A DNA stretch of 64,000 nucleotides, from positions 62,001 to 126,000 of the IMG/VR virus record IMGVR_UViG_3300030380_005901. One strand, written 5' to 3'. Under the pieces are notes generated by a model. The model was not told where the DNA came from. It was given only the letters and a program-made list of their open reading frames with translations, and did no database searches. A program made the translations under genes and the position numbers. This document shows, one piece after another, positions 1-64,000 of the stretch (positions within the stretch are counted from its first letter, which is position 1; each line of letters opens with the position of its first letter). This DNA comes from a virus.

Positions 1-142
1 ATTTATATATTAGTTTATCAGTATTTTGACTAATTCCTTTATCATACATAAACTGTAATAACTTTCTATCTACGGGAGTTAGTTCAGTATACGTTACGTT
101 ACTGTCATTAGATTCTGATATGAGGTTATATAGTTTCATCAT
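1..142 (-). CDS. Partial CDS, N-terminal 47 residues of a tagged acidic protein
   Basis: Only the N-terminus lies in the window; the gene runs off the left edge. It reads MMKLYNLISESNDS and then a TPVDRKLLQFM-like stretch. The same layout (short basic/hydrophobic start ending in an E-S pair, then a segment with a D-(R/K)-K-(L/I)-L core) occurs in the genes at 139-1161, 1161-1970, 4498-5661 and 5663-6769, so it belongs to this paralogous group. Its start overlaps the stop of the upstream gene as ATGA, which points to translational coupling within one operon. Either of two adjacent ATG codons could be used. Function is unknown; a head-packaged protein is an inference from the N-terminal motif. 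Confidence 0.75.
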   Translation of the reverse strand, partial: MMKLYNLISESNDSNVTYTELTPVDRKLLQFMYDKGISQNTDKLIYK

Positions 143-1161
143 CTTAATACTGATTTAAATGGGTGATTTGTTTGACCGAATCTCCACTCCTCCATTTCAT
201 TTCTAAGAGTATTCTCTCCAAAATATTTAATTTTATCCGCCTGTTCATATAAAGGACTCTCATAACTATCATTATCTGGATTATATTCATCTTGTTCGGT
301 ATCAAAAACTTCATCACTTAGGACAATTACCCCTTCATCGTTTTCAATCTTATCTTTCCAATCAGTATAACTCTCAGTGTAGTAATTACGTATTTGTGTA
401 CCCGGAGATGGTAATTTTACTGGTGATATTAATTTAATTAGCATTTCATTAATTTCTTTATAATACATAGTTTCACATATCTCTGTGTCTCCACCACACC
501 AATGACAATCTTCATCAGATCTACCATCACCATGACATTCATCACATTCTACTTCTTCGTATCCATCACCATTACATTCGTCACATTGTTCTTCTTCTCC
601 TTCATCATCTCTAAAACTTCCTTCACCGTCACAATACCCACATTCTAATCTTTGTTCTCCTTCACCATCACAATACCCACAATCTTCATCTTCATATCCA
701 CTACCACCACATTCTTCACAAGTCTCACATTCTTCCTCTTCTTGATCACTTACATAGTCATCATAATAATGAATATCATAAAAGTAATAATCATACGGTT
801 CTAAAATAGGATCTGTCATCCAATCTTTAACCTTTAAATTAGTTGCCAAAAGAAATGCTAATTCATTTATTTTATCTTCATCTAAAAATAACGAATCTTT
901 CATAAATTGATAGATATTATTATATGGTAAATCTCTATTCTTTTCTTCATCATTACCTTTGAAATACCTATTGAAAAATATATGTCTTTTACTACTCCAA
1001 CCCCACTTAGATGCTGCACCTCTAAAATAATCAAAATCAAACTTTTGTGAAATTATGTTCATTAACTTTCTATTAATTAGAGTATCTAATTTTGGTGCGG
1101 TGTAATTATCTTTTCTAAAGTTTGCACCGTATTCTTCCATTATGTTAATAAACTTTATCAT
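139..1161 (-). CDS. Acidic protein with DnaJ-type CxxCxGxG zinc-finger repeats and N-terminal tag
   Basis: A 340-residue protein starting MIKFINIMEEYG. Residues about 145-235 hold a dense run of CxxC pairs, several as CxxCxGxG (for example CEECGGSG, CGYCDGEG, CDECNGDG, CDECHGDG). This is the zinc-binding repeat of the DnaJ central domain, but there is no J domain or substrate-binding domain. The flanks are strongly acidic. The N-terminal 12 residues match the short motif shared by its neighbours. It overlaps the next gene by one base (TAATG). The zinc cluster is seen directly; a role in binding unfolded protein or RNA is a guess from the DnaJ parallel. The paralogue at 1161-1970 has a shorter cluster. 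Confidence 0.85.
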   Translation of the reverse strand: MIKFINIMEEYGANFRKDNYTAPKLDTLINRKLMNIISQKFDFDYFRGAASKWGWSSKRHIFFNRYFKGNDEEKNRDLPYNNIYQFMKDSLFLDEDKINELAFLLATNLKVKDWMTDPILEPYDYYFYDIHYYDDYVSDQEEEECETCEECGGSGYEDEDCGYCDGEGEQRLECGYCDGEGSFRDDEGEEEQCDECNGDGYEEVECDECHGDGRSDEDCHWCGGDTEICETMYYKEINEMLIKLISPVKLPSPGTQIRNYYTESYTDWKDKIENDEGVIVLSDEVFDTEQDEYNPDNDSYESPLYEQADKIKYFGENTLRNEMEEWRFGQTNHPFKSVLR

Positions 1162-1970
1162 TATCTATGTTCAATTAAATTTCTAAAATACGTTCTAAAT
1201 CTTATATTGTCAAAACTTATATCGCCTTGTGGATAATACACACTAATTTTTCCTTCCTTATCTTCTAAATTATCTATTTCAAAACTAGAATCTGTGTCTT
1301 CCCATCTTTCATACATTGTTATTAAAAGACCACTATTTTCATAATACCACTTTTCAAAGCTTTCCCATTCTCCAGTTTCACTTTTTAAAGGTTTATCTAA
1401 ATTAGGTTCGTTACTGTAAAATATTATTGTATCATCTGTTAGATGATATTCATCCTCAGTATAGTAATCAACACCAGATCCTTCACAATACTGACAATCA
1501 TCTTCTAATTCTCCACCACCACCACAGTCTTCGCACTCTACATTACCTTCACCATAATCATATTCTCCCGAACCCTGACAAGTTTGGCAGTCATTATTTT
1601 GTGTACCCATTCCATCACAATCTCCACACTCACCATCTAACTCCACTTGTTCTTCTTGTATTTCACCATAGTGACCTACTTCATACACATAAAACGTTTC
1701 ATCTGTTTTTATAGAATCAGTTAAATAATCTATCGGTCCATTTAAAAATATTATCCAACATAACTCTGAAATTTTTTGGTAATCTAATACCAATGTCTCT
1801 TCCATAAATTTAACAATACCTTTTTCTTCTATCTGCTCAATTATTGGGTTGGATAGATCACCATATCTAATATTTAAATCAAACTTTTCTGCAACTATAT
1901 TTAATAGTTTTCTATTAACTAGTGTATCTAAATCTTCGGATTCTTTTAGTATGTCTTTGAATCTAATCAT
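1161..1970 (-). CDS. Paralogue of 139-1161: acidic protein with DnaJ-type zinc-finger repeats
   Basis: A 269-residue protein starting MIRFKDILKESEDL, followed by LVNRKLLNIVAEKFDL, almost the same as the INRKLMNIISQKFDF stretch of its downstream neighbour, so the two are paralogues in tandem. Residues about 114-167 carry CxxCxGxG-type repeats (CGDCDGMG, CQTCQGSG, CEDCGGGG, CQYCEGSG), i.e. four CxxC pairs as in DnaJ. No J domain is present. A box ATATTTAT lies 6 nt before the ATG. The C-terminal half is acidic and otherwise unrecognised. Function unknown. Confidence 0.85.
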   Translation of the reverse strand: MIRFKDILKESEDLDTLVNRKLLNIVAEKFDLNIRYGDLSNPIIEQIEEKGIVKFMEETLVLDYQKISELCWIIFLNGPIDYLTDSIKTDETFYVYEVGHYGEIQEEQVELDGECGDCDGMGTQNNDCQTCQGSGEYDYGEGNVECEDCGGGGELEDDCQYCEGSGVDYYTEDEYHLTDDTIIFYSNEPNLDKPLKSETGEWESFEKWYYENSGLLITMYERWEDTDSSFEIDNLEDKEGKISVYYPQGDISFDNIRFRTYFRNLIEHR

Positions 1971-1976
1971 ATACTA

Positions 1977-1984
1977 ATAAATAT
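1977..1984 (-). promoter_or_regulatory. ATATTTAT start-proximal box (class B)
   Basis: On the sense strand the sequence is ATATTTAT, then 6 nt, then ATG. The same box and spacing precede the starts at 2778 and 33614. No TTTG element lies about 20 nt upstream, so it differs from the host-type promoters listed elsewhere. If it is a -10-like element the message would be nearly leaderless. Chance occurrence in AT-rich DNA is the alternative. Confidence 0.4.
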
Positions 1985-1986
1985 GA

Positions 1987-2778
1987 TTAAGAATAGATTT
2001 CTCTCACTTTTCCTTTAATGATAATTTCTTCGTCTACAGGTTTCCAATCGGTAATAAGGTTGGAGTTATATGGTTTACCATCTTTAGGTATTGCAATAGT
2101 AATATGTGGGATTTTATTATTAGTATGATAACCGTCTACTTTTACGGCAATTGCATCTTCTGAAACACCAATCTCTTTAACTGTTAATTGTACTGTCTTA
2201 CCTATATCATCTCTTAAGTGTTGTGGTACTGGTTGTTTAAAACCCATAGTCATATGGTGAGCAATCTTTTTCCAATTTAATGGTATATCCACATAATTAT
2301 CAACAAACATAATTAAGTTATCTTGATCATCATCGTCTAACACAACCGCAGAATATAACAGATTACCTGTAGATTCATTTAATTCTTCTACCTCATCTTC
2401 TTCAGTAGTATGACTTTTAGGCATAATACTTATATTCCATTTATTTAATACCTTTTCTAAAGCAATAGGTAATGCCATAGATACTGCACCTAACCCCATC
2501 AATGCCACTATACGAGCTAAATCTTTAGATTGGGATTTAAGAAATTTTTTATCTTCTTCAGTTACATCTTTTTTATTAATAATTTTTGCTAGTATCTTTG
2601 CTGCTTCAGTAGTTTCTTTACCTTCTCTTCTTGCACCATTAACAAATTCAGCCCAAGATTTTCTTAAATCTTCTAACTTGCCCTCAAATAAAAATTTAGG
2701 TTGCTTACTTTCTTTGATTGATTTAATTTTTTTCTTAATCAATCTTTTTCCTGATTTAATAATGTGCTTCTTCTTCAT
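1987..2778 (-). CDS. LETM1-like membrane segment fused to a 2H-type phosphoesterase domain
   Basis: A 263-residue protein. Residues 1-35 are very basic. Residues about 65-125 (TEEDKKFLKSQSKDL, then a hydrophobic GLGAVSMALPIALEKVL stretch, then SIMPKS) recall the LETM1 pattern of a DL-R helix, one membrane helix with prolines and an MPS motif. Residues about 140-263 carry two H-x-T/S motifs, HMTMGF and HITIAI, about 55 residues apart, the signature of 2H phosphoesterases such as the cyclic phosphodiesterase domain of fungal tRNA ligase. The likely reaction is hydrolysis of a cyclic phosphate or of 2',5'-linked RNA. The 2H motifs are clear; the LETM1 comparison is by eye and weaker. The fusion is unusual. 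Confidence 0.7.
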   Translation of the reverse strand: MKKKHIIKSGKRLIKKKIKSIKESKQPKFLFEGKLEDLRKSWAEFVNGARREGKETTEAAKILAKIINKKDVTEEDKKFLKSQSKDLARIVALMGLGAVSMALPIALEKVLNKWNISIMPKSHTTEEDEVEELNESTGNLLYSAVVLDDDDQDNLIMFVDNYVDIPLNWKKIAHHMTMGFKQPVPQHLRDDIGKTVQLTVKEIGVSEDAIAVKVDGYHTNNKIPHITIAIPKDGKPYNSNLITDWKPVDEEIIIKGKVREIYS

Positions 2779-2784
2779 ATACGA

Positions 2785-2792
2785 ATAAATAT
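2785..2792 (-). promoter_or_regulatory. ATATTTAT start-proximal box (class B)
   Basis: Sense-strand sequence GATATTTAT followed by 6 nt and ATG, the same arrangement as at 1977-1984 and 33621-33628. Candidate phage promoter or start-site element. Confidence 0.4.
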
Positions 2793-2819
2793 CTTAATAC
2801 AATAAAAAAGATATTAAAT

Positions 2820-4367
2820 TTATTCCACAATAGTTTTCTCTACATCACCGTTGTCCCACATTATTATTACAAAACCTTTAGTATTTTCATCTACTTCTTG
2901 TCCCATCTGATTATATATTTTAACTATCTCTTTTCTTTCTCCCTTAATTGTTACTGCAATGGGTGAAAATGTTTCATACATACCATCATAATCTGTTTGA
3001 GTTAATCTATAATAATTATGTCCAATTATAGGTCTTTCATCATATGTAGTGTAAGACATTAATTGATTGGAGTTTCCAGCACCTAATACAGTAGATATAG
3101 TTTCCCAATTATAACCATTATAAGATTTTTCTATGGTATAATAATCATTATTTAACTGAGAAGCTACAACCCAGTCTAGTTTAATGTTAGTTCCATCATA
3201 CTCACCAGTAAAACTTACTAATTCAATTGGTAGTGCGCTACCTTGTTCCCTTACTAGAATATTATCTATAGTTAATCCATAATCATAATGTGCAATATAT
3301 TCAAATCTTAAACTATAACTATTACCTGCAGTTACTGATTTAGTCTGAGAATAAGTACAATCATCACAATCTGTTGTTGTATTTATTAATGTGTGTTCTA
3401 TCGAAGAAGATGTCTCATTATATAAAATTGCTTTAAAACTATCATCTCCATCGTAATCTTCGTACCCATAATTAAAACTTATTTCTACTTCATCTTTCGT
3501 TGGTGAAATATTTTTAATTATTAAATCATTGTCTTGTACACAACTTGAACTACCATAATCTATTCTTGCTCTATTACCTGAACATCCACTACAACTAGAT
3601 CCTGTAGCGTCTGAAGTACTTATTACCCACGTATCTGAAGTAGTACAATTAGAACTATTATCTATCTGATATGGATTACCGGAAGATGAAGTTGTTATTG
3701 CATTTCCATCTACTAAACTACTAAAGTCTTGACTTGCTATAGTAATTAAACCAGCACCACCACCAGATGATGCAGTTACTACTACCTCATCAATTGAGTT
3801 ATCACATTGCCAAACATCTCCACTTGCCGCAGTAGTACTTTCAAACGCTAATTGTACATAAGAATATCCTACGTAACTATCTAAATCAACTGTTGCTTGT
3901 TGCCAACCATTATGTGATGTTGTAACAGTCCAAGGATAGTGCATTGTACCTCCTGATGATGAATTTCCTTTATATATTTTAAGTCTTAATGTACCCGGAC
4001 CATATCCAGAAGAGGCATAAATATGATAATAAAATGTAACACTTGCAGTTGTTTTATTAGTCAAATCATAAGTACAATATATTCTAGCCGTTTCACTATT
4101 TGTTCTAGGACTCGATGTTTCTGTAAAAACATATCCTGTGGTGCTATTTGCACCATTTGAGGATTGAGGTCCTGTACCTGCTGATGGTGTTCCTGATGAT
4201 GTTCTTGTCCAATCAAAATCATCTGTTCCAGATTGTGCCCAATCTCCAAAATCTGATGCGAATGTCGATGTATGTGGGTATGATGTTATTTGTGTTATTG
4301 CATGTGTTGAGAATATCATCATAACTAATGTTACGATAATATATTTTATATATTTATACTTTTCCAT
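2820..4367 (-). CDS. Secreted MAM-domain protein with flavobacterial type IX-like C-terminal sequence
   Basis: A 515-residue protein. Residues 1-25 form a signal peptide (KYIKYIIVTLVMMIFSTHA). Residues about 35-200 fit a MAM/jelly-roll domain: W-Q-DDFDW, GTGP and the end motif with DE-V-V. A second jelly-roll-like region follows, and residues about 378-450 match the LPIELVSFTGEYD plus LDWVVASQLNNDYYTIEKS module common in secreted Flavobacteriia proteins. The last 40 residues (VKIYNQMGQEV) look like a type IX secretion sorting domain. It is Ser/Thr/Gly rich and Cys-bearing, unlike its acidic neighbours, so capture from a host is likely. Possible roles are surface display on the infected cell or adhesion. 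Confidence 0.75.
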   Translation of the reverse strand: MEKYKYIKYIIVTLVMMIFSTHAITQITSYPHTSTFASDFGDWAQSGTDDFDWTRTSSGTPSAGTGPQSSNGANSTTGYVFTETSSPRTNSETARIYCTYDLTNKTTASVTFYYHIYASSGYGPGTLRLKIYKGNSSSGGTMHYPWTVTTSHNGWQQATVDLDSYVGYSYVQLAFESTTAASGDVWQCDNSIDEVVVTASSGGGAGLITIASQDFSSLVDGNAITTSSSGNPYQIDNSSNCTTSDTWVISTSDATGSSCSGCSGNRARIDYGSSSCVQDNDLIIKNISPTKDEVEISFNYGYEDYDGDDSFKAILYNETSSSIEHTLINTTTDCDDCTYSQTKSVTAGNSYSLRFEYIAHYDYGLTIDNILVREQGSALPIELVSFTGEYDGTNIKLDWVVASQLNNDYYTIEKSYNGYNWETISTVLGAGNSNQLMSYTTYDERPIIGHNYYRLTQTDYDGMYETFSPIAVTIKGERKEIVKIYNQMGQEVDENTKGFVIIMWDNGDVEKTIVE

Positions 4368-4497
4368 AATACTTTTTTTTTAATATCTATGCGAAATAGA
4401 TACCTTCTATTTAATAAATATAGGTAAAAGTTATCAAAATGTAAATAAACGGTATAATTATGGGATTAAATGAGCGTTTTGGTGGATAGAATTACAA

Positions 4498-5661
4498 TTA
4501 ATCGGTTCTAATTATGAGATAAAGGACTCCATTCATATTTATTTCATCGTAGTTGCCATCATAACTAGCTAAGGCTTCATAACCTTCATCATCTTTAATT
4601 GATTCTCTGAGACTATCTTCATCCAACCAGAAAAAACTATCTATAGCACTTTCTCTATCAAAACCTAGATTATCAACAAAATAACTAACACCATCACTTC
4701 TAATTTCATCCACAGTATTTTGGGTATAATTTTCTCTTAACTCATCTTTGGCTTGTTCTACAAATTCTCCTTGATAAATTTCTTGTAGGTTTTCCATCTC
4801 AGTTTCTAAGTCATCTAACTCACTTTGTAAATCATTAATCTCTTCTTGTTTCAAATCTATCTCCTCTTCTAATCTATTGTACTCATCTTCATCTTCTTCA
4901 TAATCCAAGTCCTCTTGTTCTGATTCTAACTCCTCTTTTTCCGACTCTAAGTCATTCATACGTTCTTCGATATCATCTTTTTCACTGTCTTTTTCTTCCC
5001 ATTGCTCTTTGGCATCATCCATATCATCATAACCAGCTTCTTCTAATATCTCTTCATCTGTCATATCACTTAATCTATTATCCGCCTCTTCTTCCGCAAA
5101 TTGTTCAATGGCGGAATCGTTTGGTTCTAAATGATTTTCCAAATACCAATCTTCCATATATTCAACACCATCATCTATTCTACTTTGTGCGTAATCATTC
5201 ATTGCGTCATCCATCTCATCTTCATCACCTATTGCATATGTTCCACCATCATCTTCGTTTTCATACTGATCTAAACCATAGTGACTATAACCACCCTCTT
5301 CCATTAAAAATGGTGGTAAGTCAAAATATTCTGCTAGTGCTAATTGTTTGTCATCAAATTCAGAGTTAATCTTTTCCATATCTAAATCAACCTTTTCTAA
5401 ATCATCGTAGGTTTCTCCCTCATCCTCATCCACAAGTTGTTCCATATAAAGATATGTTAATCTCATTTTAAGTTCCATATCCTCAATATATAATGTATCA
5501 GTTAAGAACCTCCAAATCTCTGCACCATCAGACCAATCCACATCTTTATCTGCCATTAATTGGAGAAATCTCTTATCTATTGGAGTAAGAGTAATTAATG
5601 TAGGTTCTTGCGTTTCCTTTTGTTCTTCTTCTACTTGTTCGTATAGTTTAAATAATTTCAT
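4498..5661 (-). CDS. Acidic coiled-coil protein with N-terminal tag
   Basis: A 387-residue, very acidic protein starting MKLFKLYEQVEEEQ. Residues about 35-60 contain LTPIDKRFLQLM, matching the TPVDRKLLQFM stretch of the partial gene at 1-142. Residues about 205-300 are a long charged coiled coil (EERMNDLESEKEELESEQ and similar heptads). The C-terminal region (about 300-387) is globular. The N-terminus fits the shared tag of this cluster. It is separated by one base from the next gene. No enzymatic motif is seen. Confidence 0.8.
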   Translation of the reverse strand: MKLFKLYEQVEEEQKETQEPTLITLTPIDKRFLQLMADKDVDWSDGAEIWRFLTDTLYIEDMELKMRLTYLYMEQLVDEDEGETYDDLEKVDLDMEKINSEFDDKQLALAEYFDLPPFLMEEGGYSHYGLDQYENEDDGGTYAIGDEDEMDDAMNDYAQSRIDDGVEYMEDWYLENHLEPNDSAIEQFAEEEADNRLSDMTDEEILEEAGYDDMDDAKEQWEEKDSEKDDIEERMNDLESEKEELESEQEDLDYEEDEDEYNRLEEEIDLKQEEINDLQSELDDLETEMENLQEIYQGEFVEQAKDELRENYTQNTVDEIRSDGVSYFVDNLGFDRESAIDSFFWLDEDSLRESIKDDEGYEALASYDGNYDEINMNGVLYLIIRTD

Positions 5662-5662
5662 C

Positions 5663-6769
5663 TTAATAATCTATCTGTATTATATAATAAGTATCACCAT
5701 CTATCGTTTCCGTATCATAATAGTCGTCTATGTTACTTAGTTCACCTGCCCTATCGAGCTCAGTCTGATCTTCAATAAACCCTTCTCTATCGAAATTTAA
5801 CCACTTTGGTAGTTTACTAACATCTACTTCCTTCCACTTATTTAAATAGGGTTCAGTGAATTCATAATTACCCCACTTTTGATCTTGTGTTATATAACCA
5901 TGATCAATTAACCAATCACCAATGTAGTTAGCCATTTTATTGTATTCATCATTATATATTAATTCTCTTAATCTTTCCCTTAGAGAATCCTCTATTTGGT
6001 CCATTTCTATTTTTTTAGGGATACCACTATTCATTGGATCATCTACATTCTGTGCTAACTGATAAAATCTTTTAATTAGTTTTATAACTTCATCGCTATT
6101 ATCATAATCCTTTATCATACTAATTATTTTAACAATACCATTATCTGATTCTATAGATTCTGCATATTCACCTGCAATAATTCTTTTATCTGCATCATCT
6201 ATATATAAATAACTTATTAATCCATTCACTGTACCTTCGAATTGGGCTGCCTCCTGAAAGTTATAGTATCTATCTTGTAATGAATCATTTATTGCTCTCA
6301 ATGTTTCATCTTCAGTACCTACTTCATAATGATTATCATTTACTATATCATAAAAAACTGACATGTCTCTATCCCAAGTTTCTTTCATATCTATAACCAG
6401 TATAGGTGGTAGATTTAAATTATTTGCAACTGCCTGATGGTGGTAATTAGGACCGGGTATTATATTTTCTCCTTGTGTTGTTAGTTTATTATACTCTCCG
6501 TCTTCTTGAAAGTTATTTATAAATAATTTTATATAATACTCTATTTGTTTTGGATCATCAAACCCCATTATATTTTTTAAAAAATCATATATACGGAGTA
6601 AAAAAATTTCATCTAAATTTCTTAATTCTTCTATTATATCATAATTTAATTTAGGATCATCAGCATGTTCTTCCCATACCTTATCATGAATAATGGTTAA
6701 TATTTTTTTGTCTACCTTACTTAATTCAGTATTTTCAGATTCAATTATATAGTCTCTTAATTTATACAA
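5663..6769 (-). CDS. Acidic tagged protein, unknown function (TTG start)
   Basis: A 368-residue protein starting MYKLRDYIIESENTE, then LSKVDKKILTIIHDKV, which is the same N-terminal plan as its neighbours. The only sensible start is TTG, as no ATG precedes MYKLRD in frame. An ATATTTAT box lies 14 nt upstream. The rest is acidic and rich in D/Y with no domain I recognise. It shares repeated local features with 4498-5661 (an EIW/EEL-type helix followed by an ILY-IED stretch), so distant paralogy is likely. Confidence 0.78.
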   Translation of the reverse strand: MYKLRDYIIESENTELSKVDKKILTIIHDKVWEEHADDPKLNYDIIEELRNLDEIFLLRIYDFLKNIMGFDDPKQIEYYIKLFINNFQEDGEYNKLTTQGENIIPGPNYHHQAVANNLNLPPILVIDMKETWDRDMSVFYDIVNDNHYEVGTEDETLRAINDSLQDRYYNFQEAAQFEGTVNGLISYLYIDDADKRIIAGEYAESIESDNGIVKIISMIKDYDNSDEVIKLIKRFYQLAQNVDDPMNSGIPKKIEMDQIEDSLRERLRELIYNDEYNKMANYIGDWLIDHGYITQDQKWGNYEFTEPYLNKWKEVDVSKLPKWLNFDREGFIEDQTELDRAGELSNIDDYYDTETIDGDTYYIIQIDY

Positions 6770-6801
6770 AATATTTTTTTATATAAATATATAAAAATTT
6801 A

Positions 6802-7053
6802 CTATAAAGATACGTTTAATGTCGCTTTTATTGAATTTTCTTCAGATTGTTCATTTACTACTAACCATATAGCTTGATGATTACCAACATAATGTATAAT
6901 ATCGGAAACTATATATATGATATTTTCGTCAAAATAAATCTTTTCTCCAACGACAGGAATTTTTTTTATTTTAATATTATCTTTAATTACATTGAATTCT
7001 TTATCTACTACTTTAACTACTAAAGATTTCTTAAATATATTAAAAATTTTCAT
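6802..7053 (-). CDS. Small unknown protein
   Basis: 83 residues from MKIFNIFKKSLVVKVVD. A longer reading frame begins at 7095, but the ATG at 7053 gives a plausible basic start and lies just downstream of an AT-rich TATTTG-containing stretch, so I chose it. It has a beta-rich appearance with no recognised domain. It is divergent from the bS21 gene. Confidence 0.55.
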   Translation of the reverse strand: MKIFNIFKKSLVVKVVDKEFNVIKDNIKIKKIPVVGEKIYFDENIIYIVSDIIHYVGNHQAIWLVVNEQSEENSIKATLNVSL

Positions 7054-7119
7054 ATTTTTGTTGATATTTATACAAATATACTTTATTATTACCAAAAAAG
7101 AAATATAATTGTAAAGAAG

Positions 7120-7311
7120 ATGTTAAAAGTAAACGTAAAAAAAGGAAATATAGAGAGGGCACTTAAAGAAATGAAAAGTAAATTCATTAAAACTAAGGTT
7201 GCTAGAGAATGTAGAAAGAGAGAAGAGTTTACTAAACCATCTGTAATAAGAAGAGCAGAAATAGGTAAAGCACAGTATGTACAAAAGAAAAGAACTGAAG
7301 AAGATATCTAA
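7120..7311 (+). CDS. rpsU: Ribosomal protein bS21
   Basis: 63 residues: MLKVNVKKGNIERALKEM, then K-x-x-KF-KT-V-REC-R-R-EFTKPSVIRRAEI and K-A-YVQKK, matching bS21 of Bacteroidota closely over its full length. bS21 is a small-subunit protein at the 3' end of 16S rRNA; in Flavobacteriia it helps hide the anti-Shine-Dalgarno sequence. Phage copies can replace host bS21 and bias initiation. It is one of few plus-strand genes and overlaps the ferritin gene by 35 nt, so the two are probably coupled. Confidence 0.95.
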   Translation: MLKVNVKKGNIERALKEMKSKFIKTKVARECRKREEFTKPSVIRRAEIGKAQYVQKKRTEEDI

Positions 7312-7816
7312 TGTATTAGATAAAGAAATTGTAAATTTAATCAACGAACAGATCTGGTTAGAAAATAACGCATCATTCTATTATTTATACTTATCCACAC
7401 AATTTAGTATTAACGGGTATTCTGGTATATCTAAATTCTTTTTAGATCAATCTGATGAAGAAAGAGAACATATGTTAAAATTAGTTGAGTATTTATTAGA
7501 TGAAGATGTTACACCACAAATACCTAACTATAATTACTTAGAAGATTTAGATGAAAAATTTAATATATTAAGTCATTTTGAAAATTCTTTAATGAATGAG
7601 AAGCGAGTGAGTAGCTCTATTAATGATATAGTATCTAAGTGTAAAGAAAAAGGAGATATTAAAACTGAAAACTTTATGCAATGGTTTGTTATCGAGCAAA
7701 GAGAAGAAGAAAATAAATTTAAGTCTATTATTGATGATATTAAAATAATTGGAGATAGTGGTAGTGGTTTATATGAACTTAATAAAGAATTAGGTTCACT
7801 TACTGAAGAAGAGTAA
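7277..7816 (+). CDS. Ferritin (non-haem iron storage protein)
   Basis: 179 residues with the ferritin four-helix pattern. The first helix has LINEQIWLENNASFYYL (E29), the second QSDEEREHMLKLVEYL (E62 and H65, the ExxH of the ferroxidase site), the third FENSLMNEKRVSSSI (E108), and the fourth FMQWFVIEQREEE (E140 and Q141). All dinuclear iron-site ligands of prokaryotic ferritin are therefore present. The likely reaction is Fe(II) oxidation and storage in a 24-mer. The ATG at 7277 lies inside the bS21 gene; no in-frame ATG occurs later before the first helix. Phage ferritin could guard against Fenton damage or hold host iron. Confidence 0.92.
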   Translation: MYKRKELKKISNVLDKEIVNLINEQIWLENNASFYYLYLSTQFSINGYSGISKFFLDQSDEEREHMLKLVEYLLDEDVTPQIPNYNYLEDLDEKFNILSHFENSLMNEKRVSSSINDIVSKCKEKGDIKTENFMQWFVIEQREEENKFKSIIDDIKIIGDSGSGLYELNKELGSLTEEE

Positions 7817-8014
7817 TTATTCTATTATAACGTATATCCAAACGACACCGTAAGAAATTACAAATTTAATTTCCCCAAAAAATCCCCTTTTGTTAGATAT
7901 ATCTCTATATTTATCGTAGTACATATCAAAGTTATCTTCAAATTCTTTGACTGTATGTTTCCCTAAGAACAATAAACTACTCTCATTTCCATATTCATCA
8001 CTATATATAGGCAT
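7817..8014 (-). CDS. Small unknown protein
   Basis: 65 residues starting MPIYSDEYGNESSLLFLG. It ends with a hydrophobic beta-like stretch. It converges on the ferritin gene with no gap. An ATATTTAT box lies 14 nt before its ATG. No family recognised. Confidence 0.6.
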   Translation of the reverse strand: MPIYSDEYGNESSLLFLGKHTVKEFEDNFDMYYDKYRDISNKRGFFGEIKFVISYGVVWIYVIIE

Positions 8015-8104
8015 ATTTATCTTTTACTATAAATATCTGAAAATAATAATATGTTCTACTAGATTTGTTTAAACTTTAGAAAAAAAAGTTAAACATTTAA
8101 TTTA

Positions 8105-10222
8105 CTATTCACTAAATAAATCGTTATCCAAAGGATATTCAACACGAGGATTTCTTATAAAAGTAGTATTAACTGTGTAGTCCACTGGTTGAGGGGTTAT
8201 CGTTCTACTAACCCATTCTCTAATGTGTCTTGTTTCCCCATCTCTATTTGTAGTATCTATACCTTCAGGTCTTGTTGGTCTATCGGTAAATATATCATCT
8301 CCGAAGTCAAATTGGAAGTCATCGTTGTATTCTCCCTCATCTTCAACCGCATCCTCAAGAGGAGGATTACCAAACACATCACCTAAGTCATCTAACCCAA
8401 ACACTTCTTCATTGTTATCTGTAGTATCATCAGATGTAGTTGCTAATAAACCGGTGTGTAAAGTTAGTAAATCACTATGTAGTTTTTTTCTATTAATATA
8501 TTTACTCTCTAACAATTCTATACTAATGTAATTTATCAACATATCTGCAATTATTCTGTGAAACCTACTAGGTTTTCTATTACAAGATGATAACAACTGT
8601 CTTTCTTTAATATCTATTGAATCTTTATTATCTAAATGTAACTCTAAAGCTGAGGTACTACCTTTAGTCATAATGATAAATATTCTTACTAAACCACTTT
8701 CTATTTTTTCTTTATAACCCTGACTCTGATTGTTAATACAATTTTTAAGTTTGTTTCCTGCCCATTGCATTTCTGTCTCACTAAGTATTTCTTTTATAGT
8801 AATACCTGAAGGTAAAGATAACTTATTAGAGTCTATAAGGGGTTGAGTTAGTGGTTTAGACATCATTTCTTTATATACATTAATGTCTTTTGAAATACTT
8901 TCATAAGTAGGTTTAATATTTTTATTATTCTTTTTTAACGAATCTACAATAATATATCTTAACCATTCGCCTTCTTTATTTTGTATTCTTTTAATGTCTT
9001 TGAATAACACTAATGACTCTTGTAAATTTAATCCGTATTTTTGTATTGCAAATATAAAATCTATTTCTCTTTTACAGTACTCATCTAATTCTTTTATTTG
9101 TGTTACACTAAAATCACAATTAGCGAACTCTAAGTTTATCATTATAATCTTTTGAAGATACTTTGAATTATTAATAATTAAATCACATTTTTTATGTAAC
9201 GATTTTTTTATCTTACCACTTACATAGTGGTACGCATTAATAAATGCAATGGGAGAACTATACCCCAAATAAGCTTTATCCATTATTTTCATGTTAGGTT
9301 CAGTATACTTTACTGGATGCAGTGCCCAAAGTCTATCATTATATTCTGACCATTTACTTAAGTCTCCTTCAGGAATACTAACTTCAGGATTTAACCAATT
9401 AGAAATATGTTTACTATCTTGTGACTTTTTAGTACCATTAATTTCTTCATGTCGTTTAAACCACATTTCTTTTTTATCATCAAAAAATTTTACCATTTTA
9501 AAATATGGTTTTATTTTAGAAAAATATTCCATAAACATATCTTTATATTTATGACTGAAATAAAACCCCCATTGTCTTGGCATCAATCTCCACCTAATAG
9601 AATGTATTAAGGGTTGTGAAAGTATTTCCATACACTTATCTACATCACAATAACAGTTTAATTCTTTTATCTTTTTAAATAATCTGATAGCGGTATGTCC
9701 CGGAGTATACATAGCAGAAATATCTAACTGATTTGTCCTATAAAACTCTGCGAACTGAGGTGTATAATAAAGATTTCCTGTTGATAAATCAATACCTATC
9801 TGACAACAATTGAAATCAAACCCATTTAAGATATACATATAATCTCTATTATTTTGTAAATCAATTATTTGAGATATGACTATTGTATTTAATAACCCAT
9901 CCCTTAAAACTTCTAATATTCTGTAATTAGATGCGTCATCATAACCGATATCACCAGCATAATAACCTTCTTGTATAACTAATTCTTTTGTTCTTAATGG
10001 TGTATTACCCTGAATATTTTCATGGTCCGCCTCTACAAATATATCTAAATCGTTTATGGGGTAAAGGTTATCATCATGTACACCTTTACCATTCTTCATC
10101 CTCAATAGTGTATTTGCAACTGCACCACCAGCCAAAAATCCTCTGTCAGGAATTGTTACTAATTTATTTAGTTCTTTTAATATTTTTAATGCAATGTCTT
10201 TCTCTTCTAATAGGTTTTTCAT
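8105..10222 (-). CDS. Nucleotidyltransferase-fold protein with a PcfJ-like domain
   Basis: 705 residues. Residues about 28-66 read GFLAGGAVANTLL and INDLDIFVEA, the GG...N and hDhDh motifs of the polymerase-beta type nucleotidyltransferase fold. Residues about 470-590 (LPSGITIKEILSETE, AGNKLKNCINNQS, SALELHLDN, QLLSSCNRKPS) match PcfJ-like proteins, which are found in conjugative plasmids and phages and have no firm function. The tail (about 600-705) is acidic and probably disordered. Substrate is unknown; transfer of a nucleotide to RNA or protein is possible. It is the last gene of a group that starts with the M20 peptidase. Confidence 0.72.
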   Translation of the reverse strand: MKNLLEEKDIALKILKELNKLVTIPDRGFLAGGAVANTLLRMKNGKGVHDDNLYPINDLDIFVEADHENIQGNTPLRTKELVIQEGYYAGDIGYDDASNYRILEVLRDGLLNTIVISQIIDLQNNRDYMYILNGFDFNCCQIGIDLSTGNLYYTPQFAEFYRTNQLDISAMYTPGHTAIRLFKKIKELNCYCDVDKCMEILSQPLIHSIRWRLMPRQWGFYFSHKYKDMFMEYFSKIKPYFKMVKFFDDKKEMWFKRHEEINGTKKSQDSKHISNWLNPEVSIPEGDLSKWSEYNDRLWALHPVKYTEPNMKIMDKAYLGYSSPIAFINAYHYVSGKIKKSLHKKCDLIINNSKYLQKIIMINLEFANCDFSVTQIKELDEYCKREIDFIFAIQKYGLNLQESLVLFKDIKRIQNKEGEWLRYIIVDSLKKNNKNIKPTYESISKDINVYKEMMSKPLTQPLIDSNKLSLPSGITIKEILSETEMQWAGNKLKNCINNQSQGYKEKIESGLVRIFIIMTKGSTSALELHLDNKDSIDIKERQLLSSCNRKPSRFHRIIADMLINYISIELLESKYINRKKLHSDLLTLHTGLLATTSDDTTDNNEEVFGLDDLGDVFGNPPLEDAVEDEGEYNDDFQFDFGDDIFTDRPTRPEGIDTTNRDGETRHIREWVSRTITPQPVDYTVNTTFIRNPRVEYPLDNDLFSE

Positions 10223-10380
10223 TCTTCGTAATAGTTTACATATAAAAGATAGCTAGGAATAACTATCCCACAAATTATTAAAATATACCCAACCACGGGT
10301 AATATAGTTAAAACACCAATAAAGGTGGATATGGCAATAATACACCATAATATTATTTTTTGTATTTCTGATTTATTCAT
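10219..10380 (-). CDS. Small two-helix membrane protein
   Basis: 53 residues starting MNKSEIQKIILW, followed by two hydrophobic helices separated by PVVGY and ending VNYYEE. Its stop overlaps the ATG of the next gene as ATGA, and its start overlaps the stop of the peptidase gene by 8 nt, so it sits firmly inside an operon. That packing supports a real gene despite its length. Function unknown. Confidence 0.7.
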   Translation of the reverse strand: MNKSEIQKIILWCIIAISTFIGVLTILPVVGYILIICGIVIPSYLLYVNYYEE

Positions 10381-11347
10381 AACTTTCTATTTGTAAAAGA
10401 TCGGATATATACATTTTAATATCTTCTGGATTAAAACCATCCTCATACATATCTATAACAGAATCTACTATTTTATCTGATACGATATCATAATCATTTT
10501 CAATATATTTAAACCAATTATCATATTCCTTAATGTCTTCTACTTCTTCTTCGTATTGAACAACATTTCTTTTATAATCATTAATACCTAAATGATGTAT
10601 TAATTTAATTCCCATATGTAAAGATTTCTTTACTTCATCAATTACAACATATTCAGTATCTCTATGTTGTTGGTAATAACCACAACCTAAGTTTATGCAG
10701 TTGAAGTCAAATTTTTGGGCTAACTGATTTACATCCGTAAAAGGATCATTACTAAATTTTGTATAACCACCTTCACTTAAAACTGTTTTTACATTATCCT
10801 TAAATTCATCATCAAAAATTTTAACACCACTACATACTTCAGTAATCCAATTGGCAGATGGTGCATCGAATTGTATTGCATACCCCACATTTTTGAAGAA
10901 TTCGTCACAAGCTTCTCTAGATCCTAACATACCAATCTCTTCTTCGACAAAAAACGCACCTTTTAAAATATCCATATGTAAGAAAAGTGATAAACACACA
11001 AACACACCACACTTATCATCTCCACCAATACCTGTTTGTTCATTAGTTAATGGATTATATGCAATTAAATCACCTTTAACATTCTCTACAATGTCTAACC
11101 TTCTTTTCTCGTTAATTAAATCTATATGTGATCTGTGTACGGTATCTATGTGTGAAACTACGCAAGGGTAGTATTCACCTAAAGTTACTCTATCCTTACC
11201 TTTAGTTAGATATACGTTACCTTTTTTATCTAACACATAATCAATTTGATTATCTATTGCAAATTCTACGATATAATCTCTCAACATACTTTCATTACCA
11301 GATATTGATGGTATTGATAGTACGTCTTTTAAAAATTTCTTATCCAT
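10373..11347 (-). CDS. M20/M28-type metallopeptidase
   Basis: 324 residues from MDKKFLKDVLSIPS. The zinc-peptidase motifs are in order: SHIDTVH (metal His, about residue 69), GIGGDDKCGV (bridging Asp), FFVEEEIGMLGS (catalytic and metal Glu), QFDAPSANW (metal Asp) and QQHRDTEYV (metal His). This is the aminopeptidase/tripeptidase layout, with the small dimerisation insert much reduced. It probably removes N-terminal residues from peptides in the host cytoplasm. A perfect host-type promoter lies just upstream and excludes the longer TTG start at 11365. Confidence 0.88.
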   Translation of the reverse strand: MDKKFLKDVLSIPSISGNESMLRDYIVEFAIDNQIDYVLDKKGNVYLTKGKDRVTLGEYYPCVVSHIDTVHRSHIDLINEKRRLDIVENVKGDLIAYNPLTNEQTGIGGDDKCGVFVCLSLFLHMDILKGAFFVEEEIGMLGSREACDEFFKNVGYAIQFDAPSANWITEVCSGVKIFDDEFKDNVKTVLSEGGYTKFSNDPFTDVNQLAQKFDFNCINLGCGYYQQHRDTEYVVIDEVKKSLHMGIKLIHHLGINDYKRNVVQYEEEVEDIKEYDNWFKYIENDYDIVSDKIVDSVIDMYEDGFNPEDIKMYISDLLQIESYE

Positions 11348-11362
11348 AACAATTAATTTATA

Positions 11363-11394
11363 CAAATATAGGTATAATATATTAAAAAACCAAA
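11363..11394 (-). promoter_or_regulatory. Host-type promoter TTTG-N20-TATATTTG
   Basis: On the minus strand TTTG (11394-11391) is followed by 20 nt and TATATTTG (11370-11363). This is the Bacteroidota -33/-7 consensus. The peptidase ATG lies 15 nt beyond the -7 box. Confidence 0.8.
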
Positions 11395-11494
11395 TTATTA
11401 TGTAACAAATTTATGACAAATTTTATTTACAATTAATGGTTTTGGGTGTATTTATTATTAAAGTTAATAAAAAAATTTAAAAAAAACAAATATT

Positions 11495-11587
11495 ATGGGA
11501 TGTGGATGTAAAAAAAGAAAACCAACACCAGCTAAACCAAAGCCAGCTAATACAACAACACCAACACCAAAACCAAAATCTAAGTAA
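11495..11587 (+). CDS. Tiny MGCGCKK-type basic protein
   Basis: 30 residues: MGCGCKKRK, then a Pro/Thr/Lys/Ala-rich tail. Tiny proteins with this Cys-Lys start are common in T4-like and marine phages, function unknown. It is on the plus strand and converges on the next gene with no gap. Reading it as a gene rests on the family-like start. Confidence 0.5.
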   Translation: MGCGCKKRKPTPAKPKPANTTTPTPKPKSK

Positions 11588-12067
11588 TTAGTTTAATTCA
11601 TTCGCTGGTCCTCTATTGGGACTAACCGACCACGGACTATTATCTAATGTATTTGCAGGACCTCTTGTAGGGCTAACACCCCAAGGACTATTATCTAATG
11701 TATTCGCTGGTCCTCTATTGGGTGAAACACTCCAAACTGAACCTGATCCACCACCACTTGAACCACCGGAATCAGAAGTGCCACCCTCTTCTTCCTCAAT
11801 TAATTCATCGTCATCATCATCTATAGTATCTATATTATACTCATTAACCACAAATCCAAAACCTTGTTCTTTATCATAATATCCTAAGTATACCCCATCT
11901 TGATCGAAAACAACTACTTCATGTGGACTACTTTTAAATGTTAAATCATTAGGTGAGTCTACCCAAGATAATATATTAAGATACCATTGTTTAGGGTCAG
12001 TAACTGTTTCTCCAAACTCTCTTAGGACAATCTTCTTATATTGTGATTCTGTTAGTTTAATCTTCAT
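11588..12067 (-). CDS. Tagged protein with three C-terminal tandem repeats
   Basis: 159 residues. The N-terminus MKIKLTESQYKKIVLREFGE is the clearest example of the type-2 tag shared with 12605-13285, 13287-13901, 35553-36566 and 55787-56731. The middle is acidic (EEEEGG) with a Gly/Ser linker. The C-terminus has three copies of a 17-residue unit of the form W-(S/G)-VSP-(N/T)-RGPAN-(T/E)-L(D)N-SP. The repeats are encoded by near-identical DNA, so they are recent. The repeat may be a binding peptide for a multivalent partner. Function unknown. Confidence 0.8.
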   Translation of the reverse strand: MKIKLTESQYKKIVLREFGETVTDPKQWYLNILSWVDSPNDLTFKSSPHEVVVFDQDGVYLGYYDKEQGFGFVVNEYNIDTIDDDDDELIEEEEGGTSDSGGSSGGGSGSVWSVSPNRGPANTLDNSPWGVSPTRGPANTLDNSPWSVSPNRGPANELN

Positions 12068-12074
12068 TACCTAT

Positions 12075-12602
12075 TTATTTACATATATCATCCACAGTAA
12101 CACCTAATTTTGACATAATTTCAGTCATCATTGAGTTTATACCTCTACCAATTGTACCATACTTTGTTCTCATATGTTGTTCTATTTCATCTAAGATTTC
12201 TTTAGAAAGTACTGCACCACCAAAATTACTAACTAATGGTTTTGCAACTTTAAGAACTGTCTGAAGTAATCCGCCATTCGCTTTATCATATAATGCTTCT
12301 AAAACTTGTTCTGGTTTAACTTTCATATCTAAAGACATTCTAGTGATAAAATCATCTAAAGATTCTGCGGCTTGTTTAGCTGCCTCTTTAGGGTTAGTAC
12401 AAAATTGTTTTTCGTCTGAAACTACTGTGTTTAGTTTCTCTATAAAACCTTTTAATCCATCTTTATATTTAGTTACTAATTTAATGAAAGGTAATTTTAT
12501 CTTTTCCTTTTCATCTTCAGTCAAATAACTTTTAGTTTCTCCTAATAATCTTTTATTAGATTCTAACATTAATTCTCTTTTTAATTTTGCTAATCGTCCC
12601 AT
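12075..12602 (-). CDS. Helical protein, possibly head-associated
   Basis: 175 residues, mainly helical, starting MGRLAKLKRELMLESNKRLLGET. Two (L/I)xE sites (MLE-S and LGE-T) near the N-terminus resemble the prohead-protease sites discussed for its neighbours, but the tag itself is different. It lies between two tagged genes with gaps of 7 and 2 nt. A Gly/Ala-rich segment near residues 125-145 could be membrane-active. No known family. Confidence 0.65.
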   Translation of the reverse strand: MGRLAKLKRELMLESNKRLLGETKSYLTEDEKEKIKLPFIKLVTKYKDGLKGFIEKLNTVVSDEKQFCTNPKEAAKQAAESLDDFITRMSLDMKVKPEQVLEALYDKANGGLLQTVLKVAKPLVSNFGGAVLSKEILDEIEQHMRTKYGTIGRGINSMMTEIMSKLGVTVDDICK

Positions 12603-12604
12603 TT

Positions 12605-13285
12605 TTATCCTATATTTTTTAATAAATTATTTATTTTATTTCTTGATAAGTCGTTTTGGAGTGATTGTATACCCATACTAACATCATCTTTTATATATGG
12701 TAGAACCTCAAATTTACCATCTATATCATCATCATAGAAATCATTTTGTACCATTCCTTTTTGTGGGAATACCCCATCTACTATATCTATATCAAATTCC
12801 TTAACTACCGCATCCAAATCCAACTCATTCATATCACCCACTTCAAAGTCATTTTCTGAACCATGTGTAATTGTACTTAATGCTTCTTGTGGAGTTCTAC
12901 CCATTGCGTAAACTCTACCTGAAGGATATCCTCTACCTGTCAATTCAACAACTGTAGGTATGTGAGTAGGTATTTGCCATATACCCATAAACTCCATAGG
13001 TTTACCCAATAACTCATTTAAATCATCTTGTGAATGAAAATCCACCATAACTTTAAAGTTATGAGCTAAAATAATTGCTTCTTCTTGTGTAAGTACCAAA
13101 CTATTCACTATATAGTCTACAATATCCGAATTCATTTTCAATCCACCGTTTTGGATTTTATCTCTAATTTGTTTAAATACTTTTATTGTGAAAGCATCAA
13201 CAGTTTTACTAACTCTACCCCATTCATCACCGGTATTCTCAGTTAGTAATCTACTATATTGTTTTTCTGTTAATTTTACTTTCAT
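12605..13285 (-). CDS. Tagged protein, paralogue of 13287-13901
   Basis: 226 residues starting MKVKLTEKQYSRLLTENTGD. After the tag, residues about 90-140 read LLGKPMEFMGIWQIPTHIP and then GYPSGRVYAMGRTPQEAL. The upstream neighbour has the equivalent MLGEPLEFYGEFEVNEEIP and YQSGKYTGYARNEEEFL, so the two form a tandem duplication that has diverged. The C-terminal part is acidic. No known domain. Both are probably delivered or packaged together if the tag is a targeting sequence. Confidence 0.78.
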   Translation of the reverse strand: MKVKLTEKQYSRLLTENTGDEWGRVSKTVDAFTIKVFKQIRDKIQNGGLKMNSDIVDYIVNSLVLTQEEAIILAHNFKVMVDFHSQDDLNELLGKPMEFMGIWQIPTHIPTVVELTGRGYPSGRVYAMGRTPQEALSTITHGSENDFEVGDMNELDLDAVVKEFDIDIVDGVFPQKGMVQNDFYDDDIDGKFEVLPYIKDDVSMGIQSLQNDLSRNKINNLLKNIG

Positions 13286-13286
13286 T

Positions 13287-13901
13287 CTATTTATTTACTA
13301 ATTCTACATTATCTATTAAATCATCTCTTAAATCGCTTACTCTTTGAGCAACGTGATCATCGAGATATCCCTCATCTACCTCCCAGTCAATATCCGCCGC
13401 ATGATACTCTATATAATCGTTATGATCTACGTCATAATTATAGTATTCACCGTCTTCTAATTGATCTAAAAACTCTTCTTCATTACGTGCATATCCTGTA
13501 TACTTACCTGATTGGTATCCATTTAAATATCCTCTCATAGGAATTTCTTCATTAACTTCAAACTCCCCATAAAACTCTAATGGCTCACCCAACATTTCAC
13601 TAAAATCTCCCTCATAATTTTTAGGGTCGAGTTTATCCCATAGTAAAAGATAGTTATAACAGATAACTAAAGATACTGCGTTTGGTATTGCTAAATCTTG
13701 TGCCACCTTTTGTGAGTAGGTAGGTATATTTCTTAAGTTATTAAAACTAGGATAGTGTTTCCTCATAAAATTGTAACATTTTATAATAAACTTATCAACC
13801 TTATTACCTATCTCTTTAAAGTTAACACTACCATCAAGAAAATCTTTATCATTTTCTTTTAATAATCTACTATATTGGCTCTCCCGTAATTTGATCCTCA
13901 T
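13287..13901 (-). CDS. Tagged protein, paralogue of 12605-13285
   Basis: 204 residues from MRIKLRESQYSRLLKENDKD. A longer frame starts at 13937, but the ATG at 13901 aligns with the tag of the paralogue, so I chose it; it overlaps the upstream membrane-protein gene by 32 nt. The conserved body runs LGEPLEFYGEF to YTGYARNEEEF. Acidic C-terminus. Function unknown. Confidence 0.78.
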   Translation of the reverse strand: MRIKLRESQYSRLLKENDKDFLDGSVNFKEIGNKVDKFIIKCYNFMRKHYPSFNNLRNIPTYSQKVAQDLAIPNAVSLVICYNYLLLWDKLDPKNYEGDFSEMLGEPLEFYGEFEVNEEIPMRGYLNGYQSGKYTGYARNEEEFLDQLEDGEYYNYDVDHNDYIEYHAADIDWEVDEGYLDDHVAQRVSDLRDDLIDNVELVNK

Positions 13902-14301
13902 AGTCTTCGTCTTCAGTTTCTTTTTTAAGTGTTTCACCTATTATATATGAACCAACAAATGGTGTAAGTGCTGCAAAATATGCACTCATACCCATTAAGT
14001 CTGCATGATTAATAATTGTAAATACACCAATTAATAACCATAAACCAACAGTTACATATATTATTATTTCTCTTTTACTAGATTTACCCGATTTAAATAT
14101 AGAGGTATCATCACTACTTCTTTTGGTTTCTCCATACATATACGCCCCTGCAAATCCTGTTAATGATATGAAGTAAGCAGCTAATTCATTAAAATTAGTG
14201 TCAAAATATGTACCTAATACACCAATACCGACCCAAAGTAATATTATAACATATGTTAAACATTCTCTTTTTGAGTCACAACATCTTCTTAAAAATTTCA
14301 T
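13870..14301 (-). CDS. Four-helix membrane protein with an internal repeat
   Basis: 143 residues from MKFLRRCCDSKRECLTYV. Two similar halves each hold two membrane helices: LWVGIGVLGTY...SLTGFAGAYMYGET and LWLLIGVFTII...ALTPFVGSYIIGET, joined by a basic SKSSKRE linker. The duplication is clear. A holin-like or pore role is possible from size and topology, but there is no direct evidence. An ATATTTAT box lies 14 nt before the ATG. Confidence 0.75.
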   Translation of the reverse strand: MKFLRRCCDSKRECLTYVIILLWVGIGVLGTYFDTNFNELAAYFISLTGFAGAYMYGETKRSSDDTSIFKSGKSSKREIIIYVTVGLWLLIGVFTIINHADLMGMSAYFAALTPFVGSYIIGETLKKETEDEDYEDQITGEPI

Positions 14302-14333
14302 AATTATGTTTATTAATAAATATAGTGTAAGCA

Positions 14334-14360
14334 TAAAAAAAACCCATCCGAAGATGGGTT
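14334..14360 (-). terminator. Rho-independent terminator
   Basis: Minus-strand hairpin AACCCATC-TTCG-GATGGGTT followed by a T run. The UUCG loop is unusually stable. It ends the small gene at 14384-14548 and the transcript above it. Confidence 0.9.
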
Positions 14361-14383
14361 AGTTGTTCTCATTGGTGAGTATT

Positions 14384-14548
14384 TTACTTCTTAAATGCTA
14401 AGAAAAATTCTCTAACACCAAAACCACCAGCAAAAAAAGCATAATTAATACTTCCATTAATAAATAATGCTACTGCAATTCCTCCACAACAAGCTGCTTT
14501 AAACCAAGACTTGTTTACTATTTCTATTACTTTATCCATAATATTCAT
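14384..14548 (-). CDS. Small membrane-associated protein
   Basis: 54 residues: MNIMDKVIEIVNKSW, a hydrophobic Gly/Ala/Cys-rich segment (residues about 18-46) and a basic end. It lies between the Api92-like gene and a strong terminator, which supports expression. One long or two short membrane helices fit. Function unknown. Confidence 0.7.
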   Translation of the reverse strand: MNIMDKVIEIVNKSWFKAACCGGIAVALFINGSINYAFFAGGFGVREFFLAFKK

Positions 14549-14566
14549 TTTTATTTATGTTATTAT

Positions 14567-15157
14567 CTACCCTTCGGTAGTTTCCGACTCTAATTTATTT
14601 CCTAAATTATGATGAGCCAAACTTTTCATATCACTTCTGATTTCACTTACCTTCTCATAAAATTCTTCCATTGCATAATCATATTCTTGACTATGGTATT
14701 CACCCTCTGGAATTTCATAATCATCTTCATCAGGATATTCTATTTCTTCATCATGTTCTTCATGATTAAATCCGTTTTTATTGATTACGAATCCACCTAT
14801 AGGTGTAGTCGCCTCATTTTCATAATCACCGTCTATCTCACATTCTGGATCGAGTGAAGAACATATATTATATATGTGTTGTACAAATTCTAATGGTGGA
14901 TACCACGCTGAAGTTGTTATTATTTCTGCAACCTCACCTTCAATATCTACCCAAAATTCATCATGATAACACCATTTAGCACCAACATTATCACCATACC
15001 ATGCATATGTATTTTCCATATTATCATAAAATCCGCTTATTAGTGCAGTATGATTATCATTATTATTTTCTTCAACTTTAATTTTTATTTCTTCTAATTT
15101 TTCCATCACTTCTTTATTTCCTGTGATGTTAATTGTTGTATATACGTGATTAGCCAT
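14567..15157 (-). CDS. Api92-like ferredoxin-fold phage protein
   Basis: 196 residues starting MANHVYTTINITGNKEVMEKL. The N-terminal beta-strand plus G-(N/D)-K start and the later ITTSAWYPPLEFVQHI motif are those of the DUF1281/Api92 family, found in many phages and mobile elements, with no known function. The C-terminal third is acidic and low in complexity. It follows a terminator and precedes a small membrane-protein gene in the same transcript. Confidence 0.72.
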   Translation of the reverse strand: MANHVYTTINITGNKEVMEKLEEIKIKVEENNNDNHTALISGFYDNMENTYAWYGDNVGAKWCYHDEFWVDIEGEVAEIITTSAWYPPLEFVQHIYNICSSLDPECEIDGDYENEATTPIGGFVINKNGFNHEEHDEEIEYPDEDDYEIPEGEYHSQEYDYAMEEFYEKVSEIRSDMKSLAHHNLGNKLESETTEG

Positions 15158-15170
15158 ATTTCTTTAAATT

Positions 15171-15196
15171 AAAAAAGGGGACTAACAGTCCCCTTT
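15171..15196 (-). terminator. Rho-independent terminator
   Basis: Minus strand: AAAGGGGACT, a 3-nt loop, AGTCCCCTTT and more T residues. It lies 17 nt beyond the stop of the gene at 15213-15395. Confidence 0.9.
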
Positions 15197-15212
15197 AATT
15201 GTTATTTAGTCT

Positions 15213-15395
15213 TTAAACTGATTCCCCTACCCATTTAACTACTGACTCTAAACCATAGATTTCAGTAATCTTATTGATAAACCTTTTAGGGTTTTTTCTG
15301 ATATAAGTTAGTGATTCAGTTGGTACTTCATTTCCTGAAGGTCCAAAAAGAGTTACTAAAGACTCTTCTCTTGTTTTTTTCAATGTTTTACTCAT
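15213..15395 (-). CDS. Small unknown protein
   Basis: 60 residues starting MSKTLKKTREESLVTLFG. Basic N-terminus, then a short helical region ending VVKWVGESV. It has its own terminator. A weak promoter GTTG-N20-TAACATTG lies upstream. No family recognised. Confidence 0.65.
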   Translation of the reverse strand: MSKTLKKTREESLVTLFGPSGNEVPTESLTYIRKNPKRFINKITEIYGLESVVKWVGESV

Positions 15396-15483
15396 TTTGA
15401 AATTGATTTTTTATTTTTGTTATTATTATTACACAATGTTAGTGATTTTATTTTTAATAATCAACCCCTAAATTAAAAAAAAA

Positions 15484-15909
15484 TTACTCTACCTCTAATA
15501 ATTCTACTTCAAACATTAATTTTTTACCAGCCAATGGGTGATTTGCGTCTACTTTTACATCATTTTCATTAATTTCAGTAACAGTAACATTAATAGTTCC
15601 TCTATCACCAGAAGACTGTAATACATCACCTACTTTAACTCCTTCAGGCATTTGTGTTTTTGGTACAACTGTCACCAAACCATCTAAGTATTCTCCATAC
15701 GCTTCAGTAGGCTCAATCTCAATGGTTTTATTTTCACCTTCATTCATACCTAATAAACCCTTTTCAAAACCAGGAATTAAATTTCCTTGTCCTAATATTG
15801 TTTTTAGTGGCTCTCTACCTTCTCCTAAAGAAGTATCAAATACTGTCCCATCCTCAAATTTTCCAGTATAGTTGACTTTAATTGTTTTTCCTGTTTCTAC
15901 TTTTGACAT
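15484..15909 (-). CDS. FKBP-type peptidyl-prolyl isomerase, SlyD-like
   Basis: 141 residues. It begins with the FKBP strand KVNYTGKFEDGTVFDTS, then LIPGFEKGLLGMNEGE, then the EAYGEY motif, an insert-in-flap region (residues about 70-120, VPKTQMPEGVKVGD) and the closing DANHPLAGKKLMFEVELLEV. This is SlyD-type architecture, a chaperone plus prolyl isomerase acting on nascent or unfolded proteins in the cytoplasm. There is no His-rich tail. A divergent homologue of the same length lies at 16494-16919, on the other side of the tmRNA gene. Confidence 0.93.
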   Translation of the reverse strand: MSKVETGKTIKVNYTGKFEDGTVFDTSLGEGREPLKTILGQGNLIPGFEKGLLGMNEGENKTIEIEPTEAYGEYLDGLVTVVPKTQMPEGVKVGDVLQSSGDRGTINVTVTEINENDVKVDANHPLAGKKLMFEVELLEVE

Positions 15910-15992
15910 TTTTTAAAATTTTATTTTTTTTATTAATACATACAATAATAACGTTTAATTATATAGTAGTAAAGGTATTTAAGATTTATTTT

Positions 15993-16343
15993 TGGTGGAG
16001 ATGGGGGGATTCGAACCCCCGTCTTGCCCGTCATCCATATGAGATCTTTTTACAGGTTTAGGATAAGTTTTTCTAAACTTCCAAAAATTGATAGATTTTC
16101 GTTAACTGTAAGGTCGTCACTGGCAAATCACTATCATTACCAATATCTCTCGATACAACACCATTTACTTCCTTTGACATCTTAGCAACTTACAAGTATA
16201 CTCAGTTACATGATGTGCTTAGCATCTAATCTAATTAGGCTGCCATAGCATACTCAGCGTTTCCGGCTAAGGTTTTGATGAAGGTCATCACCCATACCTG
16301 AATCTTCACACTTCTCTACGTCAATCAATTCCGTGTCATCCCC
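15993..16343 (-). ncRNA. ssrA: tmRNA (transfer-messenger RNA)
   Basis: 351 nt. The 3' end holds a tRNA T arm (GGGGG-TTCGAAT-CCCCC) and CATCTCC-A-CCA. The 5' end GGGGATG pairs with CATCTCC over 7 bp and includes a G3:U70 pair, the identity element for alanyl-tRNA synthetase. The tag frame at 16235-16267 reads AGNAEYAMAA then TAA, so the full tag is A-AGNAEYAMAA. The terminal CCA is encoded. Length, tag and ends all fit a working, one-piece tmRNA that rescues stalled ribosomes and marks proteins for proteolysis. No SmpB gene lies in the window; ClpP does (22386-23096). Confidence 0.95.
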
Positions 16344-16445
16344 ATATCTTTGACTATATAGTTTTTCTTCCATATATAGTTGTTGATAATGTTTTTCCAT
16401 TTCTTCAACGTACACTTCTTCGTAAAGTTGTTTAACTCTTCCCAT
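16254..16445 (-). CDS. Small ORF overlapping the 5' part of the tmRNA
   Basis: 63 residues: MGRVKQLYEEVYVEEM, a charged helix to about residue 34, then a tail encoded inside the tmRNA. The last 29 codons lie within the tmRNA 5' region, in a different frame from the tag. A host-type promoter sits directly upstream and would drive both. The first half looks like a real phage small protein; the second half may only be read-through into the RNA. If real, translation would compete with tmRNA folding, or the tmRNA was inserted into the 3' end of an older gene. Confidence 0.5.
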   Translation of the reverse strand: MGRVKQLYEEVYVEEMEKHYQQLYMEEKLYSQRYGDDTELIDVEKCEDSGMGDDLHQNLSRKR

Positions 16446-16450
16446 AATGG

Positions 16451-16482
16451 TAAATATAATAAATAAAATTCAAAAAAACAAA
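16451..16482 (-). promoter_or_regulatory. Host-type promoter TTTG-N20-TATATTTA for the tmRNA transcript
   Basis: Minus strand TTTG, 20 nt, TATATTTA (a one-base variant of the -7 consensus). The ORF start at 16445 is 5 nt beyond. The tmRNA 5' end at 16343 lies about 100 nt further, so 5' processing by RNase P is needed. Confidence 0.6.
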
Positions 16483-16489
16483 TATTTAT
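16482..16489 (+). promoter_or_regulatory. ATATTTAT start-proximal box (class B) on the plus strand
   Basis: ATATTTAT, then TAGT, then ATG of the plus-strand gene. That the box follows gene direction here, on the opposite strand to the others, argues that it is functional rather than strand-biased composition. Confidence 0.45.
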
Positions 16490-16493
16490 TAGT

Positions 16494-16919
16494 ATGGAAA
16501 AGAAAAAATATACAGTTAATTATAAAATAAATATTAACGAAGAATTAGTAGAAGAAAAAAAAGATTTTACTTTAGTTTCAGATCATCCAGATAATATTGA
16601 CGGTATTAATGTATTATTGTCGGAGTTAGATGATATCAACTTAAAAATACACCCCAAAGAAATTGTTGTGAAGAAAACATCAATTCCTCCATCATTAGCA
16701 TATGGTAAACATAATAAAAAATTAATGGGTACTGTCCCTAAAACATTACTTTATGAAGATTGTAAAGTAGGGGATTATGTATTAATAAATTTAAAAGATG
16801 ATACTACACAAAGAGGAGAAATTAAAAAAGTAGATAAAGAAAGTGTTATAGTAGATTGTAATCACCCTTTAGTGGATAAAACTTTAGACTTAGAACTAGA
16901 AATTATTAGTGTAAAATAA
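16494..16919 (+). CDS. Divergent SlyD/FKBP-like protein
   Basis: 141 residues, the same length as the FKBP at 15484-15909. The C-terminal half aligns: SLAYGKHN, VPKTLLYEDCKVGDYV, G-x-I-KKVDKESVIVDCNHPLVDKTLDLELEI. The N-terminal isomerase core is poorly kept: the FDTS and GFE-GL-GM motifs are missing. It probably keeps the chaperone (insert-in-flap) function while prolyl isomerase activity is weak or lost. It is one of few plus-strand genes and has its own start box and terminator. Confidence 0.75.
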   Translation: MEKKKYTVNYKININEELVEEKKDFTLVSDHPDNIDGINVLLSELDDINLKIHPKEIVVKKTSIPPSLAYGKHNKKLMGTVPKTLLYEDCKVGDYVLINLKDDTTQRGEIKKVDKESVIVDCNHPLVDKTLDLELEIISVK

Positions 16920-16943
16920 AAAAACCCTCATTGAGGGTTTTTT
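16919..16943. terminator. Bidirectional terminator
   Basis: ACCCTC-ATT-GAGGGT flanked by A and T runs, between convergent genes (16494-16919 plus and 16968-17360 minus). Confidence 0.85.
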
Positions 16944-16967
16944 GTTATAATCTATTTTATTGTTATT

Positions 16968-17360
16968 TTAATCAGTTAATAACTGTTTACTATCTTTTTT
17001 GTCTACTAGTCCGGCAATAGTACCTTCCAGACTCTGTATTTTATCGTATAATTTATCTGTTCTACTATCAATCATACGTCTCATCTCATCAAACTCTCTT
17101 TCTGTTTTTTCAGAGTTCATTTCATATTCACCCCATAAAGCTCTTTCTACCTCATGTGATTTTTTATTAATATCATCCTCAATCGAAGATATTTCATTAT
17201 ATATTCTCTCTATCTCTCTTTGGTTATCATATTCATTCATTTTATATCTTTCTACATCAACCTTACCTTTAAATTTGTTAAAAACGATCACAACCGCTAA
17301 TACGATCCCAACCACCAATAACGTAGATAAAACTGATACTGTTACTAAAATTGTTTCCAT
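16968..17360 (-). CDS. Membrane-anchored coiled-coil protein
   Basis: 130 residues. One N-terminal membrane helix (residues about 4-28, VTVSVLSTLLVVGIVLAVVI), then a long charged coiled coil (about 45-120). N-in topology is not certain. No catalytic motif. It may be a superinfection or envelope protein, but nothing in the sequence shows this. Confidence 0.7.
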   Translation of the reverse strand: METILVTVSVLSTLLVVGIVLAVVIVFNKFKGKVDVERYKMNEYDNQREIERIYNEISSIEDDINKKSHEVERALWGEYEMNSEKTEREFDEMRRMIDSRTDKLYDKIQSLEGTIAGLVDKKDSKQLLTD

Positions 17361-17435
17361 AATTTCTATTTTTTTATTTTATTTTGTTATTATAGATTAT
17401 AACAACTTTAAATATAAATAAAGAATATAATAAAG

Positions 17436-18122
17436 TCAATCTTTATTTATTTCTCTAATTAAAATTCTCTTTACAATAGGTAGGAAAGTATTTTCAAAAG
17501 GTATTTCTTTTTTACTGTGTGCACCATATGTCATCATAGGTATATCATCTATATGGTTAATATATTCTTGTTTAATATCTTCATGACTACTAAACTCAGA
17601 TATGTTTTGTGTAGTGATTGGTTCTGTTTTTAACATTTTATATTTGTTACCTTCTAATATTAAACTATCCATTTTATATTTGTAGATAATACTACTTTTT
17701 GTGGTGAGTATTAAGTAACCTTCATCTTTATTATCAGTAATTATACCCACACTATTAAATGTAATATCTTTTTCTATATTATCACATATTTTTCTTCCCT
17801 CTTCTATCGTACCTTTTATTCTACGAAGGGCGTAATTAATTAGTTTTTGGATTTCAACAAAGATATCGTCTTCTATTGTTGTATAAATTAACTCCATATT
17901 TTTGAAGTCTATAGATGTAAGTTCTTTGGGAGTGATTTTATCCTTTTGTTCTAATAAATCTTTTAAGGATCTAAACTCTTCTATACAGTCGGAAAGATAA
18001 GGATATATTTTATTTTCTTTAAATTGGTTATTTACTCTTTGCAAGTAATCTAAAAGAATATACTTTTTATATTCAAAATCAGTATTATCTTTAGTTAACC
18101 AGTCCTTATCTAATTTCTCCAT
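17436..18122 (-). CDS. Unknown protein
   Basis: 228 residues, helical N-terminal two thirds (residues 1-130), then a beta-rich segment (VGIITDNKDEGYLILTTKS). No family recognised. An ATATTTAT box lies 5 nt before the ATG. Confidence 0.7.
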   Translation of the reverse strand: MEKLDKDWLTKDNTDFEYKKYILLDYLQRVNNQFKENKIYPYLSDCIEEFRSLKDLLEQKDKITPKELTSIDFKNMELIYTTIEDDIFVEIQKLINYALRRIKGTIEEGRKICDNIEKDITFNSVGIITDNKDEGYLILTTKSSIIYKYKMDSLILEGNKYKMLKTEPITTQNISEFSSHEDIKQEYINHIDDIPMMTYGAHSKKEIPFENTFLPIVKRILIREINKD

Positions 18123-18147
18123 ATAATATAAATATGGAGGTAAATTA

Positions 18148-18474
18148 TTAAACTAATTCTTCTACAATACCAATTATTTCACTTACAACTAATACAGATG
18201 CGGCAATTACTAAATCAAATGGTATTAATATATACCCTATTATCCTTATGCCACTTTTAATAAAAGAAACTATCTGATGCCATTTTTGGTTAGGCATTTT
18301 ATCTATATCTTTATCCTCAGTTGAATCGGGTATATATCCCCACGCCTTAATATTTATTTTCTCCTGTTGAGTTAATTCTATTGGGTTTTTTTCACCAGTA
18401 ATTTCCTCATAATGTGGATTCAATTCTCCTGTATAAGGATCATGTGTCGGTACTTGAAATTTTATTTTACTCAT
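18148..18474 (-). CDS. Unknown protein with C-terminal hydrophobic segment
   Basis: 108 residues. Soluble N-terminus (KIKFQVPTHDPYTGELNP), then a C-terminal hydrophobic stretch of about 35 residues (GIRIIGYILIPFDLVIAAS and onward). Likely membrane-associated. It lies 10 nt before the next membrane-protein gene. Confidence 0.65.
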   Translation of the reverse strand: MSKIKFQVPTHDPYTGELNPHYEEITGEKNPIELTQQEKINIKAWGYIPDSTEDKDIDKMPNQKWHQIVSFIKSGIRIIGYILIPFDLVIAASVLVVSEIIGIVEELV

Positions 18475-18484
18475 AATTTTTATT

Positions 18485-18835
18485 TTAATTTTTCCAAAAA
18501 ACTTGTATACAAATTAATATTAAACATAACATTAATGATGTTATTGTTTTACTACTAATACTTTCATTAAAAAAATGACTTACACAAATAGTATACACAA
18601 TTATCCCTACCCCAAAACCTACAAATCTAACCGGCCAAAAATAACCGCCAAAAGCTTGAACAGTATATTTAGTTGCCCATAAATATGCAAATGATAAAGG
18701 TATACCTATTAAGGCAATTACCCATTCATTATCTCTAGCCCATTTCCAAATGAATTGTGAGTTTAATTGAAACCATGTTATTATCTGTGCGATAAGAAAC
18801 ATAAACACACCTATACCTAATAATTTATAATTCAT
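18485..18835 (-). CDS. Four-helix membrane protein
   Basis: 116 residues from MNYKLLGIGVFMFLIAQI. Four predicted membrane helices with a conserved-looking WKWARDNEW loop and WATKYTVQAFGGYFWPVRF. Proteins of this look occur in marine phages; function unknown. The ATG at 18835 overlaps the upstream gene by 11 nt; a longer start at 18865 would overlap by 41. Confidence 0.72.
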   Translation of the reverse strand: MNYKLLGIGVFMFLIAQIITWFQLNSQFIWKWARDNEWVIALIGIPLSFAYLWATKYTVQAFGGYFWPVRFVGFGVGIIVYTICVSHFFNESISSKTITSLMLCLILICIQVFWKN

Positions 18836-19217
18836 ATTTTGTTTTTTGTCTAACCAACATTTCATTGGTTACTTGTTCCTTACTTAAATATGTGAAAGGA
18901 TTATCCATACCTTCTGCGTACAACTCAAACGATGTTACCCCATCACCATATAATCCACTTCCACCAGTTCTTCCACCCCCAACTACTGAGAACCAACCAC
19001 CTTCTCCTTTATCACTTAAAGGGAAGTATTCTACTGCTGCAACTCCGTTAGGTACAATATGATGAGGTTTAAATTTTAAATCTTTAAATGTTTTAACACC
19101 TAAGATATCTGAGGCTTCATCTTCAGTAAAACCCATTAAATCTACTAACTCACTGTAGGCTTGTACGGCATCTTTATCTTTAATATATTTTACGATATCT
19201 GTTGGTATGTTTTTCAT
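18825..19217 (-). CDS. Unknown protein
   Basis: 130 residues from MKNIPTDIVKYIKDKDAVQ. The start is set by a host-type promoter just upstream (19223-19254), which lies inside the longer reading frame. Helical N-terminus, then a Gly-rich middle (SVVGGGRTGGSGLYGDG). No family recognised. Confidence 0.68.
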   Translation of the reverse strand: MKNIPTDIVKYIKDKDAVQAYSELVDLMGFTEDEASDILGVKTFKDLKFKPHHIVPNGVAAVEYFPLSDKGEGGWFSVVGGGRTGGSGLYGDGVTSFELYAEGMDNPFTYLSKEQVTNEMLVRQKTKYEL

Positions 19218-19222
19218 AATTG

Positions 19223-19254
19223 TAAATATAGTAAAAATATGTTGATAAAACAAA
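19223..19254 (-). promoter_or_regulatory. Host-type promoter TTTG-N20-TATATTTA
   Basis: Minus strand TTTG, 20 nt, TATATTTA; the ATG at 19217 is 5 nt beyond, so the message would be leaderless. Confidence 0.6.
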
Positions 19255-19259
19255 TTATT

Positions 19260-19472
19260 TTATAAATAATCGTTTTCTTTTAATTCTTCGTTTGTAGGGT
19301 AACCAATAATTTTTCCACAATCATTACATATTTTTAACACATGTTTTCTATCTTCATAATATTTTAATGAAGTATCTTCATGTAAACATTTATTTTGTAT
19401 TTCAATTAATTCGTCAGTTAATAACTTAATATTATTTTTAATATCATTAACTTTAGTTCTAATATTTTCCAT
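19260..19472 (-). CDS. Small zinc-ribbon protein
   Basis: 70 residues: a helical/coiled-coil first half, then CLHE and ICNDCGKIIG, a C-x-H plus CxxC arrangement that should bind one zinc. Such small ribbons often bind nucleic acid or RNA polymerase. It follows the methyltransferase gene by 10 nt gap in the transcript order and has no known family. Confidence 0.65.
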   Translation of the reverse strand: MENIRTKVNDIKNNIKLLTDELIEIQNKCLHEDTSLKYYEDRKHVLKICNDCGKIIGYPTNEELKENDYL

Positions 19473-19482
19473 TGGGTAGGTT

Positions 19483-20406
19483 TTAAGAAATTAACCCCTC
19501 TTCTTTGTATAGTTTAGATATTCTGTTTCTTGCATAATCACAAAACTTTTCCACTAAATCGATACCAATATATTGTCTATTCATTTTAGAAGAAGCGTAT
19601 GGTGTTGTACCAGTACCTGAAAAATTATCTAACACAATTTCATTTTCTTTAGAATATAAATCTATGAAGAAGGACGCAAAGTCTGTGGAGAAAGTAGCTT
19701 CATGACCCTCAACTTTACCATCGTTATTTCGTGCCTCAATAAAATTATAATAATTATTGTAGTACTTTTGACCTGTTCTTGACACTGAAGACACTGTTTT
19801 ATTCGCCTTAAAATAAGGAGTCTTTGCGAATATATAAACCATTTCTACAATTCTTGTTACCCTATTTGGGTGTCCTGATACAGGCATTGCAGATTTCTTT
19901 TTCCAAGCAAATGTATCATATATTCTAAAATCAGTATGATTAAATACCTCGTTAATAAGGAAATAAGGTAGTGATGGGTTAAAAGTAGTATAACTAAAAT
20001 TAAATACTACAACACCATCTTTTTTTAATATTCTTTCGTATTGTTTAAAATTTTCTACAATCCATTCTAAGTAATCGTCTACTGATTGGTTATCTTTAAT
20101 CTGATCTTTAGCACCAGGATATTTGTGATTATCTTGTCTTATAGATGCTAAGTAAGGTGGTGAAGTTAAAATTAAATCAATAGTACCCTCATTAATTTTA
20201 CCCATAGTTTCTACTGTATCACCACAATATATTTTATTGGTTTCTAAACCTACATCACTACTATCAATTAATTTGGTTGGGTATTTAGTAAGGAGAGAAT
20301 TTTGCATATCTATTACACTTTCGTCTGTTTTCTCAACATCTACTATCATATCTTCAAATAGTAGGTACTGAACATTCGAAGATTGTTTTCTTTTGGGTCT
20401 TTTCAT
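19483..20406 (-). CDS. DNA methyltransferase, N4/N6 type (TSPPY)
   Basis: 307 residues. Motif IV is LILTSPPYLAS (about residue 78), typical of N4-cytosine and some N6-adenine enzymes; motif I is VLDNFSGTGTTPYAS (about 250) and is C-terminal to motif IV, giving the beta-class order. A helix with YIGIDLVEKFCDYAR follows. It is likely a modifying enzyme for phage DNA protection. No cognate restriction enzyme is nearby. Confidence 0.92.
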   Translation of the reverse strand: MKRPKRKQSSNVQYLLFEDMIVDVEKTDESVIDMQNSLLTKYPTKLIDSSDVGLETNKIYCGDTVETMGKINEGTIDLILTSPPYLASIRQDNHKYPGAKDQIKDNQSVDDYLEWIVENFKQYERILKKDGVVVFNFSYTTFNPSLPYFLINEVFNHTDFRIYDTFAWKKKSAMPVSGHPNRVTRIVEMVYIFAKTPYFKANKTVSSVSRTGQKYYNNYYNFIEARNNDGKVEGHEATFSTDFASFFIDLYSKENEIVLDNFSGTGTTPYASSKMNRQYIGIDLVEKFCDYARNRISKLYKEEGLIS

Positions 20407-20427
20407 AAAACTTTAATTTAATAACAC

Positions 20428-20787
20428 TTAGTCATTAATTACTTTAGATTTAGCGTTAGTTAATACTTTTTCTTTTACATCTACATTTTTATTCATAGTA
20501 AACCAACTATCTTCATATTGGTTTCTACTGTCTTCTATTACATCATAAACGGGATCTATTTCTAAAAGATATAATTTTCTATATGTCTCTTTAGATAATA
20601 TATCCATGTTGTCATTTAAAAAAGATTTCATATCTTCAATATCATTAGTGATATAGTCCATAAATTCTTTATGTTTTTTACCAATAAATGCAGGTGTACA
20701 TTTTCTAAATTCATCCATTTCGAAAACAAATTCTTTAGTGGTTTGTGTTACACTAAAAGTTTCTATTTTTTGTATACCTATTTTCAT
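20428..20787 (-). CDS. Unknown protein
   Basis: 119 residues starting MKIGIQKIETFSVTQTT. Charged and helical after an N-terminal strand. It is the first gene behind a host-type promoter and leads into the methyltransferase gene. No family recognised. Confidence 0.65.
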   Translation of the reverse strand: MKIGIQKIETFSVTQTTKEFVFEMDEFRKCTPAFIGKKHKEFMDYITNDIEDMKSFLNDNMDILSKETYRKLYLLEIDPVYDVIEDSRNQYEDSWFTMNKNVDVKEKVLTNAKSKVIND

Positions 20788-20804
20788 AATTACTCATTCA
20801 TTTA

Positions 20805-20836
20805 TAAATATAATTAAATTAACCCTATATGTCAAA
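20805..20836 (-). promoter_or_regulatory. Host-type promoter TTTG-N20-TATATTTA with upstream TTTGTC repeats
   Basis: Minus strand TTTG (20836-20833), 20 nt, TATATTTA (20812-20805). Just upstream are repeated TTTGTC / TGTCAC units (20833-20866), which could be alternative -33 elements or an operator. Confidence 0.6.
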
Positions 20837-20869
20837 CTTAGACAAATTGTGACAAAAGTGTGACATTTA

Positions 20870-21412
20870 TCATACACCCTTAAGTTTAATTTTAATATTG
20901 TGTGGTGCTCTTTCATCACCACCGAAATATGGGTATAGATAATACCTTTTGAAGTCTTGTGTACAAGGTCTTTCTACTTCTACTACCACACCATTAACCC
21001 CTAAAATGTACTTATCATCCTTTAATTCTAAATCTAAATATATTACTTCGTTAATCTCCACAGATGTTATTTTATCAAAATCAAAGTTACCATTTAAATG
21101 TCTGAACCATAATATTTCTAAACTATCGTTTAACCATCTCCATCCAAATCTAATTGAGTTATCCATATGGTTATTACCACAGTCCGATACTCCCCACAAT
21201 TTATTTACGTCCCACTGATTAACAGGGTCTTCAGTAGTGTATATTGCACTATTATCAAAAATGCATTCCACTTTAAATTTATTTTCTCTAGAAGTTTTAT
21301 ATCTATAACCTGATCGATGTTTACCCTCTTTAATAGTGAATGTTTTAAATCCATTTTCGTCTATCTTACTACAAGATAGAAAAGAAAACATACAGATAAA
21401 AAATTTTTTCAT
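20870..21412 (-). CDS. Predicted lipoprotein
   Basis: 180 residues. A short signal ends in FLSCSK, a lipobox with Cys at about residue 14. The mature part is beta-rich with W residues and looks like a lectin/glucanase-type jelly roll (SIRFGWRWLNDSLEILWF). It overlaps the adenine methyltransferase gene by 4 nt. A surface lipoprotein from a phage may alter host receptors; this is inference. Confidence 0.72.
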   Translation of the reverse strand: MKKFFICMFSFLSCSKIDENGFKTFTIKEGKHRSGYRYKTSRENKFKVECIFDNSAIYTTEDPVNQWDVNKLWGVSDCGNNHMDNSIRFGWRWLNDSLEILWFRHLNGNFDFDKITSVEINEVIYLDLELKDDKYILGVNGVVVEVERPCTQDFKRYYLYPYFGGDERAPHNIKIKLKGV

Positions 21413-22317
21413 AAATAATCGTGTTTAAATAAATCCAACTGCATTCCATAACAAGGTGCATCTAATACGTTATCTCCATAATTCATAATTAACAACTCTT
21501 CACCCATATTTTGTTTAACCCCACTTTTTGCTGCAGCTGCTTTTGCAAATTCTTTTTTCTCCCAAACATATTCATGCTTTGGAAACCATTTTCTTAATAG
21601 TTCGAAATCATAATAACTTAACGAAAACATCCCTTCCATTTCTTTTATACAGTCTGCCAATCTTTCATGATCGTTTCTATCAAAATCATGATTAGAATAA
21701 TAGTTTTCTGTTTTCCAATATGGTGGATCGATATAAAAGTAAGTTTTTTCAGAATCATATTTTTCTATGACTTCTTGAAAATCCATATTTTCTACAAAAG
21801 TAATTTTATCAAAATGTTCTCTGTATTTAGGATTCTTTAGTTTATCCATAAATATTAGAACCTTACATCTATATTTACCTTTATAATCTGTATAACTAGA
21901 TGTTTCTGGTTTAGAACCAGAAAATATTTGAGTAAGGACATATACATACTTTGCAGCAATCTCAAATTTATTATCATCAGTTATTTCAAAATCAGTATGA
22001 AATATTTCTTGTTGGTATTCGTTAAACATATCAACGTATTCTTTTGGTGTATCTTCTACACCTAATTGTTGACATGGATATTTGTTCAATTCATCCCAAA
22101 GTCTATCATACTCTAAGGTACATTTAAATAAATTTGTATTTAGTCCGTTAAAGTCATTATAAACAACTGTCTTAAGGTTAGGAAATTGTTTTAAATCCAT
22201 ATTAAAAAATACCCAAAACATTCCACCAAATGTTTCTACATATGTTTCTATATCTCTAGGTATGTATGGTACAATCCATTTACCTATTCGTGCTTTACCG
22301 CCAATATAACTTATCAT
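21409..22317 (-). CDS. dam: D12-class N6-adenine DNA methyltransferase (Dam-like)
   Basis: 302 residues. Motif X/I region is MISYIGGKARIGKWIVPYIP with ETFGGMFWVFF; motif IV is YFYIDPPYWKTE (about residue 195). This is the alpha-class Dam/D12 order. Substrate is adenine in DNA, site unknown. It is coupled by ATGA-type overlap to the lipoprotein gene. Two methyltransferases within 3 kb suggest protection from more than one host restriction system. Confidence 0.92.
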   Translation of the reverse strand: MISYIGGKARIGKWIVPYIPRDIETYVETFGGMFWVFFNMDLKQFPNLKTVVYNDFNGLNTNLFKCTLEYDRLWDELNKYPCQQLGVEDTPKEYVDMFNEYQQEIFHTDFEITDDNKFEIAAKYVYVLTQIFSGSKPETSSYTDYKGKYRCKVLIFMDKLKNPKYREHFDKITFVENMDFQEVIEKYDSEKTYFYIDPPYWKTENYYSNHDFDRNDHERLADCIKEMEGMFSLSYYDFELLRKWFPKHEYVWEKKEFAKAAAAKSGVKQNMGEELLIMNYGDNVLDAPCYGMQLDLFKHDYL

Positions 22318-22385
22318 CTATTATAAAATTACTTTAATTTGTGTAAATGTCAAGTATAAACCGTACATTTTTTTTAAATATACGA

Positions 22386-23096
22386 TTATTTTTCGAGTTT
22401 TTCAATTATTTCATCAATAATTCCATATTCCAAAGCTTCTTCGGAGTCTAACCAATTATCTCTATTACAATCTGCTAAGACTCTTTTTTTAGTTTTACCA
22501 CAAAAATCTGCTAACATCTGAAATAATTTGTCATTATACTTTTCTGCTTCTGCTAGACTAATTTTCATATCTTCTACGTGCCCTTGTGCACCTGCAGATA
22601 CTTGATGTAACATTACTTTAGAATTAGGTAGAGCAAACCTTTTCCCTTTTGTCCCATTACCTAATAGAATAGATCCCATAGAAGCTGCCATACCAGTATT
22701 AATAGTCACAATATCGGATTTAACATAATTCATAACATCTACCATACTTAATCCTGACTTAACTGATCCACCTGGCGAATCTACGTGTACAATTATATCT
22801 CGACATTCAACGTTATCTAAAAACATTAATTGTGCTTGTACAACAGTACTCATTTGATCATTCACCGGACCCGCAACCCACAATATCCTATCCATCATTA
22901 ATCGTGAGAAAATGTCCATCTGAGTTACTCTCATTTCTCTTTCCTCTAATATATAAGGTGTGAGACTAGAAGTTACCATACTATTATTGTAGACACTATC
23001 TTGTAGTTTTTCCCAATAGTGAAACTGTATTCCACTAATACCTAAATGCTTCATAGCATAATTCTTAAATTCACTGTAAAAATCTAAATTCATCAT
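22386..23096 (-). CDS. clpP: ClpP-like ATP-dependent protease subunit
   Basis: 236 residues. The ClpP fold begins near residue 60 with RLMMDRILWVAGPVND; the serine nucleophile is S139 in TGMAASMGS, the histidine is H164 in VMLHQVSAG, and an acidic residue follows in DNWLDSEEA (about 213-217). The HVDSPGGSV oxyanion loop is intact. Residues 1-55 are an N-terminal extension not usual for cellular ClpP. Phage ClpP may mature virion proteins or join host ClpX to change degradation; the tmRNA in this genome makes the second idea attractive. Confidence 0.93.
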   Translation of the reverse strand: MMNLDFYSEFKNYAMKHLGISGIQFHYWEKLQDSVYNNSMVTSSLTPYILEEREMRVTQMDIFSRLMMDRILWVAGPVNDQMSTVVQAQLMFLDNVECRDIIVHVDSPGGSVKSGLSMVDVMNYVKSDIVTINTGMAASMGSILLGNGTKGKRFALPNSKVMLHQVSAGAQGHVEDMKISLAEAEKYNDKLFQMLADFCGKTKKRVLADCNRDNWLDSEEALEYGIIDEIIEKLEK

Positions 23097-23107
23097 TTCT
23101 TATTTTT

Positions 23108-23752
23108 TTATACTTTAAAAAATTCTTTAACATACTCTAATATTGATCTTTTAGGTTTGATAAATTCAATATCTTCGTTACACTTTTCTTTTGTTTTGAA
23201 TACAATACATAACCTATGATAACCATCAAATATAGGTGCATAGTCTCCTTTATTTACTACCCATTTAAATTTTAATTGATTATGTGGTATAAAACCATCT
23301 TTACAATAAATTCCTCTATTCGAATGGGTTATACTATCCATAATAATATTACTATATCTTTTCCACCAATCCGTTTTCATTAAATTATCAATAAATTTAT
23401 TATACTCATCTGCATTGGTGAAATTATCATAGTAAGGGTGTCCTTCTCCCCAGTTACTTCTACTAGGTGATACTTTTATTATTGGTTCGGAATATAATCT
23501 ATATTTTTTTAGTTGATTTAAATTATACTTTTTTATTTCATATAGATTACCATCTTCATCTATTGCATCACATTTAACAAATTTAGATTCACTAAGTATA
23601 GGTTTAAATTTTTTAGGACATTTATCTAAACTACATAATTTATCAATATTACTTTTTCCTTCACCAGACCAATATAATCTAGGTCTTTTCATATGTCTAC
23701 TTAACCCATGTACCCTACAAATATAATCTTCAAAATCTTTATTGGTTTTCAT
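23108..23752 (-). CDS. Unknown protein, possible ParB-like or nuclease-related
   Basis: 214 residues, rich in K, W and Y. The end GYHRLCIVFK, preceded by APIFDG, resembles a ParB/sulfiredoxin-like D-G-x-H-R motif, but the match is short. It overlaps the glutamine synthetase-like gene by 14 nt. Function unknown. Confidence 0.6.
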   Translation of the reverse strand: MKTNKDFEDYICRVHGLSRHMKRPRLYWSGEGKSNIDKLCSLDKCPKKFKPILSESKFVKCDAIDEDGNLYEIKKYNLNQLKKYRLYSEPIIKVSPSRSNWGEGHPYYDNFTNADEYNKFIDNLMKTDWWKRYSNIIMDSITHSNRGIYCKDGFIPHNQLKFKWVVNKGDYAPIFDGYHRLCIVFKTKEKCNEDIEFIKPKRSILEYVKEFFKV

Positions 23753-24389
23753 ATTCTACTTTTTTAGTATCTTCAATTATTTCTTTTCTTTCTGGTTTAT
23801 CAAACTCAACAAACATATCATGTTTTTCACATATCCTACTTAAAAAATATTTAGATAACCATAAATCATTTTCGTTAACAAAATTACCTTCACTCATTAA
23901 GTTGTATTCCCACTGCCCTAATAATTCTTTAGCGTTTATATCTGTAATTTTTAAACCTGCAGATAAACACACATCTAAATGCTCTTCCATTATTTCTCTA
24001 CCTAAAACTCTTCCATAACCAACACCACAATATTCTCCCAATGATGTCCCAAATTTATGATCATGAATAATCTTTGGTAGATAATATGTTTGCCTAAACC
24101 CAAACAAAACTTTTTCTTCTTCATTAATTTCTAACCTTTCATCTGTATTTGATGTGTCACACATAACTAAGAATGCTTGTTTTCTTTTTGGGTCTACAAC
24201 TACTCTATTAGGGATTAAAAGAGATTGTTCACTTTTATCACCCCATATAGGTAATTCTTCGGGACAAGGACCGTTTTTTCTTAACGTATTATATTTAGGG
24301 TATTTATGTGGATCAAAATCCCATATTTTAGTTTTACCTCTTAAGGTATCTTCTGAATCTACCCAAATGTATTCTAATTTAATTAACAT
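23739..24389 (-). CDS. Degenerate, truncated glutamine synthetase-like protein (type II)
   Basis: 216 residues against about 350 in the family. Matches to eukaryote-type (GSII) enzyme run in order: LEYIWVDSEDTLRGKTK, VVDPKRKQAFLVMCDT, LFGFRQTYYLP (family WFG-EQEY), EYCGVGYGRVLGREI with H-x-x-CL-AGL-I-INA, LLGQWEY and DLWLSKYFLSRI. Both Glu of EQEY are replaced (R99, T101), the DGSS loop is missing and the C-terminal ATP/glutamate region is absent. It therefore cannot be a normal enzyme. It may bind glutamine, act as a decoy subunit, or sense nitrogen. Confidence 0.8.
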   Translation of the reverse strand: MLIKLEYIWVDSEDTLRGKTKIWDFDPHKYPKYNTLRKNGPCPEELPIWGDKSEQSLLIPNRVVVDPKRKQAFLVMCDTSNTDERLEINEEEKVLFGFRQTYYLPKIIHDHKFGTSLGEYCGVGYGRVLGREIMEEHLDVCLSAGLKITDINAKELLGQWEYNLMSEGNFVNENDLWLSKYFLSRICEKHDMFVEFDKPERKEIIEDTKKVEYENQ

Positions 24390-24394
24390 ATTTT

Positions 24395-24694
24395 TTATTT
24401 GAAATCATTATTTATTCTATCCCACCAGTTCATTCTTTTAAGTCTTTTATAAATTCCATAAGGTTGTAAAATAATCCCTATTAAGAAACCATAAACTGCA
24501 ATAAAAGTACCAATAACCGGCCAAATAGGTATCCATCCTTCGTTATATTCTTGTAAGACAGGTCCTGGTACATAGAACGCCATAAATATTCCAAATAATG
24601 CCCCTATGAATTTACCTATACCTCTTCCATTCTTAAAATAGTGGTCAGTGAAAACCCATTGCAAATAGTTTTTTGGTGTATTTTTTTCTTTCAT
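24395..24694 (-). CDS. Small membrane protein
   Basis: 99 residues with two hydrophobic segments (GKFIGALFGIFMAFYVPGP and WPVIGTFIAVYGFLIGII) and charged ends. ATATTTAT box 18 nt before the ATG. No known family. Confidence 0.68.
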   Translation of the reverse strand: MKEKNTPKNYLQWVFTDHYFKNGRGIGKFIGALFGIFMAFYVPGPVLQEYNEGWIPIWPVIGTFIAVYGFLIGIILQPYGIYKRLKRMNWWDRINNDFK

Positions 24695-24735
24695 AATGTT
24701 TATGTTTTATCTATAAATATCTTAAACATTTTTAA

Positions 24736-25191
24736 TTATACAGTTACACTATTTTTTTTAGCGGCTTGTTTAGCCAAATCTTCCTGTATTTTCTTTTGTT
24801 CTTGTAATGTTTTTATAGTTTCACAAATACCAATGTACTCATCAATACTATATTGTCTTAAAACACCGCTAAATGTAGTAATGTCAGGTTTAGTTATAGA
24901 TAATTTATCAGATTCTAAACTATATACTATCTGAGCCAATAAATCTTTTACTACATACTCTTTTTGTTTATTTTCTAACTGATCGAATATAGGTTCATTG
25001 ATTTGAATTATCACATCGTAGTCAGTCATAAACTTAACTATATCTTGTGCTTTTGTCACTTGCCCAAAACAATCTTTTAAAGATTCGTTTGATAGAATCT
25101 TAATATTAACGAATCCAGGTATCCCACTATTATTTATGTGTGTATTAAACACCTCTTTCGTTTCTTCGTATACTTCTTGAAATTTTGCCAT
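24736..25191 (-). CDS. Unknown protein resembling phage metallopeptidase-like family
   Basis: 151 residues. VIIQINEPIFDQL, then a helix (EYVVKDLLAQIVYSLES) and KPDITTFSGVLRQYS follow the layout of a putative phage metallopeptidase family, but the HExxH-like helix has no His, so the site would be dead. The C-terminus is a charged coiled coil. It lies next to dnaJ. The family call is tentative. Confidence 0.55.
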   Translation of the reverse strand: MAKFQEVYEETKEVFNTHINNSGIPGFVNIKILSNESLKDCFGQVTKAQDIVKFMTDYDVIIQINEPIFDQLENKQKEYVVKDLLAQIVYSLESDKLSITKPDITTFSGVLRQYSIDEYIGICETIKTLQEQKKIQEDLAKQAAKKNSVTV

Positions 25192-25236
25192 AATTAATAT
25201 ATTTTTTTACTAATTTAATCTTTTTATTCTACAAAA

Positions 25237-26259
25237 TCAAATATTTAAAGACTCAATTATTATTTTATCTTCTTTACTTATTTCTTTAGGGATGTCTACC
25301 CAAACTTCTACCATCATATCTCCTATGTTACCAGCTCTCTCCAAACCCTTTTTAGGTACTCTAAGTATATGCCCAACATCTGTTCCTTCTTTAATGGTAA
25401 TTCTTATTTTACCGTCTAAAGTTTCTAATTCTGGAGAACAACCCAAAACTAAGTCTTTATATGATAACTTAATTCTTTGGTGTATATCTTGATTATTTCT
25501 TTTAAAAACATTATGAGGTATTTCTACCATATTAATAATCAAATCACCACTAACCCCCCTCTTAATTGAGTTGCCTTTACCACGTATGGTAATATATTCA
25601 CCATCCATAACACCTTTAGGGATTTCAAAATCTATGGTTTCCTCTTTTAATTTGACACCTAACCCATTACATTTTTTACAAGGTTTTACTATAACACTAC
25701 CCTCACCATTACATTTTGGACAAATAGTCGTATTTTGAATTTTTCCAAATGGGGTACTAGTAATTCTAACCACTTGTCCTGTACCTCTACATGCGTTACA
25801 TGTCGATGTCTCACCCCCTTGAGAATTACAATCATTACATGAATCATTCCTTTTATATTTTATCTTCTTATATATACCACTATGGATATCTTCTAAAGAT
25901 AATTTCATATTAACTCTAATATCTGTCCCTTTAAATCTTTTTGGTCTTTGAGATCTACCACCAAATGGATTTCCCTCTTCACCGAAAAAAGAACTAAAGA
26001 TATCGCCCATATCAAACCCACCACCAAATGGGTTACCCCCTCTACCATCAGGTGTGCCATATGTATCATAGTTTTGTCTTTTTTGAGAATCTGATAAAAC
26101 ATCATACGCTTCTGCTACTTCTTTAAATTTTTCTTCCGCCGCAGGCTCATTATTTACGTCTGGATGATACTTTTTAGATAGTTTCCTATAAGCTTTTTTG
26201 AGTGTTGAGTCATCAACATTTTTATCAACTCCTAAAACTTTATAATAATCTTTTGTCAT
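25237..26259 (-). CDS. dnaJ: Type I DnaJ (Hsp40) co-chaperone
   Basis: 340 residues. J domain at residues 1-70 with YHPDVN (HPD motif), a G/F region (about 75-105), four CxxCxGxG zinc motifs (about 138-205: CNDCNSQG, CNACRGTG, CPKCNGEG, CKKCNGLG) and a C-terminal substrate-binding domain. It should stimulate host DnaK and bring unfolded phage proteins to it. Full-length phage DnaJ is uncommon. It lies divergent from the plus-strand gene at 26312. Confidence 0.95.
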   Translation of the reverse strand: MTKDYYKVLGVDKNVDDSTLKKAYRKLSKKYHPDVNNEPAAEEKFKEVAEAYDVLSDSQKRQNYDTYGTPDGRGGNPFGGGFDMGDIFSSFFGEEGNPFGGRSQRPKRFKGTDIRVNMKLSLEDIHSGIYKKIKYKRNDSCNDCNSQGGETSTCNACRGTGQVVRITSTPFGKIQNTTICPKCNGEGSVIVKPCKKCNGLGVKLKEETIDFEIPKGVMDGEYITIRGKGNSIKRGVSGDLIINMVEIPHNVFKRNNQDIHQRIKLSYKDLVLGCSPELETLDGKIRITIKEGTDVGHILRVPKKGLERAGNIGDMMVEVWVDIPKEISKEDKIIIESLNI

Positions 26260-26311
26260 TATATATTATTTATTTATAAATAATAACACTTATTTTAATA
26301 AAAATAAAGAA

Positions 26312-26959
26312 ATGCAGTATAAAATTATTATAACTAGTAATAATAAAAAGAAAAAAATATTATTTAAAGGTAGTGATTTATCATTTGCACGTAAAAAATA
26401 TTTTAAATATAAAGATACTAATAAAGTATTATTTAGTAGAGATCATATTGCCTATAAAAAAGTGAAACCAGTACATTATGAACTTATATTAGTTAAAGAA
26501 TGGGAAAAAAACGATAAAATATATACTACAAGAGACAGTATGGGTAGGAATATTGAGATTATAGATAAAAATAAAAGATGGACTATGATTGAAAAATGTG
26601 ATTACTATTTTGAGGAAAGATTTACTGTCTTTAACTCAAACAAAAGATTAACTACTATAGAAATAATTAAATCTATTTTAATGAAGAAAGAAAAAGGTTT
26701 AACTATTAAACAAGTAAACTACATAAATAACAAATTACTCATACATCAAAACAACGACTTTGATATAATACTATGTAAATGTCAAAAAGATTGTGAAAAA
26801 TTATATTATTTATTACAAGATTTTTATGAAAATAATAATTTAAATAATATAATGTTTACCGGAAAAATAAGTAAAAATAAAAAAGAAACATATAAACTTA
26901 TTAAAGATAAAACTGGATGGGATGAGTTTAAGTTATATAGGACTAAAACCAGACCTTAA
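26312..26959 (+). CDS. Unknown basic protein
   Basis: 215 residues, K/N/Y-rich, starting MQYKIIITSNNKKKKILFKG. Alternating strands and helices; no motif recognised. Plus strand, convergent with the next gene with a 4-nt overlap. Confidence 0.65.
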   Translation: MQYKIIITSNNKKKKILFKGSDLSFARKKYFKYKDTNKVLFSRDHIAYKKVKPVHYELILVKEWEKNDKIYTTRDSMGRNIEIIDKNKRWTMIEKCDYYFEERFTVFNSNKRLTTIEIIKSILMKKEKGLTIKQVNYINNKLLIHQNNDFDIILCKCQKDCEKLYYLLQDFYENNNLNNIMFTGKISKNKKETYKLIKDKTGWDEFKLYRTKTRP

Positions 26960-27420
26960 ACCAATTGGTTTTCTAATTCTTTAATTAAAGAATCTATTTT
27001 ATTATACTCATCTTTAGTGTTAATATATAAAGGATTAATACACACTATTTTTTCTTCACCGTCTGTCGGCATAAAAAATAATCTTACATTGTCTCCTTTT
27101 TCATCTAAATATTTTTTAACATTTTCCCCATATGCGGCAACTAATTCTTTATTAGTGAATAAATCTTTACTTAAATAAAATACTAAAAATAATGGTTTTT
27201 CTACAGGATCTTCGTCTTCTTTAAACTTTTCTAATGAAACGTAACTAATATTGATCGTATCAATTTCATATTTTTCACTTAACTCTTCTTCTTTTCTCAA
27301 CCTTTCTTCATCACCATAAATGTCATAACATTCTAAGGAGTTATCATTTTGATCTTTCAAATACACTAAATACGATCTCTTTCCGTTTTTAAGTGAATAA
27401 TTTTTAGTTACTATTTTCAT
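26956..27420 (-). CDS. Unknown acidic protein
   Basis: 154 residues starting MKIVTKNYSLKNGKRSYLV. Beta-rich first half, charged helix at the end. No family recognised. The gene sits behind thioredoxin in the transcript order. Confidence 0.62.
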   Translation of the reverse strand: MKIVTKNYSLKNGKRSYLVYLKDQNDNSLECYDIYGDEERLRKEEELSEKYEIDTINISYVSLEKFKEDEDPVEKPLFLVFYLSKDLFTNKELVAAYGENVKKYLDEKGDNVRLFFMPTDGEEKIVCINPLYINTKDEYNKIDSLIKELENQLV

Positions 27421-27487
27421 TACATATATTTATACTTTTTTATTATTATAGTATAATATTAGTTATTTTTTTTGATACTGTAAATGT

Positions 27488-27784
27488 TTAGATAAACTTT
27501 TTTATAGATTCTGTTATTAAATTTTTAGGTGGTAAACCACTTTGTCTCCAAACTATTTTACCTTCTTTAAATAGTAATAGTGTAGGTACACTCCTAATAC
27601 CATATTTTGTTGCCGCATCATGATTCTTATCTATATCCACTTTTATAATTTTAGTTTCGTCACCCATTTCTGATGCAACTTGTTCTAATAATGGTGACAT
27701 CATTTTACAGGGTCCACACCAAGTAGCATAAAAATCTACTAGTGTAGGTTTTTCGGATTTTATCAATTCATCAAATTTTCCCAT
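27488..27784 (-). CDS. trxA: Thioredoxin
   Basis: 98 residues with FYATWCGPCKMMSPLL (WCGPC redox centre at about residues 22-26), the Asp/Lys pair of the buried core (VDID-K) and SVPTLLLF with the cis-proline. A complete short thioredoxin that should be kept reduced by host thioredoxin reductase; likely partners are ribonucleotide reductase or other phage enzymes. It is the next gene after the ncRNA terminator. Confidence 0.95.
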   Translation of the reverse strand: MGKFDELIKSEKPTLVDFYATWCGPCKMMSPLLEQVASEMGDETKIIKVDIDKNHDAATKYGIRSVPTLLLFKEGKIVWRQSGLPPKNLITESIKKFI

Positions 27785-27820
27785 AATATTTTTATTATTA
27801 AATATACTAAAGTTTTAACA

Positions 27821-27855
27821 AAAAAAAAGAGGATACTAATTAAAATATCCTCTTT
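27821..27855 (-). terminator. Rho-independent terminator of the ncRNA transcript
   Basis: Minus strand AAAGAGGATA, a 10-nt loop, TATCCTCTTT and a run of T. Its position, more than 400 nt past the DUF2828 stop with no ORF between, defines the 3' end of an RNA. Confidence 0.88.
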
Positions 27856-28278
27856 CAATAATGTGGTGTCGGAATGATGATTCAGATTTCATTAACGAAG
27901 GGTCTGTCCCTACGGTAGATTTGGTAACTCAGCCCCACTGAGTGTCTTTGTTTTACTTGAGACAAAATCAAGAGGTATGTTTTACAACCTAAAGTGTGAG
28001 ACTATCTCACGTTTAAACTTACCTATGGTTGATCCCTTTATAAATTTTGGGTAAAAGGGATAATAAAACCTCTGTTCTACTTTCTAGTTTTAAGTTAGAG
28101 TTTGCAGAAACCATTCGTTTTACACCAATATAAAAAACGGTAGCGGAATTGTATGTGTTTGTTTTTTTCTCCCCCCCATTACTGAAAGGTGGTGGGTCAA
28201 ACTCCCACTTTCTCGATCTTGGTTTTAGTTTTTTAATTTGCCGAAACCATTCCTCTATACCATTTTTATGTCAAAGAA
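27826..28278 (-). ncRNA. Structured non-coding RNA beside the DUF2828 gene
   Basis: About 450 nt without a credible ORF, the longest non-coding stretch in the window, ended by a strong terminator. On the minus strand several hairpins are visible: GTGGG-AGTTTGA-CCCAC (5-bp stem with 7-nt loop, like a tRNA T arm), ATCCCTTT...AAAGGGAT, GTGAGA-TAG-TCTCAC, TGTCT...AGACA and ACTCAG-TGGGG-CTGAGT. A roughly 50-nt imperfect direct repeat around GAATGGTTTC-(G/T)-GCAAA starts at 28252 and 28116. It follows DUF2828 directly, so it may be cut from the same transcript. No match to RNase P, 6S or SRP RNA was seen. A Y RNA-like partner is a hypothesis. Confidence 0.65.
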
Positions 28279-29730
28279 CTATACCGTTATATTCTCATAT
28301 CTAGTACTATCAACAGTTTTCATCATTACTGAGTAAGGAGTTAAATTCTCCCCATTCAATACTGACTTTAGTATTGATGGACTAAATCCTGAGATTAAAG
28401 CGGTGTTCATCTCATCCTGTTTAACAGGAAAATTATCATTACCTCTGGAATGAAGATTCCAAAATACTATTGTTGGTATTTCATAACCAGCTTCTTCATA
28501 TTTTGTTTTAATCATCTCCATTGCAGTAGGATTCCAATCAGAAGATTCTTCCCAACGATTTCCTGTCGCTGCATCGAATTCCATATCTGATAATATTAAT
28601 ATTTTTGTCGGCATTTCCCCTAAAGGAATGTTATGAGTTACTGCCTGATTCAACAATAAATCAAATGTTGCCGTTAGATTTGTACTCATTCCCCAATGTG
28701 CACTTCTTAACTGTTGTAATTTACCTTTTAGTGAATCACCAGTTAAGTACTGTAAACTCGGTGTTGAAGAAAAAGTTAAAAAACTATCTTTAAATGCTCC
28801 TTCATTCCTTTCTGAAATATAGATACCTAATGATATTGCTACATCCATACAAGTAAGTGAATCATTACTACCTGCGGAACAACTCATTGAACCTGAAACA
28901 TCAACCATTGGTAAAACTCTATCCTCATTACCTTCCATAAAGTTAGGTAAGTTATCCCATTGATTTTGAGAAACTGTTTCATCAACACCAGTATACAAAG
29001 TCTTTAAAATATCGTAAGGGTATAGTGCTCCACTATTAACTGTAGTTTTACCTTCTTTAAGGTCTTCTACAAATTGGTTATATCCCTTTTCATCTCTTCT
29101 CCAAAACGCTTTTTGGTATCTTGCCGATGCCAATGAAGGTATTTTAGAGTAGTCAATTTCTTTCCATCGATTTGAACACATCTTAGTTTCTACTACATCT
29201 GTCAAACCTACTAATCTTTTTCTTAATTCTTTTGGGGAAACTTTTAAAGCTCTTCTAACTTTGTTAAATACTTCACCTTTACGAGGCATCCACTTAGCAC
29301 ATAAACCGTCTTCGTTACCTAAGGCAGTTACGATTAAGTCTATAACCATACCTTCTAACTCACTACCAATTAATGTAAATACATCATCCCATCTTCCGTA
29401 TTCAGAAATAAGATGAACATTCTTTTTAACAACATCTGGTGAAAGTTTTACTAAGTGAGAAATAACATCTCTAAAGATTTGTCTCTCACCGGCACCTTCT
29501 CTAACATCTCTTACCCAAAAAAGGATACGAGTTGCAACTAATGGGTTTTCACTATATGCTTTGGAAAATTTTTCAATTAAGGTAACTTTATTTTTCCCTC
29601 TCATAGCCCCAATAGAGAAAAATAAATCTACACAGTTATTTAGTGTAGTATTATTTGTAGACATACCGTTTTCGGTTAATTGCGTTTTTTCTTCCTCCAT
29701 TTCTCTGTATTTAGTCATTGAATTAGCCAT
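28279..29730 (-). CDS. DUF2828 protein: TROVE-like helical region plus vWA domain
   Basis: 483 residues from MANSMTKYREMEEEK; the start is fixed by the promoter at 29771-29802, which excludes the longer frame. Residues about 25-250 are helical, with FWVRDVREGAGERQIFRDV, EYGRWDDVF, AKWMPRKG and KIPSLASARY, as in DUF2828 and the related TROVE domain of Ro60. Residues about 270-480 are a vWA fold with a full MIDAS: PMVDVSGSMS, then T (NLTATFD) and LSDMEFD. Ro60 binds Y RNA and misfolded RNA in its helical ring; DUF2828 function is not established. The adjacent structured RNA makes an RNA-binding role plausible. Confidence 0.88.
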   Translation of the reverse strand: MANSMTKYREMEEEKTQLTENGMSTNNTTLNNCVDLFFSIGAMRGKNKVTLIEKFSKAYSENPLVATRILFWVRDVREGAGERQIFRDVISHLVKLSPDVVKKNVHLISEYGRWDDVFTLIGSELEGMVIDLIVTALGNEDGLCAKWMPRKGEVFNKVRRALKVSPKELRKRLVGLTDVVETKMCSNRWKEIDYSKIPSLASARYQKAFWRRDEKGYNQFVEDLKEGKTTVNSGALYPYDILKTLYTGVDETVSQNQWDNLPNFMEGNEDRVLPMVDVSGSMSCSAGSNDSLTCMDVAISLGIYISERNEGAFKDSFLTFSSTPSLQYLTGDSLKGKLQQLRSAHWGMSTNLTATFDLLLNQAVTHNIPLGEMPTKILILSDMEFDAATGNRWEESSDWNPTAMEMIKTKYEEAGYEIPTIVFWNLHSRGNDNFPVKQDEMNTALISGFSPSILKSVLNGENLTPYSVMMKTVDSTRYENITV

Positions 29731-29770
29731 AATTTTGGTTGTTTTTATATTGTTCTTTAAAAGTGTGATA

Positions 29771-29802
29771 CAAATATAGGGCAAATATATTTAAAAGTCA
29801 AA
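29771..29802 (-). promoter_or_regulatory. Host-type promoter TTTG-N20-TATATTTG
   Basis: Minus strand TTTG (29802-29799), 20 nt, TATATTTG (29778-29771), a perfect Bacteroidota promoter. The leader to the ATG at 29730 is about 35 nt. Confidence 0.8.
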
Positions 29803-29820
29803 TTTTTTTTTTAATTTTTT

Positions 29821-30519
29821 TTAAAAAGTTAATTTATAACCCACCCCTCTTACAGATTTAAAGAAGGTATTAGGGGTTTTGTCCTTCTCAAATATTTTTC
29901 TTAAAGACAGTATAACATTATCTATTGTTCTAGTTTTTATGTAAACATCATACCCCCATATCTTTTCTAAAATTTCTTCTCTAGACACAACTTCATTATT
30001 TTTACTAATTAAAAGTTTTAATAATTTAACTTGTCTTTGGGTTAATCTAAATTCATCACCCACCTCATTACTGACAATAAATGATTTAAAGTCAATACTA
30101 TGATCACCAATTTCTATTTTATCAGTAGTCATATTACTAACGTTTTTACCAAATAATTTAATATAATTTATGGTTTTATATTTTATTTCTTCATAAGACA
30201 AAGGTTTTACTAAGTAATCATTTACACCATTCCGTAATAATTGTAACATTTTGTTTTCATGATCGTGAAAACTAATATATATAATAGGTGTTTTACTATC
30301 CTCTAATCTTATGGTTTGAACTAAGTCTAACCCTTCGATATCCACTAATTTTTCATCTAAAATTACAACATCAAACCTAGATTCTCTTATTTTTGTAAGT
30401 CCCTCTTTTCCATGTATTACGGCAACACACTCAAAATTTTGGGTGTCGAATTGTTCAGTAATTGATGAATGGATTTCTTTATCTACACCAATTATTAATA
30501 TTCTATTTTTTTCCTCCAT
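29821..30519 (-). CDS. OmpR-type response regulator
   Basis: 232 residues. Receiver domain at about 5-118 with phospho-acceptor Asp in VVILDEKL and Lys in DYLVKPLS; the usual acidic pair near residue 10 (DD) is altered to a VDKE stretch. Winged-helix domain at about 135-230: LTQRQVKLLKLLISKN, EILEKIWGYD, TRTIDNVILSLRKIF and FKSVRGVGYKL. It should bind DNA and adjust transcription. No histidine kinase is in the window, so it may act without phosphorylation or be driven by a host kinase. Such regulators are rare in phages. Confidence 0.92.
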   Translation of the reverse strand: MEEKNRILIIGVDKEIHSSITEQFDTQNFECVAVIHGKEGLTKIRESRFDVVILDEKLVDIEGLDLVQTIRLEDSKTPIIYISFHDHENKMLQLLRNGVNDYLVKPLSYEEIKYKTINYIKLFGKNVSNMTTDKIEIGDHSIDFKSFIVSNEVGDEFRLTQRQVKLLKLLISKNNEVVSREEILEKIWGYDVYIKTRTIDNVILSLRKIFEKDKTPNTFFKSVRGVGYKLTF

Positions 30520-30521
30520 AA

Positions 30522-31160
30522 TTAATTATCAAACCAAAATACTATTCTTATATCATCTGGATTACCAAATTTCTGTAAATCAGGTACTAGAGTTTTAAAG
30601 AAATACGCATCTATACCCATATCATATAACTCTTTGGTACTCATTTTATAATACTTACTACTCATTAATTCTCTCAATGTTAAGTAATTATGTGAATGAG
30701 CGTCCATTCCCCAGTCATCTGATATACCTTTTATTTCATCACTCACATCATCAGGTAAGAAATCCCCTCTATCAGGTACTATCATATCTATTGATGTGTC
30801 TCTTACACCTGCCAATGCACCAAACAGTCTATAACACCTACCACCATAGGGTTGATCACTATAAGGATATGGAAATAATCCTTTTTGATCTGCCTCATAC
30901 CAATGTAGATGTTCATCTGCCATATTTTTTGGGATATAATTACCAATAATGTACTCTTCTAATTTATTAGAGGGTTCTTCACCATCTCTCCATTTTTGTA
31001 AAATAGTCCATCCTTCATCCTCAGTTATACCCATATTAGTCACTAAATGTCTTACTATAAGACTTGCACCATAAGATTGGAAAAATACATCTCCCATCTT
31101 ATCCCAATTATGTGTAACTGGATTTTTCTTTTCCACATACATATGTATATCACATCCCAT
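30522..31160 (-). CDS. MGCDIH-family phage protein
   Basis: 212 residues starting MGCDIHMYVEKKN. Later motifs YRLFGALAGVRDTS, the RGDFLPDDVS stretch and DAHSHNYLTLREL belong to a family seen in many phages and some bacteria, with no known function. The conserved C, D and H residues suggest metal binding. It is separated by 2 nt from the response regulator gene and both a host-type promoter and an ATATTTAT box precede it. Confidence 0.78.
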   Translation of the reverse strand: MGCDIHMYVEKKNPVTHNWDKMGDVFFQSYGASLIVRHLVTNMGITEDEGWTILQKWRDGEEPSNKLEEYIIGNYIPKNMADEHLHWYEADQKGLFPYPYSDQPYGGRCYRLFGALAGVRDTSIDMIVPDRGDFLPDDVSDEIKGISDDWGMDAHSHNYLTLRELMSSKYYKMSTKELYDMGIDAYFFKTLVPDLQKFGNPDDIRIVFWFDN

Positions 31161-31164
31161 ACTT

Positions 31165-31214
31165 ATAAATATTTAATTTTTTGTAAATATAGTAATTTAT
31201 AATTAAAATTCAAA
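31165..31214 (-). promoter_or_regulatory. Host-type promoter TTTG-N19-TATATTTA followed by an ATATTTAT box
   Basis: Minus strand TTTG (31214-31211), 19 nt, TATATTTA (31191-31184), and further on ATATTTAT (31172-31165), 4 nt before the ATG. Both promoter classes occur together here, which may allow expression in two phases of infection. Confidence 0.5.
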
Positions 31215-33614
31215 ATTACCTGTGTCGAAAAAGTTGGTTATTGATTCTTCTATAGTATTAGGTTCATCAAGATTACAATTACCGATTACCCATTTATGTC
31301 CTTCTACTCCTTCATTAATTATAAACTTAACCGATAAACGTTTTTCGTCTTCTTCTAGTCCTTCTTCTATATTAGCTTTAATTTGTGCTCTCTCACTATC
31401 TGTTGACCATTCTAGTCTATAAGTACCTTTGGGGTAAAACATATAATCTTTAAGGAATATCCCACTCGTACTATCAAATTCACTAATTATACCACCATCA
31501 TCATCATTTAATCTATTCACTAATCCCTCAATTATTTTATTATACTTATTATATTTTTCGGGTATGAGATAGTTAGTTCTGTCGGGCTCATTTTTATAAA
31601 GAGAAAGAAATTCAGATAAAATATGCCCACTTTCTCTCACTTTTAAACCATCGTTAATCCTCTTTACCTCTATAGTAGAACCACTATCAATTATAACACC
31701 ATCATCTAATAAAACATCTATGTTTGCGGTAATATCATGTTTTTGAATACTCCTATCCTCCCCTCTTATAATTGCGCCATATAATGTATCCACACAATCC
31801 TCCCAATCGCTATCGGAATCAATTAACTCTTTTAATAATGTATTGTTAGGTAATAATCTAGATTTATTACCAATACTACTACCACAATCTCTAAAATAAT
31901 GTCTTAACATTTCATCGTCATCATTCCGACATTCACAAAAACTTAATTCATACTTAATGTGTTGGAATGTTTTAGTATTAACGTTATCTAATGTATCTTG
32001 AATATCCTCAACATCCATTGCATTATCCACCTTACCCATTATAGCCCTTAACGCTTTTTTAGATTTATTATTTTTAGTGGTTTGTGTTATGTCTCTTTCA
32101 TAGGTTTTTTTCAAAGTATTATTAATTTTAGTTAATATAGTATTAATTCCATCTAAACTATAATCTTTAATCTCTATCGCTTTATCAAAAACTTTTTTTA
32201 ATCCACCAAATAAACCTTTTACAGTTCTTTCGTCAGTTTTTTTTCGAATATCTAAGTATTCTTGTATGGCATCATATTTATTCGACCCACCCCCTATGTA
32301 TCTCCGAATTATAGATTCGAATTTTTTATATTTTTCTATATCCTTAACTATTTCTTTCTTTTTTTCTAATGCGTTTTTATATGGTAGGTATTTAAATAAA
32401 CTTTTTAGTGGTTTATTTGATCTTTTAGTTTTTATGACCTCAATAAATTCATTTATATCTTTTAATTTTTTTTCTAATTCATTAATTATGGTTATATTTT
32501 TACTTGTCGAATCTTTCCCAACAACGAAGGCATCTGCCATATCTTTTAAATCCCTTTCTATATCTTTATCACTTCGTTTATGTTCTATTTTATATACCCC
32601 AAAATTTACTAAATTATTGAATAACTCTAAAGAAGTGAGTTTATTTAATTTTTGTTTATTGTTAATATCTCTACCGTATTGAAATGATAATATATTTTTT
32701 AATTCATCACTGACACCACTAACATCCAATTTATTTGTTTCGTCTTGTGTTATCAACCCCAATATTATATCCCAAACTCTTCTGTTCACTATTCCAGTCT
32801 CTTCCATTTTATGATCTGCTTGTAACAGTTGTACATAAAATTCAGTGAATCCTGAAAATACTCCTTCTTCTTTTTCTCTTTCTAACCCTATTTTATAACC
32901 TTCGCCTTGATCATATTTATCCAACAAGAGGTTCTGTAATATTTTTAAATTTTGTTTTTCTGAATCTCTATCTATGGGTGTATCTATACTTAATAATGGT
33001 AAATCACTATTATTATCTTGTTCTATTTGGTTTTTCCTATTTTTTTCTTTGGTAACAGGAGTTTCATGGGGTTTTAATTCTACATCAAGTTCTTCAATTT
33101 TATCACCTAATATTTTAATAATATCTTCAGGTACAAATTGTGCTACGTAATTATCAGCACCTAAGTCTTTAACGGATGATAATAGGGTTTGTAATTGGAT
33201 TTGTAATGTGTTTGAGTTTTTGGGGACATCTCTCCACGTCTTGTCTTTTTTTTCTATAAATTTATTATGTATACGTTTTAATTCCTCAAATTTATTACTA
33301 AGAAATAATACGTCCTCTATAAAATTATCTTCTAAATTATTTACACCTAAAAACTCCGATAATTGTTGTTTATTATTAACTAACACTTCCCATCTTTCCT
33401 TAAATTTATCATATATTTCGTCTATGTTTGTGAATTCATTATGTGATCTTAACTGACGAATAATAAAATCATAATCCGATTTTATTTGTTTGTACTCTTT
33501 TTCTATTTCGGGGTGTAACTTTTTAGGGTTATTATAACTACCATACTCATTCAATACCAATTTACCGGTATCAAAGAATTCTTCTACTATAATGTCTAAT
33601 GATTTTTTATCCAT
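31203..33614 (-). CDS. Large mostly helical protein, possible virion protein
   Basis: 803 residues. It begins MDKKSLDIIVEEFFDTGKLVL and ends with a similar SITNFFDTGNFEF, so the same short motif marks both ends. Residues about 250-300 (FTEFYVQLLQADHKMEETG, then a NRRVWDII helix) resemble a peptidoglycan-binding-like fold. The centre (about 350-560) is highly charged helix. The C-terminal part contains a Cys-rich CECRNDDDE and a domain ending WVIGNCNLDEPN. No enzyme motif. Size and the ATATTTAT start box fit a late, injected or structural protein, but this is inference. Confidence 0.68.
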   Translation of the reverse strand: MDKKSLDIIVEEFFDTGKLVLNEYGSYNNPKKLHPEIEKEYKQIKSDYDFIIRQLRSHNEFTNIDEIYDKFKERWEVLVNNKQQLSEFLGVNNLEDNFIEDVLFLSNKFEELKRIHNKFIEKKDKTWRDVPKNSNTLQIQLQTLLSSVKDLGADNYVAQFVPEDIIKILGDKIEELDVELKPHETPVTKEKNRKNQIEQDNNSDLPLLSIDTPIDRDSEKQNLKILQNLLLDKYDQGEGYKIGLEREKEEGVFSGFTEFYVQLLQADHKMEETGIVNRRVWDIILGLITQDETNKLDVSGVSDELKNILSFQYGRDINNKQKLNKLTSLELFNNLVNFGVYKIEHKRSDKDIERDLKDMADAFVVGKDSTSKNITIINELEKKLKDINEFIEVIKTKRSNKPLKSLFKYLPYKNALEKKKEIVKDIEKYKKFESIIRRYIGGGSNKYDAIQEYLDIRKKTDERTVKGLFGGLKKVFDKAIEIKDYSLDGINTILTKINNTLKKTYERDITQTTKNNKSKKALRAIMGKVDNAMDVEDIQDTLDNVNTKTFQHIKYELSFCECRNDDDEMLRHYFRDCGSSIGNKSRLLPNNTLLKELIDSDSDWEDCVDTLYGAIIRGEDRSIQKHDITANIDVLLDDGVIIDSGSTIEVKRINDGLKVRESGHILSEFLSLYKNEPDRTNYLIPEKYNKYNKIIEGLVNRLNDDDGGIISEFDSTSGIFLKDYMFYPKGTYRLEWSTDSERAQIKANIEEGLEEDEKRLSVKFIINEGVEGHKWVIGNCNLDEPNTIEESITNFFDTGNFEF

Positions 33615-33620
33615 ATATTA

Positions 33621-33628
33621 ATAAATAT
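33621..33628 (-). promoter_or_regulatory. ATATTTAT start-proximal box (class B)
   Basis: GATATTTAT, 6 nt, ATG; identical spacing to those at 1977 and 2785. Confidence 0.4.
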
Positions 33629-33632
33629 CCCT

Positions 33633-34694
33633 TTAATTGGAATACTTATTAATAAGATAATCTAAATTATCTTGTAGGATATCTTTGGCGATGAACTCAC
33701 CTTCTTTCATAGATTCTCTGTCGTATAACATTATACCATTCTTATCTGATGTTTCACCAGCAAATAAATCGATATATCTATAATTAGGATAGTCCATTGC
33801 CATTTTAGCTGCGTTAGACTTACTTTTAACTTGTATTAAATAAACCTTACCTTCTAACTCCATAATCATATCAATACCATACTTCATATCAATAAAGTTA
33901 CCATTATTACCGTGATACAGTAATTTAAAACCTTGTTTTTCCAATAACTTAATTGTTAAATCTTCTATTTCATCTCCAATGATAGTATTCTTTCGAGTAT
34001 TATACGTATAATCGTCATATTCATCCACAGTAAAGTATTTTTCTAATAATCTATAAAGATGTGATGACTTAGGATTTTTTCTGGTTGGGTTTCCACTGTT
34101 TCTTAAATTTAAAAGAAAGTTTTTTATTTCAGTAACATTCATATGTTTAAGTTCCTCTATTTTACCACCCCTCATAAACAATGTAGTAAGTAGTTCTGCA
34201 AGATCACTCCAACTCGTATTTAATTTGTTTACAAATACCCATTCACCTTCTTCATCCCTAACTAACTCACAACTTAATAGTCTTTGAGATGTGTAATAAC
34301 CATCTTTTTCACTTATATCTTTAAATTTACCAGTTTCGTACAAATACTTTAAAGGTTCTTGAAAATTAGGATTCATATCCCTATCATCTTTACGAGGTAA
34401 CAATAAGGTATCTATAATAGGTTGCATATCTAACCCATCTTTTTCTTTTAACCACCTACCTAATACATTTAATTTATCACAAACACCTCTTTCTTCGCCT
34501 TGAAATCTTTTACAGGTATAGTAAGATAATCTCTCTTCGATACTACGTTCTTCTAAGACTTTATCTACTACTTCTCTTTCTTTAGCTTCGTACTCTACAC
34601 TAGGGTGTTCTAAACCTAATTCTTTTTCGTTTTCTTTTACTTCGTCATTTAAAATAAAATTAACAAAGTCATTTATATCATCGGATTTTTGCAT
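33633..34694 (-). CDS. PD-(D/E)xK-like nuclease domain protein
   Basis: 353 residues. The first 230 are helical and acidic. At about 238-295 it reads IIGDEIEDLTIKLLEKQGF, GNFIDMKYGIDMIME and KVYLIQVKSKS. A Glu in the first helix, the GID and the Q-x-K that follow are those of restriction-endonuclease-like folds, so a DNA nuclease is likely. A target cannot be named. It has no tag. It lies directly before the 803-residue protein gene. Confidence 0.7.
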   Translation of the reverse strand: MQKSDDINDFVNFILNDEVKENEKELGLEHPSVEYEAKEREVVDKVLEERSIEERLSYYTCKRFQGEERGVCDKLNVLGRWLKEKDGLDMQPIIDTLLLPRKDDRDMNPNFQEPLKYLYETGKFKDISEKDGYYTSQRLLSCELVRDEEGEWVFVNKLNTSWSDLAELLTTLFMRGGKIEELKHMNVTEIKNFLLNLRNSGNPTRKNPKSSHLYRLLEKYFTVDEYDDYTYNTRKNTIIGDEIEDLTIKLLEKQGFKLLYHGNNGNFIDMKYGIDMIMELEGKVYLIQVKSKSNAAKMAMDYPNYRYIDLFAGETSDKNGIMLYDRESMKEGEFIAKDILQDNLDYLINKYSN

Positions 34695-34736
34695 ATACTT
34701 TTTTTTAAACTTAATTAAAAAAAATGAGAATGTAAA

Positions 34737-34958
34737 TTATTTTTGTTTAAAAATGAAAGTTACACCTGCAATATTAACTTCTATTTCTTTATTGTGATTG
34801 AAAGTGGAGTTATTATTATTAGTTTTATAAAATAACTCTTCGTCTAAATGTCTGTGAGTTTTAGAATCTAAAAAATATGTGAGGGTAAGTTCTTCAGTTG
34901 GTATTACTTCATTACTTACACATTCATTGGCAATCTCTAAAACTTTTTCTAAATTCAT
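34737..34958 (-). CDS. Small unknown protein
   Basis: 73 residues starting MNLEKVLEIANECVSNEV and ending in two beta strands (EVNIAGVTFIFKQK). It follows the next small gene by 1 nt. No family recognised. Confidence 0.6.
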   Translation of the reverse strand: MNLEKVLEIANECVSNEVIPTEELTLTYFLDSKTHRHLDEELFYKTNNNNSTFNHNKEIEVNIAGVTFIFKQK

Positions 34959-34959
34959 T

Positions 34960-35151
34960 TTAAAATATTTTTTTTAATTTTAACCAAAAGTTTTCCCACT
35001 TACTTCTCTTAATTTTTTTAACTTTATTACCATTTTTTTTGATGTGTTCTCCTAAACCATTTTTTATCTCACGAATAAATTGTTCTTTTTTGAGTTGGGT
35101 TTTTTCGCGATCCATCTCAATACCAAATCTTTCTCTTTCTATTTCATCCAT
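34960..35151 (-). CDS. Small basic helical protein
   Basis: 63 residues, starting MDEIERERFGIEMDREK and ending with a very basic stretch around KVKKIKRSKWENFW. Helical throughout. Could bind nucleic acid or membrane. No family recognised. Confidence 0.55.
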   Translation of the reverse strand: MDEIERERFGIEMDREKTQLKKEQFIREIKNGLGEHIKKNGNKVKKIKRSKWENFWLKLKKIF

Positions 35152-35164
35152 ATTACAATTATAA

Positions 35165-35542
35165 TTAAATAATTCTAACTAGTGAAGAATAAAGTGAAGG
35201 AAATAAGGGTTTAGGTAACTTTTCCATATTAAACCAACCCCAATCTATGTTTTCATCATCTAATTTACATTCGTATTCTTCATCACAATACCCAATGTAA
35301 AAATCAAAATAGGGAATTAGTTGATTTTGATGTTCAAAAAATTCATAACGAATATTATCATCACTAATACCGGTTTCTTCTTTTAACTCTCTTTTTATAC
35401 CTTCTAATGGTTTTTCACCTCTTTCGATACCACCAGATACTATAGACCACGTTTTAGGATAACTAGCCTGTTTACATCTTTTTAATAATAAAAAATTATT
35501 TGTTTCCTTACAAATTAATAAAACTCCTCCGTATTTTCTCAT
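35165..35542 (-). CDS. Nudix hydrolase
   Basis: 125 residues with a complete Nudix box G-x5-E-x7-RELKEETGI at about residues 38-60. The fold hydrolyses nucleoside diphosphates linked to another group; candidates are damaged dNTPs, ADP-ribose or RNA caps. No specificity motif is visible. It is followed by the tagged wall hydrolase gene. Confidence 0.93.
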   Translation of the reverse strand: MRKYGGVLLICKETNNFLLLKRCKQASYPKTWSIVSGGIERGEKPLEGIKRELKEETGISDDNIRYEFFEHQNQLIPYFDFYIGYCDEEYECKLDDENIDWGWFNMEKLPKPLFPSLYSSLVRII

Positions 35543-35552
35543 AATAATAAAT

Positions 35553-36566
35553 TTAAGTCATTATATCTTCTTTGTCAACCATAAAATACTCTAAAGGAAC
35601 ATAACCTAAATAGTTATTTCTAAAATACTTGTAATCATTAAACGTATCGTTTGTTACTTGAACTCCATCGTTTGTACCTTCATCCCAACCAGTACCTGCC
35701 GAATGAATCATACTAATTTTGTTACCATTTACATCAGATACAATTCCCGTATGTTTAGCTTTTTTACCATCAAATAATAAAATATCACCTGGTTTTACTT
35801 CGTCATAGTTATTTCTACCCCCTCTAAAACCTTCTTCTCTTTTTAATGTAGAAGTAGTATCTCTTCCTGGTGAATCGAGACCATCAACATGTCTAAACGT
35901 CCAATCTACCAAACCACTACAATCACCACCGACACCATCAAACTCACCTCCCCACACATATGGTTCACCTAGTCTTTCTGATGCTTTATCTACGACTTCT
36001 CTTCCTAACTTAATTACTTTATCACTTATTTCATAGTCACCATCTTCAACATTATCCCAATCCAATTCTTTTTTCTCTTCTTCTTCCTCTTCTTCGTCAT
36101 TATAGTGGGGTTCGTCATCATCACCCATAATATTTTCATCATCTAACCCTAATAATAACACCTCTTCTACTGACATAGCGTGTTCGTCCCCTAATTCTTC
36201 TATATCGTCATATAATTCTGTATAGGTTTTTGGACCCACTATTGAATCCCACTCAATTGGTTCAATAAAGGTGTCTTTTTGAAAGTGTCTTACCGCTTCT
36301 GCAGTGTCTGGACCATAAATACCGTCAATAACCGGTTCACCATCCCCGTAATGTCCTACATCATATCCTAAAAGAGTTAACATAGTTTGAACTCTTTTTA
36401 CCGAATTTTTATTGTTTTTTCTATACCTACGTAAATATTTACCACCTAAATCATCTTGAAATTTATCTGCAGTATCAGATAAATTAGCTAATGTAGTTAA
36501 AGTTTCTGAAGATTCACTGTCTTCTTTAATTCTTCTTAATTGTCTCTCACTTATTTTTAGTCTCAT
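35553..36566 (-). CDS. Tagged peptidoglycan hydrolase: PG-binding plus NlpC/P60
   Basis: 337 residues. Type-2 tag at the start (MRLKISERQLRRIKEDSE). Residues about 50-115 form a PG_binding_1 domain (VQTMLTLLGYDVG, DGIYGPDTAEAVRHFQ). An acidic linker (about 145-170) precedes an NlpC/P60 domain: catalytic Cys in GGDCSGLVDW, His in KHTGIVSD and a second His in IHSAG. It should cleave peptide cross-bridges. Because the tag is shared with non-lytic proteins, this is a candidate virion enzyme acting at entry, not the endolysin. It overlaps the next tagged gene by 20 nt. Confidence 0.9.
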   Translation of the reverse strand: MRLKISERQLRRIKEDSESSETLTTLANLSDTADKFQDDLGGKYLRRYRKNNKNSVKRVQTMLTLLGYDVGHYGDGEPVIDGIYGPDTAEAVRHFQKDTFIEPIEWDSIVGPKTYTELYDDIEELGDEHAMSVEEVLLLGLDDENIMGDDDEPHYNDEEEEEEEKKELDWDNVEDGDYEISDKVIKLGREVVDKASERLGEPYVWGGEFDGVGGDCSGLVDWTFRHVDGLDSPGRDTTSTLKREEGFRGGRNNYDEVKPGDILLFDGKKAKHTGIVSDVNGNKISMIHSAGTGWDEGTNDGVQVTNDTFNDYKYFRNNYLGYVPLEYFMVDKEDIMT

Positions 36567-36978
36567 ACCATTCTTTTATTTTCATCAATTTTATACCTAT
36601 TTCACTACTATTAATAGTTTCATTTAAATTTTTACTATTATTGTGGATAATATTAATAAATACATCCTTAATTTTATTAGACTCATCTAAATACATAGTA
36701 TTATTATCTAATTCAATAATAGTTTCATTTAACCTTTCATTATAAATATTTAAAATTAAGTTATCCATTGGTAATGAATTAAAAAATTTGTGTTTACTTA
36801 ATTTTAAATTAAGATTATTTAGTGAAATTACATTTTCATTTAGATTTTTATCTTCTATTTTTTTAATTATATTATCTTTTATATAAACACCCCATTCATT
36901 AAGAAAATTATTTTCTTTATTCTGTTGGCGTATTAAACGTTTATACTGATTATTATTGACAATTAATTTCATTTTCAC
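36547..36978 (-). CDS. Tagged protein rich in Asn and Leu
   Basis: 143 residues starting MKMKLIVNNNQYKRLIRQQ, a variant of the type-2 tag (QYKRL core). The body has repeated N-L-N-E/LNETI units, for example NENVIS, NERLNETI, NLNETI. No known domain. It is the first gene of a transcript leading into the NlpC/P60 gene. Confidence 0.68.
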   Translation of the reverse strand: MKMKLIVNNNQYKRLIRQQNKENNFLNEWGVYIKDNIIKKIEDKNLNENVISLNNLNLKLSKHKFFNSLPMDNLILNIYNERLNETIIELDNNTMYLDESNKIKDVFINIIHNNSKNLNETINSSEIGIKLMKIKEWYETKNK

Positions 36979-37018
36979 TATCTTTACTATATAATAAATA
37001 GTTTAAAAAACATAAAAA

Positions 37019-37339
37019 ATGAGTATTTTAATTAGTATTTTAGTATGTTATGGAATTTGTAACATAATAGTATATGGGAGTATATTTGAAGGTTTAAGAG
37101 ATAAACTAAATCTATACTCGCCAGATTTTTGGGGAAAATTGTTTAGTTGTATGATGTGTTTACCTTTTTGGATTGGTATTTTTATATCTACTAGTGTACA
37201 TTTATTGGGATATAATCAATTTTCACCTCTTTCATTGAATGGGTTAGATAATTGTTATATTTCTATATTTTTTGACGCTTGTTTTTTTTCAGGTACGACT
37301 TGGTTAATTCATACATTACAAGAACATTTTGAGGTATAA
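37019..37339 (+). CDS. Small membrane protein, DUF1360-like
   Basis: 106 residues with three hydrophobic segments. LFSCMMCLPFWIGIFIS matches the C-x-x-C-x-x-FW-x-G motif of small DUF1360 proteins found in phages and bacteria. Function unknown. Plus strand with its own terminator. Confidence 0.68.
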   Translation: MSILISILVCYGICNIIVYGSIFEGLRDKLNLYSPDFWGKLFSCMMCLPFWIGIFISTSVHLLGYNQFSPLSLNGLDNCYISIFFDACFFSGTTWLIHTLQEHFEV

Positions 37340-37366
37340 AAAAAGAGGAATTAATTTTCCTCTTTT
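37340..37366. terminator. Bidirectional terminator
   Basis: AAAGAGGAA, loop, TTTCCTCTTT between convergent genes; it overlaps the stop codon of the minus-strand gene. Confidence 0.82.
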
Positions 37367-37818
37367 TCTAATTCTTTTTTAACTTCCTCTTTAGGAGGTA
37401 ATTCTACTTTACTATTTAGGTGCCTACTACTTTGTGGTATTTCAATGTCTTTTAGGGTTGGTTCTGTAAGTTCTGGAATTACAAATTTTAATCTTTCTAA
37501 ATCCTTTAAAGTTTTATCCGTAAATAACCTCTTTAATTCTTCTATTTTAGCTTTAAGTAAAACTAATTTATTCTCTTTTTCTATGTTTACATTTATAACA
37601 TTTTCTACATGTATAACCACATCATCTATAGAGTCTTTAGGATCTTTAGGGAAAACCATAAAATAATTTTTGTTATTATTACTAGGTTTATAAGCTACCT
37701 TATCAGACTCAAACATATTCCAACCTTCTTTTAAGACTAAATCAACAACGGCTAAATCTTTTACAAATCTCAATCCTGTTACATAAGGTCTTAAAGTATT
37801 TAATTTTTCTTGTATCAT
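37351..37818 (-). CDS. Unknown phage protein
   Basis: 155 residues: LRPYVTGLRFVKDLAVVDLV, then a KEGWNMF segment, a beta-rich first half, then a coiled coil (about 70-115) and a charged tail. The first half has the look of a conserved phage family. No function known. It is the last gene of a run of small genes. Confidence 0.65.
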   Translation of the reverse strand: MIQEKLNTLRPYVTGLRFVKDLAVVDLVLKEGWNMFESDKVAYKPSNNNKNYFMVFPKDPKDSIDDVVIHVENVINVNIEKENKLVLLKAKIEELKRLFTDKTLKDLERLKFVIPELTEPTLKDIEIPQSSRHLNSKVELPPKEEVKKELEKEEN

Positions 37819-37819
37819 T

Positions 37820-38017
37820 TTAAATTTTTATACCTTCTATTAATGTTAGTATTATATATGATATAGACATTCCTAAAATTAATAAAGAAGGCTTGTTTAA
37901 TTTAAATCTATCACCATCTTTAAAACTCCTAATCAAAAAAAACGAATTTCTTATTACGTTTAGAATAGATAGGACTAATAAAAACAAAAATATTTTATTA
38001 AGAATGTCTATCATCAT
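37820..38017 (-). CDS. Small two-helix membrane protein
   Basis: 65 residues: helix 1 ILNKIFLFLLVLSILNVI, a basic loop, helix 2 LLILGMSISYIILTLIE. It is 1 nt from the next gene. Function unknown. Confidence 0.68.
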   Translation of the reverse strand: MMIDILNKIFLFLLVLSILNVIRNSFFLIRSFKDGDRFKLNKPSLLILGMSISYIILTLIEGIKI

Positions 38018-38028
38018 ATTAATTATTT

Positions 38029-38217
38029 TTATACTGCTACAGTATCTGACTTTTTTAATTCAGAAACTTCTATTCTCATAGTTTGACAAAGATTTTTAAT
38101 ATCTTGACATCCTTTTCTTACTCTAGTTCCAGCCGCTTTATTATTTTTTTCGTAAAATTTTACTGCATCTTCTTCTAAATTTGCTACTAATTCTTTTAAT
38201 GTTTCAAAATTTTTCAT
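38029..38217 (-). CDS. Histone H1-like protein
   Basis: 62 residues. MKNFETLKELVANLEEDAV, then the stretch KFYEKNNKAAGTRVRKGCQD, matches the short histone H1-like (Hc1) proteins of Bacteroidota, in which the KFYEKxNKAAGTRxRK core is nearly invariant. Such proteins bind DNA or RNA nonspecifically. A phage copy could compact viral DNA or interfere with host nucleoid structure. Confidence 0.82.
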   Translation of the reverse strand: MKNFETLKELVANLEEDAVKFYEKNNKAAGTRVRKGCQDIKNLCQTMRIEVSELKKSDTVAV

Positions 38218-38237
38218 TTTTTTAATTTTAATTTTTG

Positions 38238-38489
38238 TTATTTTTCTTCGTTTACACTTTCATTTGTAACACTACTAGCAGCAGTTATTTGTGCTAAGTA
38301 TTCTGTGAGAGTGTTTATTTTATTGTTAACGTTAACTATTGATTCTAAAACTTTTTCAAATTTTTTCTTTTTCTTTTTGGCTTCAAATAAAGAATTATTT
38401 AAAATATAATTTAAATCCATTTCTAACGTATCTCTTTCAGATATTAAATCTGATAAAACTATTTCTAAAAATTTAATTTTACTATTCAT
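38238..38489 (-). CDS. Small coiled-coil protein
   Basis: 83 residues, helical with a KKKKKK patch at about residues 37-42 and a low-complexity end. It lies next to the H1-like gene. No family recognised. Confidence 0.6.
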   Translation of the reverse strand: MNSKIKFLEIVLSDLISERDTLEMDLNYILNNSLFEAKKKKKKFEKVLESIVNVNNKINTLTEYLAQITAASSVTNESVNEEK

Positions 38490-38534
38490 ATATGTAACTA
38501 TAAAACTATTTTGTTATAAAATAAATACTAAAAC

Positions 38535-39002
38535 CTACATTTTTAACTTATAATCTAAACTTTTTTCAAAAATTCTATATAATTCTAATAATACATCCAT
38601 ATCAGATCTAGTTTTTAACCTATAATAATCAAAAGACATATTAGGGAATTTATCTAACTTATCTAAAATATCTTTTTTGGTGGGAGTGTAGTAAAATAAT
38701 TCCACATAAAAATTAAAAAAATATTCTTTTAATAAATCGGTTTCCATAAATAATATACCCTCTTTACTAAAATTTTTAATTGTATGATTAAAACACCAAT
38801 TAAAATGGTTTTTTATATCTTCTTCGTTATTTATTACGTCATCACCTAAAAAAGTATTATTAACTTTTCTATTAAGAGTCATAATAAACTCATAATATAA
38901 ATTACATTTATCATAATTTATATTATTTGCTTTATATAACAATGTCATTTCTTCCATTGTTAACTCCTTAGTAATGTACTGTATAAACTCTGCACTATTC
39001 AT
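38535..39002 (-). CDS. Unknown helical protein
   Basis: 155 residues, rich in F, Y, N and K; all helical. Starts MNSAEFIQYITKELTMEEM. No known domain. Confidence 0.62.
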   Translation of the reverse strand: MNSAEFIQYITKELTMEEMTLLYKANNINYDKCNLYYEFIMTLNRKVNNTFLGDDVINNEEDIKNHFNWCFNHTIKNFSKEGILFMETDLLKEYFFNFYVELFYYTPTKKDILDKLDKFPNMSFDYYRLKTRSDMDVLLELYRIFEKSLDYKLKM

Positions 39003-39048
39003 ATAATATTAATATAATACCAATTATTACTCGAATAAAGAGTTATTA

Positions 39049-39954
39049 TTAAATAATTTTTTTAGATTCTACTTCTTTTATCATTTGGTAGTGAATTTTT
39101 GCAATCCTATCTCTACCCTCTTCACTTAAAAGTAATTTACTTTCTTCTCTATTAGTCATAAAGAAGTTTTCTGATAATATGGAAGGCATAACTACTTTAC
39201 GTAGAACCCAAAAATTAGATTCTTTATCTGCGTCTCCATCTCTTGTATCTACCCTCATTTTATGTGTTGGGAATTCTACTTTTGCCTTTTCATGTAATAT
39301 TTGAGCAATTTTATCAGATTTAGTTTCACCTACAGTTGTATATACTGACCAACCGTGTGCGGATTCTTTGTTAAATCCATTAGCGTGTACTGAAACATAA
39401 ATACATTTCTTACCATCACTTTGTTGTCTTTCTCTGTATATGTCATTTGCTTTATCAGTTCTCCATCTTAATGATAAATCTTTTTCTGTATCAACTAAAT
39501 TAATACACTCAATACCATCTTTTTCACACATCTTAATAATTCTATTTACAACTGCCCTATTGAACTCTCCTTCAAATAACTGTGTACCATCCTCCCACTT
39601 AGGTGATCGTTTACCAGGTGTCTGATATACACCGTCTATAATACCTCCATGTCCATTATCTAATATCCATACGTACCCATCACTTTTTTCTATACTGTTG
39701 TTTCTACTTTGTATCTTTTTCCATGTCTTAGGTCCGACTATACCATCAGTTTTTAAACCGTTTTGTGCTTGAAATCTCATTACTGCTAGTTCAGTTGCAG
39801 GACCGAAATCACCATCAACAGTAATATTTAATAATTTTTGTAGTTCTTTAACATCATCACCTTTACTTCCTTTTTTTAATAACATATTTCTATTTTTTTG
39901 TTCTATTATTGGTTTGTCCGAATTAACCTTCTCTTTCTGGTTTAATATTTTCAT
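39049..39954 (-). CDS. N-acetylmuramoyl-L-alanine amidase (Amidase_3) with PG-binding domain
   Basis: 301 residues from MKILNQKEKVNSDKP. A longer frame reaches 40044 but would overlap the upstream gene by 122 nt; the ATG at 39954 overlaps by 32. PG_binding_1 at about residues 28-85 (LQKLLNITVDGDFGPATELAV), then a catalytic domain with ILDNGHGG (Zn His), GEFN (Zn Glu), YVSVHANG (Zn His) and LSENFF (catalytic Glu). It cuts the MurNAc-L-Ala bond. It is a good candidate endolysin. Confidence 0.9.
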   Translation of the reverse strand: MKILNQKEKVNSDKPIIEQKNRNMLLKKGSKGDDVKELQKLLNITVDGDFGPATELAVMRFQAQNGLKTDGIVGPKTWKKIQSRNNSIEKSDGYVWILDNGHGGIIDGVYQTPGKRSPKWEDGTQLFEGEFNRAVVNRIIKMCEKDGIECINLVDTEKDLSLRWRTDKANDIYRERQQSDGKKCIYVSVHANGFNKESAHGWSVYTTVGETKSDKIAQILHEKAKVEFPTHKMRVDTRDGDADKESNFWVLRKVVMPSILSENFFMTNREESKLLLSEEGRDRIAKIHYQMIKEVESKKII

Positions 39955-40687
39955 AATAGTGGCGGATATCTTCATCCCACTCTTCAATTTCATCTCGTAA
40001 ATTTTCAATAATGAAATTAAAATATTTTTCCAAACTTTCATCACTTAAATTATTTAAACGTTTTATTGGGTTTGGTATTTCAATGGTGTCAATAATATCT
40101 GCATATTTAGACACTTTAATATCTTCTGAAAAATACGCACCTAAACCATCTTCATTGTGAGTAATAATATCACCCGCCAATTTATTACCTTTCAAATCTA
40201 ATAAATATAGAAATATGTGTTCATAGTTACCATTAGTTACAAGCATAGTCATTAAATTCTCTTCAACCATAGTAATTGGATCTTCCATCATTTCTATTGT
40301 CCATCCCGGATAAATTTCCCTTCCTACTAGATTATCTAAATAATATTTTGCAATTATAAGTTTAGTTGCATCATCATAGTCTTCTATACTATATGAAAAG
40401 TCATCAAATATCTCATCATCAAATAAGACATCCCCAAACCTTTTATAAAAATTCCACATTTTAAAAACATAGTCATAATCTTTTAACCCAAAAACATTAA
40501 TTAAATCATTGATTCTTAATGCATCACTTGCTTCCATATCATAAGTATTTTTACCAATACTATGGTTAAATTTTTCTTTACTCATAGATTGGTGGATAAA
40601 CTTAAGAACTGCCTTATCCATTCTAGTTAAAGTTTCTAATTCATCAATAATCGATTCTAATAATATATTTTTAAAATTTAGTTCCAT
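39923..40687 (-). CDS. Tagged acidic protein
   Basis: 254 residues from MELNFKNILLESIIDELETL, then TRMDKAVLKFIHQSM, matching the type-1 tag plus (V/M)D(R/K)-L-FI layout of the 1-6.8 kb cluster, 35 kb away. The body is acidic and helical. An ATATTTAT box lies 5 nt before the ATG. Function unknown. Confidence 0.75.
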   Translation of the reverse strand: MELNFKNILLESIIDELETLTRMDKAVLKFIHQSMSKEKFNHSIGKNTYDMEASDALRINDLINVFGLKDYDYVFKMWNFYKRFGDVLFDDEIFDDFSYSIEDYDDATKLIIAKYYLDNLVGREIYPGWTIEMMEDPITMVEENLMTMLVTNGNYEHIFLYLLDLKGNKLAGDIITHNEDGLGAYFSEDIKVSKYADIIDTIEIPNPIKRLNNLSDESLEKYFNFIIENLRDEIEEWDEDIRHYYENIKPEREG

Positions 40688-40692
40688 TACAT

Positions 40693-40700
40693 ATAAATAT
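40693..40700 (-). promoter_or_regulatory. ATATTTAT start-proximal box (class B)
   Basis: ATATTTAT, ATGTA, ATG on the minus strand. The box supports the start at 40687 over the longer frame from 40711. Confidence 0.4.
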
Positions 40701-40711
40701 AATGAAAGCAT

Positions 40712-40737
40712 AAAAAAACCCCCATAAATGGAGGTTT
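40712..40737 (-). terminator. Rho-independent terminator
   Basis: Minus strand AACCTCC, loop ATTTAT, GGGGGTT and a T run. It ends the transcript carrying 40758-41612 and lies just upstream of the ATATTTAT box of the next gene. Confidence 0.88.
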
Positions 40738-40757
40738 AATTAGTGGTTTGTGGGTGG

Positions 40758-41612
40758 TTAATCCGATAATAAGTTTTTATCTTTAACTGATTCCATTAAG
40801 TTTTTAAAAACTTTAGTTTCTTCAGTATAATCATTAGTTTTTGTGTTAACATCACCATATTGGAAATCATATAATTTCTTCATCTTTTCTACATTCTCAT
40901 TTATAGATTTTTCATTTCTAAAATTTAATACTGTAGCCTCATTCAATGATTCGTCCCATCTCATTTTAAATGTTTGGTTACCATCTGTCATTAAAAAAGT
41001 GTGATTATCAACCTTATAGTTTTCAGGTATTAATTCTTTTACTTCTTCTACTGAAGTGAATTCAGTTTTAAAATTTAATCTTTTCATTTTTTCATTTTTT
41101 GATTCATTGACACCTTTAGTTACCCTAACTCTTGGAGTTTGTTGATATTCTGTTGGTTCGTCATATTTATATTTTTTCTTTAGTTCACCATTTTTCATCA
41201 AAACTTCAAATGTATCATCATTTTCATCAGTTTCTCCGAAACCATCTTTAGTACCAAATTCTTTATCATACTCAGAAGTATCATTTAGCTTTTCTATACG
41301 GTTCATAAATGATTTAAATACTTCACTACCTTCATCATCATACTTTAACCCTTGCATTCCAGAACCTAACGCCTCTATTTCATAAGGATCGATACCTTTA
41401 GGTGAATCTTGTTCTCTATCTACTTTTAATACTGGATCTAATTCTTTTAGTTCATCACCATAATAATCTTCTAATTTTTTACCAATAGCCTTTAAAGCAT
41501 CTTTATTAATAGTTGCATCTTCTTTATGAACTTTTTCATAAGTTTTTAACCCATTAGGAGATTCTTCATTAATGGTTACTTTAGTCTTTTTAGTTAAAAA
41601 TTTATTTTCCAT
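40758..41612 (-). CDS. Charged protein, possibly prohead core or head-associated
   Basis: 284 residues, highly charged, low in aromatic residues. The N-terminus MENKFLTKKTKVTINEESP has an I-N-E site. Several NE(S/E/A) stretches recur (NEESP, GVNESKNEK, LNEATV, SINENVE). A scaffold or core protein is possible from composition and from neighbours 41658-44381, but no family is recognised. Confidence 0.62.
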   Translation of the reverse strand: MENKFLTKKTKVTINEESPNGLKTYEKVHKEDATINKDALKAIGKKLEDYYGDELKELDPVLKVDREQDSPKGIDPYEIEALGSGMQGLKYDDEGSEVFKSFMNRIEKLNDTSEYDKEFGTKDGFGETDENDDTFEVLMKNGELKKKYKYDEPTEYQQTPRVRVTKGVNESKNEKMKRLNFKTEFTSVEEVKELIPENYKVDNHTFLMTDGNQTFKMRWDESLNEATVLNFRNEKSINENVEKMKKLYDFQYGDVNTKTNDYTEETKVFKNLMESVKDKNLLSD

Positions 41613-41657
41613 TTTATTGTTTGTTTATATATAAATATACATTAATTGATTAATGTA

Positions 41658-42806
41658 TTATTTTTTGAGTTTTAAATTACTCTTTTTGATTATTTTATTT
41701 TCATTAAATACATTATCTATTTTCATATCTGATGTATTTGTTAGTGTAATAGGTGAGGTTTTTTTACTTCCATACCCTTGATTACAATAAGGATATGTGT
41801 TACATTTTTCTTTTATATTAACAAATTTACCTCCCGGATATGCTAACTTATTTGCCCCTCTCCAATTCTTTTTATTTTTTGCCCACATTGCCGGTGTTAC
41901 ATATGAACCTACCGCACCCCCATAATCTACCGCCTCTTCTAATTCTTCATCTTCTTCTAATATACCCATAGAAAACATTTTACCAATAGGTTTTGTCATA
42001 CCATTTTTAGAAACCGGTATTTTATTTTTTGCAAACCTTCTACTTATAGGTTCTTGATTTAATGGTGCAACAAATGCACCTGCACTACCAGCACCAGTAG
42101 CTTCTTCTAATTCATCATCTTCAAAATCTTCTGATTTTCTTCTTTCTAATTCTTCAGAACGTTTTTCTCTTATCTTATCAAAAATTTCTTTTTTAGTAAA
42201 TCTATTTCTTTGTTGTTGTCTTAATTGATCTCTTAGTCTATTGGCAATTTCATTAGTATCTAAATCTTCATGAAATATTTCCATATCATCCATTATTAAT
42301 TCTAACTTTCCTTCTTTACTCTTTTCAAATAATTCTTTTTCTACTCTTACAGTTTTTTTAGTTCCATTTTTACTTTCTACTGCAATTATACAAAAATTGG
42401 GATTAGTATAATAATCCGAAATATTATTAACGTTTTGAGTTGCTAATTCTGTTGCTTGTTCTATAGGTAAATGATTCTGTTCTATTTGTGTACCAATATT
42501 AATTTCTTCTTTCATCTGTGGTGCAATTTTTTGGAGTGACTCTACACCACTTAAATTTAATTGAGTTTTAAACTCTTTTCCACTATTAAATATTTCATTT
42601 ACACCTTCTTCTTTACCCTTAGTACATTTTAAACTCATTAACTTAATTAATTGTTTTAAAATATTGATTTGTTTAGTAGGTATTTTATCACTGTGTTTAT
42701 CCACCAATTTATTTAATACCTTATCCGCAACTTTTAGTTGGGTGGTATTATTACAAGACATTATAATGTCTTTTACTTTGTCGTAGTCTCTTTTAATATT
42801 TTCCAT
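41658..42806 (-). CDS. Possible head-associated protein with repeated E-E-A-(T/V) motif
   Basis: 382 residues from MENIKRDYDKVKDI. The start at 42806 overlaps the upstream stop as TAATG. Near the C-terminus a motif occurs twice: DELEEATGAGSAGAFVAPL and EELEEAVDYGGAVGSYVTP, the second running into AMWAKNKKNWRGANK. Similar Gly/Ala-rich stretches with an AxWAKN end are common in T4-like marine phages next to head genes. The LEEA sites could be protease sites. Function unknown. Confidence 0.66.
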   Translation of the reverse strand: MENIKRDYDKVKDIIMSCNNTTQLKVADKVLNKLVDKHSDKIPTKQINILKQLIKLMSLKCTKGKEEGVNEIFNSGKEFKTQLNLSGVESLQKIAPQMKEEINIGTQIEQNHLPIEQATELATQNVNNISDYYTNPNFCIIAVESKNGTKKTVRVEKELFEKSKEGKLELIMDDMEIFHEDLDTNEIANRLRDQLRQQQRNRFTKKEIFDKIREKRSEELERRKSEDFEDDELEEATGAGSAGAFVAPLNQEPISRRFAKNKIPVSKNGMTKPIGKMFSMGILEEDEELEEAVDYGGAVGSYVTPAMWAKNKKNWRGANKLAYPGGKFVNIKEKCNTYPYCNQGYGSKKTSPITLTNTSDMKIDNVFNENKIIKKSNLKLKK

Positions 42807-43066
42807 TATTTTATTGCGTTTTTCCAAAACATACGTCTCATCCATAATTCTCTATAAAGTTGTTCTAATACATCTTTACTAATTTTAACTACTTCTTTTT
42901 CAAACTTAGTCCCCTTTATTTCTTTACTAACTATATTAGTAACTTTTTTCTCTAAATCACTACCAAACGCATCCTTAATCTCTTTACGTATCATTACACC
43001 AATTTTATTTTCATCGGTTTTAGTTAACGCTTCTTTAATTATGTGTTTTAATTCAATATCGTTCAT
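42806..43066 (-). CDS. Small helical phage protein
   Basis: 86 residues: MNDIELKHIIKEALTKTDE, then VVKISKDVLEQLYRELWMRR and an MFWKN end. The C-terminal VL-QLY-LW-R-FW motif recurs in T4-like phages beside structural genes. Function unknown. Coupled by TAATG to the next gene. Confidence 0.7.
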   Translation of the reverse strand: MNDIELKHIIKEALTKTDENKIGVMIRKEIKDAFGSDLEKKVTNIVSKEIKGTKFEKEVVKISKDVLEQLYRELWMRRMFWKNAIK

Positions 43067-43110
43067 GATAATACATGTTTATTTATAAATATTTGATATT
43101 ATGAAAAAAA

Positions 43111-43566
43111 TCAGACTAAAATCAATATTGCAATAATTGGGAGAATTACTGATCCACCAAAACCTAAAAACTTTAAAAGTTTTTGTTTTCGTAATTCTTT
43201 TTTCTGTTGTTTAATGGTGTCTTCTTTCATACCTAACTCAGAGTTTTTATTATCCAATATTTGTTGAAAATTATCTATTTGACTTTGTTGGTTATCTGAT
43301 TTTTCCATTAACTTAAAAATAACCTCTTTTTGTAGTGTTATAGTATTAGTATTAAGACTATCTTTCTCTTTGTAAACAGTTAATAAACTATCTGCAATCT
43401 CATACTCCAAAAGATCGTTAAGTATTACCTTAGCGTCCTCTAAATTCATAATAACTAATGTATCGCCATTCTCAACGATTGTTCTGACCTCTCCTTTGGA
43501 GATAGTCTGAGAGAGTATTGGTGACACCATCGCTATCCATATTATCAACGATATTAGATACTTCAT
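43111..43566 (-). CDS. Signal-peptide coiled-coil protein, possible spanin component
   Basis: 151 residues: signal peptide (MKYLISLIIWIAMVSPILSQ), a periplasmic coiled coil (about 85-130) and a C-terminal membrane helix (GFGGSVILPIIAILILV). Its gene overlaps the next gene by 95 nt in another frame. Overlapping membrane coiled-coil pairs are typical of Rz/Rz1 spanins, but there is no lipobox here. Confidence 0.6.
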   Translation of the reverse strand: MKYLISLIIWIAMVSPILSQTISKGEVRTIVENGDTLVIMNLEDAKVILNDLLEYEIADSLLTVYKEKDSLNTNTITLQKEVIFKLMEKSDNQQSQIDNFQQILDNKNSELGMKEDTIKQQKKELRKQKLLKFLGFGGSVILPIIAILILV

Positions 43567-43852
43567 TTCTTTTTCTTTCTAATTCTTTTAACTTATCTTC
43601 TGTTTTTCTAAGAACAACTTTAGTACTGTCAATTGCGTATAAAATAACATCAATTTCTTTTTGTAATTTTATATTTGCTTTAATAATACTATCGTTTGAT
43701 ATTAGTAGTTTTTCATTTTGTTTTTGTAAAACACTAATTTCTTCTTCATATTCCTCTATAGGTACACTAGGTCTAAATATAAAACTAAGGACTAAAGCTA
43801 CTGCTAAACCTAATATTAAAATCGCCTTTAAGTCTATATTAATTTTAAGCAT
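43472..43852 (-). CDS. N-anchored coiled-coil protein, possible spanin component (Rz-like)
   Basis: 126 residues from MLKINIDLKAILILGLAV. One N-terminal membrane helix, then a long coiled coil (EEYEEEISVLQKQNEKLL and onward), as in inner-membrane spanins. The ATG at 43852 overlaps the upstream gene by 8 nt; a longer frame from 43900 is less likely. Extensive out-of-frame overlap with 43111-43566. Confidence 0.62.
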   Translation of the reverse strand: MLKINIDLKAILILGLAVALVLSFIFRPSVPIEEYEEEISVLQKQNEKLLISNDSIIKANIKLQKEIDVILYAIDSTKVVLRKTEDKLKELERKRNEVSNIVDNMDSDGVTNTLSDYLQRRGQNNR

Positions 43853-44381
43853 TTTCTTCGGTTGGGTTAGGCATGGATTCTCCTTCACCTTCTTCCCCAA
43901 ATCCTGGCGAGTTCATACTGTCTGGACCTTCTTCTGCGTTTTCTTCATCAGTTTGTTGATTTTCATATTCTTCCGCAATTCTTTTAGCCCAATCATCTGA
44001 CCATGTTTTATAATATGCAATTAATTTTTGTAAAAGTTTCATTGTGTCTTCTCTAAGTTGTAATAACTCTGTAGTGACGTAAACACCTTGTGTATCGTCT
44101 AACGAATAAAACCATTCTACTGCATTATCTGTAAATTCTCCACTCCATTCTACATTTTGTGCTTTTGGATAAAGTTTCATTTGGTTAAATTTAACTCTTT
44201 GTGTTACAGTGTCTCTAAACAATCTTTCTTGTTCTTTCATTTCTGTAGGATCTAAAGAATTTTCATCTTGTTTTTGAACATTTAAATCCTGTTCAGTAAT
44301 TAAAGTTTTAGTTAAAATAGATTTACTACCACTTTCTCTAATTAATTCTAATATTTTTCTAGTTTCATCGTGTTGACTCAT
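43845..44381 (-). CDS. Unknown protein with N-terminal (I/L)xE sites
   Basis: 178 residues starting MSQHDETRKILELIRESGS, then TLITEQ. LIRE-S and LITE-Q resemble the prohead-protease sites seen in the tagged proteins. A globular middle follows (about 60-140), and the end is acidic and disordered. No known domain. Confidence 0.62.
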   Translation of the reverse strand: MSQHDETRKILELIRESGSKSILTKTLITEQDLNVQKQDENSLDPTEMKEQERLFRDTVTQRVKFNQMKLYPKAQNVEWSGEFTDNAVEWFYSLDDTQGVYVTTELLQLREDTMKLLQKLIAYYKTWSDDWAKRIAEEYENQQTDEENAEEGPDSMNSPGFGEEGEGESMPNPTEENA

Positions 44382-44402
44382 ATCTTTTGTTTTTATTTTT
44401 AT

Positions 44403-45011
44403 TTAATTTTCTATTTTTTCTTTAAATTTTCTAAAATCCCAAGAAGGGTTAACATCAGTATTATCTTTATAGTAATTACTCCTATACGTAACACCATCAA
44501 ACTCCTCTATTTCTTTAATATAAGTATTATGTCCTACACATTTTTTATTTATATTGTGTGTTTCACATAAATATTTAACTAAATTAATAGTAGATTTTAA
44601 CTGTTTAGGTGTATAAGGATCCCAATATTGTTGTCCCCTCCATCTTTTTTCTACTACATTAACTCTTCTTTTATAAATATTGCCTACCCAATCAAAATAT
44701 TTATTTGATAATAAATCTTTTTTTAACCAACCTCTATTTTCTAAAACTATTGAAATTATTTTTTTATCGTTTCTTTTTTCATTTAAAAAATCGGAATAAT
44801 ATTTAGGATTAAAATGTTCATAAATTTCACCTTTTGTGGTAACGGTATAATTAGCAGTTTTAGTAAATTCCCCATCCATTTTAGTTAACCACCCATTAAA
44901 ATGATATAATTTTTGATTAAACGTATTACCGATAACTATTTGTTTTTTATCAAACTCTTTTTTATGGTAATTTTCTTTATTTAATTCATATGTTAATCTA
45001 TCAATATTCAT
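44403..45011 (-). CDS. Amidase_2-like N-acetylmuramoyl-L-alanine amidase
   Basis: 202 residues. FDKKQIVIGNTFNQKLYHF, then GWLTKMDGEFTKTANYTV, KGEIYEHFNPKYYSDFL, ISIVLENRGWL, WDPYTPKQ and the late CVGHNTY with YRSNYYKDNTDVNPSWDF follow the order of amidase_2 (T7 lysozyme/PGRP) enzymes. The first zinc His is replaced around IGNTF, so metal binding may differ. It is a third wall hydrolase in the window. Confidence 0.72.
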   Translation of the reverse strand: MNIDRLTYELNKENYHKKEFDKKQIVIGNTFNQKLYHFNGWLTKMDGEFTKTANYTVTTKGEIYEHFNPKYYSDFLNEKRNDKKIISIVLENRGWLKKDLLSNKYFDWVGNIYKRRVNVVEKRWRGQQYWDPYTPKQLKSTINLVKYLCETHNINKKCVGHNTYIKEIEEFDGVTYRSNYYKDNTDVNPSWDFRKFKEKIEN

Positions 45012-46033
45012 TAATCAATCCTTTTAATATTGGTTTTAGATCTGACTTTACCGTATTCTGTAGGTATTAATCTTGATTTTTCAGTTACTTTTTTTTTTGG
45101 CTCTTCTTTTTTAGTTTGGTACTCGTCAATTGCTTTTTTAAGAATTTCAGATTCTTTTTTTTCTTTGTTTTTAATTTTTTTTTCTAAATCTTCTTGTTTT
45201 TTTTGAAACTTCATAAAGTCTCCTTCTTTATCGGCAGTTAACCCCCCTACTGTATATATTTTATCATCTTCCTCTGACCATGAACCTGGTTCATCCATCT
45301 TTTCTAAAAATTCTTGAACTTCAGGATCTTCTTCCCACGTAACTTCCTCATCACTTTCACCATAAAAATCTTTTTCATCTATTTTTTTACTTATCTCTTC
45401 CGCCTGTTCTATAGATTCTTCTAAATGTTCTTTATTCTTTTCTGATTTCAAAAGGTGTTCAGTTTCATCTTCTTTATCTTTTTTTCTACTTTCCACTATA
45501 TCAACCATTTTTTTATTTCTATTATCAAAATATTCTTTAATAATTTTTTCTTTATCTATTTCTTCACTTTGATTTCTATCGTATCTTACAAAGAAGTGTA
45601 ACGAAGTAAGTGAAATAACAGGTAACAAACCACCCTCTAAAAATGCTAACCATCTTTTAAGTGCTAATGTATCTGTTAAATCCGTACCAACCATTTCCCA
45701 TACTGGTGTAGTTAATTCTATCCATGATAACCACAATTCTCCACTAGTATCTATTTCTTTAAAAGAAAAGTATATATTACCTACCATTTGAATGAAGGTA
45801 ACCAGCCCAAACATAAACCACACACCACCTTTTACTCTATTAGTTGCAGCAACTAATGCAGTCATTGCACCAACTTCTATTGCAATAGAAAGGTATATTG
45901 CCCAATTAATTGGGTTCGCTATACTATACCATGTTACTACGTGAGAAATAGATATTGCTGCCACTAATATTATAGGAATTAAAAACAATGTTCTTATAGG
46001 ATTGTTTTTAATCCAATTTCCAATCAGCTTCAT
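45011..46033 (-). CDS. Multi-helix membrane protein with long charged tail
   Basis: 340 residues. The first 165 hold about five membrane helices (IRTLFLIPIILVAAISIS, INWAIYLSIAIEVGAMTALV and others); the remainder is a highly charged, partly coiled-coil cytoplasmic tail rich in E and K. A phage inner-membrane protein. Function unknown. The start of the amidase gene overlaps its stop by 1 nt. Confidence 0.72.
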   Translation of the reverse strand: MKLIGNWIKNNPIRTLFLIPIILVAAISISHVVTWYSIANPINWAIYLSIAIEVGAMTALVAATNRVKGGVWFMFGLVTFIQMVGNIYFSFKEIDTSGELWLSWIELTTPVWEMVGTDLTDTLALKRWLAFLEGGLLPVISLTSLHFFVRYDRNQSEEIDKEKIIKEYFDNRNKKMVDIVESRKKDKEDETEHLLKSEKNKEHLEESIEQAEEISKKIDEKDFYGESDEEVTWEEDPEVQEFLEKMDEPGSWSEEDDKIYTVGGLTADKEGDFMKFQKKQEDLEKKIKNKEKKESEILKKAIDEYQTKKEEPKKKVTEKSRLIPTEYGKVRSKTNIKRID

Positions 46034-46044
46034 AATTTAAATTT

Positions 46045-46347
46045 TTATTTTTCGTTATCGTTTTTTAGTTTATTTATAGGAATTCTGTTTTTATCCGATA
46101 ACTCTTCTAATTCTAATGTTTTCCAATTAGGGACTTCTTTAATAAGATTAATCATTTTTTCTTCAGTAATAATCTTATTATTAATTTTATTTAGTGTACT
46201 ATCGATTGTAACAGTTTTACTATTTAATTCTTTTTGTACTTTTTCTATTTTACCATTTGTAGTACAGGTTTTAAGAAAAATAATTAAAACTAAAGCGAAT
46301 GTTAATCTAGTTCCCCATTTGTCAATAAATTCTACTAATTTTTTCAT
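46045..46347 (-). CDS. Small membrane-anchored coiled-coil protein
   Basis: 100 residues: helix FALVLIIFLKTC near residues 16-30, then a coiled coil. ATATTTAT box upstream. No family recognised. Confidence 0.65.
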   Translation of the reverse strand: MKKLVEFIDKWGTRLTFALVLIIFLKTCTTNGKIEKVQKELNSKTVTIDSTLNKINNKIITEEKMINLIKEVPNWKTLELEELSDKNRIPINKLKNDNEK

Positions 46348-46418
46348 ATCTTTTTTTTTATTTTATATTATATAAATATCTATTACAATAAATAATAGCA
46401 AAACATAAAAAAGTATAT

Positions 46419-46445
46419 AAAAAAAGGGGGTTATTTACCCCCTTT
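46419..46445 (-). terminator. Rho-independent terminator after the sigma-factor gene
   Basis: Minus strand AAAGGGGGT, loop, ACCCCCTTT and a T run, 20 nt past the sigma-factor stop. Confidence 0.9.
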
Positions 46446-46464
46446 ATATTAAATAGTTGAAATT

Positions 46465-47280
46465 TTATAGTTCATCTTCACCCATATAATCAAATATGTC
46501 TCCTACATTATTCCTAATTTTTCGTATTGCAGATTCTTTAATTTGTCGTATTCTCTCTTTAGTTAACCCTAATTCTTCTCCAATAGTTTCTAAAGTCATA
46601 GGGCTCCCATAAATACCAAAATAACAATTAACTATCTCTCTTTCTCTGTCACTTAAATAAGACATAACTTTTTTAAGTCTACCACTTAATGTATCATTTT
46701 TGTCTACATTTGAATCTGGACTAGCAAAAGTGTCATCTTTTATAAGTGCACCTAATTCATCACCATCTTCATTAATTTGTTTGTTGAGTGATCCACAAGT
46801 GGGTACATGTACATATTCTACTTCATCAGCAGTAGGTAATCTCTCAAACTCTTTTTCAAATTGTTCTATTTCTTTTTTTATTTTAGATAATTTATTAACC
46901 ATATTTGCAGGTATCCTTACCATTCTGGAATTATCATTTAAACATTGTAGTATAGCTTGTTTAACCCACCACACGGCATAAGATATGAATTTAAAACCTT
47001 TAGTGTGGTCAAATCTTTTAGCAGCAGTTATTAATCCGTAATTTCCTTCCGATATTAAATCTGCAAGTGATATACCTTGATTTTGATATTCTTTAGCTAT
47101 TGCAATAACAAATCGTAAATTTGCCATAACTAATTCATCGATAGCCTTTTCATCGCCAGCAGCAATCCTCTTAGCAATTTCTATTTCTTGTTGTGGTGTA
47201 ATCTGTTCACTTTTTCTCACATCTTTTAGATATTTAGACATGGAATCTTCCTTAGTGTTAATATATCTTCTATAATCCAT
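46465..47280 (-). CDS. RpoD-like sigma-70 factor
   Basis: 271 residues with regions 1.2 to 4. Region 2 reads LVMANLRFVIAIAKEYQ, then LADLISEGNYGLITAAKRFD and FISYAVWWVKQAI; region 3 is LPTADEV; region 4 is LGLTKERIRQIKESAIRKI. Length and layout are those of the primary sigma factor of Bacteroidota, not of the short T4 gp55 type. It should direct host RNA polymerase, and the TTTG/TAnnTTTG promoters in this window are its likely targets. A promoter of that kind (47847) drives this operon, so self-activation is possible. Confidence 0.94.
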   Translation of the reverse strand: MDYRRYINTKEDSMSKYLKDVRKSEQITPQQEIEIAKRIAAGDEKAIDELVMANLRFVIAIAKEYQNQGISLADLISEGNYGLITAAKRFDHTKGFKFISYAVWWVKQAILQCLNDNSRMVRIPANMVNKLSKIKKEIEQFEKEFERLPTADEVEYVHVPTCGSLNKQINEDGDELGALIKDDTFASPDSNVDKNDTLSGRLKKVMSYLSDREREIVNCYFGIYGSPMTLETIGEELGLTKERIRQIKESAIRKIRNNVGDIFDYMGEDEL

Positions 47281-47290
47281 AATTTTTAGT

Positions 47291-47785
47291 TTATTGTTGT
47301 TTAGAATATTCTTTTAAATATTGTTTTTCTATTTTAGATAATTTATCTAACCCTACTTTACTAATTTTATCTAAAAGTTCATCCATAGTAGGTTTAATTG
47401 GTTCTATATCAATTATTTTATTTAAATCAGGTATTTCCTCACTAGATGTCATTATATTTTCCATTTTTAATCTAGCTTCAAATAATGGAGTAAACTCTGT
47501 ATTATCTACTTTCCCACCAAATAAAGCTTCTTGAAATTTTTCAATTAATAAATTTGCAGAAAATGTTGCCGGTAACATTTCAAATACAATGTACGCCCTT
47601 TTTTCCATATTTAAAAATTCTTCTAATTCTATAATGTTTAATTCTGACTTGAATGTTGCGATTATAATTTCTTCTCCTGTCGCAAAATTTACAATATCGT
47701 TTGATATATACTCTAAATCTTTTTGTATTTGTTCTATATCGTCTAAACCTATCAAACAATATTTTTTTAATCTTATTTGTTCCAT
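47291..47785 (-). CDS. Unknown acidic protein upstream of the sigma factor
   Basis: 164 residues starting MEQIRLKKYCLIGLDDIEQ. The end LLDKISKVGLDKLSKIEKQ resembles the short C-terminal helix-turn seen in several Bacteroidota proteins (DKI-G-L-L-EK-L). It is the first gene behind the 47847 promoter and 10 nt before the sigma gene, so it may regulate or accompany it. No known function. Confidence 0.65.
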   Translation of the reverse strand: MEQIRLKKYCLIGLDDIEQIQKDLEYISNDIVNFATGEEIIIATFKSELNIIELEEFLNMEKRAYIVFEMLPATFSANLLIEKFQEALFGGKVDNTEFTPLFEARLKMENIMTSSEEIPDLNKIIDIEPIKPTMDELLDKISKVGLDKLSKIEKQYLKEYSKQQ

Positions 47786-47846
47786 TTTAAAACTTTTAGT
47801 TATTAAATATATATGTACAAATTAAGTACCATTACCTAATTTTAGA

Positions 47847-47877
47847 CAAATATAAGTAAAATTATTTAATCTGCAAT
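47847..47877 (-). promoter_or_regulatory. Host-type promoter ATTG-N19-TATATTTG
   Basis: Minus strand ATTG (47877-47874), 19 nt, TATATTTG (47854-47847). The -33 box lies inside the end of the gp46-like gene. It drives the two-gene sigma operon with a leader of about 60 nt. Confidence 0.65.
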
Positions 47878-50243
47878 GACGAAACGTCATTATTTTTTTC
47901 AATTGTTATAATTTTGTCACCCCAATCTTGTGTAATAGGGTTATGTGTTATGAGTAAAATTACCTCATACATCTTTTTTATCTTATCAAAAAATATTTTA
48001 ACATAATCTAAATTTATGTTTGCAACTTTACCCAATACCTCGTCAAATACTATTACATTTGGTTTTGGTAATGTTGATATTCTACCTAAGACACATCTTA
48101 ATGCTAAGGATGCTAAAGTTGTTTCTAAACCAGAACCAGACTTTAACTTTTTAGTAACGTCTTTTTTGACTATATTAAAGTCTACTTCATTTTTATCATT
48201 AATCTCTAATTGTATTTGAAAATCACATACTTCATCTAACAGTCTGTCTAATTCATAATTGATTATAGGTATTACTGAAGATAAAACTAGTTTAGATATA
48301 CCATTTTTACCTATCATCCTATTATAAATCTCAAATATTTTTAATACTTCTTCTTCTCTTAATATTTGTTCTATTATATTTTGATTATCAATATTGTTTT
48401 GTTTTTTAACTTTATTATCGTTTTTTAAATCTTGTATTTCATTTCTAATACTGTCTCTTTTTTTATTTAATTTTTCCAATAATTGATTGTAACCTAATAT
48501 TTTACTTTCTAAATTTCTATTCTTCTCAATATATTCAATATTACGTTCATAGTTCTTATGTAGATTCATTTTTTCTTTTAAATCAACTCTTAACCCATCA
48601 ATCTCTACTTCTAATCTGTCTCTACTTAATTCTAACTTATCTTTTTCATCGGAAATAGTTTTTAGATTACTTTGTTTATCCAAAGACTTAAGTGTAACAC
48701 CTAACTCTTTTTGTATTACTTTTATTAAATCTTTTATATTTTTTAAATTTTTCTTTTCCTCTTTTATTTCTTTGCTATGATCAACATCTTCTAATGCTCT
48801 TTTACATGTAGGACAAATTTCTCCCTCCTCCAAATTTTTTATTAATAATTCTTTTCTTTCTTTATTACTTAATTCTTTACTTTCTTTCAATAGTAAATCT
48901 TTTTCTTCTTCTCTAATCTCATCATGTTTGTCTTCATCATAATCTACATCACCTATCTTAGTAATGTTTTTTATAATATCATCTAAAGATTTTTTCTTAG
49001 TAACACCTTCATCAGTTAAAGTATCTATTTCATCTTTAAGTGTTTTAGGATTAACATTACTAACTTCATCATCAATCACATATTTTTCGGATAATAAAAT
49101 TTCTTTTTTAGAATTAGCTTCAGATATTTCACCATCTATTTTTAATAATTTATTATTATTTTCTTTTATTAATTCTTTATTTTCTTTTATCTTTATTAGA
49201 TTATCCTCTATTTCAAATTCCAACTCTTTAGTATTATGAATATTAGATTTCATCTTACTTTTAAAATCCGTCATTAATCCTTTATTAATCTCTTCTTTTT
49301 TCTCAATAATTTCTAATCCAATAAATTTAGTTAAAAGTCTTCCTCTTTGGGTGGGTTTGGTTTCTAATAAATCCTCTAGATTTTTTGCAGTTGCAACAAT
49401 AGTTAACATAAAGTCATCAAAAGTACCTATAGTTTCAGAGATTAGTTTATCAGTTTCTCTTCTTTGTTCACCCTCTAAATTTTCGTAACTACCATCAGAT
49501 AATACCCTAAAGAAATTTAATTCTGAAGAAGTTTTATATTTACCAGTTTTACTTTTTTTTCTAAATAATTTTCTTTCAATTATATACTCATCCCCATCTA
49601 TATTAATTTCTCCACCAACTACTACTTCATCTTTATCTGTAAATGTATTGAATATTTCTGATGCAGTGTCTGTCTTAGTAGTTTTACCAAAAAACAAAAA
49701 CAAAAGAGAATCAATACTAAAAATAGTTTTACCACCTTGATTTGCAGGTAAAGAATTAACAATAGTTAACCCTTTAAGTCCATTATAATCTATATTATTA
49801 TCGTTACCAAAAGATAAAAAATTATCTATCCATAATTTATTTATACTCCATCTTCTATATCTTATATCTTCTTCACCTAAATTTACTAGTACATCATTAA
49901 CTTTATCATCTAATCTACATAACCTATCAAAATCTATATCCACACCATTAATTTCAATCCATTGAGTAAATAATTTACGTTGGTACGCAGTGTCCATTAT
50001 ATTATCGATTAAACCATCAGTAATATCTACTACTTTACCAACACTATTTTTTAAAATAGGTATAAAATTTATTTTAATGGATGTTTTATTTAAACCATAT
50101 TTATCAGAGAAATATGTTTTAACTCTACTAATTGTTTCTAATGTTCTATTTTCAGGATAATCTTGCCAATCAACCCTTAACTGTGCGTTTTTAGGAACGT
50201 CTACTATTTTCTTTGTTCTTACCACTTCAATATTATTTTCCAT
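47862..50243 (-). CDS. 46: Rad50/SbcC-like recombination ATPase (T4 gp46 homologue)
   Basis: 793 residues. Walker A is LPANQGGKTIF at about 165-175; the zinc hook is GEICPTCKRAL at about 480, between two long coiled coils; the C-terminal lobe has SGSGLETTLASLALR (signature), NVIVFDEVLG (Walker B) and LLITHNP (H-loop). With the nuclease at 50907-51725 it should resect DNA ends for recombination-dependent replication and host DNA breakdown. T4 gp46 has Walker A near residue 35; here about 130 extra residues precede it, with no recognised domain. Confidence 0.94.
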   Translation of the reverse strand: MENNIEVVRTKKIVDVPKNAQLRVDWQDYPENRTLETISRVKTYFSDKYGLNKTSIKINFIPILKNSVGKVVDITDGLIDNIMDTAYQRKLFTQWIEINGVDIDFDRLCRLDDKVNDVLVNLGEEDIRYRRWSINKLWIDNFLSFGNDNNIDYNGLKGLTIVNSLPANQGGKTIFSIDSLLFLFFGKTTKTDTASEIFNTFTDKDEVVVGGEINIDGDEYIIERKLFRKKSKTGKYKTSSELNFFRVLSDGSYENLEGEQRRETDKLISETIGTFDDFMLTIVATAKNLEDLLETKPTQRGRLLTKFIGLEIIEKKEEINKGLMTDFKSKMKSNIHNTKELEFEIEDNLIKIKENKELIKENNNKLLKIDGEISEANSKKEILLSEKYVIDDEVSNVNPKTLKDEIDTLTDEGVTKKKSLDDIIKNITKIGDVDYDEDKHDEIREEEKDLLLKESKELSNKERKELLIKNLEEGEICPTCKRALEDVDHSKEIKEEKKNLKNIKDLIKVIQKELGVTLKSLDKQSNLKTISDEKDKLELSRDRLEVEIDGLRVDLKEKMNLHKNYERNIEYIEKNRNLESKILGYNQLLEKLNKKRDSIRNEIQDLKNDNKVKKQNNIDNQNIIEQILREEEVLKIFEIYNRMIGKNGISKLVLSSVIPIINYELDRLLDEVCDFQIQLEINDKNEVDFNIVKKDVTKKLKSGSGLETTLASLALRCVLGRISTLPKPNVIVFDEVLGKVANINLDYVKIFFDKIKKMYEVILLITHNPITQDWGDKIITIEKNNDVSSLQIK

Positions 50244-50247
50244 ATTA

Positions 50248-50907
50248 TTATTTTTTATCTATAAGATTAGAACCCCAATGTCCTCCAGTTCCCTCATCTT
50301 CATCGTATATATCTCTAAAAGATCTCCCTTTAGAAATAGTACTTTCGTTTTTTAAATTTGTTATATCTTTTTCTAAATCTAAAATAGTATTTTTAAGTTT
50401 TTTAATCTCTTTTTCTTTTTTATTTATAATACTTTTATTTTTTTTTATCTCTTCATCTTTATTTAAAGTTTCCGTTGTTTTTATTATATTATCTTTTTCT
50501 ATTTTGTTTAGATTATTTTTAATATTAATAATATTTTTTTCTTTTTCATTAATAATGTCTTCTAATTTACCTATTTTAATACCTAATTCATTTACTTGTT
50601 TATCATCTGTAATATAAACATCTTTCTCAATAGTTATTTCTTTAATAACTTCCTTTTCAACCGGTACTTCAACTAAAACCTCTTTAATAATTTCTACTGG
50701 AACTTCTTTCTCTACAACAACTTCCTTAATAACTTCAACAGGAACTTCTTTTTCAACTACTACTTCTTTAGTGACGGGTGCATTACCATATTTTTCTATA
50801 TTAAATCCAGTCTTTATATTTTTTAAAATAAAATCGTCTATGTCTTCAATACCATTGAGTTTACAAAATTCTTTTATTTCGTCTCTTATTTTTTTAGGTA
50901 TTCTCAT
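50248..50907 (-). CDS. Coiled-coil protein with VEKEVPVE repeats between gp46 and gp47 genes
   Basis: 219 residues. N-terminal helix-turn-like segment (KKIRDEIKEFCKLNG), then two near-identical VVEKEVPVE(V/I)IKEV units and a third degenerate one (about residues 50-100), then a long K/E/N coiled coil (about 110-190). Its position and 0-4 nt spacing between the two recombination genes suggest a partner of that complex, but no homologue is recognised. Confidence 0.68.
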   Translation of the reverse strand: MRIPKKIRDEIKEFCKLNGIEDIDDFILKNIKTGFNIEKYGNAPVTKEVVVEKEVPVEVIKEVVVEKEVPVEIIKEVLVEVPVEKEVIKEITIEKDVYITDDKQVNELGIKIGKLEDIINEKEKNIINIKNNLNKIEKDNIIKTTETLNKDEEIKKNKSIINKKEKEIKKLKNTILDLEKDITNLKNESTISKGRSFRDIYDEDEGTGGHWGSNLIDKK

Positions 50908-51725
50908 TAAGCATTAGTTAGATATTCTTTACCTACTTCTAAATCTTCTAAAGAATTTATTTTAAAAACATAATAACCATATTCTGTATCTATATCATGT
51001 TCTGTGTAATCTAAATGTTCTACATCCCATATTAAGTAACCATGTTCAGATACTCTCTCACCAAAGTCTTGTTGGATAAAACTACCACAATATGTTATAT
51101 TTATACCTTTATGTACAAAATTTTGTCTGTGGTGGATATCACCCATAATAACTGCATCACACCCTTCAAACTGTTTTAACTCTGCAGATTCATCAAATTC
51201 AAAACCTACTGAAGTTATTGCACCGTTAACTGGTGCATGAAATAAACCAATATATTTCTTGTCATTACCATATTCTTTTCTACAAGCATCAATATCCGGT
51301 CTAGCGTTTTCTTCAAATATAGAATAACAACACCAAACTATGTTTTCATCTAAATAACACTTACTTTCAGTCATATAGTTCACATATGGGTTATTCATTA
51401 TTTCTATTATTGGTGTTAAGGAATCCAACCTATCTTTATTATTTTCCAAAAGATCGTGATTACCCGCAATTAAAACCACAGGACATAACTCACTACATTT
51501 ATTAAGAAACCAAGAAACTAACATTGTTAACTCGTTTGATATAGTAATCTTTTGATGCACTATATCTCCTGCAATTACTATTCTACATTCTTCAAAAGAT
51601 AAGTTGTTATCTTCTATATAAAATTTAACTTCATTGAGGAATTTGTTACAGACTTCTTTACATTCATTATGTCTATTATAGGTTCTAAAATGTAAATCTG
51701 CAATGTGAAATAATTTTTTTATCAT
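50907..51725 (-). CDS. 47: Mre11/SbcD-like nuclease (T4 gp47 homologue)
   Basis: 272 residues with the metallophosphoesterase motifs in order: HIADLHFRTYNRHNE, VIAGDIVHQK, LIAGNHDLLE, HAPVNG and IMGDIHHRQ. It is the nuclease partner of the Rad50-like protein at 47862-50243. It lacks the long C-terminal capping region of cellular Mre11, as in T4 gp47. Confidence 0.93.
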   Translation of the reverse strand: MIKKLFHIADLHFRTYNRHNECKEVCNKFLNEVKFYIEDNNLSFEECRIVIAGDIVHQKITISNELTMLVSWFLNKCSELCPVVLIAGNHDLLENNKDRLDSLTPIIEIMNNPYVNYMTESKCYLDENIVWCCYSIFEENARPDIDACRKEYGNDKKYIGLFHAPVNGAITSVGFEFDESAELKQFEGCDAVIMGDIHHRQNFVHKGINITYCGSFIQQDFGERVSEHGYLIWDVEHLDYTEHDIDTEYGYYVFKINSLEDLEVGKEYLTNA

Positions 51726-51765
51726 ATCTTAAATATAATGATTTTTTATTGAAAAGACAACGCGA

Positions 51766-52662
51766 TTAGGCAGGAATTAGAGTAGTTAACATATTATCTA
51801 CATGTTCACTATAATCTGCACATTTGATAACTTTATAATTTGGGTTGTCTTCATTAAACCAAACTAAATTACATCTACCTAACTTTAAGTTAGTATTTTT
51901 CTCAATTATTTTTTTATAGATATTAAGTTGTAATGAATATGTATTAAATTCACATTTATCTAACATCCATAAACACTCCTTCATTTTGTTACCATAATCA
52001 TCCTTCATATTTAGACGAGTATTAGTCTTCCAATCCCATATCTCTAAAGTACCATATCTTTCATTCCAAAATAACTGATCCACCATACCACATAACATAT
52101 AGTCTTTATCACCAACCACTAACTCTGATTTAATTGGTACTAACTTACCTTTAGCTACTGTATCATTATAAAAGTTATGGAAATATCCTTCCATAATTTT
52201 ATATGTTTCTTCTATCTCACTAAAATCCAATCCTTCAGGACTTTTAGTGGGGTAAGGCATTATCTTATTATTTAGATAATTCTCAATATAATCGTGAAGT
52301 GTTGTACCTTCAAAAGTTGCATGATTGTTTTTATACTTCCATAACTTTTTGATGTCTTCTTCACTAGTACATTCCTCTGATGGTTTTGGTTTAGAGTAAT
52401 CAGGTCTATCATACGGATCACCTTCCATAGGATAAAAGTTTTGTTTATGTGCAAACTTATCTGCCATACTTTTAGCCTTATATATATGTCCTTGTTTTTC
52501 TGCCCATTTATCTGGTTTATCTACATTAGATTCAAAGTCTTCTTCAAACTTATGAATGAAACCAGTACAGGATATTGTTTTCTCTCCATCAATATAATAC
52601 GTATGAGGTTCGTCATAATATTTTATATTGTTGAATACGGATAATTCTTTAATAATCTCCAT
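51766..52662 (-). CDS. RecB/Cas4-like PD-(D/E)xK exonuclease
   Basis: 298 residues from MEIIKELSVFNNIKYYDE. Motifs ATFEGTTLHDYIENYL, SELVVGDKDYMLCGMVDQL, LEIWDWKTN and YSLQLNIYKKII are those of the RecB-type nuclease family (H, D, D-x-K and Q-x-x-x-Y). A likely role is DNA end processing with gp46/47. The start is set by a promoter at 52683-52714, which excludes the longer frame. Confidence 0.85.
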   Translation of the reverse strand: MEIIKELSVFNNIKYYDEPHTYYIDGEKTISCTGFIHKFEEDFESNVDKPDKWAEKQGHIYKAKSMADKFAHKQNFYPMEGDPYDRPDYSKPKPSEECTSEEDIKKLWKYKNNHATFEGTTLHDYIENYLNNKIMPYPTKSPEGLDFSEIEETYKIMEGYFHNFYNDTVAKGKLVPIKSELVVGDKDYMLCGMVDQLFWNERYGTLEIWDWKTNTRLNMKDDYGNKMKECLWMLDKCEFNTYSLQLNIYKKIIEKNTNLKLGRCNLVWFNEDNPNYKVIKCADYSEHVDNMLTTLIPA

Positions 52663-52682
52663 TTTTTGTATATTTATTATTA

Positions 52683-52714
52683 CAAAGATAAGCATTTATT
52701 TTTAAAAAAACAAA
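52683..52714 (-). promoter_or_regulatory. Host-type promoter TTTG-N20-TATCTTTG
   Basis: Minus strand TTTG (52714-52711), 20 nt, TATCTTTG (52690-52683). The -33 box touches the start codon of the divergent plus-strand gene. It drives the recombination genes. Confidence 0.75.
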
Positions 52715-54612
52715 TGGAATTAAAAGACATTATAAGAAATACTACTGATACCCAACCGTTCAATAATTTTGAGATTGCAGTATTAAGAGAAATATATAGA
52801 ACTTTGGATGGTAGAGTAAAAAGTAATAAAAAAACTGATATTAACCTTTTAATGGATTCTAATATAATAGGTAACTTAGCATTAGATAAGGATATACTTA
52901 TGTATTTTTATGCTTTATATAAAAATAATTTATTCAATGTTTTAAATAAAGATGGTGATTTTGCTTCTATAGAAGAAGTAGTTGTACCACAAATGAAAGA
53001 GTATCAAATTAAATTTTATCAAAACGTAAATTCTTGGAGAGAAATCAAAAATACTGTCGTGTCAGATGATAGTGATACTGCCCTAGACGCAATGGATTGG
53101 GAATACGATTATGGTAATATGGTGAATCCAGAATTAACAACTCACATAGATGATGAAATACATCAAGGAGATTATGATGAGGTTTTTGATACAGATGCAG
53201 ATGTATTACGAACTTTAAATGAAAGTATTAAGAATATATTAAGAGAGGAACTGAATACTGAAAAAGAACCGGTAATTTTTATTGCAGGTTGTTCTTCTGC
53301 AGGTGAATGTGGTAAAAAATATAAGTATTCACACCAACAACAAGGTAATATGTTACAGACTGCTTTAGGTGATAATTTTAATGTAATAACCCTATCACAT
53401 GTACCCTCACCTTTATCAGAAATAAAAAAACATAATAATCCTTATGTAGTTATGTTTAGTGCTGGTGGTAAACACTCAGATAGGGTGGCAAACGAAATAA
53501 ACAATAGCGAAAAAGACTTAAATAAAATTTATATTGTTGAGCCTTATACTTGTGGTTCAAACACTCTAAAAAAAGTTAACTCCGCAATAACTACGATAGG
53601 GAGTAATAATAATGTCTATGGTGGAACATCAAATTGTACAGGTAAAAATGTTGCGGGTAAAATAGATAGTGAAAGTAATCACTGGAGTGCCTTAACTACT
53701 GTTGGTAATGATATTAAAAAGACATATATACCCCCTATACCCCCTATTTCTACAAACCCCACATTAGATATTAATATACCAAATACAAACATTCCTATGG
53801 ATAATACTTATGTGGCACCACCTTATTTAGGTATATACGAATCTAAAAAAAGAAAAATAAAAATTAGTGAGAGTCAATTATCCAAAATTGAGGAAGATTT
53901 AAAATACTGGAGTGTTAGTGATGCAAACCCAAACAAAAACAAATATGAAATGGGTGTGGAGTTAGAAGAAGAGGTAACTAGTATTCCAATATATAAAGAT
54001 AATAATCCCCATAAAAGAGTGTATGAAAAAATGAGAAGAGAGTTTCCTGATACACCAGAATATGTTTTACAAGATTATTACAGAAATATCATACTAATGA
54101 GAGCACCAGGTCATCGTCCAGCGATGAAAGATATTTTAAACACTTATAATGGTGATCCAATACCATATATTAAGGGTGATGGAAATGGGTGGTGGTATAA
54201 CTATTTAAAAGGTCCGTGGAAGTTACAAGTTTTAAACGTAAACCCAATGGACTTTGATAAACGTACAGTAAGAGCGTTTGAACAAAGAGATTTTGGTAAT
54301 ATAAATGCATACAACGTACCCAAAGATGAAGAACGAATGGACACTCAAATGAGTATGAGGAGAGATGATGGAATGAACGAACCAGTTATTATTCTACAAA
54401 ATCCTGATGGTACTTATCAATTAATAGAAGGGTGGCATAGAACAATGTCTATATTAAAAATGGGTGATAAACCTACTGAAGATTATTATGATGAAGATGA
54501 TTACAATGATGAATTGTGGGACGAAGAAACACCTACTGAGTTAAAAGATTGGGATAAAGTTAAACTCAGAGCATTTGTTGCACCAAATCCAGACTTTAAA
54601 GAAAAAAAGTGA
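52714..54612 (+). CDS. Multidomain protein with internal tag and ParB-like domain
   Basis: 632 residues from MELKDIIRNTTDTQPF; the frame extends upstream to 52666 but that region is promoter. Residues about 1-150 resemble the acidic type-1 family (NFEIAVLREIYRTLDGR). Residues about 185-300 have an alpha/beta hydrolase look (VIFIAGCSSAGECG, YVVMFSAGGKHSDRV). A Pro-rich linker leads to RKIKISESQLSKIEEDLKYW at about 380, an internal copy of the type-2 tag. The C-terminus has VIILQNPDGTYQLIEGWHR, the ParB/Srx-like E-G-x-H-R motif. The internal tag suggests a fused or processed polyprotein. Confidence 0.72.
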   Translation: MELKDIIRNTTDTQPFNNFEIAVLREIYRTLDGRVKSNKKTDINLLMDSNIIGNLALDKDILMYFYALYKNNLFNVLNKDGDFASIEEVVVPQMKEYQIKFYQNVNSWREIKNTVVSDDSDTALDAMDWEYDYGNMVNPELTTHIDDEIHQGDYDEVFDTDADVLRTLNESIKNILREELNTEKEPVIFIAGCSSAGECGKKYKYSHQQQGNMLQTALGDNFNVITLSHVPSPLSEIKKHNNPYVVMFSAGGKHSDRVANEINNSEKDLNKIYIVEPYTCGSNTLKKVNSAITTIGSNNNVYGGTSNCTGKNVAGKIDSESNHWSALTTVGNDIKKTYIPPIPPISTNPTLDINIPNTNIPMDNTYVAPPYLGIYESKKRKIKISESQLSKIEEDLKYWSVSDANPNKNKYEMGVELEEEVTSIPIYKDNNPHKRVYEKMRREFPDTPEYVLQDYYRNIILMRAPGHRPAMKDILNTYNGDPIPYIKGDGNGWWYNYLKGPWKLQVLNVNPMDFDKRTVRAFEQRDFGNINAYNVPKDEERMDTQMSMRRDDGMNEPVIILQNPDGTYQLIEGWHRTMSILKMGDKPTEDYYDEDDYNDELWDEETPTELKDWDKVKLRAFVAPNPDFKEKK

Positions 54613-54683
54613 ACCGGGGAGGATTCGAACCTCCGACCGTCTGCTTAGAAGGCAGATGCTCTATCCAGCTGAGCTACCGGTCC
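54610..54683 (-). tRNA. tRNA-Arg (anticodon TCT)
   Basis: 74 nt. GGACCGG pairs with CCGGTTC; the D arm is AGCTCAGCTGGATAGAGC; anticodon loop CTTCTAA gives TCT; T arm GGAGG-TTCGAAT-CCTCC; discriminator A; CCA not encoded. It reads AGA, the favoured Arg codon here. It overlaps the stop codon of the plus-strand gene. Confidence 0.95.
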
Positions 54684-54689
54684 AATATG

Positions 54690-54773
54690 TACTCGAAGCG
54701 GGAATCGAACCCGCACTCCCAAATGGGAACAAGATTTTAAGTCTTGCGTGTCTACCTATTCCACCACTCGAGC
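54690..54773 (-). tRNA. tRNA-Leu (anticodon TAA)
   Basis: 84 nt with a long variable arm (TGTTCCCATTTGGGAGT). Anticodon stem CAAGA/TCTTG with loop CTTAAAA gives TAA; T arm GCGGG-TTCGATT-CCCGC; acceptor 7 bp with G:U at both ends. It reads TTA, the commonest Leu codon in AT-rich genes. Confidence 0.94.
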
Positions 54774-54920
54774 ATCGAGTATGTTATTAAAATATTCAAT
54801 AACATATTTAGCATATGAAGTGAGAACATCTCTACCTTCAAATACAAACATTTCTTTACCTTTAATTACTGCATCTTTATACTGTAATTTAAACTTATCT
54901 ATATTTTCTAAACTAATCAT
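54756..54920 (-). CDS. Small protein overlapping the tRNA-Leu gene
   Basis: 54 residues: MISLENIDKFKLQYKDAVI, then FVFEGRDVLTSYAKYVIEYF. A perfect host-type promoter lies 4 nt before the ATG, which argues for a real gene and for a leaderless message. The last 18 nt are the first 18 of tRNA-Leu, so the tRNAs are probably transcribed with it. Function unknown. Confidence 0.72.
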   Translation of the reverse strand: MISLENIDKFKLQYKDAVIKGKEMFVFEGRDVLTSYAKYVIEYFNNILDARVVE

Positions 54921-54924
54921 ACCT

Positions 54925-54956
54925 CAAATATAGTAATAATTTTTTACTAAAACAAA
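54925..54956 (-). promoter_or_regulatory. Host-type promoter TTTG-N20-TATATTTG
   Basis: Minus strand TTTG (54956-54953), 20 nt, TATATTTG (54932-54925), then AGGT and ATG. It drives the small gene and both tRNAs. Confidence 0.78.
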
Positions 54957-55145
54957 TTAATTGTAAGTTTTTGATATTACATCTAAAAATAAATCCGTAT
55001 AAGAGTCCACTTTATTAGGGAAATTACGTTTCATACGTTTTGCCCAATCTTGTGCCCACTCATAGGCGTGTTCTTTTTGTTTTTCCGTTATACAACTATT
55101 AACAACTTTATTAACATAATTAAACTGTTCTCTTAAATTTAACAT
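54957..55145 (-). CDS. Small helical protein
   Basis: 62 residues starting MLNLREQFNYVNKVVNSC, then EWAQDWAKRMKRNFPNKVD. Small helical domain with an amphipathic aromatic/basic face. No family recognised. Confidence 0.65.
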   Translation of the reverse strand: MLNLREQFNYVNKVVNSCITEKQKEHAYEWAQDWAKRMKRNFPNKVDSYTDLFLDVISKTYN

Positions 55146-55151
55146 ATTTTA

Positions 55152-55304
55152 TTATTTAAAAATTATAGTATATAATATTGAATGTATCCCTTTTAAATGA
55201 ACGGGATCTATTAACAATCTAATTTTCTTCATTAGTCTATACCTTTTTATTAATCTAAACTTATTAGTTGTGTGATATTCCTCTATTATGTTTTGTAATT
55301 CCAT
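55152..55304 (-). CDS. Possible small basic protein
   Basis: 50 residues starting MELQNIIEEYHTTNKF, then a basic helix (RLIKRYRLMKKIRLL). It fills the gap between two genes with no other content. Without homology it remains uncertain. Confidence 0.4.
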   Translation of the reverse strand: MELQNIIEEYHTTNKFRLIKRYRLMKKIRLLIDPVHLKGIHSILYTIIFK

Positions 55305-55327
55305 ATTGTAAAAATAAAAAAAATATT

Positions 55328-55723
55328 TTACTTTACCAAATGTTTTTTAAAATTTTCTAAATATTTTTTTATATTTTCTGCACCCACAGGATTTGCAGAA
55401 TGTACCAAATAAAATGGTATATCTTTACCTTCATCTAAACAATATTCACACAACCATCTACAAGCATCATATCCCGTTTTTTCTTTAAGACTACCATAAT
55501 TAATATCACCCTTTTGATTTTCTGGTAAATATGCATCATACGACAAATCATGATCGAAAGATATGTGAGTTGGTAAACCAAATTTATTAATTGCGGAGAT
55601 AAACTGATAATAATCTCTCACTATAACCCAATCGTTATCACTTTCATATAATGGATTAACTGTTAATTTAAATACACAATAAGGGGTCCTGATATCATCG
55701 AGAAATAGTTTATAATTTTTCAT
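55328..55723 (-). CDS. Cyclic-phosphate processing receiver-like protein
   Basis: 131 residues. The start KLFLDDIRTP, the middle HISFDHDLSYD and the TGYDACRWLCEYC stretch followed by HSANPVGAENI fit the cyclic-phosphate processing receiver domain family, a receiver fold that keeps DD and DHD metal-binding acidic residues. Such proteins are thought to act on cyclic nucleotides or RNA 2',3'-cyclic ends, but activity is not well established. A 2H phosphoesterase is also present in this genome (1987-2778). Confidence 0.78.
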   Translation of the reverse strand: MKNYKLFLDDIRTPYCVFKLTVNPLYESDNDWVIVRDYYQFISAINKFGLPTHISFDHDLSYDAYLPENQKGDINYGSLKEKTGYDACRWLCEYCLDEGKDIPFYLVHSANPVGAENIKKYLENFKKHLVK

Positions 55724-55786
55724 ATCATAAATGTACGAAAAAATTTTAACTATAACAAAAAAAAATAAGAAATAATAAGGTTAATT

Positions 55787-56731
55787 TTAGGACATAGGTG
55801 AAAATATTTTATTTAAAAAAAGACCCGCTGGTTTGGTCCTACGGTATGCCCTCCAATAAGCTTTTTTATCTTCTTCATCCTCAGAATTTTTCCAATCGTC
55901 AATTGTATTATATTTTTTAGATATATTTATTAGATCTTCCTCAGTATCCAAATAGTTTTTATGATGTTTCATATGAGAAGTTACATCTTCCCAAAATTCT
56001 TTACCTCTTTTATATGCCTGCCAGTAAGTAAGTCTATCATCATTTTTCCACTCTGTCTTAGTTTTATATTTTAAAGCAATTTTTCTTAGAGTGTCGTCTG
56101 AGTTTAAATACTTCATACCTAAAGCACCTGTTTTAGCAATATTTAAAATTTGCCAACCATTATTCATATACTCAGTCTCATAAAAAGACTCTAATTCTTT
56201 AGCCTCTTTAAACCCAACTTTTTCTGGTGTAAGTTTTTTAAGTTTAAGACGTAGTTGTGGGTTACTTTCTAAAAACTTACCTACTGCGGTTTTTTCTTGT
56301 TTTTTGCTATAAGAACAACTATCTGTTGTGTGTTCCAAATGTCTTCTATCAATATCACAAGACAACCCTATATATGCTGCTTTTGGTTTATCACCATCCG
56401 CATCAGTAAATTCATAAACATATATATCTTTTTCACCAAACCAACCAGCAGGTTCCATATCAGAAGTTAATTCTCGCCAAAATTTATTTCCCTCACCCTC
56501 ATTATCTGTGTTCATAACCTTTACCCTATTCTTTGCTGCAAAATAACTATTTTTATCTACACTATTTAACCATTCTTTTATAGTTCGATATTTTTTTGCT
56601 ATCTTAATTAATTCGTCATTGGTGTACTTAACCTTTCTTCCAATTTTGTGAAATCTTGAACTTAATCTCCTATCATAAGACTCTCTTTCTTTAATTTTTT
56701 TAAATTGGTTTTCAGTTATAATAATCTTCAT
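55787..56731 (-). CDS. Tagged GIY-YIG endonuclease with three helical repeats
   Basis: 314 residues. Type-2 tag MKIIITENQFKKIKERESYD. The GIY-YIG domain lies at about 100-195: IYVYEFTDADGD, AAYIGLSCDIDRRHLEH and a late Glu in the ESFYETEYMNNGW stretch. A repeat of about 30 residues occurs three times: KIAKKYRTIKEWLNS (about 42), KIALKYKTKTEWKND (about 217) and NISKKYNTIDDWKNS (about 270), each followed by Y-x-A-x-(R/K)R. These are likely DNA-binding modules as in homing enzymes. The tag suggests it enters with the DNA. Confidence 0.85.
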   Translation of the reverse strand: MKIIITENQFKKIKERESYDRRLSSRFHKIGRKVKYTNDELIKIAKKYRTIKEWLNSVDKNSYFAAKNRVKVMNTDNEGEGNKFWRELTSDMEPAGWFGEKDIYVYEFTDADGDKPKAAYIGLSCDIDRRHLEHTTDSCSYSKKQEKTAVGKFLESNPQLRLKLKKLTPEKVGFKEAKELESFYETEYMNNGWQILNIAKTGALGMKYLNSDDTLRKIALKYKTKTEWKNDDRLTYWQAYKRGKEFWEDVTSHMKHHKNYLDTEEDLINISKKYNTIDDWKNSEDEEDKKAYWRAYRRTKPAGLFLNKIFSPMS

Positions 56732-56735
56732 AATT

Positions 56736-56743
56736 ATAAATAT
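56736..56743 (-). promoter_or_regulatory. ATATTTAT start-proximal box (class B)
   Basis: ATATTTAT, AATT, ATG before the tagged GIY-YIG nuclease gene. Confidence 0.4.
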
Positions 56744-56767
56744 TTTGTCAAACCAAAAAAAAACATA

Positions 56768-57715
56768 TTATAATAAACTTTCTTTTATACGTTTTGCGGT
56801 AGTAATTAATTTAATTACACCCTTACTACCTAATTTTTGGTGTACGTCTGATAAATCAAATCGTTTAGGCATATATACCATTAGTACCCTTCCATTCAAT
56901 TTAGTACTATCTAATTTTTTATATAGGTTAATTGCGTCTTTTTCTGCATCGTTGTCTAAAACTATTATGACTTTGGCGGAAGCATTATCTATTAATTTTT
57001 TAAATAACAAATCATTTAGTACTTTACCCAACATAGGAATACTATTTGGTAGGGTGATATGATCGAATACACCTTCTACTAAATAAATGTTAGAATCCCA
57101 ATTAATTTTTCCTTCATTAAATATAATATCCATTTTAGATACTTCAGGATTTTTATACTTTAGTTTAGTGTATTTTTCAAAACTCCTACCTAAAAAATAA
57201 TTTATCTTACCTTCACTGTCATATGATGGAAATATAATTCTATTTCTGTAATCTCCTACGTTAGCGTAACCTAAATTATATTTTTTAATTAAGTCTATCC
57301 CTATATTTCTTTTACTAAGATATTGTAGTGCTTGTTGATACCCACTATCATTCCTTTCTATAGTTAGTGGTGTAAAATTTTTAGGTAATCCCGTTATAAC
57401 CACCTTTTCTTTGTCTACTACAACCCTTTTATTATCAGGTATTACTAACTGATATTGTTTCATATGGTTTTTATTACCATACTTCCTAATAAGTTTATTA
57501 AGTGTCCCATGTGTACCATAGGTTTCTGAACAAGCCCAACATTTATAAACATGATGATAGTAATTAACTTCTAAATTACCTTTACCATCTCCACAGTCTA
57601 GTCCTTTAATTGATGAACATACAGGACAGTCAAAAGATATCTGACTTTTGTTTTCATAATGTTTTTTAGAATTACCTAATACATCTTCTAAGATTTCTAC
57701 AACTAATTGTGACAT
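56768..57715 (-). CDS. DNA primase with zinc finger and TOPRIM domain
   Basis: 315 residues. An N-terminal zinc finger has FDCPVCSS and YKCWACSE (CxxC...CxxC at about residues 30-62). The polymerase core follows, with YLSKRNIGIDLIKKYNLGY, RIIFPSYDSEGK and FLGRSFE, and TOPRIM motifs YLVEGVFDHIT (Glu) and VIIVLDNDAEKDA (DxD). It makes RNA primers on the lagging strand. No helicase domain is attached. A perfect promoter 4 nt upstream implies a leaderless message. Confidence 0.93.
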   Translation of the reverse strand: MSQLVVEILEDVLGNSKKHYENKSQISFDCPVCSSIKGLDCGDGKGNLEVNYYHHVYKCWACSETYGTHGTLNKLIRKYGNKNHMKQYQLVIPDNKRVVVDKEKVVITGLPKNFTPLTIERNDSGYQQALQYLSKRNIGIDLIKKYNLGYANVGDYRNRIIFPSYDSEGKINYFLGRSFEKYTKLKYKNPEVSKMDIIFNEGKINWDSNIYLVEGVFDHITLPNSIPMLGKVLNDLLFKKLIDNASAKVIIVLDNDAEKDAINLYKKLDSTKLNGRVLMVYMPKRFDLSDVHQKLGSKGVIKLITTAKRIKESLL

Positions 57716-57719
57716 TTCA

Positions 57720-57751
57720 CAAATATATGAATTTTATTTTAAAAATCCAAA
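57720..57751 (-). promoter_or_regulatory. Host-type promoter TTTG-N20-TATATTTG
   Basis: Minus strand TTTG (57751-57748), 20 nt, TATATTTG (57727-57720), then TGAA and ATG of the primase gene. Confidence 0.8.
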
Positions 57752-58384
57752 TTAATTCCAGTCTCCACATTTTCTCATACCACCTAATACACACGCATAT
57801 GCATCAGTCATATCATAATTTTCTTTAGTTAATTTGTTGTGTTTATCGTATATCCATACTACTTGTGGTTCTATCTCACTTACTTTTTGATGTATTATCA
57901 CTTTTTTATCAATATCATATGGTAAACCCCCAAATAAAACTGGATTTTTCTTTTCTATTTCTTTGTCTGTATATCTTTCACCTGATTTTTTAAATAACCT
58001 AACTTGCATTAAATCTGGGAAAGCAAATTTTCTAGCATCGTAAGATGAAACAAATTCAGGTACTATGTTTAAAACCTCATACACTGACCTACATATCATA
58101 CCATTAAATCGTAATAACGTTGCTACAGTATTTACATTATTAGATCTTAATAAAGGTTCTTCAATAAAAACCCTATCAATTTCAATATCACTATATTTTT
58201 CTAAGAAATCCTCTTCAAATATTTGAACCTTTTTTATTAAAGTTTCTATATTATTTTTAGGTTTAGGTTTAACTTTAGGTGTTATATGTGTTAACAATTG
58301 TAATTTACCATTATCACCTTTATCTTCAAAAAGTGCTATACCTATAGTTTTTGTGGACACATCTAGCCCTAGAATTCTACTCAT
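57752..58384 (-). CDS. RuvC-like Holliday junction resolvase
   Basis: 210 residues. RNase H-fold acidic residues: D in RILGLDVSTKTIGIA, E in VFIEEPLLRS and D in NYDMTDAYACVLGG. A phage RuvC-like layout; it should resolve branched DNA before packaging. It lies between the fibre genes and primase. Confidence 0.86.
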   Translation of the reverse strand: MSRILGLDVSTKTIGIALFEDKGDNGKLQLLTHITPKVKPKPKNNIETLIKKVQIFEEDFLEKYSDIEIDRVFIEEPLLRSNNVNTVATLLRFNGMICRSVYEVLNIVPEFVSSYDARKFAFPDLMQVRLFKKSGERYTDKEIEKKNPVLFGGLPYDIDKKVIIHQKVSEIEPQVVWIYDKHNKLTKENYDMTDAYACVLGGMRKCGDWN

Positions 58385-58422
58385 TATAAAACATTTTTTT
58401 AATTAAAGTTTTTACACTTCAT

Positions 58423-59721
58423 TTATAAAACAACTTGTACATCAAATATTACAAAATCGTTTTTCTTTTTAATAATTTGTCTATCTACTTTTCCGATAGC
58501 CAATACTTCTCCCGTTACATCAGTTATACCAATTTCTGTTATTCTAACATCATCATTTAAATCAATTGTACCATTATTAGATCTAAAAAATTCTCCTCTT
58601 CCTGCAATACAAATAACATTTTGTACTAAGTTATTAACAACACTATCTACAGTAGTATTAAAAGTACCACCTGAATAATAATATAAACCTAAATCATTAG
58701 TTATTATACCAGTTTCTGTATCACCACTAAAATCAGTTGCAATATTATTTACAATTGTTGGATCGGTGAATGCTAAAATTCCTTTATCTAAATATGCCAC
58801 ACCAATAACGTTATCTTTATTAATTCCTGTAGGTCCAACGGTTTTAGTATTTATAAGTTGTTTATTATTTACACTAAAAGGTTTTACTTGATCGTATCCT
58901 GTAGACCAACTCTTAGTTAAATCGTCATTAGGTCTTTGTACATTATCAGAAACCATATAACTTACAGGAAAATCTTTCCCAAAAATACCTTCAGTAAATA
59001 CTGAACCATCTTTATATCTACCATCTAACTGTACTAAACTAAATTGTGCACTATTAACAAAAGTTGAATAACAATCATAGGTTGTGATACCTGTTGCTTC
59101 ACCACCAGATGTATAACCGGTAACTATTGGTAAAGTTGTTTTTATAGTTTTACCATCAATCAATTCACCATAACTATCGTTATCTATTATCGCCATTAAA
59201 ACTTTATCTGTAGCTAATCCACTAAATGCAGTGTCTGACCAACCACCGTTGGTTGATGTAGTTCCCGTAAATATTTTCTTTTTAGATTCTAAAATCGGTA
59301 ACCTTAAACTTTCAAAATAATTGGTAAAAGGAGAAGTATTATCTGTCTTATCAATTAAAATATAAGTTAAATTACTTCCACTTACTACTGTTTCCCCCAA
59401 TGGTACTGTAGTATTAACAATAACATTGGACCCTGACTCAACCGATTTAATATTTATCTGTGTATTGTTTAAATAAAGTTTATTTTTAATTCCTACACCT
59501 ACATCTATATTATCATTTGTTCCACCATTTTCACCTAAATCACCACTATTTGAAGGTACTAACCCAGATGTTAATAACCCACTAGTCCTATAATTTGCAT
59601 CAGAATCTCCTAAAACAAAGTGTGTTAGTATCTGATTACTTTGAGTTAATAATCTTTCTCTACCAGCTAATGTTAGTTTTGCCGTTATTGATACCGTATT
59701 CGCTGAACTGATTAATCCCAT
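58423..59721 (-). CDS. Tail/baseplate or fibre protein, paralogue of 59733-61937
   Basis: 432 residues. The N-terminus NTVSITAKLTLAGRERLL with FVLGDSDANY and the C-terminus RITEIGITDVTGEVLAIGK match those of the next gene (NTALVRVKLTDIGREQL, WIAGDSEVDY; FISEVGILDSDGNLVMVGK). This is the layout of phage baseplate/fibre proteins that end in a repeat with G-x-L/V-x-x-(I/V)-GK. The body is beta-rich with many Gly, Ser, Thr and Asn. 11 nt from the next gene. Confidence 0.8.
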   Translation of the reverse strand: MGLISSANTVSITAKLTLAGRERLLTQSNQILTHFVLGDSDANYRTSGLLTSGLVPSNSGDLGENGGTNDNIDVGVGIKNKLYLNNTQINIKSVESGSNVIVNTTVPLGETVVSGSNLTYILIDKTDNTSPFTNYFESLRLPILESKKKIFTGTTSTNGGWSDTAFSGLATDKVLMAIIDNDSYGELIDGKTIKTTLPIVTGYTSGGEATGITTYDCYSTFVNSAQFSLVQLDGRYKDGSVFTEGIFGKDFPVSYMVSDNVQRPNDDLTKSWSTGYDQVKPFSVNNKQLINTKTVGPTGINKDNVIGVAYLDKGILAFTDPTIVNNIATDFSGDTETGIITNDLGLYYYSGGTFNTTVDSVVNNLVQNVICIAGRGEFFRSNNGTIDLNDDVRITEIGITDVTGEVLAIGKVDRQIIKKKNDFVIFDVQVVL

Positions 59722-59732
59722 TTCTTTATAAT

Positions 59733-61937
59733 TTAAAAATCAATTGTTAGTTCAATAGAGGCAGTACTACTATCCGCTATTCTTATTGGTCTAGATAATT
59801 TACCTACCATTACTAAATTACCATCACTATCTAAAATACCTACTTCAGAAATAAATCTATCCTCACCTAAAGTATATGAAGTGTTACAACTAGTTGGTAA
59901 TTGTGCCCCATCTACATTAATTGTAAATAAAGTTTTATAGATAGTCGCACCTATAAAAGTTCTTAAGTTACCATAAAATAATCTCTCATCCCCAAAATTT
60001 AATTTACCATAATTTTCCCCTTTTGGTAAATCTAATTCAACACCTAAATTAAATGTATTCCCACTAGCATTATTATATTGACTACCTTTAAGGATGAATC
60101 CAGTGTTAGCACTATTTTGGTTTTCTAATAAAACTGGATTAATTGTTTCTCCTGAATTACCGGTAATATTATTACTAGTATAATTAATTTCTCTCCATTC
60201 TGATGGATTAGGTCTTGTTTGTGTCGACTTATTTATTTTTTGACTTAAAAGAACGAATTTATTAGCGTAAAAACCATAACCGTCATAAGATGAAGATTCT
60301 AATTTTCTCATATAAGGTAACTGATTAATATTATTAATTCTAAATTGTAAATCTTTATCCGTAGATGTATTATTATCTAAAATAGTGTACCTTTGACAAG
60401 GTAATACTGAAGTAAACCCACTGTTTCCACTAAATTGTAAACCGTATGTTAAAAACATAGTTTCACCCGCTTCTAAACAACCGCTACAGTCCCCATCTAC
60501 TGATGGTATAAGGCTGGCAGATAGATCGGGTAACGTATAATTTCTATTAGACTTATAAGACATTGCTGCCAATAATTCTTCATTATCTATTACAACTATT
60601 TTTAATTGTGGAAATACCTTACCTACCGCTAATGGTGCATCAGGTGTAACACTCATAGTAGGATCTTCGATTAAATCATAATATTGTATATCTGTTTGAT
60701 TTAATTCTTTTTCTATTGTATCAGTAACAAATGTCATACCTAATGTTGTACCACTTCCTGTTACTTCGTTTCTTCTATGCCAAAGGATAGGAATATCTAA
60801 ATTTAACAATTTACCACTATTTCCATCTATATTAAACATTTCTCCATAAAAGTTAGAAATACAACTATTAGTATAATGAATAACTGAAATACCTTTTATA
60901 AAAGGATCCATATAACTTACGGATAACATATCACTACTCAAATTTATTTGTGGTGTTTCGTTATAGAGTAAATATTGTTTTGTTCCTGCGTATTGTTCCG
61001 AGCCGAATAAATCATGACTATGATAATTTTCACTATTATCTCTAAATTGTCCTGCCATATTTTCAGTCCACACATTATTCATATTCCACACAGGTATATT
61101 TTCTACACAAATATCACAACTACTATCAAAAGAAAGTGTTCCTGTATTCCAATATGATGATAATGATGGTAATCCATAATATGTATCTTCGGGATCATCT
61201 CCACCAGGTAAAGTATAATATGTAATAACTGTTCCCGAAAATCCACTAAAAGTTGGTAGTTCTCTGTCCACTTTAATTGTGGATCCACTTATACTAGTTA
61301 TATTATAAACTTGATTTACTGTAGCTGCAGTCATTGTTGGTGTAGTAATATCACCTAATGTAGGATTACTAAATCTAAACATTATAAAATCGTCTTCACT
61401 TGTGGCAGTTAACGTAATACCACTTAAAACTCCTTGTATAAATGGTGTAGTATCAATTTCACCCGTAAAATTACTTAAATCAATAGTACCACTCTCTTTG
61501 ATAAATCTTTCTGAAGTTTGTGCAGTTAAACCCTCACTAACAGTTGATCCAGAAAAGAATCCTCTATCCGCAGCTTCATTACTTACCACACCTTTAATTA
61601 ATTGTAGACTACTACTACTATCAATGGGTTGTATAAAATTGTTATTATTATCTAATAAAAAAGATGTTAAAAATGGTTGTTTATCTTTAGGTCGTAATAC
61701 TTTAGAATAAATATTTTTAGTTACAGAACCATCACCACCATAAAAATAAAATTCTCCTGTGGAGGCGTTACTTTTGGGGACAAACTCTTTCCACCCTTTT
61801 ACGTAGTTATAATCTACTTCTGAATCACCCGCAATCCAAGAATTATAAGTTAATTTTCCTTGTGCTAGTTGTTCTCTACCAATGTCGGTTAACTTAACTC
61901 TTACTAATGCAGTATTTTGTTTATTTATATAACTCAT
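59733..61937 (-). CDS. Tail/baseplate or fibre protein
   Basis: 734 residues starting MSYINKQNTALVRVKLTD. Shared ends with 58423-59721 frame a larger central beta-rich region (about 60-650) with a Cys pair CDICVEN and CSGCLEAG. It is probably exposed on the virion and could be a receptor-binding or baseplate part. An ATATTTAT box lies 19 nt upstream of the ATG. Confidence 0.8.
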   Translation of the reverse strand: MSYINKQNTALVRVKLTDIGREQLAQGKLTYNSWIAGDSEVDYNYVKGWKEFVPKSNASTGEFYFYGGDGSVTKNIYSKVLRPKDKQPFLTSFLLDNNNNFIQPIDSSSSLQLIKGVVSNEAADRGFFSGSTVSEGLTAQTSERFIKESGTIDLSNFTGEIDTTPFIQGVLSGITLTATSEDDFIMFRFSNPTLGDITTPTMTAATVNQVYNITSISGSTIKVDRELPTFSGFSGTVITYYTLPGGDDPEDTYYGLPSLSSYWNTGTLSFDSSCDICVENIPVWNMNNVWTENMAGQFRDNSENYHSHDLFGSEQYAGTKQYLLYNETPQINLSSDMLSVSYMDPFIKGISVIHYTNSCISNFYGEMFNIDGNSGKLLNLDIPILWHRRNEVTGSGTTLGMTFVTDTIEKELNQTDIQYYDLIEDPTMSVTPDAPLAVGKVFPQLKIVVIDNEELLAAMSYKSNRNYTLPDLSASLIPSVDGDCSGCLEAGETMFLTYGLQFSGNSGFTSVLPCQRYTILDNNTSTDKDLQFRINNINQLPYMRKLESSSYDGYGFYANKFVLLSQKINKSTQTRPNPSEWREINYTSNNITGNSGETINPVLLENQNSANTGFILKGSQYNNASGNTFNLGVELDLPKGENYGKLNFGDERLFYGNLRTFIGATIYKTLFTINVDGAQLPTSCNTSYTLGEDRFISEVGILDSDGNLVMVGKLSRPIRIADSSTASIELTIDF

Positions 61938-61981
61938 TACTAATTCTTATTTTAATATAAATATGCTCAATGTAAATATTA

Positions 61982-64000
61982 TTAATAAATATTTCCTCTA
62001 TTTGTGACAATTTCTATAGGAATTGTCGTACTATAGGTAACACTTGTTATTATTTCCCCAACAATAGGTGTATATAATTTTTGGTTTTTAACTCTATAAA
62101 TTAATTTATCACCAGCAACCGCTTCACTTAAATCAATAATCAAAGAATAATTATTTTGTCCTAATACATAAGGTGTAGATGCAATATATTTTACGTCCTT
62201 AAAATCTTCGTCACTTACATCTGTAACTTCTATAGTAAATAATCCTTCTTGACATATTGTAGGTGCATTAGGTATTACCCAAGATAACTCAGGTTTATTT
62301 GTTTCCACACTTCCAAATACACCACTAATAGGATTAAAAAACACTTGAATTAAATCACCTTTTTTAATTTCTACTAAAATTATTAGTCTTCTAGGATCTG
62401 TATCTGATCTCATATACTCTATATTATATGAAAGTTGGTTACCATTTAAAGTTAACCCTACATCACCTATTGCATCAACCGGTAAATAATACTCATATGT
62501 TTGTTGAGTAGTATTATAATATAATTTATCTTCTTTCCCTTGTTGTCCTGTAGGTCCTGAAGAAATAGGTTCAGTTACGGTATAATTATCAATTGATAAT
62601 TCATTTGGATTACCGTCCTCCACAAATGCTAACGTAACCATTCTATCTGCTAATGTTGGTGTAAAAAAGTCTATATAAAATGCATTAGGTGTGTCTGTAT
62701 TAGCACTATATTCAACCCCTTTTGATTGAATTACCCCATTATAAGACACTAAGGGATCTGATAAAGAGTTATAAAAAAATCTAGTGTCTCCAGATTCAGT
62801 TTTAAATGAAGTTACTCTTAAATTACTGATGGTATTAGGTTCTCCTGGCTCATTAATGAAGGTTGGTTCGTCCGCTTCAAAAAGATTTAAAAAGTACCAA
62901 TCTGTTTCGGGATTATATAAATTATATTCCGTACCTCTTTTATAGTTATTAACACTATTTCTTCTTCTACCTAATTCTTTTTGTATTAATGTTTTAATCG
63001 GATAATCAAAATATCCTTTTATTATAAATTCCCCCTCATCTATTTCATTTAAAGGTATTGTTAATGTAGTACCACTTTCTCCACTAAATAAAGTATAATC
63101 AAAATCCTCTACTAAAACGGGATTATCATTAAATACACCTCTCTCACAATCAAAAGAATAAATTTCTGCAGTGAAATTCAATTTATTTGGTTGTATGACA
63201 TTTGAAACGTCATTTAATATTAAGTCAAACTCAAAAGGAGTTCTATCACGATCACTTATATAAACATATCTATCACAAGATAATGTCTTACTAGTTATAA
63301 CATTTGGTAATCCCCATGTGGACGTAATACCTGTACTGATACCTGTTAATGAAAACCCTTCTTCTTCAAAATTACATTGTACCCCTAATCCGTTAGGTCT
63401 ATGTATAATGTGTAAAAAATCTTTTAGATAATCAGCAACATATATTTTTTCATCAGGACCCATTTGTAACGCACCTAAACTAGCAGTAATAGGTAAGTCA
63501 GCCACAATAATACTATTATCTACCATTTCAGTAGAAGAAGTGTAAGTTAAATCATATTGTATTATTTTATTAGATGCACCATCACTTACATAGAATTTAG
63601 AAGAATCGGATGAAAATTCTAAACCATAAGGTCCGTTTATAAAAAATGTGTCACCACTTATTAATAACTCATTAGACAATGTACCACCTGTATTATTAAA
63701 ATCTAATACTTGAATTAGGTTCTCATCATAAAATAGTGAAACTAATTTACTACTATCTGGTGACGTTTTCATATACCCCCTATTAGTATTATATGTAGTA
63801 CCTGTATCACTTATTACTGCAGATGCTATACCACCACTCTTTACCCTAAACGAATAAAATTTAGAATCTCCACTAGTGTGTGTTATAACCCAATAATCAG
63901 TTTCATTAAAATGAGAACAAGCGGTAACTTTTTCACAAATAGGGGTACTAATTAAAGGCATATTTTTAAAAATAATTTTACCATCTCCACCTGCCCTATT
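61982..64000 (-). CDS. Partial CDS: beta-propeller virion protein resembling flavobacterial surface proteins
   Basis: The frame stays open past the internal ATG at 63961 to the window edge (GGDGKIIFKNMPLISTP), so the true start lies outside; at least 673 residues are seen. The first 240 hold propeller blades: CEKVTACSHFNETDYWVITH, YMKTSPDSSKLVSLFY, LEFSSDSSKFYVSDG, LQMGPDEKIYVADY and TWGLPNVITS. These motifs are typical of gliding/type IX-linked surface proteins of Flavobacteriia. The rest is beta-rich and fibre-like. It may have been captured from a host for adhesion. Confidence 0.75.
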   Translation of the reverse strand, partial: NRAGGDGKIIFKNMPLISTPICEKVTACSHFNETDYWVITHTSGDSKFYSFRVKSGGIASAVISDTGTTYNTNRGYMKTSPDSSKLVSLFYDENLIQVLDFNNTGGTLSNELLISGDTFFINGPYGLEFSSDSSKFYVSDGASNKIIQYDLTYTSSTEMVDNSIIVADLPITASLGALQMGPDEKIYVADYLKDFLHIIHRPNGLGVQCNFEEEGFSLTGISTGITSTWGLPNVITSKTLSCDRYVYISDRDRTPFEFDLILNDVSNVIQPNKLNFTAEIYSFDCERGVFNDNPVLVEDFDYTLFSGESGTTLTIPLNEIDEGEFIIKGYFDYPIKTLIQKELGRRRNSVNNYKRGTEYNLYNPETDWYFLNLFEADEPTFINEPGEPNTISNLRVTSFKTESGDTRFFYNSLSDPLVSYNGVIQSKGVEYSANTDTPNAFYIDFFTPTLADRMVTLAFVEDGNPNELSIDNYTVTEPISSGPTGQQGKEDKLYYNTTQQTYEYYLPVDAIGDVGLTLNGNQLSYNIEYMRSDTDPRRLIILVEIKKGDLIQVFFNPISGVFGSVETNKPELSWVIPNAPTICQEGLFTIEVTDVSDEDFKDVKYIASTPYVLGQNNYSLIIDLSEAVAGDKLIYRVKNQKLYTPIVGEIITSVTYSTTIPIEIVTNRGNIY

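What the first reader, a model, noticed from the sequence alone, without database searches (positions are those of the whole stretch)
15993..16343. Complete phage-encoded tmRNA with an unusual tag
Seen: 7-bp acceptor with G3:U70, T arm, encoded CCA, and a tag frame AGNAEYAMAA-stop. Known: tmRNA tags usually end in ALAA; Flavobacteriia tags are typically GENNYALAA-like. The different body and AMAA end may change recognition by host ClpXP. A ClpP gene lies 6 kb away. Inference: the phage may steer tagged products to its own ClpP or slow their decay.
Basis: partly seen in the sequence, partly recalled or inferred. Interest (0 to 1): 0.74.

Follow-up and report, generated by a model that had tools for sequence, protein, structure and literature searches.

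The report
Phage tmRNA linked to phage ClpP
A large virus, probably of Bacteroidota bacteria, carries its own intact copy of the RNA that frees stalled ribosomes; its tag is ordinary for that bacterial phylum, but related viruses often keep this RNA beside their own ClpP protease gene with unusually long tags, which suggests a virus-run clean-up system.

Summary
A complete one-piece tmRNA lies at 15993-16343 on the minus strand of a 159.6-kb T4-like phage record (86.5 bits, cut-off 47; tag GNAEYAMAA). Across 17 viral homologues, 45 tested pairs are 95% paired and 18 show two-sided changes.

The AMAA end is not unusual: it ends 63 of 146 tags read from Bacteroidota genomes (ALAA 51). Only the NAE body looks viral: GNAEYAMAA was in 0 of 146 cell tags and 1 of 103 genome stretches, a phage contig. 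Nothing supports slower decay.

Of 44 viral records picked for ClpP alone, 36 carry a tmRNA; in 22 it lies 82-1148 nt downstream of clpP on the same strand, with conserved 25-26-residue tags (...ENFL...GEVAxA). In 19 other records a ClpC-like ATPase lies 2-5 kb away. Some encode SmpB. In cells, 0 of 29 genomes have the two genes within 10 kb. The window's phage is an offshoot: clpP 6 kb upstream, short host-like tag, no SmpB or unfoldase in its possibly incomplete record.

The tmRNA is a known kind; the viral clpP-tmRNA pair appears unreported in the papers I could search.

The parts
15993..16343 (-). complete one-piece tmRNA (ssrA) gene, 351 nt
   Evidence: ARAGORN; RF00023 86.5 bits, full length; covariation over 17 homologues
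16235..16264 (-). tag reading frame, GNAEYAMAA-stop
   Evidence: ARAGORN coding part 80-109; sequence
16337..16343 (-). 5' strand of the 7-bp acceptor stem, pairs with 15997-16003; G3:U wobble
   Evidence: sequence; G-U in 17 of 17
15997..16003 (-). 3' strand of the acceptor stem; A discriminator at 15996
   Evidence: sequence; pairs counted
15993..15995 (-). encoded 3' CCA
   Evidence: sequence
16004..16020 (-). T arm, 5-bp stem and 7-nt loop
   Evidence: helix 10: all pairs standard, 3 pairs with two-sided changes
16277..16292 (-). first pseudoknot (GGT/ACC and GATG/CATC stems) just before the resume codon
   Evidence: mapping; helices 3 and 4, 100% paired but nearly invariant, so weak as covariation evidence
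16254..16445 (-). 63-codon leader ORF that starts 102 nt before the mature 5' end of the tmRNA and runs into it; open across the boundary in 4 of 4 close relatives compared
   Evidence: no Pfam match; coding not proven
15484..15909 (-). FKBP-type peptidyl-prolyl isomerase, next gene downstream of the tmRNA
   Evidence: PF00254 E 7.2e-22
16494..16919 (+). diverged FKBP-like protein, divergent gene upstream of the tmRNA
   Evidence: 39% over 82 aa to the neighbouring FKBP, E 2e-9; no Pfam match
22386..23096 (-). phage ClpP, Ser-His-Asp triad present
   Evidence: PF00574 E 5.8e-58; PDB matches; triad in 80 of 80 phage ClpPs
25237..26259 (-). DnaJ co-chaperone (proteostasis neighbour)
   Evidence: PF00226, PF01556, PF00684
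27488..27784 (-). thioredoxin (proteostasis neighbour)
   Evidence: PF00085 E 1.7e-29

Best explanation
This is a working, canonical one-piece tmRNA of a large T4-like phage. In infection it is probably transcribed on its own, trimmed by host RNase P, charged by host alanyl-tRNA synthetase through G3:U, and used with host SmpB to free ribosomes stalled on broken mRNA. The rescued chain gets AGNAEYAMAA. Because this end is the commonest kind in the Bacteroidota, a host ClpX-class unfoldase should accept it and pass the protein to host ClpP and/or to the phage's own ClpP. Phage ClpP and tmRNA are most likely parts of one viral quality-control kit, since relatives keep the two genes side by side. 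Shown: the RNA gene, its structure, its tag, the conservation, the gene pairing in relatives. Inferred: expression, charging, SmpB use, which unfoldase and which ClpP act, and that it helps the phage.
For: Full-length RF00023 and ARAGORN hits. Covariation in 17 homologues, 18 of 45 pairs with two-sided changes. Same tag in 6 other viral contigs. AMAA is the commonest tail, 63 of 146, in Bacteroidota cells. UvsX-like recombinase matches only Flavobacterium phages, 4 of 4 records. No SmpB and no PF10431 unfoldase in the 159.6-kb record. tmRNA in 36 of 44 ClpP-selected viral records, 22 of 44 directly downstream of clpP; 36 of 80 ClpP loci by nhmmer. 0 of 29 cell genomes within 10 kb.
Against: No expression or biochemical data. 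In this phage the tmRNA is 6 kb from clpP with a divergent gene between, so it is not the gene pair seen in relatives. The H2 helix is weakly paired in this alignment (83%) and the Rfam alignment is uncertain in the pseudoknot region. The record may be incomplete, so absent SmpB and unfoldase are weak evidence. Host phylum is inferred. 8 of 44 ClpP-bearing records had no tmRNA hit, so ClpP does not require a tmRNA.
Confidence: 0.68

Rival explanations
1. Dedicated viral route: tagged proteins go to the phage ClpP rather than to host ClpXP, because the tag body and the phage ClpP have co-evolved.
For: clpP-tmRNA pairing and virus-specific long tags in relatives; phage ClpPs form one clade of 80 of 80 with support 0.95; the residue aligned with E. 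coli Tyr62 (numbering recalled) is His in 73 of 80 phage and Tyr in 21 of 22 cell sequences, a hint of altered unfoldase docking; NAE tag body seen only in viruses.
Against: In this phage the tag end is host-like, the record encodes no PF10431 unfoldase, and tmRNA and clpP are not adjacent.
Confidence: 0.13
2. The tag slows decay or spares phage products.
For: Met in place of Leu near the C-terminus is a change from the E. coli-type degron (recalled).
Against: The same Met is the commonest in Bacteroidota cells (63 AMAA + 7 RMAA of 146 tags).
Confidence: 0.04
3. A decoy that ties up SmpB or the rescue machinery, like the tRNA-domain-only tmRNA of mycobacteriophage DS6A.
For: Precedent discussed in PMC4131195 and PMC11915505 (passages read).
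Against: This gene has an open, conserved tag frame and a full scaffold; the relatives' long tags show coding selection, which a decoy would not need.
Confidence: 0.06
4. A passenger or an attachment-site remnant of integration into a host ssrA gene.
For: tmRNA genes are common integration sites (abstract of PMC11915505).
Against: Whole gene, not a 3' fragment; not recently taken from a sampled cell (best cell matches are only 28-32 nt of the tRNA-like end or tag); kept with covariation in many viruses; the record has T4-like baseplate and replication genes. Integrase genes were not searched for.
Confidence: 0.04
5. Built-in substrate: the leader ORF 16254-16445 is translated, and RNase P cleavage at the tmRNA 5' end cuts its message before a stop codon, so that maturing tmRNA makes its own non-stop mRNA and the 34-residue leader peptide is tagged.
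For: ORF open across the mature 5' end in 4 of 4 close relatives, with synonymous changes upstream (2 to 5 per pair against 0 to 3 non-synonymous).
Against: Few sequences; the ratio is modest; not seen in the more distant L004, L005 and L009; the overlap could be chance.
Confidence: 0.05

Closest known systems
Bacterial one-piece tmRNA (Rfam RF00023)
   Same: full-length match, acceptor with G3:U, T arm, pseudoknot before the resume codon, tag frame, stop codon in the next hairpin
   Different: carried by a phage; among the shorter copies (351 nt; 120 fetched Bacteroidota copies are 349-409 nt); lower score than the 150 listed cell copies (86.5 against 105.8-200 bits)
Phage-encoded tmRNAs (mycobacteriophages such as Bxz1, Bacillus phage G, Streptomyces phages, huge phages)
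   Same: complete phage tmRNA; reported in 402 of 18,146 phage genomes (PMC9004378, passages) and, with SmpB, in huge phages (PMC7162821, passages)
   Different: short Bacteroidota-type tag with a viral NAE body; sits in a lineage in which tmRNA pairs with clpP or a clpC-like gene
Cellular Bacteroidota tags such as GNYEYAMAA (Lewinellaceae) and GNTQYAMAA
   Same: GN start and YAMAA end
   Different: viral Ala-Glu in the body; best nucleotide similarity to sampled cells limited to 28-32-nt stretches
Phage Clp components (ClpP in Lak and other huge phages; ClpA core gene of 'moraphages')
   Same: phage ClpP and Clp ATPase are known: sequence matches in public phages; moraphage ClpA in PMC12619734 (passage)
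   Different: no link to a tmRNA is described in the passages I read; no tmRNA was found in the stretches of LR745206.1 and Lak-A1 that I scanned around clpP and clpC

Membership tests
tmRNA (RF00023) | covariance-model match above the gathering score over the full model | tested here: met
   86.5 bits against 47, positions 1-374 of 374
tmRNA (RF00023) | alanine-type acceptor with G3:U and T arm | tested here: met
   G-U at pair 3 in 17 of 17; T stem 100% paired
tmRNA (RF00023) | tag reading frame with resume codon and stop | tested here: met
   GNAEYAMAA*; exact tag in 6 other viral contigs
tmRNA (RF00023) | structure supported by compensatory changes | tested here: met
   18 of 45 pairs (shuffled mean 7.3); slid controls fail. 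H2 helix only 83% paired
tmRNA (RF00023) | processed, aminoacylated and active with SmpB | not testable with these tools
   needs RNA and infection experiments
Phage-encoded tmRNA | lies in a phage genome | tested here: met
   IMG/VR record; baseplate wedge, tape measure, UvsX-like, SSB, DnaB-like helicase in the same record
ClpP (PF00574) | family match and Ser-His-Asp triad | tested here: met
   E 5.8e-58; triad aligned
Viral clpP-tmRNA pair (proposed here) | tmRNA within 1.5 kb downstream of clpP, same strand | tested here: not met
   gap 6,042 nt in the window, 6,033 in G004, 6,041 in G003
Viral clpP-tmRNA pair (proposed here) | 25-26-residue tag with ENFL and GE[VL]AxA | tested here: not met
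   window tag has 9 residues; 22 paired tmRNAs have 25-26
Viral clpP-tmRNA pair (proposed here) | ClpP belongs to the same viral clade | tested here: met
   window ClpP nests in a 17-member clade (support 0.889); the 15 loci besides the window and L496 all have a long-tag tmRNA

The most novel reading that the evidence does not exclude
Large Bacteroidota-type phages run their own tag-and-destroy system: a viral tmRNA with a tag rewritten (25-26 residues, ENFL...GEVAxA, or about 21 residues, KLxxLGL...) for a viral Clp protease whose gene lies next to it, with viral SmpB in some. The window's phage keeps the viral ClpP but carries a tmRNA with a short host-like tag, a natural swap that would let one test tag against protease.
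Probability: 0.35. Interest if true: 0.82.

Novelty: new variant of a known kind. Interest (0 to 1): 0.62.

Why it matters
Why phages carry tmRNA is open: rescue of ribosomes, recycling of amino acids, or control of chosen proteins. A recurrent clpP-tmRNA gene pair with conserved, virus-specific tags says that tagging and destruction are selected together in viruses, and it gives a direct test: swap tags and ClpPs in reporters. The window's phage is useful as the exception that carries a host-like tag. The Bacteroidota survey also corrects the view that AMAA is odd.

Tried and rejected
Rejected: AMAA as an unusual end. Rejected: the SAG record L172 as a cell with this tag; it is a phage contig whose tmRNA lies at the contig end. 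Rejected: the tag type as a simple marker of whether the phage has an unfoldase; short-tag records G026 and G032 also have a PF10431 protein. Not a second tmRNA in this phage: the other two RF00023 matches are 17-18 bits and fall on tRNAs. Led nowhere: nucleotide search of phages with the tmRNA found only short matches, mostly of the T-arm end; the 659-aa protein at 61982 had no phage match; the cultured relative Flavobacterium phage immuto has no tmRNA in the 150 of 160.4 kb scanned and no annotated ClpP there; a search for YAMAA in papers gave 2 listings that I did not open. ARAGORN misses or mis-frames many long viral tags, so I read them by the ENFL motif and tested the frame. Records under 60 kb were left out. 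Not tested: integrase in the record, promoters, RNA expression, and how far ClpP-bearing phages differ from size-matched phages in tmRNA content (only the published 2.3% for all phages is at hand, so the excess is not a controlled figure). Many of the 44 and 80 records are relatives, some nearly identical (G208/G209, G206/G227, G215/G216), so counts are not independent.

Full report
WHAT IS THERE. ARAGORN calls a tmRNA at 15993-16343, minus strand, tag GNAEYAMAA*. Rfam RF00023 matches the same 351 nt over positions 1-374 of 374 at 86.5 bits, cut-off 47, E 3.5e-32. The acceptor GGGGATG pairs with CATCTCC, with G-U at the third pair; the T arm is 5 bp with a 7-nt loop; CCA is encoded. The record is an IMG/VR virus of 159,562 bases with a baseplate wedge subunit, tape measure, UvsX-like recombinase, single-strand binding protein, DnaB-like helicase and ribonucleotide reductase, so it is a tailed, T4-like phage. 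Its UvsX-like protein matches four phage records in a collection of 50,697, all Flavobacterium phage immuto, at 42%. A Bacteroidota host is therefore likely but inferred.

IS IT MORE THAN CHANCE. The pattern for GNAEYAMAA found 6 viral contigs, and ARAGORN finds a tmRNA with that tag in 6 of 6. I aligned 17 viral tmRNAs (chosen from those) and tested 45 pairs that I laid out on the window sequence. 95.3% of cells pair; 18 pairs have two-sided changes (shuffled mean 7.3); 50 cells have them (shuffled mean 13.6); sliding the partners by 1-3 columns drops pairing to 38-52%. The pseudoknot before the tag is paired in all but nearly invariant, so it says little; H2 is 83% paired.

IS THE TAG UNUSUAL. 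A scan of genome contigs for a tag ending N-x-[polar]-Y-A-M-A-A-stop gave 103 stretches, mostly tmRNA tags of Saprospirales, Chitinophagaceae, Bacteroidales, Akkermansia and Desulfovibrio relatives. Two Bacteroidota records, one of them Lewinellaceae, have GNYEYAMAA, one residue from the phage tag. The only GNAEYAMAA among the 103 is L172, from a Prochlorococcus single-cell genome; that contig is a phage relative with the same FKBP and neighbours and holds the only tmRNA above cut-off in that assembly. I then drew 158 genomes of the phylum of the Lewinellaceae genome G039 (Bacteroidota): 151 had a tmRNA. I fetched 150 of the 151; ARAGORN read a tag in 146, of which four look spurious. Ends: AMAA 63, ALAA 51, RLAA 17, RMAA 7, SLAA 3, AYAA 1, others 4; none is GNAEYAMAA. 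What does look viral is the NAE body: a second viral scan, for [DN]-A-E-x-A-[LMI]-A-A-stop, found 76 stretches, among them DNAELAMAA in 16, GNAEYAMAA in 6, and GNAELAMAA, DNAEYAMAA and long tags ending NAELAIAA (77 loci examined).

SURROUNDINGS. Same strand: FKBP just downstream, ClpP 6,042 nt upstream, DnaJ, thioredoxin; a ferritin-like gene elsewhere in the window. A divergent, diverged FKBP-like gene starts 48 nt from a leader ORF. The leader ORF 16254-16445 runs from 102 nt before the tmRNA into it, and is open across the boundary in the window, L006, L007 and L008. No SmpB and no PF10431 unfoldase are in this record, which may be incomplete.

THE ClpP LINK. FKBP relatives gave 21 loci. 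Of 25 records then searched whole (19 of those loci, plus the 6 tag matches), 7 have ClpP and 11 have a tmRNA over the cut-off; 6 have both. To remove that selection I searched viral contigs with the window's ClpP: 167 relatives, 80 kept. Of 46 records of 60 kb or more I searched 44: 36 have a tmRNA. In 22 of 44 it lies directly downstream of clpP on the same strand, gap 82-1148 nt. With an nhmmer model of those 22, 36 of all 80 ClpP loci have it within 1.5 kb (37 rows, one locus twice). In G003 and G004, the window's relatives, the gap is 6.0 kb, same strand. For comparison, tmRNA was reported in 402 of 18,146 phage genomes (PMC9004378, passages); this is not size-matched. In 29 cell genomes of the phylum with both genes placed, none has them within 10 kb; 7 of the 29 have both on one contig, at 112.8 kb or more.

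LONG TAGS. The 22 paired tmRNAs encode 25-26-residue tags, for example GNEFDIDENFLDTASVEVGTGEVAFA and DNDFIVSENFLDEAVMVSNGEVALA. The frame is real: over 47 close pairs of 20 distinct tags, 34% of codon differences are synonymous in the tag frame against 13% and 9% in the other frames, and third positions change most. A second arrangement has a ClpC-like ATPase of about 660-690 residues, its PF10431 domain 2-5 kb from the tmRNA on the same strand: 5 records. The one scanned with Pfam carries both AAA domains and has the sequence GTGIGF (GTGVGF or GAGVGF in others) where, from memory, ClpA and ClpC dock on ClpP. Tags there are about 21 residues, for example GKTISKLSTLGLIREESVVAA. SmpB is in 1 of 25 and 7 of 50 records. 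Records G008, G208 and G212 hold tmRNA, SmpB, ClpP and a PF10431 ATPase.

WHERE THE WINDOW FITS. Its ClpP has the Ser-His-Asp triad and matches solved ClpPs. All 80 phage ClpPs in the tree form one clade against 22 cell ClpPs (support 0.95); the tree used 22 of 30 cell loci, those my motif caught. The window's ClpP nests in a 17-member clade whose other members, apart from its close relative in L496, all have a long-tag tmRNA, whereas the ClpP of G003 (L504), which shares the short tag, lies elsewhere. So tmRNA and ClpP have been reshuffled, and the short AMAA tmRNA probably replaced a long-tag one in this lineage. That is inference.

HOW IT WORKS. Most likely a normal tmRNA that uses host SmpB and AlaRS, with a degron that the host unfoldase accepts; products go to host and/or viral ClpP. 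Relatives suggest that a viral route exists, and there the tags are virus-specific.

NOVELTY. Phage tmRNA, and tmRNA with SmpB in huge phages, are known (PMC7162821, passages; PMC4131195, passages; PMC11915505, first part of one section and passages). Phage ClpP and ClpA are known (PMC10013915, PMC12619734, PMC12363816, passages). I found no paper on a clpP-tmRNA pair or on these tags in searches of an open-access library that lacks most subscription journals.

Noticed in passing
L172:1535-3961 (contig QCKH01000014.1, filed as a Prochlorococcus single cell): A phage contig related to the window carries a TonB-dependent receptor (plug, CarbopepD_reg and beta-barrel domains) and a lipoprotein-like gene between tmRNA and FKBP; possible receptor-related moron gene, and a case of phage DNA in a single-cell genome.
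   Followed up: partly
window 16254-16445: Leader ORF that runs into the tmRNA; RNase P cleavage would leave its message without a stop codon.
   Followed up: partly
L526 (IMGVR_UViG_3300050139_000086): Two tRNAs with CTA anticodon in a phage of the clpP-tmRNA group, a hint of amber recoding.
   Followed up: no
L710:2876-3281 (LR745206.1, 634,780 bp): GOLLD RNA, 287 bits, about 2 kb upstream of a ClpC-like gene in a huge phage.
   Followed up: no
window 28279-29784 and 29821-30519: A DUF2828/DUF7788 protein next to an OmpR-type response regulator with receiver and DNA-binding domains, unusual for a phage.
   Followed up: no
window 7277-7816: Ferritin-like protein encoded by the phage.
   Followed up: no
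G199:C1:82619-82990 and 327939-328335: One 380-kb virus record holds two tmRNAs above the cut-off, one next to clpP.
   Followed up: no
L136, L255, L277, L284: Other viral tmRNAs with 27-28-residue tags ending in AELAMAA, NAELAIAA or DAEFA[LI]AA, including permuted ones.
   Followed up: no

What the first reader, a model, noticed from the sequence alone, without database searches (positions are those of the whole stretch)
27821..29802. DUF2828 (TROVE/vWA-like) protein paired with a structured RNA: a possible phage Ro60-Y RNA-like particle
Seen: DUF2828 gene with helical region and intact MIDAS, its own perfect promoter, and directly after it about 450 nt with no ORF, at least five hairpins including a T-arm-like one, closed by a strong terminator. 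Known: Ro60/Rsr TROVE-vWA proteins bind Y RNAs encoded next to them; bacterial Y RNAs can carry tRNA-like modules; DUF2828 has no defined RNA partner. Inference: the RNA is the partner of the protein.
Basis: partly seen in the sequence, partly recalled or inferred. Interest (0 to 1): 0.82.

Follow-up and report, generated by a model that had tools for sequence, protein, structure and literature searches.

The report
Phage Ro60-like protein's partner RNA
Next to a phage gene for a protein shaped like the human RNA-binding autoantigen Ro60 lies a folded RNA, and the same RNA building block, often with pieces of a tRNA built in, accompanies this protein family in phages and bacteria of many kinds, which points to a so far undescribed type of RNA-protein particle.

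Summary
Confirmed and extended. The minus-strand gene 28279-29730 is DUF2828/DUF7788 (phrog_850), and an AlphaFold model matches only Ro60/TROVE structures at E<1e-3. The ~455 nt behind it form a conserved RNA of two tandem modules: 36 of 80 predicted pairs change on both sides in 15 homologs. In IMG/VR this RNA was never seen without DUF2828: 24 of 24 testable contigs have the gene 164-270 nt upstream.

The module is general: a variable 7-9 bp stem, 2-4 nt, CAGCAA, a loop, the stem's complement, then G. Among all 4096 hexamers CAGCAA/ACAGCA has the strongest stem association. With only its outer stem fixed, 84/93 matches pair perfectly at the free inner positions; a +1-spacer control gives 1/45. 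A covariance model hits 15/16 whole DUF2828 phage genomes, 8 of 9 independent of training, and none of 23 records without DUF2828 (T4, T5, phiKZ). Hits lie on the DUF2828 strand, often inside tRNA arrays. Many long modules carry tRNA-like domains, often circularly permuted as recalled for the bacterial Y RNA YrlA.

I conclude: a new branch of Ro60-Y RNA-like particles. Binding, transcription and function are inferred. The window's T-arm-like hairpin is not canonical, and no Rfam Y RNA family matches.

The parts
28279..29730 (-). DUF2828/DUF7788 (phrog_850) gene, 483 aa, Ro60-like helical ring + vWA with intact MIDAS
29771..29802 (-). Bacteroidota-type promoter TTTGAC-N18-TATATTTG of the DUF2828 gene
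   Evidence: sequence match to TTTG/TAnnTTTG; consensus from general knowledge
28267..28279 (-). GUUCUUUGACAUA, boxA-like element between stop codon and RNA, conserved in relatives (L005, L006, L026, L028, L029, L032; also before the RNA in L031, L034, L037)
   Evidence: boxA identity is inference
28136..28264 (-). RNA module 1: outer helix AAUGGUA/UACCGUU, inner helix GGAAU/AUUCC, signature UUUCGGCAAA (CAGCAA in relatives), 3' G after inner helix
27864..28127 (-). RNA module 2: outer helix UGGUGU/ACACCA, inner helix GAAUG/CAUUC, signature UUUCUGCAAAC, large internal conserved domain (GACCAUAGG...)
27819..27855 (-). Intrinsic terminator AAAGAGGAUAUUUUAAUUAGUAUCCUCUUUUUUUUUG closing the RNA

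Best explanation
The locus encodes a ribonucleoprotein: a Ro60-like protein (DUF2828/phrog_850) and its dedicated noncoding RNA of two tandem modules. Each module is a stem whose 5' strand is followed after 2-5 nt by C(A/N)GCAA and whose 3' strand is followed by G. This stem is the protein's recognition element and does for DUF2828 what the Ro-binding stem of Y RNAs does for Ro60 (inferred). The RNA hanging from the stem (tRNA-like domains in many relatives, a large structured insert in the window) is the effector part: it would gate the protein's ring or tether it to nucleases or other RNA enzymes, and where tRNA-like it would mimic tRNA. Most likely the particle handles phage and host structured RNA, tRNA above all, during infection (inferred, about 0.4). 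Shown by computation: conserved paired structure, the signature, co-occurrence with DUF2828, same-strand placement, Ro60-like fold. Not shown: transcription, binding, function.
For: Fold: model pLDDT 80.8; the only PDB matches at E<=1e-3 are nine Ro60/TROVE chains (9kop 2.7e-9; 2i91 1.5e-7; 9l5y Thermus phage phiLo Ro60, TM 0.59/0.61); best sequence-profile hits in PDB are TROVE proteins, E 2.4e-4. Signature: ACAGCA/CAGCAA top of all 4096 hexamers for a stem 2-4 nt upstream, 24/50 vs 1.2 expected and 83/414 vs 9.5. Non-circular pairing test: 84/93 vs 8.9% for shuffled partners and 1/45 for the +1-spacer control. CM R1: 15/16 DUF2828 reference phages, 8/9 independent of training; 25/33 IMG contigs; 26/80 loci of bacterial genome records; 0/23 DUF2828-negative records. 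DUF2828 present in contigs found by the RNA pattern alone: 24/79 fragments, then 25/37 of contigs >=20 kb (18/20 of those >=50 kb), vs 0/45 and 0/44 in controls. Same strand as the gene: 46/47, 141/141. Window clade. tRNA-like domains: 30/45 long modules with canonical T-arm vs 0.17 by shuffling; 19/29 with acceptor pairing after the T-arm vs 6.2 in controls, 14 of them with a D-loop-like GG.
Against: No expression or binding data. R1 does not find the window's own modules: loops of about 100 and 240 nt and CGGCAA/CUGCAA instead of CAGCAA. The link rests on relatives that have CAGCAA at the same place (L005, L006, L026-L032) and on the marine clade, where a window-type module 1 is followed by an R1-type module 2. 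Some DUF2828 genomes lack a hit (Vibrio phage D486, phage G, 8/33 IMG contigs), and 12/37 module-bearing contigs >=20 kb lack DUF2828, most of them plausibly fragments. TROVE (PF05731) itself is not matched.
Confidence: 0.77

Rival explanations
1. The CAGCAA stem is mainly a cis-acting control element: the DUF2828 protein binds it in its own leader or trailer to regulate its mRNA, and the RNA has no trans role.
For: In 27 of 31 viral loci the nearest module ends within 700 nt upstream of the gene start, often 3-70 nt; the window RNA directly follows the stop codon without an obvious own promoter.
Against: Modules also sit 3-15 kb away inside tRNA arrays (KVP40, PX29, Ci1, DLP6), in up to 8 copies per genome, with elaborate tRNA-like domains. 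In L031/L034/L037 an ORF separates gene and RNA.
Confidence: 0.12
2. The hairpins are processing or packing elements of phage tRNA arrays and follow DUF2828 only because both occur in large tRNA-rich phages.
For: Many modules lie between tRNA genes (FelixO1, KVP40, DLP6, Milchi).
Against: tRNA-bearing T4 and T5 lack both DUF2828 and module; the window, Faith1 and other Bacteroidota-type loci have the RNA beside DUF2828 outside tRNA arrays; bacterial genome records carry module plus DUF2828.
Confidence: 0.06
3. The window RNA is a large ornate phage RNA (of the GOLLD/ROOL kind) or a tmRNA/RNase P relative, unrelated to the protein beside it.
For: Size and complexity are similar; such RNAs are common in phages and cluster with tRNAs (general knowledge).
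Against: No Rfam match at gathering threshold nor a relevant one at E<=10; strict linkage to DUF2828.
Confidence: 0.03
4. DNA-level inverted repeats (recombination or mobile-element sites).
For: Perfect stems with variable sequence would also suit cruciforms.
Against: Strand bias with the gene 141/141; conserved single-strand CAGCAA on one side only; tRNA arms inside; terminator after the window RNA.
Confidence: 0.02

Closest known systems
Ro60/Rsr - Y RNA ribonucleoproteins (Deinococcus Rsr-Y RNA-PNPase; Salmonella rsr-yrlBA-rtcBA, PMC7790460)
   Same: Ro60-like ring + vWA protein by fold; noncoding RNA encoded beside it; RNA ends in a protein-proximal stem with a variable effector part
   Different: Protein is DUF2828/DUF7788, not TROVE by Pfam; RNA signature is stem-CAGCAA, no Rfam Y RNA match; usually several modules per genome or tandem modules in one RNA; mostly in phages
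YrlA, the tRNA-mimicking bacterial Y RNA (tRNA-like domain noted in PMC7790460; the permuted layout is recalled from memory, primary papers not held)
   Same: Circularly permuted tRNA-like domain (T-arm, capped acceptor, D-arm) with the protein stem where the anticodon arm would be, e.g. L094:2104-2229, L068:4815-4938, FelixO1 L089:4919-5051
   Different: Different stem signature; some relatives keep tRNA order with the stem in the acceptor position (L046:4608-4706, L047:2003-2108); the window RNA has no recognisable tRNA-like domain
Thermus phage phiLo Ro60 (PDB 9l5y) and 'ROT/TROVE RNA-binding protein' of jumbo phages (PMC7824862)
   Same: Phage-encoded Ro60 fold
   Different: Those are TROVE proteins; an RNA partner for DUF2828 was not found described in the papers searched
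Mycobacteriophage 'Ro-like RNA binding protein' annotations (Faith1, Finnry)
   Same: The very family (phrog_850), annotated by remote similarity
   Different: No partner RNA annotated; three tandem modules lie in the unannotated 369-nt gap behind the Faith1 gene

Membership tests
Ro60/Rsr protein | TROVE domain by Pfam (PF05731) | tested here: not met
   only DUF7788, DUF2828 and a sub-threshold vWA_Ro60 match (E 0.083)
Ro60/Rsr protein | HEAT-like helical ring plus vWA fold | tested here: met
   nine Ro60/TROVE chains are the only E<=1e-3 matches, TM 0.5-0.6, whole-length alignments
Ro60/Rsr protein | MIDAS DxSxS...T...D | tested here: met
   D277, S279, S281, T350, D382 invariant
Ro60/Rsr protein | binds Y RNA on the outer ring surface and misfolded RNA ends through the hole | not testable with these tools
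   no binding data
Y RNA | match to a known Y RNA covariance model | tested here: not met
   no Y RNA/YrlA family reached threshold; only tRNA (and tmRNA in the window) did
Y RNA | noncoding RNA encoded near the Ro60-like gene whose 5' and 3' parts pair in a conserved stem | tested here: met
Y RNA (YrlA type) | tRNA-like domain | tested here: inconclusive
   met in relatives; not found in the window RNA (no TTCRANN T-arm)
GOLLD/ROOL large phage RNAs, tmRNA, RNase P | match to the Rfam model | tested here: not met

The most novel reading that the evidence does not exclude
DUF2828 proteins and CAGCAA-stem RNAs form a separate, phage-dominated and very widespread branch of Ro60-like particles with its own RNA recognition code. 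tRNA mimicry was grafted onto the stem repeatedly (permuted, direct, and inserted into tRNA anticodon arms), serving as decoy or repair platform in conflicts over tRNA between phage and host.
Probability: 0.4. Interest if true: 0.93.

Novelty: new variant of a known kind. Interest (0 to 1): 0.87.

Why it matters
An orphan protein family (682 phage records in GenBank alone, also in bacteria) gains a concrete RNA partner with a testable recognition signature. It would extend Ro60-Y RNA biology to phages of Salmonella, Listeria, Staphylococcus, Enterococcus, Mycobacterium, Vibrio and Bacteroidota, in cultured laboratory systems. It gives unannotated gaps in phage tRNA arrays an identity and makes the open question of what Ro60 particles do in bacteria testable during infection.

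Tried and rejected
Single-sequence folding: both strands fold better than shuffles, so not decisive. Rfam at gathering and E<=10: no known family. blastn of the RNA against phage records: only chance pieces. CM R1 on the window genome: no significant hit, so the window modules were tied to the family through relatives. A first whole-collection pattern had one spacer base too many and served as negative control. Wide search of bacterial genomes by kinship was not possible. The T-arm-like hairpin of the window was rejected as a tRNA arm. Literature (10 searches, all used) gave no prior description of a DUF2828 RNA partner; the key Y RNA reviews were not held, so prior description in subscription papers or preprints cannot be excluded.

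Full report
What is there. The window lies in a 159,562-bp virus record. On the minus strand, 28279-29730 encodes a 483-aa DUF2828/DUF7788 protein (phrog_850, called 'RNA-binding protein'), preceded by a Bacteroidota-type promoter at 29771-29802. From its stop codon to a strong terminator at 27819-27855 there is no ORF of 60 aa or more but an RNA whose structure is conserved. In 9 homologs 28 of 81 predicted pairs, and in 15 homologs 36 of 80, have compensatory changes. The RNA consists of two tandem modules. Each is closed by an outer helix (AAUGGUA/UACCGUU; UGGUGU/ACACCA) and an inner helix (GGAAU/AUUCC; GAAUG/CAUUC). The inner 5' strand is followed by UUUCGGCAAA or UUUCUGCAAA and the inner 3' strand by G. 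A boxA-like GUUCUUUGA element lies between the stop codon and the RNA and is conserved in relatives; its role as antiterminator is inference.

Is the window RNA tied to the protein? The 18-mer around the module-2 signature was scanned over all IMG/VR contigs. Of 33 contigs, 24 have a DUF2828 ORF on the same strand ending 164-270 nt upstream. Two are cut off before the gene; one of these is the L028 contig, which has it. The other seven lack both the 3' partner strand and DUF2828 and look like chance matches.

The module is general. Other DUF2828 phages carry hairpins next to the gene of the form [7-9 bp variable stem]-n(2-4)-CAGCAA-[loop]-[complement]-G: FelixO1, Campylobacter F356, Listeria LP-048, Mycobacterium Faith1, Enterococcus EA1, Staphylococcus S-CoN_Ph7, Bacillus 2S-4. 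Three tests guard against having selected what I wanted to see. (a) Among all 4096 hexamers, ACAGCA and CAGCAA have the strongest association with a stem 2-4 nt upstream, in two separate sets. (b) A collection-wide pattern fixing only the outer stem bases, CAGCAA and the 3' flank left four inner pairs free: 84 of 93 matches are fully complementary there, with 20 different tetramers, against 8.9% for shuffled partners. The same pattern with one extra spacer base gave only 45 matches in the whole collection, 1 complementary. (c) In a 40-sequence alignment 89.4% of cells pair, 99 cells are compensatory against 24 after shuffling, and sliding the partner destroys this; this set was partly chosen by its stem, so it is descriptive.

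Co-occurrence. A covariance model finds the module in 15 of 16 whole reference genomes with DUF2828, including 8 of 9 that contributed nothing to it (KVP40, Ahp1, PX29, Ci1, LPCS28, DLP6, Milchi, LR756508; the exception is Vibrio phage D486), with 46 of 47 hits on the DUF2828 strand. It hits 25 of 33 further IMG contigs and 26 of 80 DUF2828 loci in bacterial genome records at E<=0.01; some of those records may be phage contigs binned with bacteria. It hits none of 24 controls, including T4, T5 and phiKZ; one control, phage G, has a divergent DUF2828. Starting from the RNA pattern alone, 24 of 79 fragments contain DUF2828, all on the same strand. Of 37 further contigs of at least 20 kb, 25 have it (18 of 20 of at least 50 kb), against 0 of 45 fragments and 0 of 44 records for the control pattern. 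In the local searches all 141 hits are on the gene's strand.

tRNA pieces. Of 45 modules with long loops, 30 contain a canonical T-arm (5 bp, TTCRANN) against 0.17 by shuffling. In 19 of 29 tested, the acceptor 3' strand follows the T-arm and pairs, after a short cap, with an acceptor 5' strand; controls give 6.2 on average, maximum 14. In 14 a D-loop-like GG follows. The clearest are L094:2104-2229, L068:4815-4938 (UUCG cap), L063:154-270, L043:1956-2082 and FelixO1 L089:4919-5051. This is a circularly permuted tRNA with the CAGCAA stem in the place of the anticodon arm. Others keep the normal order with the stem in place of the acceptor (L046:4608-4706, L047:2003-2108). In Cronobacter LPCS28 and Citrobacter Ci1, tRNA-like genes of 113-121 nt have an enlarged anticodon arm holding a CAGCA element. 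From memory, the permuted layout is that of the bacterial Y RNA YrlA; the primary papers were not held. The window RNA itself has no tRNA-like match.

The protein. An AlphaFold model from 25 homologs (pLDDT 80.8, pTM 0.77) matches in the PDB, at E<=1e-3, only Ro60/TROVE structures: 9kop 2.7e-9, Ro60 with misfolded RNA 2i91 1.5e-7, Thermus phage phiLo Ro60 9l5y. TM-scores of 0.5-0.6 mean same architecture, distant relationship. Pfam's TROVE model itself does not match, so it works like Ro60 by fold but is not a TROVE member by that test.

Interpretation. The most economical reading is a Ro60-like particle whose cognate RNAs share a stem-CAGCAA recognition element and carry diverse effector parts. 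A cis-regulatory role is a serious partial rival, because in many relatives a module ends 3-70 nt before the gene; both may be true. Neighbourhood in tRNA arrays, tRNA mimicry and an RtcB-like ligase gene beside the Listeria locus suggest tRNA metabolism or repair, but function is inferred. Known Rsr-Y RNA particles assist PNPase in decay of structured RNA, and a decoy role for YrlA's tRNA-like part has been proposed (PMC7790460).

Limits. No transcription or binding data. R1 does not score the window's own long-loop modules; their kinship rests on relatives with CAGCAA at the same position and on the marine clade, where a window-type module 1 is followed by an R1-type module 2 in the same RNA. 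Cells in pair counts are not independent events. Literature access was partial.

Noticed in passing
L084:4365-4485, 4495-4607; L085:4352-4466, 4473-4586: tRNA-like genes of 113-121 nt (Rfam tRNA 41-57 bits where matched; L085:4473-4586 is annotated tRNA-Pseudo) in which the anticodon loop is replaced by a long arm with a CAGCA element; ARAGORN misses them.
   Followed up: partly
L084:4776-5052: Right after the modules a tmRNA-like RNA (GCUCGU...ACGAGCGCCA ends, T-arm, UUCGACGG element) that no tool called; similar sequence in L085.
   Followed up: no
window 15993-16343: Phage-encoded tmRNA with tag GNAEYAMAA; the window also carries DnaJ-like (25237-26259), ClpP-like (22386-23096) and thioredoxin (27488-27784) genes, a quality-control flavoured neighbourhood.
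   Followed up: no
G052, G054, G076 (records behind L163, L166, L209): DUF2828 gene split in two by an insert of about 0.9-1.1 kb at about codon 130, suggesting an intron or homing element.
   Followed up: no
L286 (QCKH01000004.1, 83,794 bp): Closest relative in a bacterial genome collection (79% protein identity) is a contig filed under a Prochlorococcus single-cell genome although the window's promoter style is Bacteroidota-like; possibly a phage contig assigned to the wrong host.
   Followed up: no
window 28267-28279: boxA-like GUUCUUUGACAUA before the RNA, also before the RNA in L031/L034/L037 where another ORF intervenes; hints at rRNA-style antitermination of a noncoding transcript.
   Followed up: partly
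window 29821-30519: OmpR-like response regulator gene (phrog_731) directly upstream of the DUF2828 gene, same strand.
   Followed up: no
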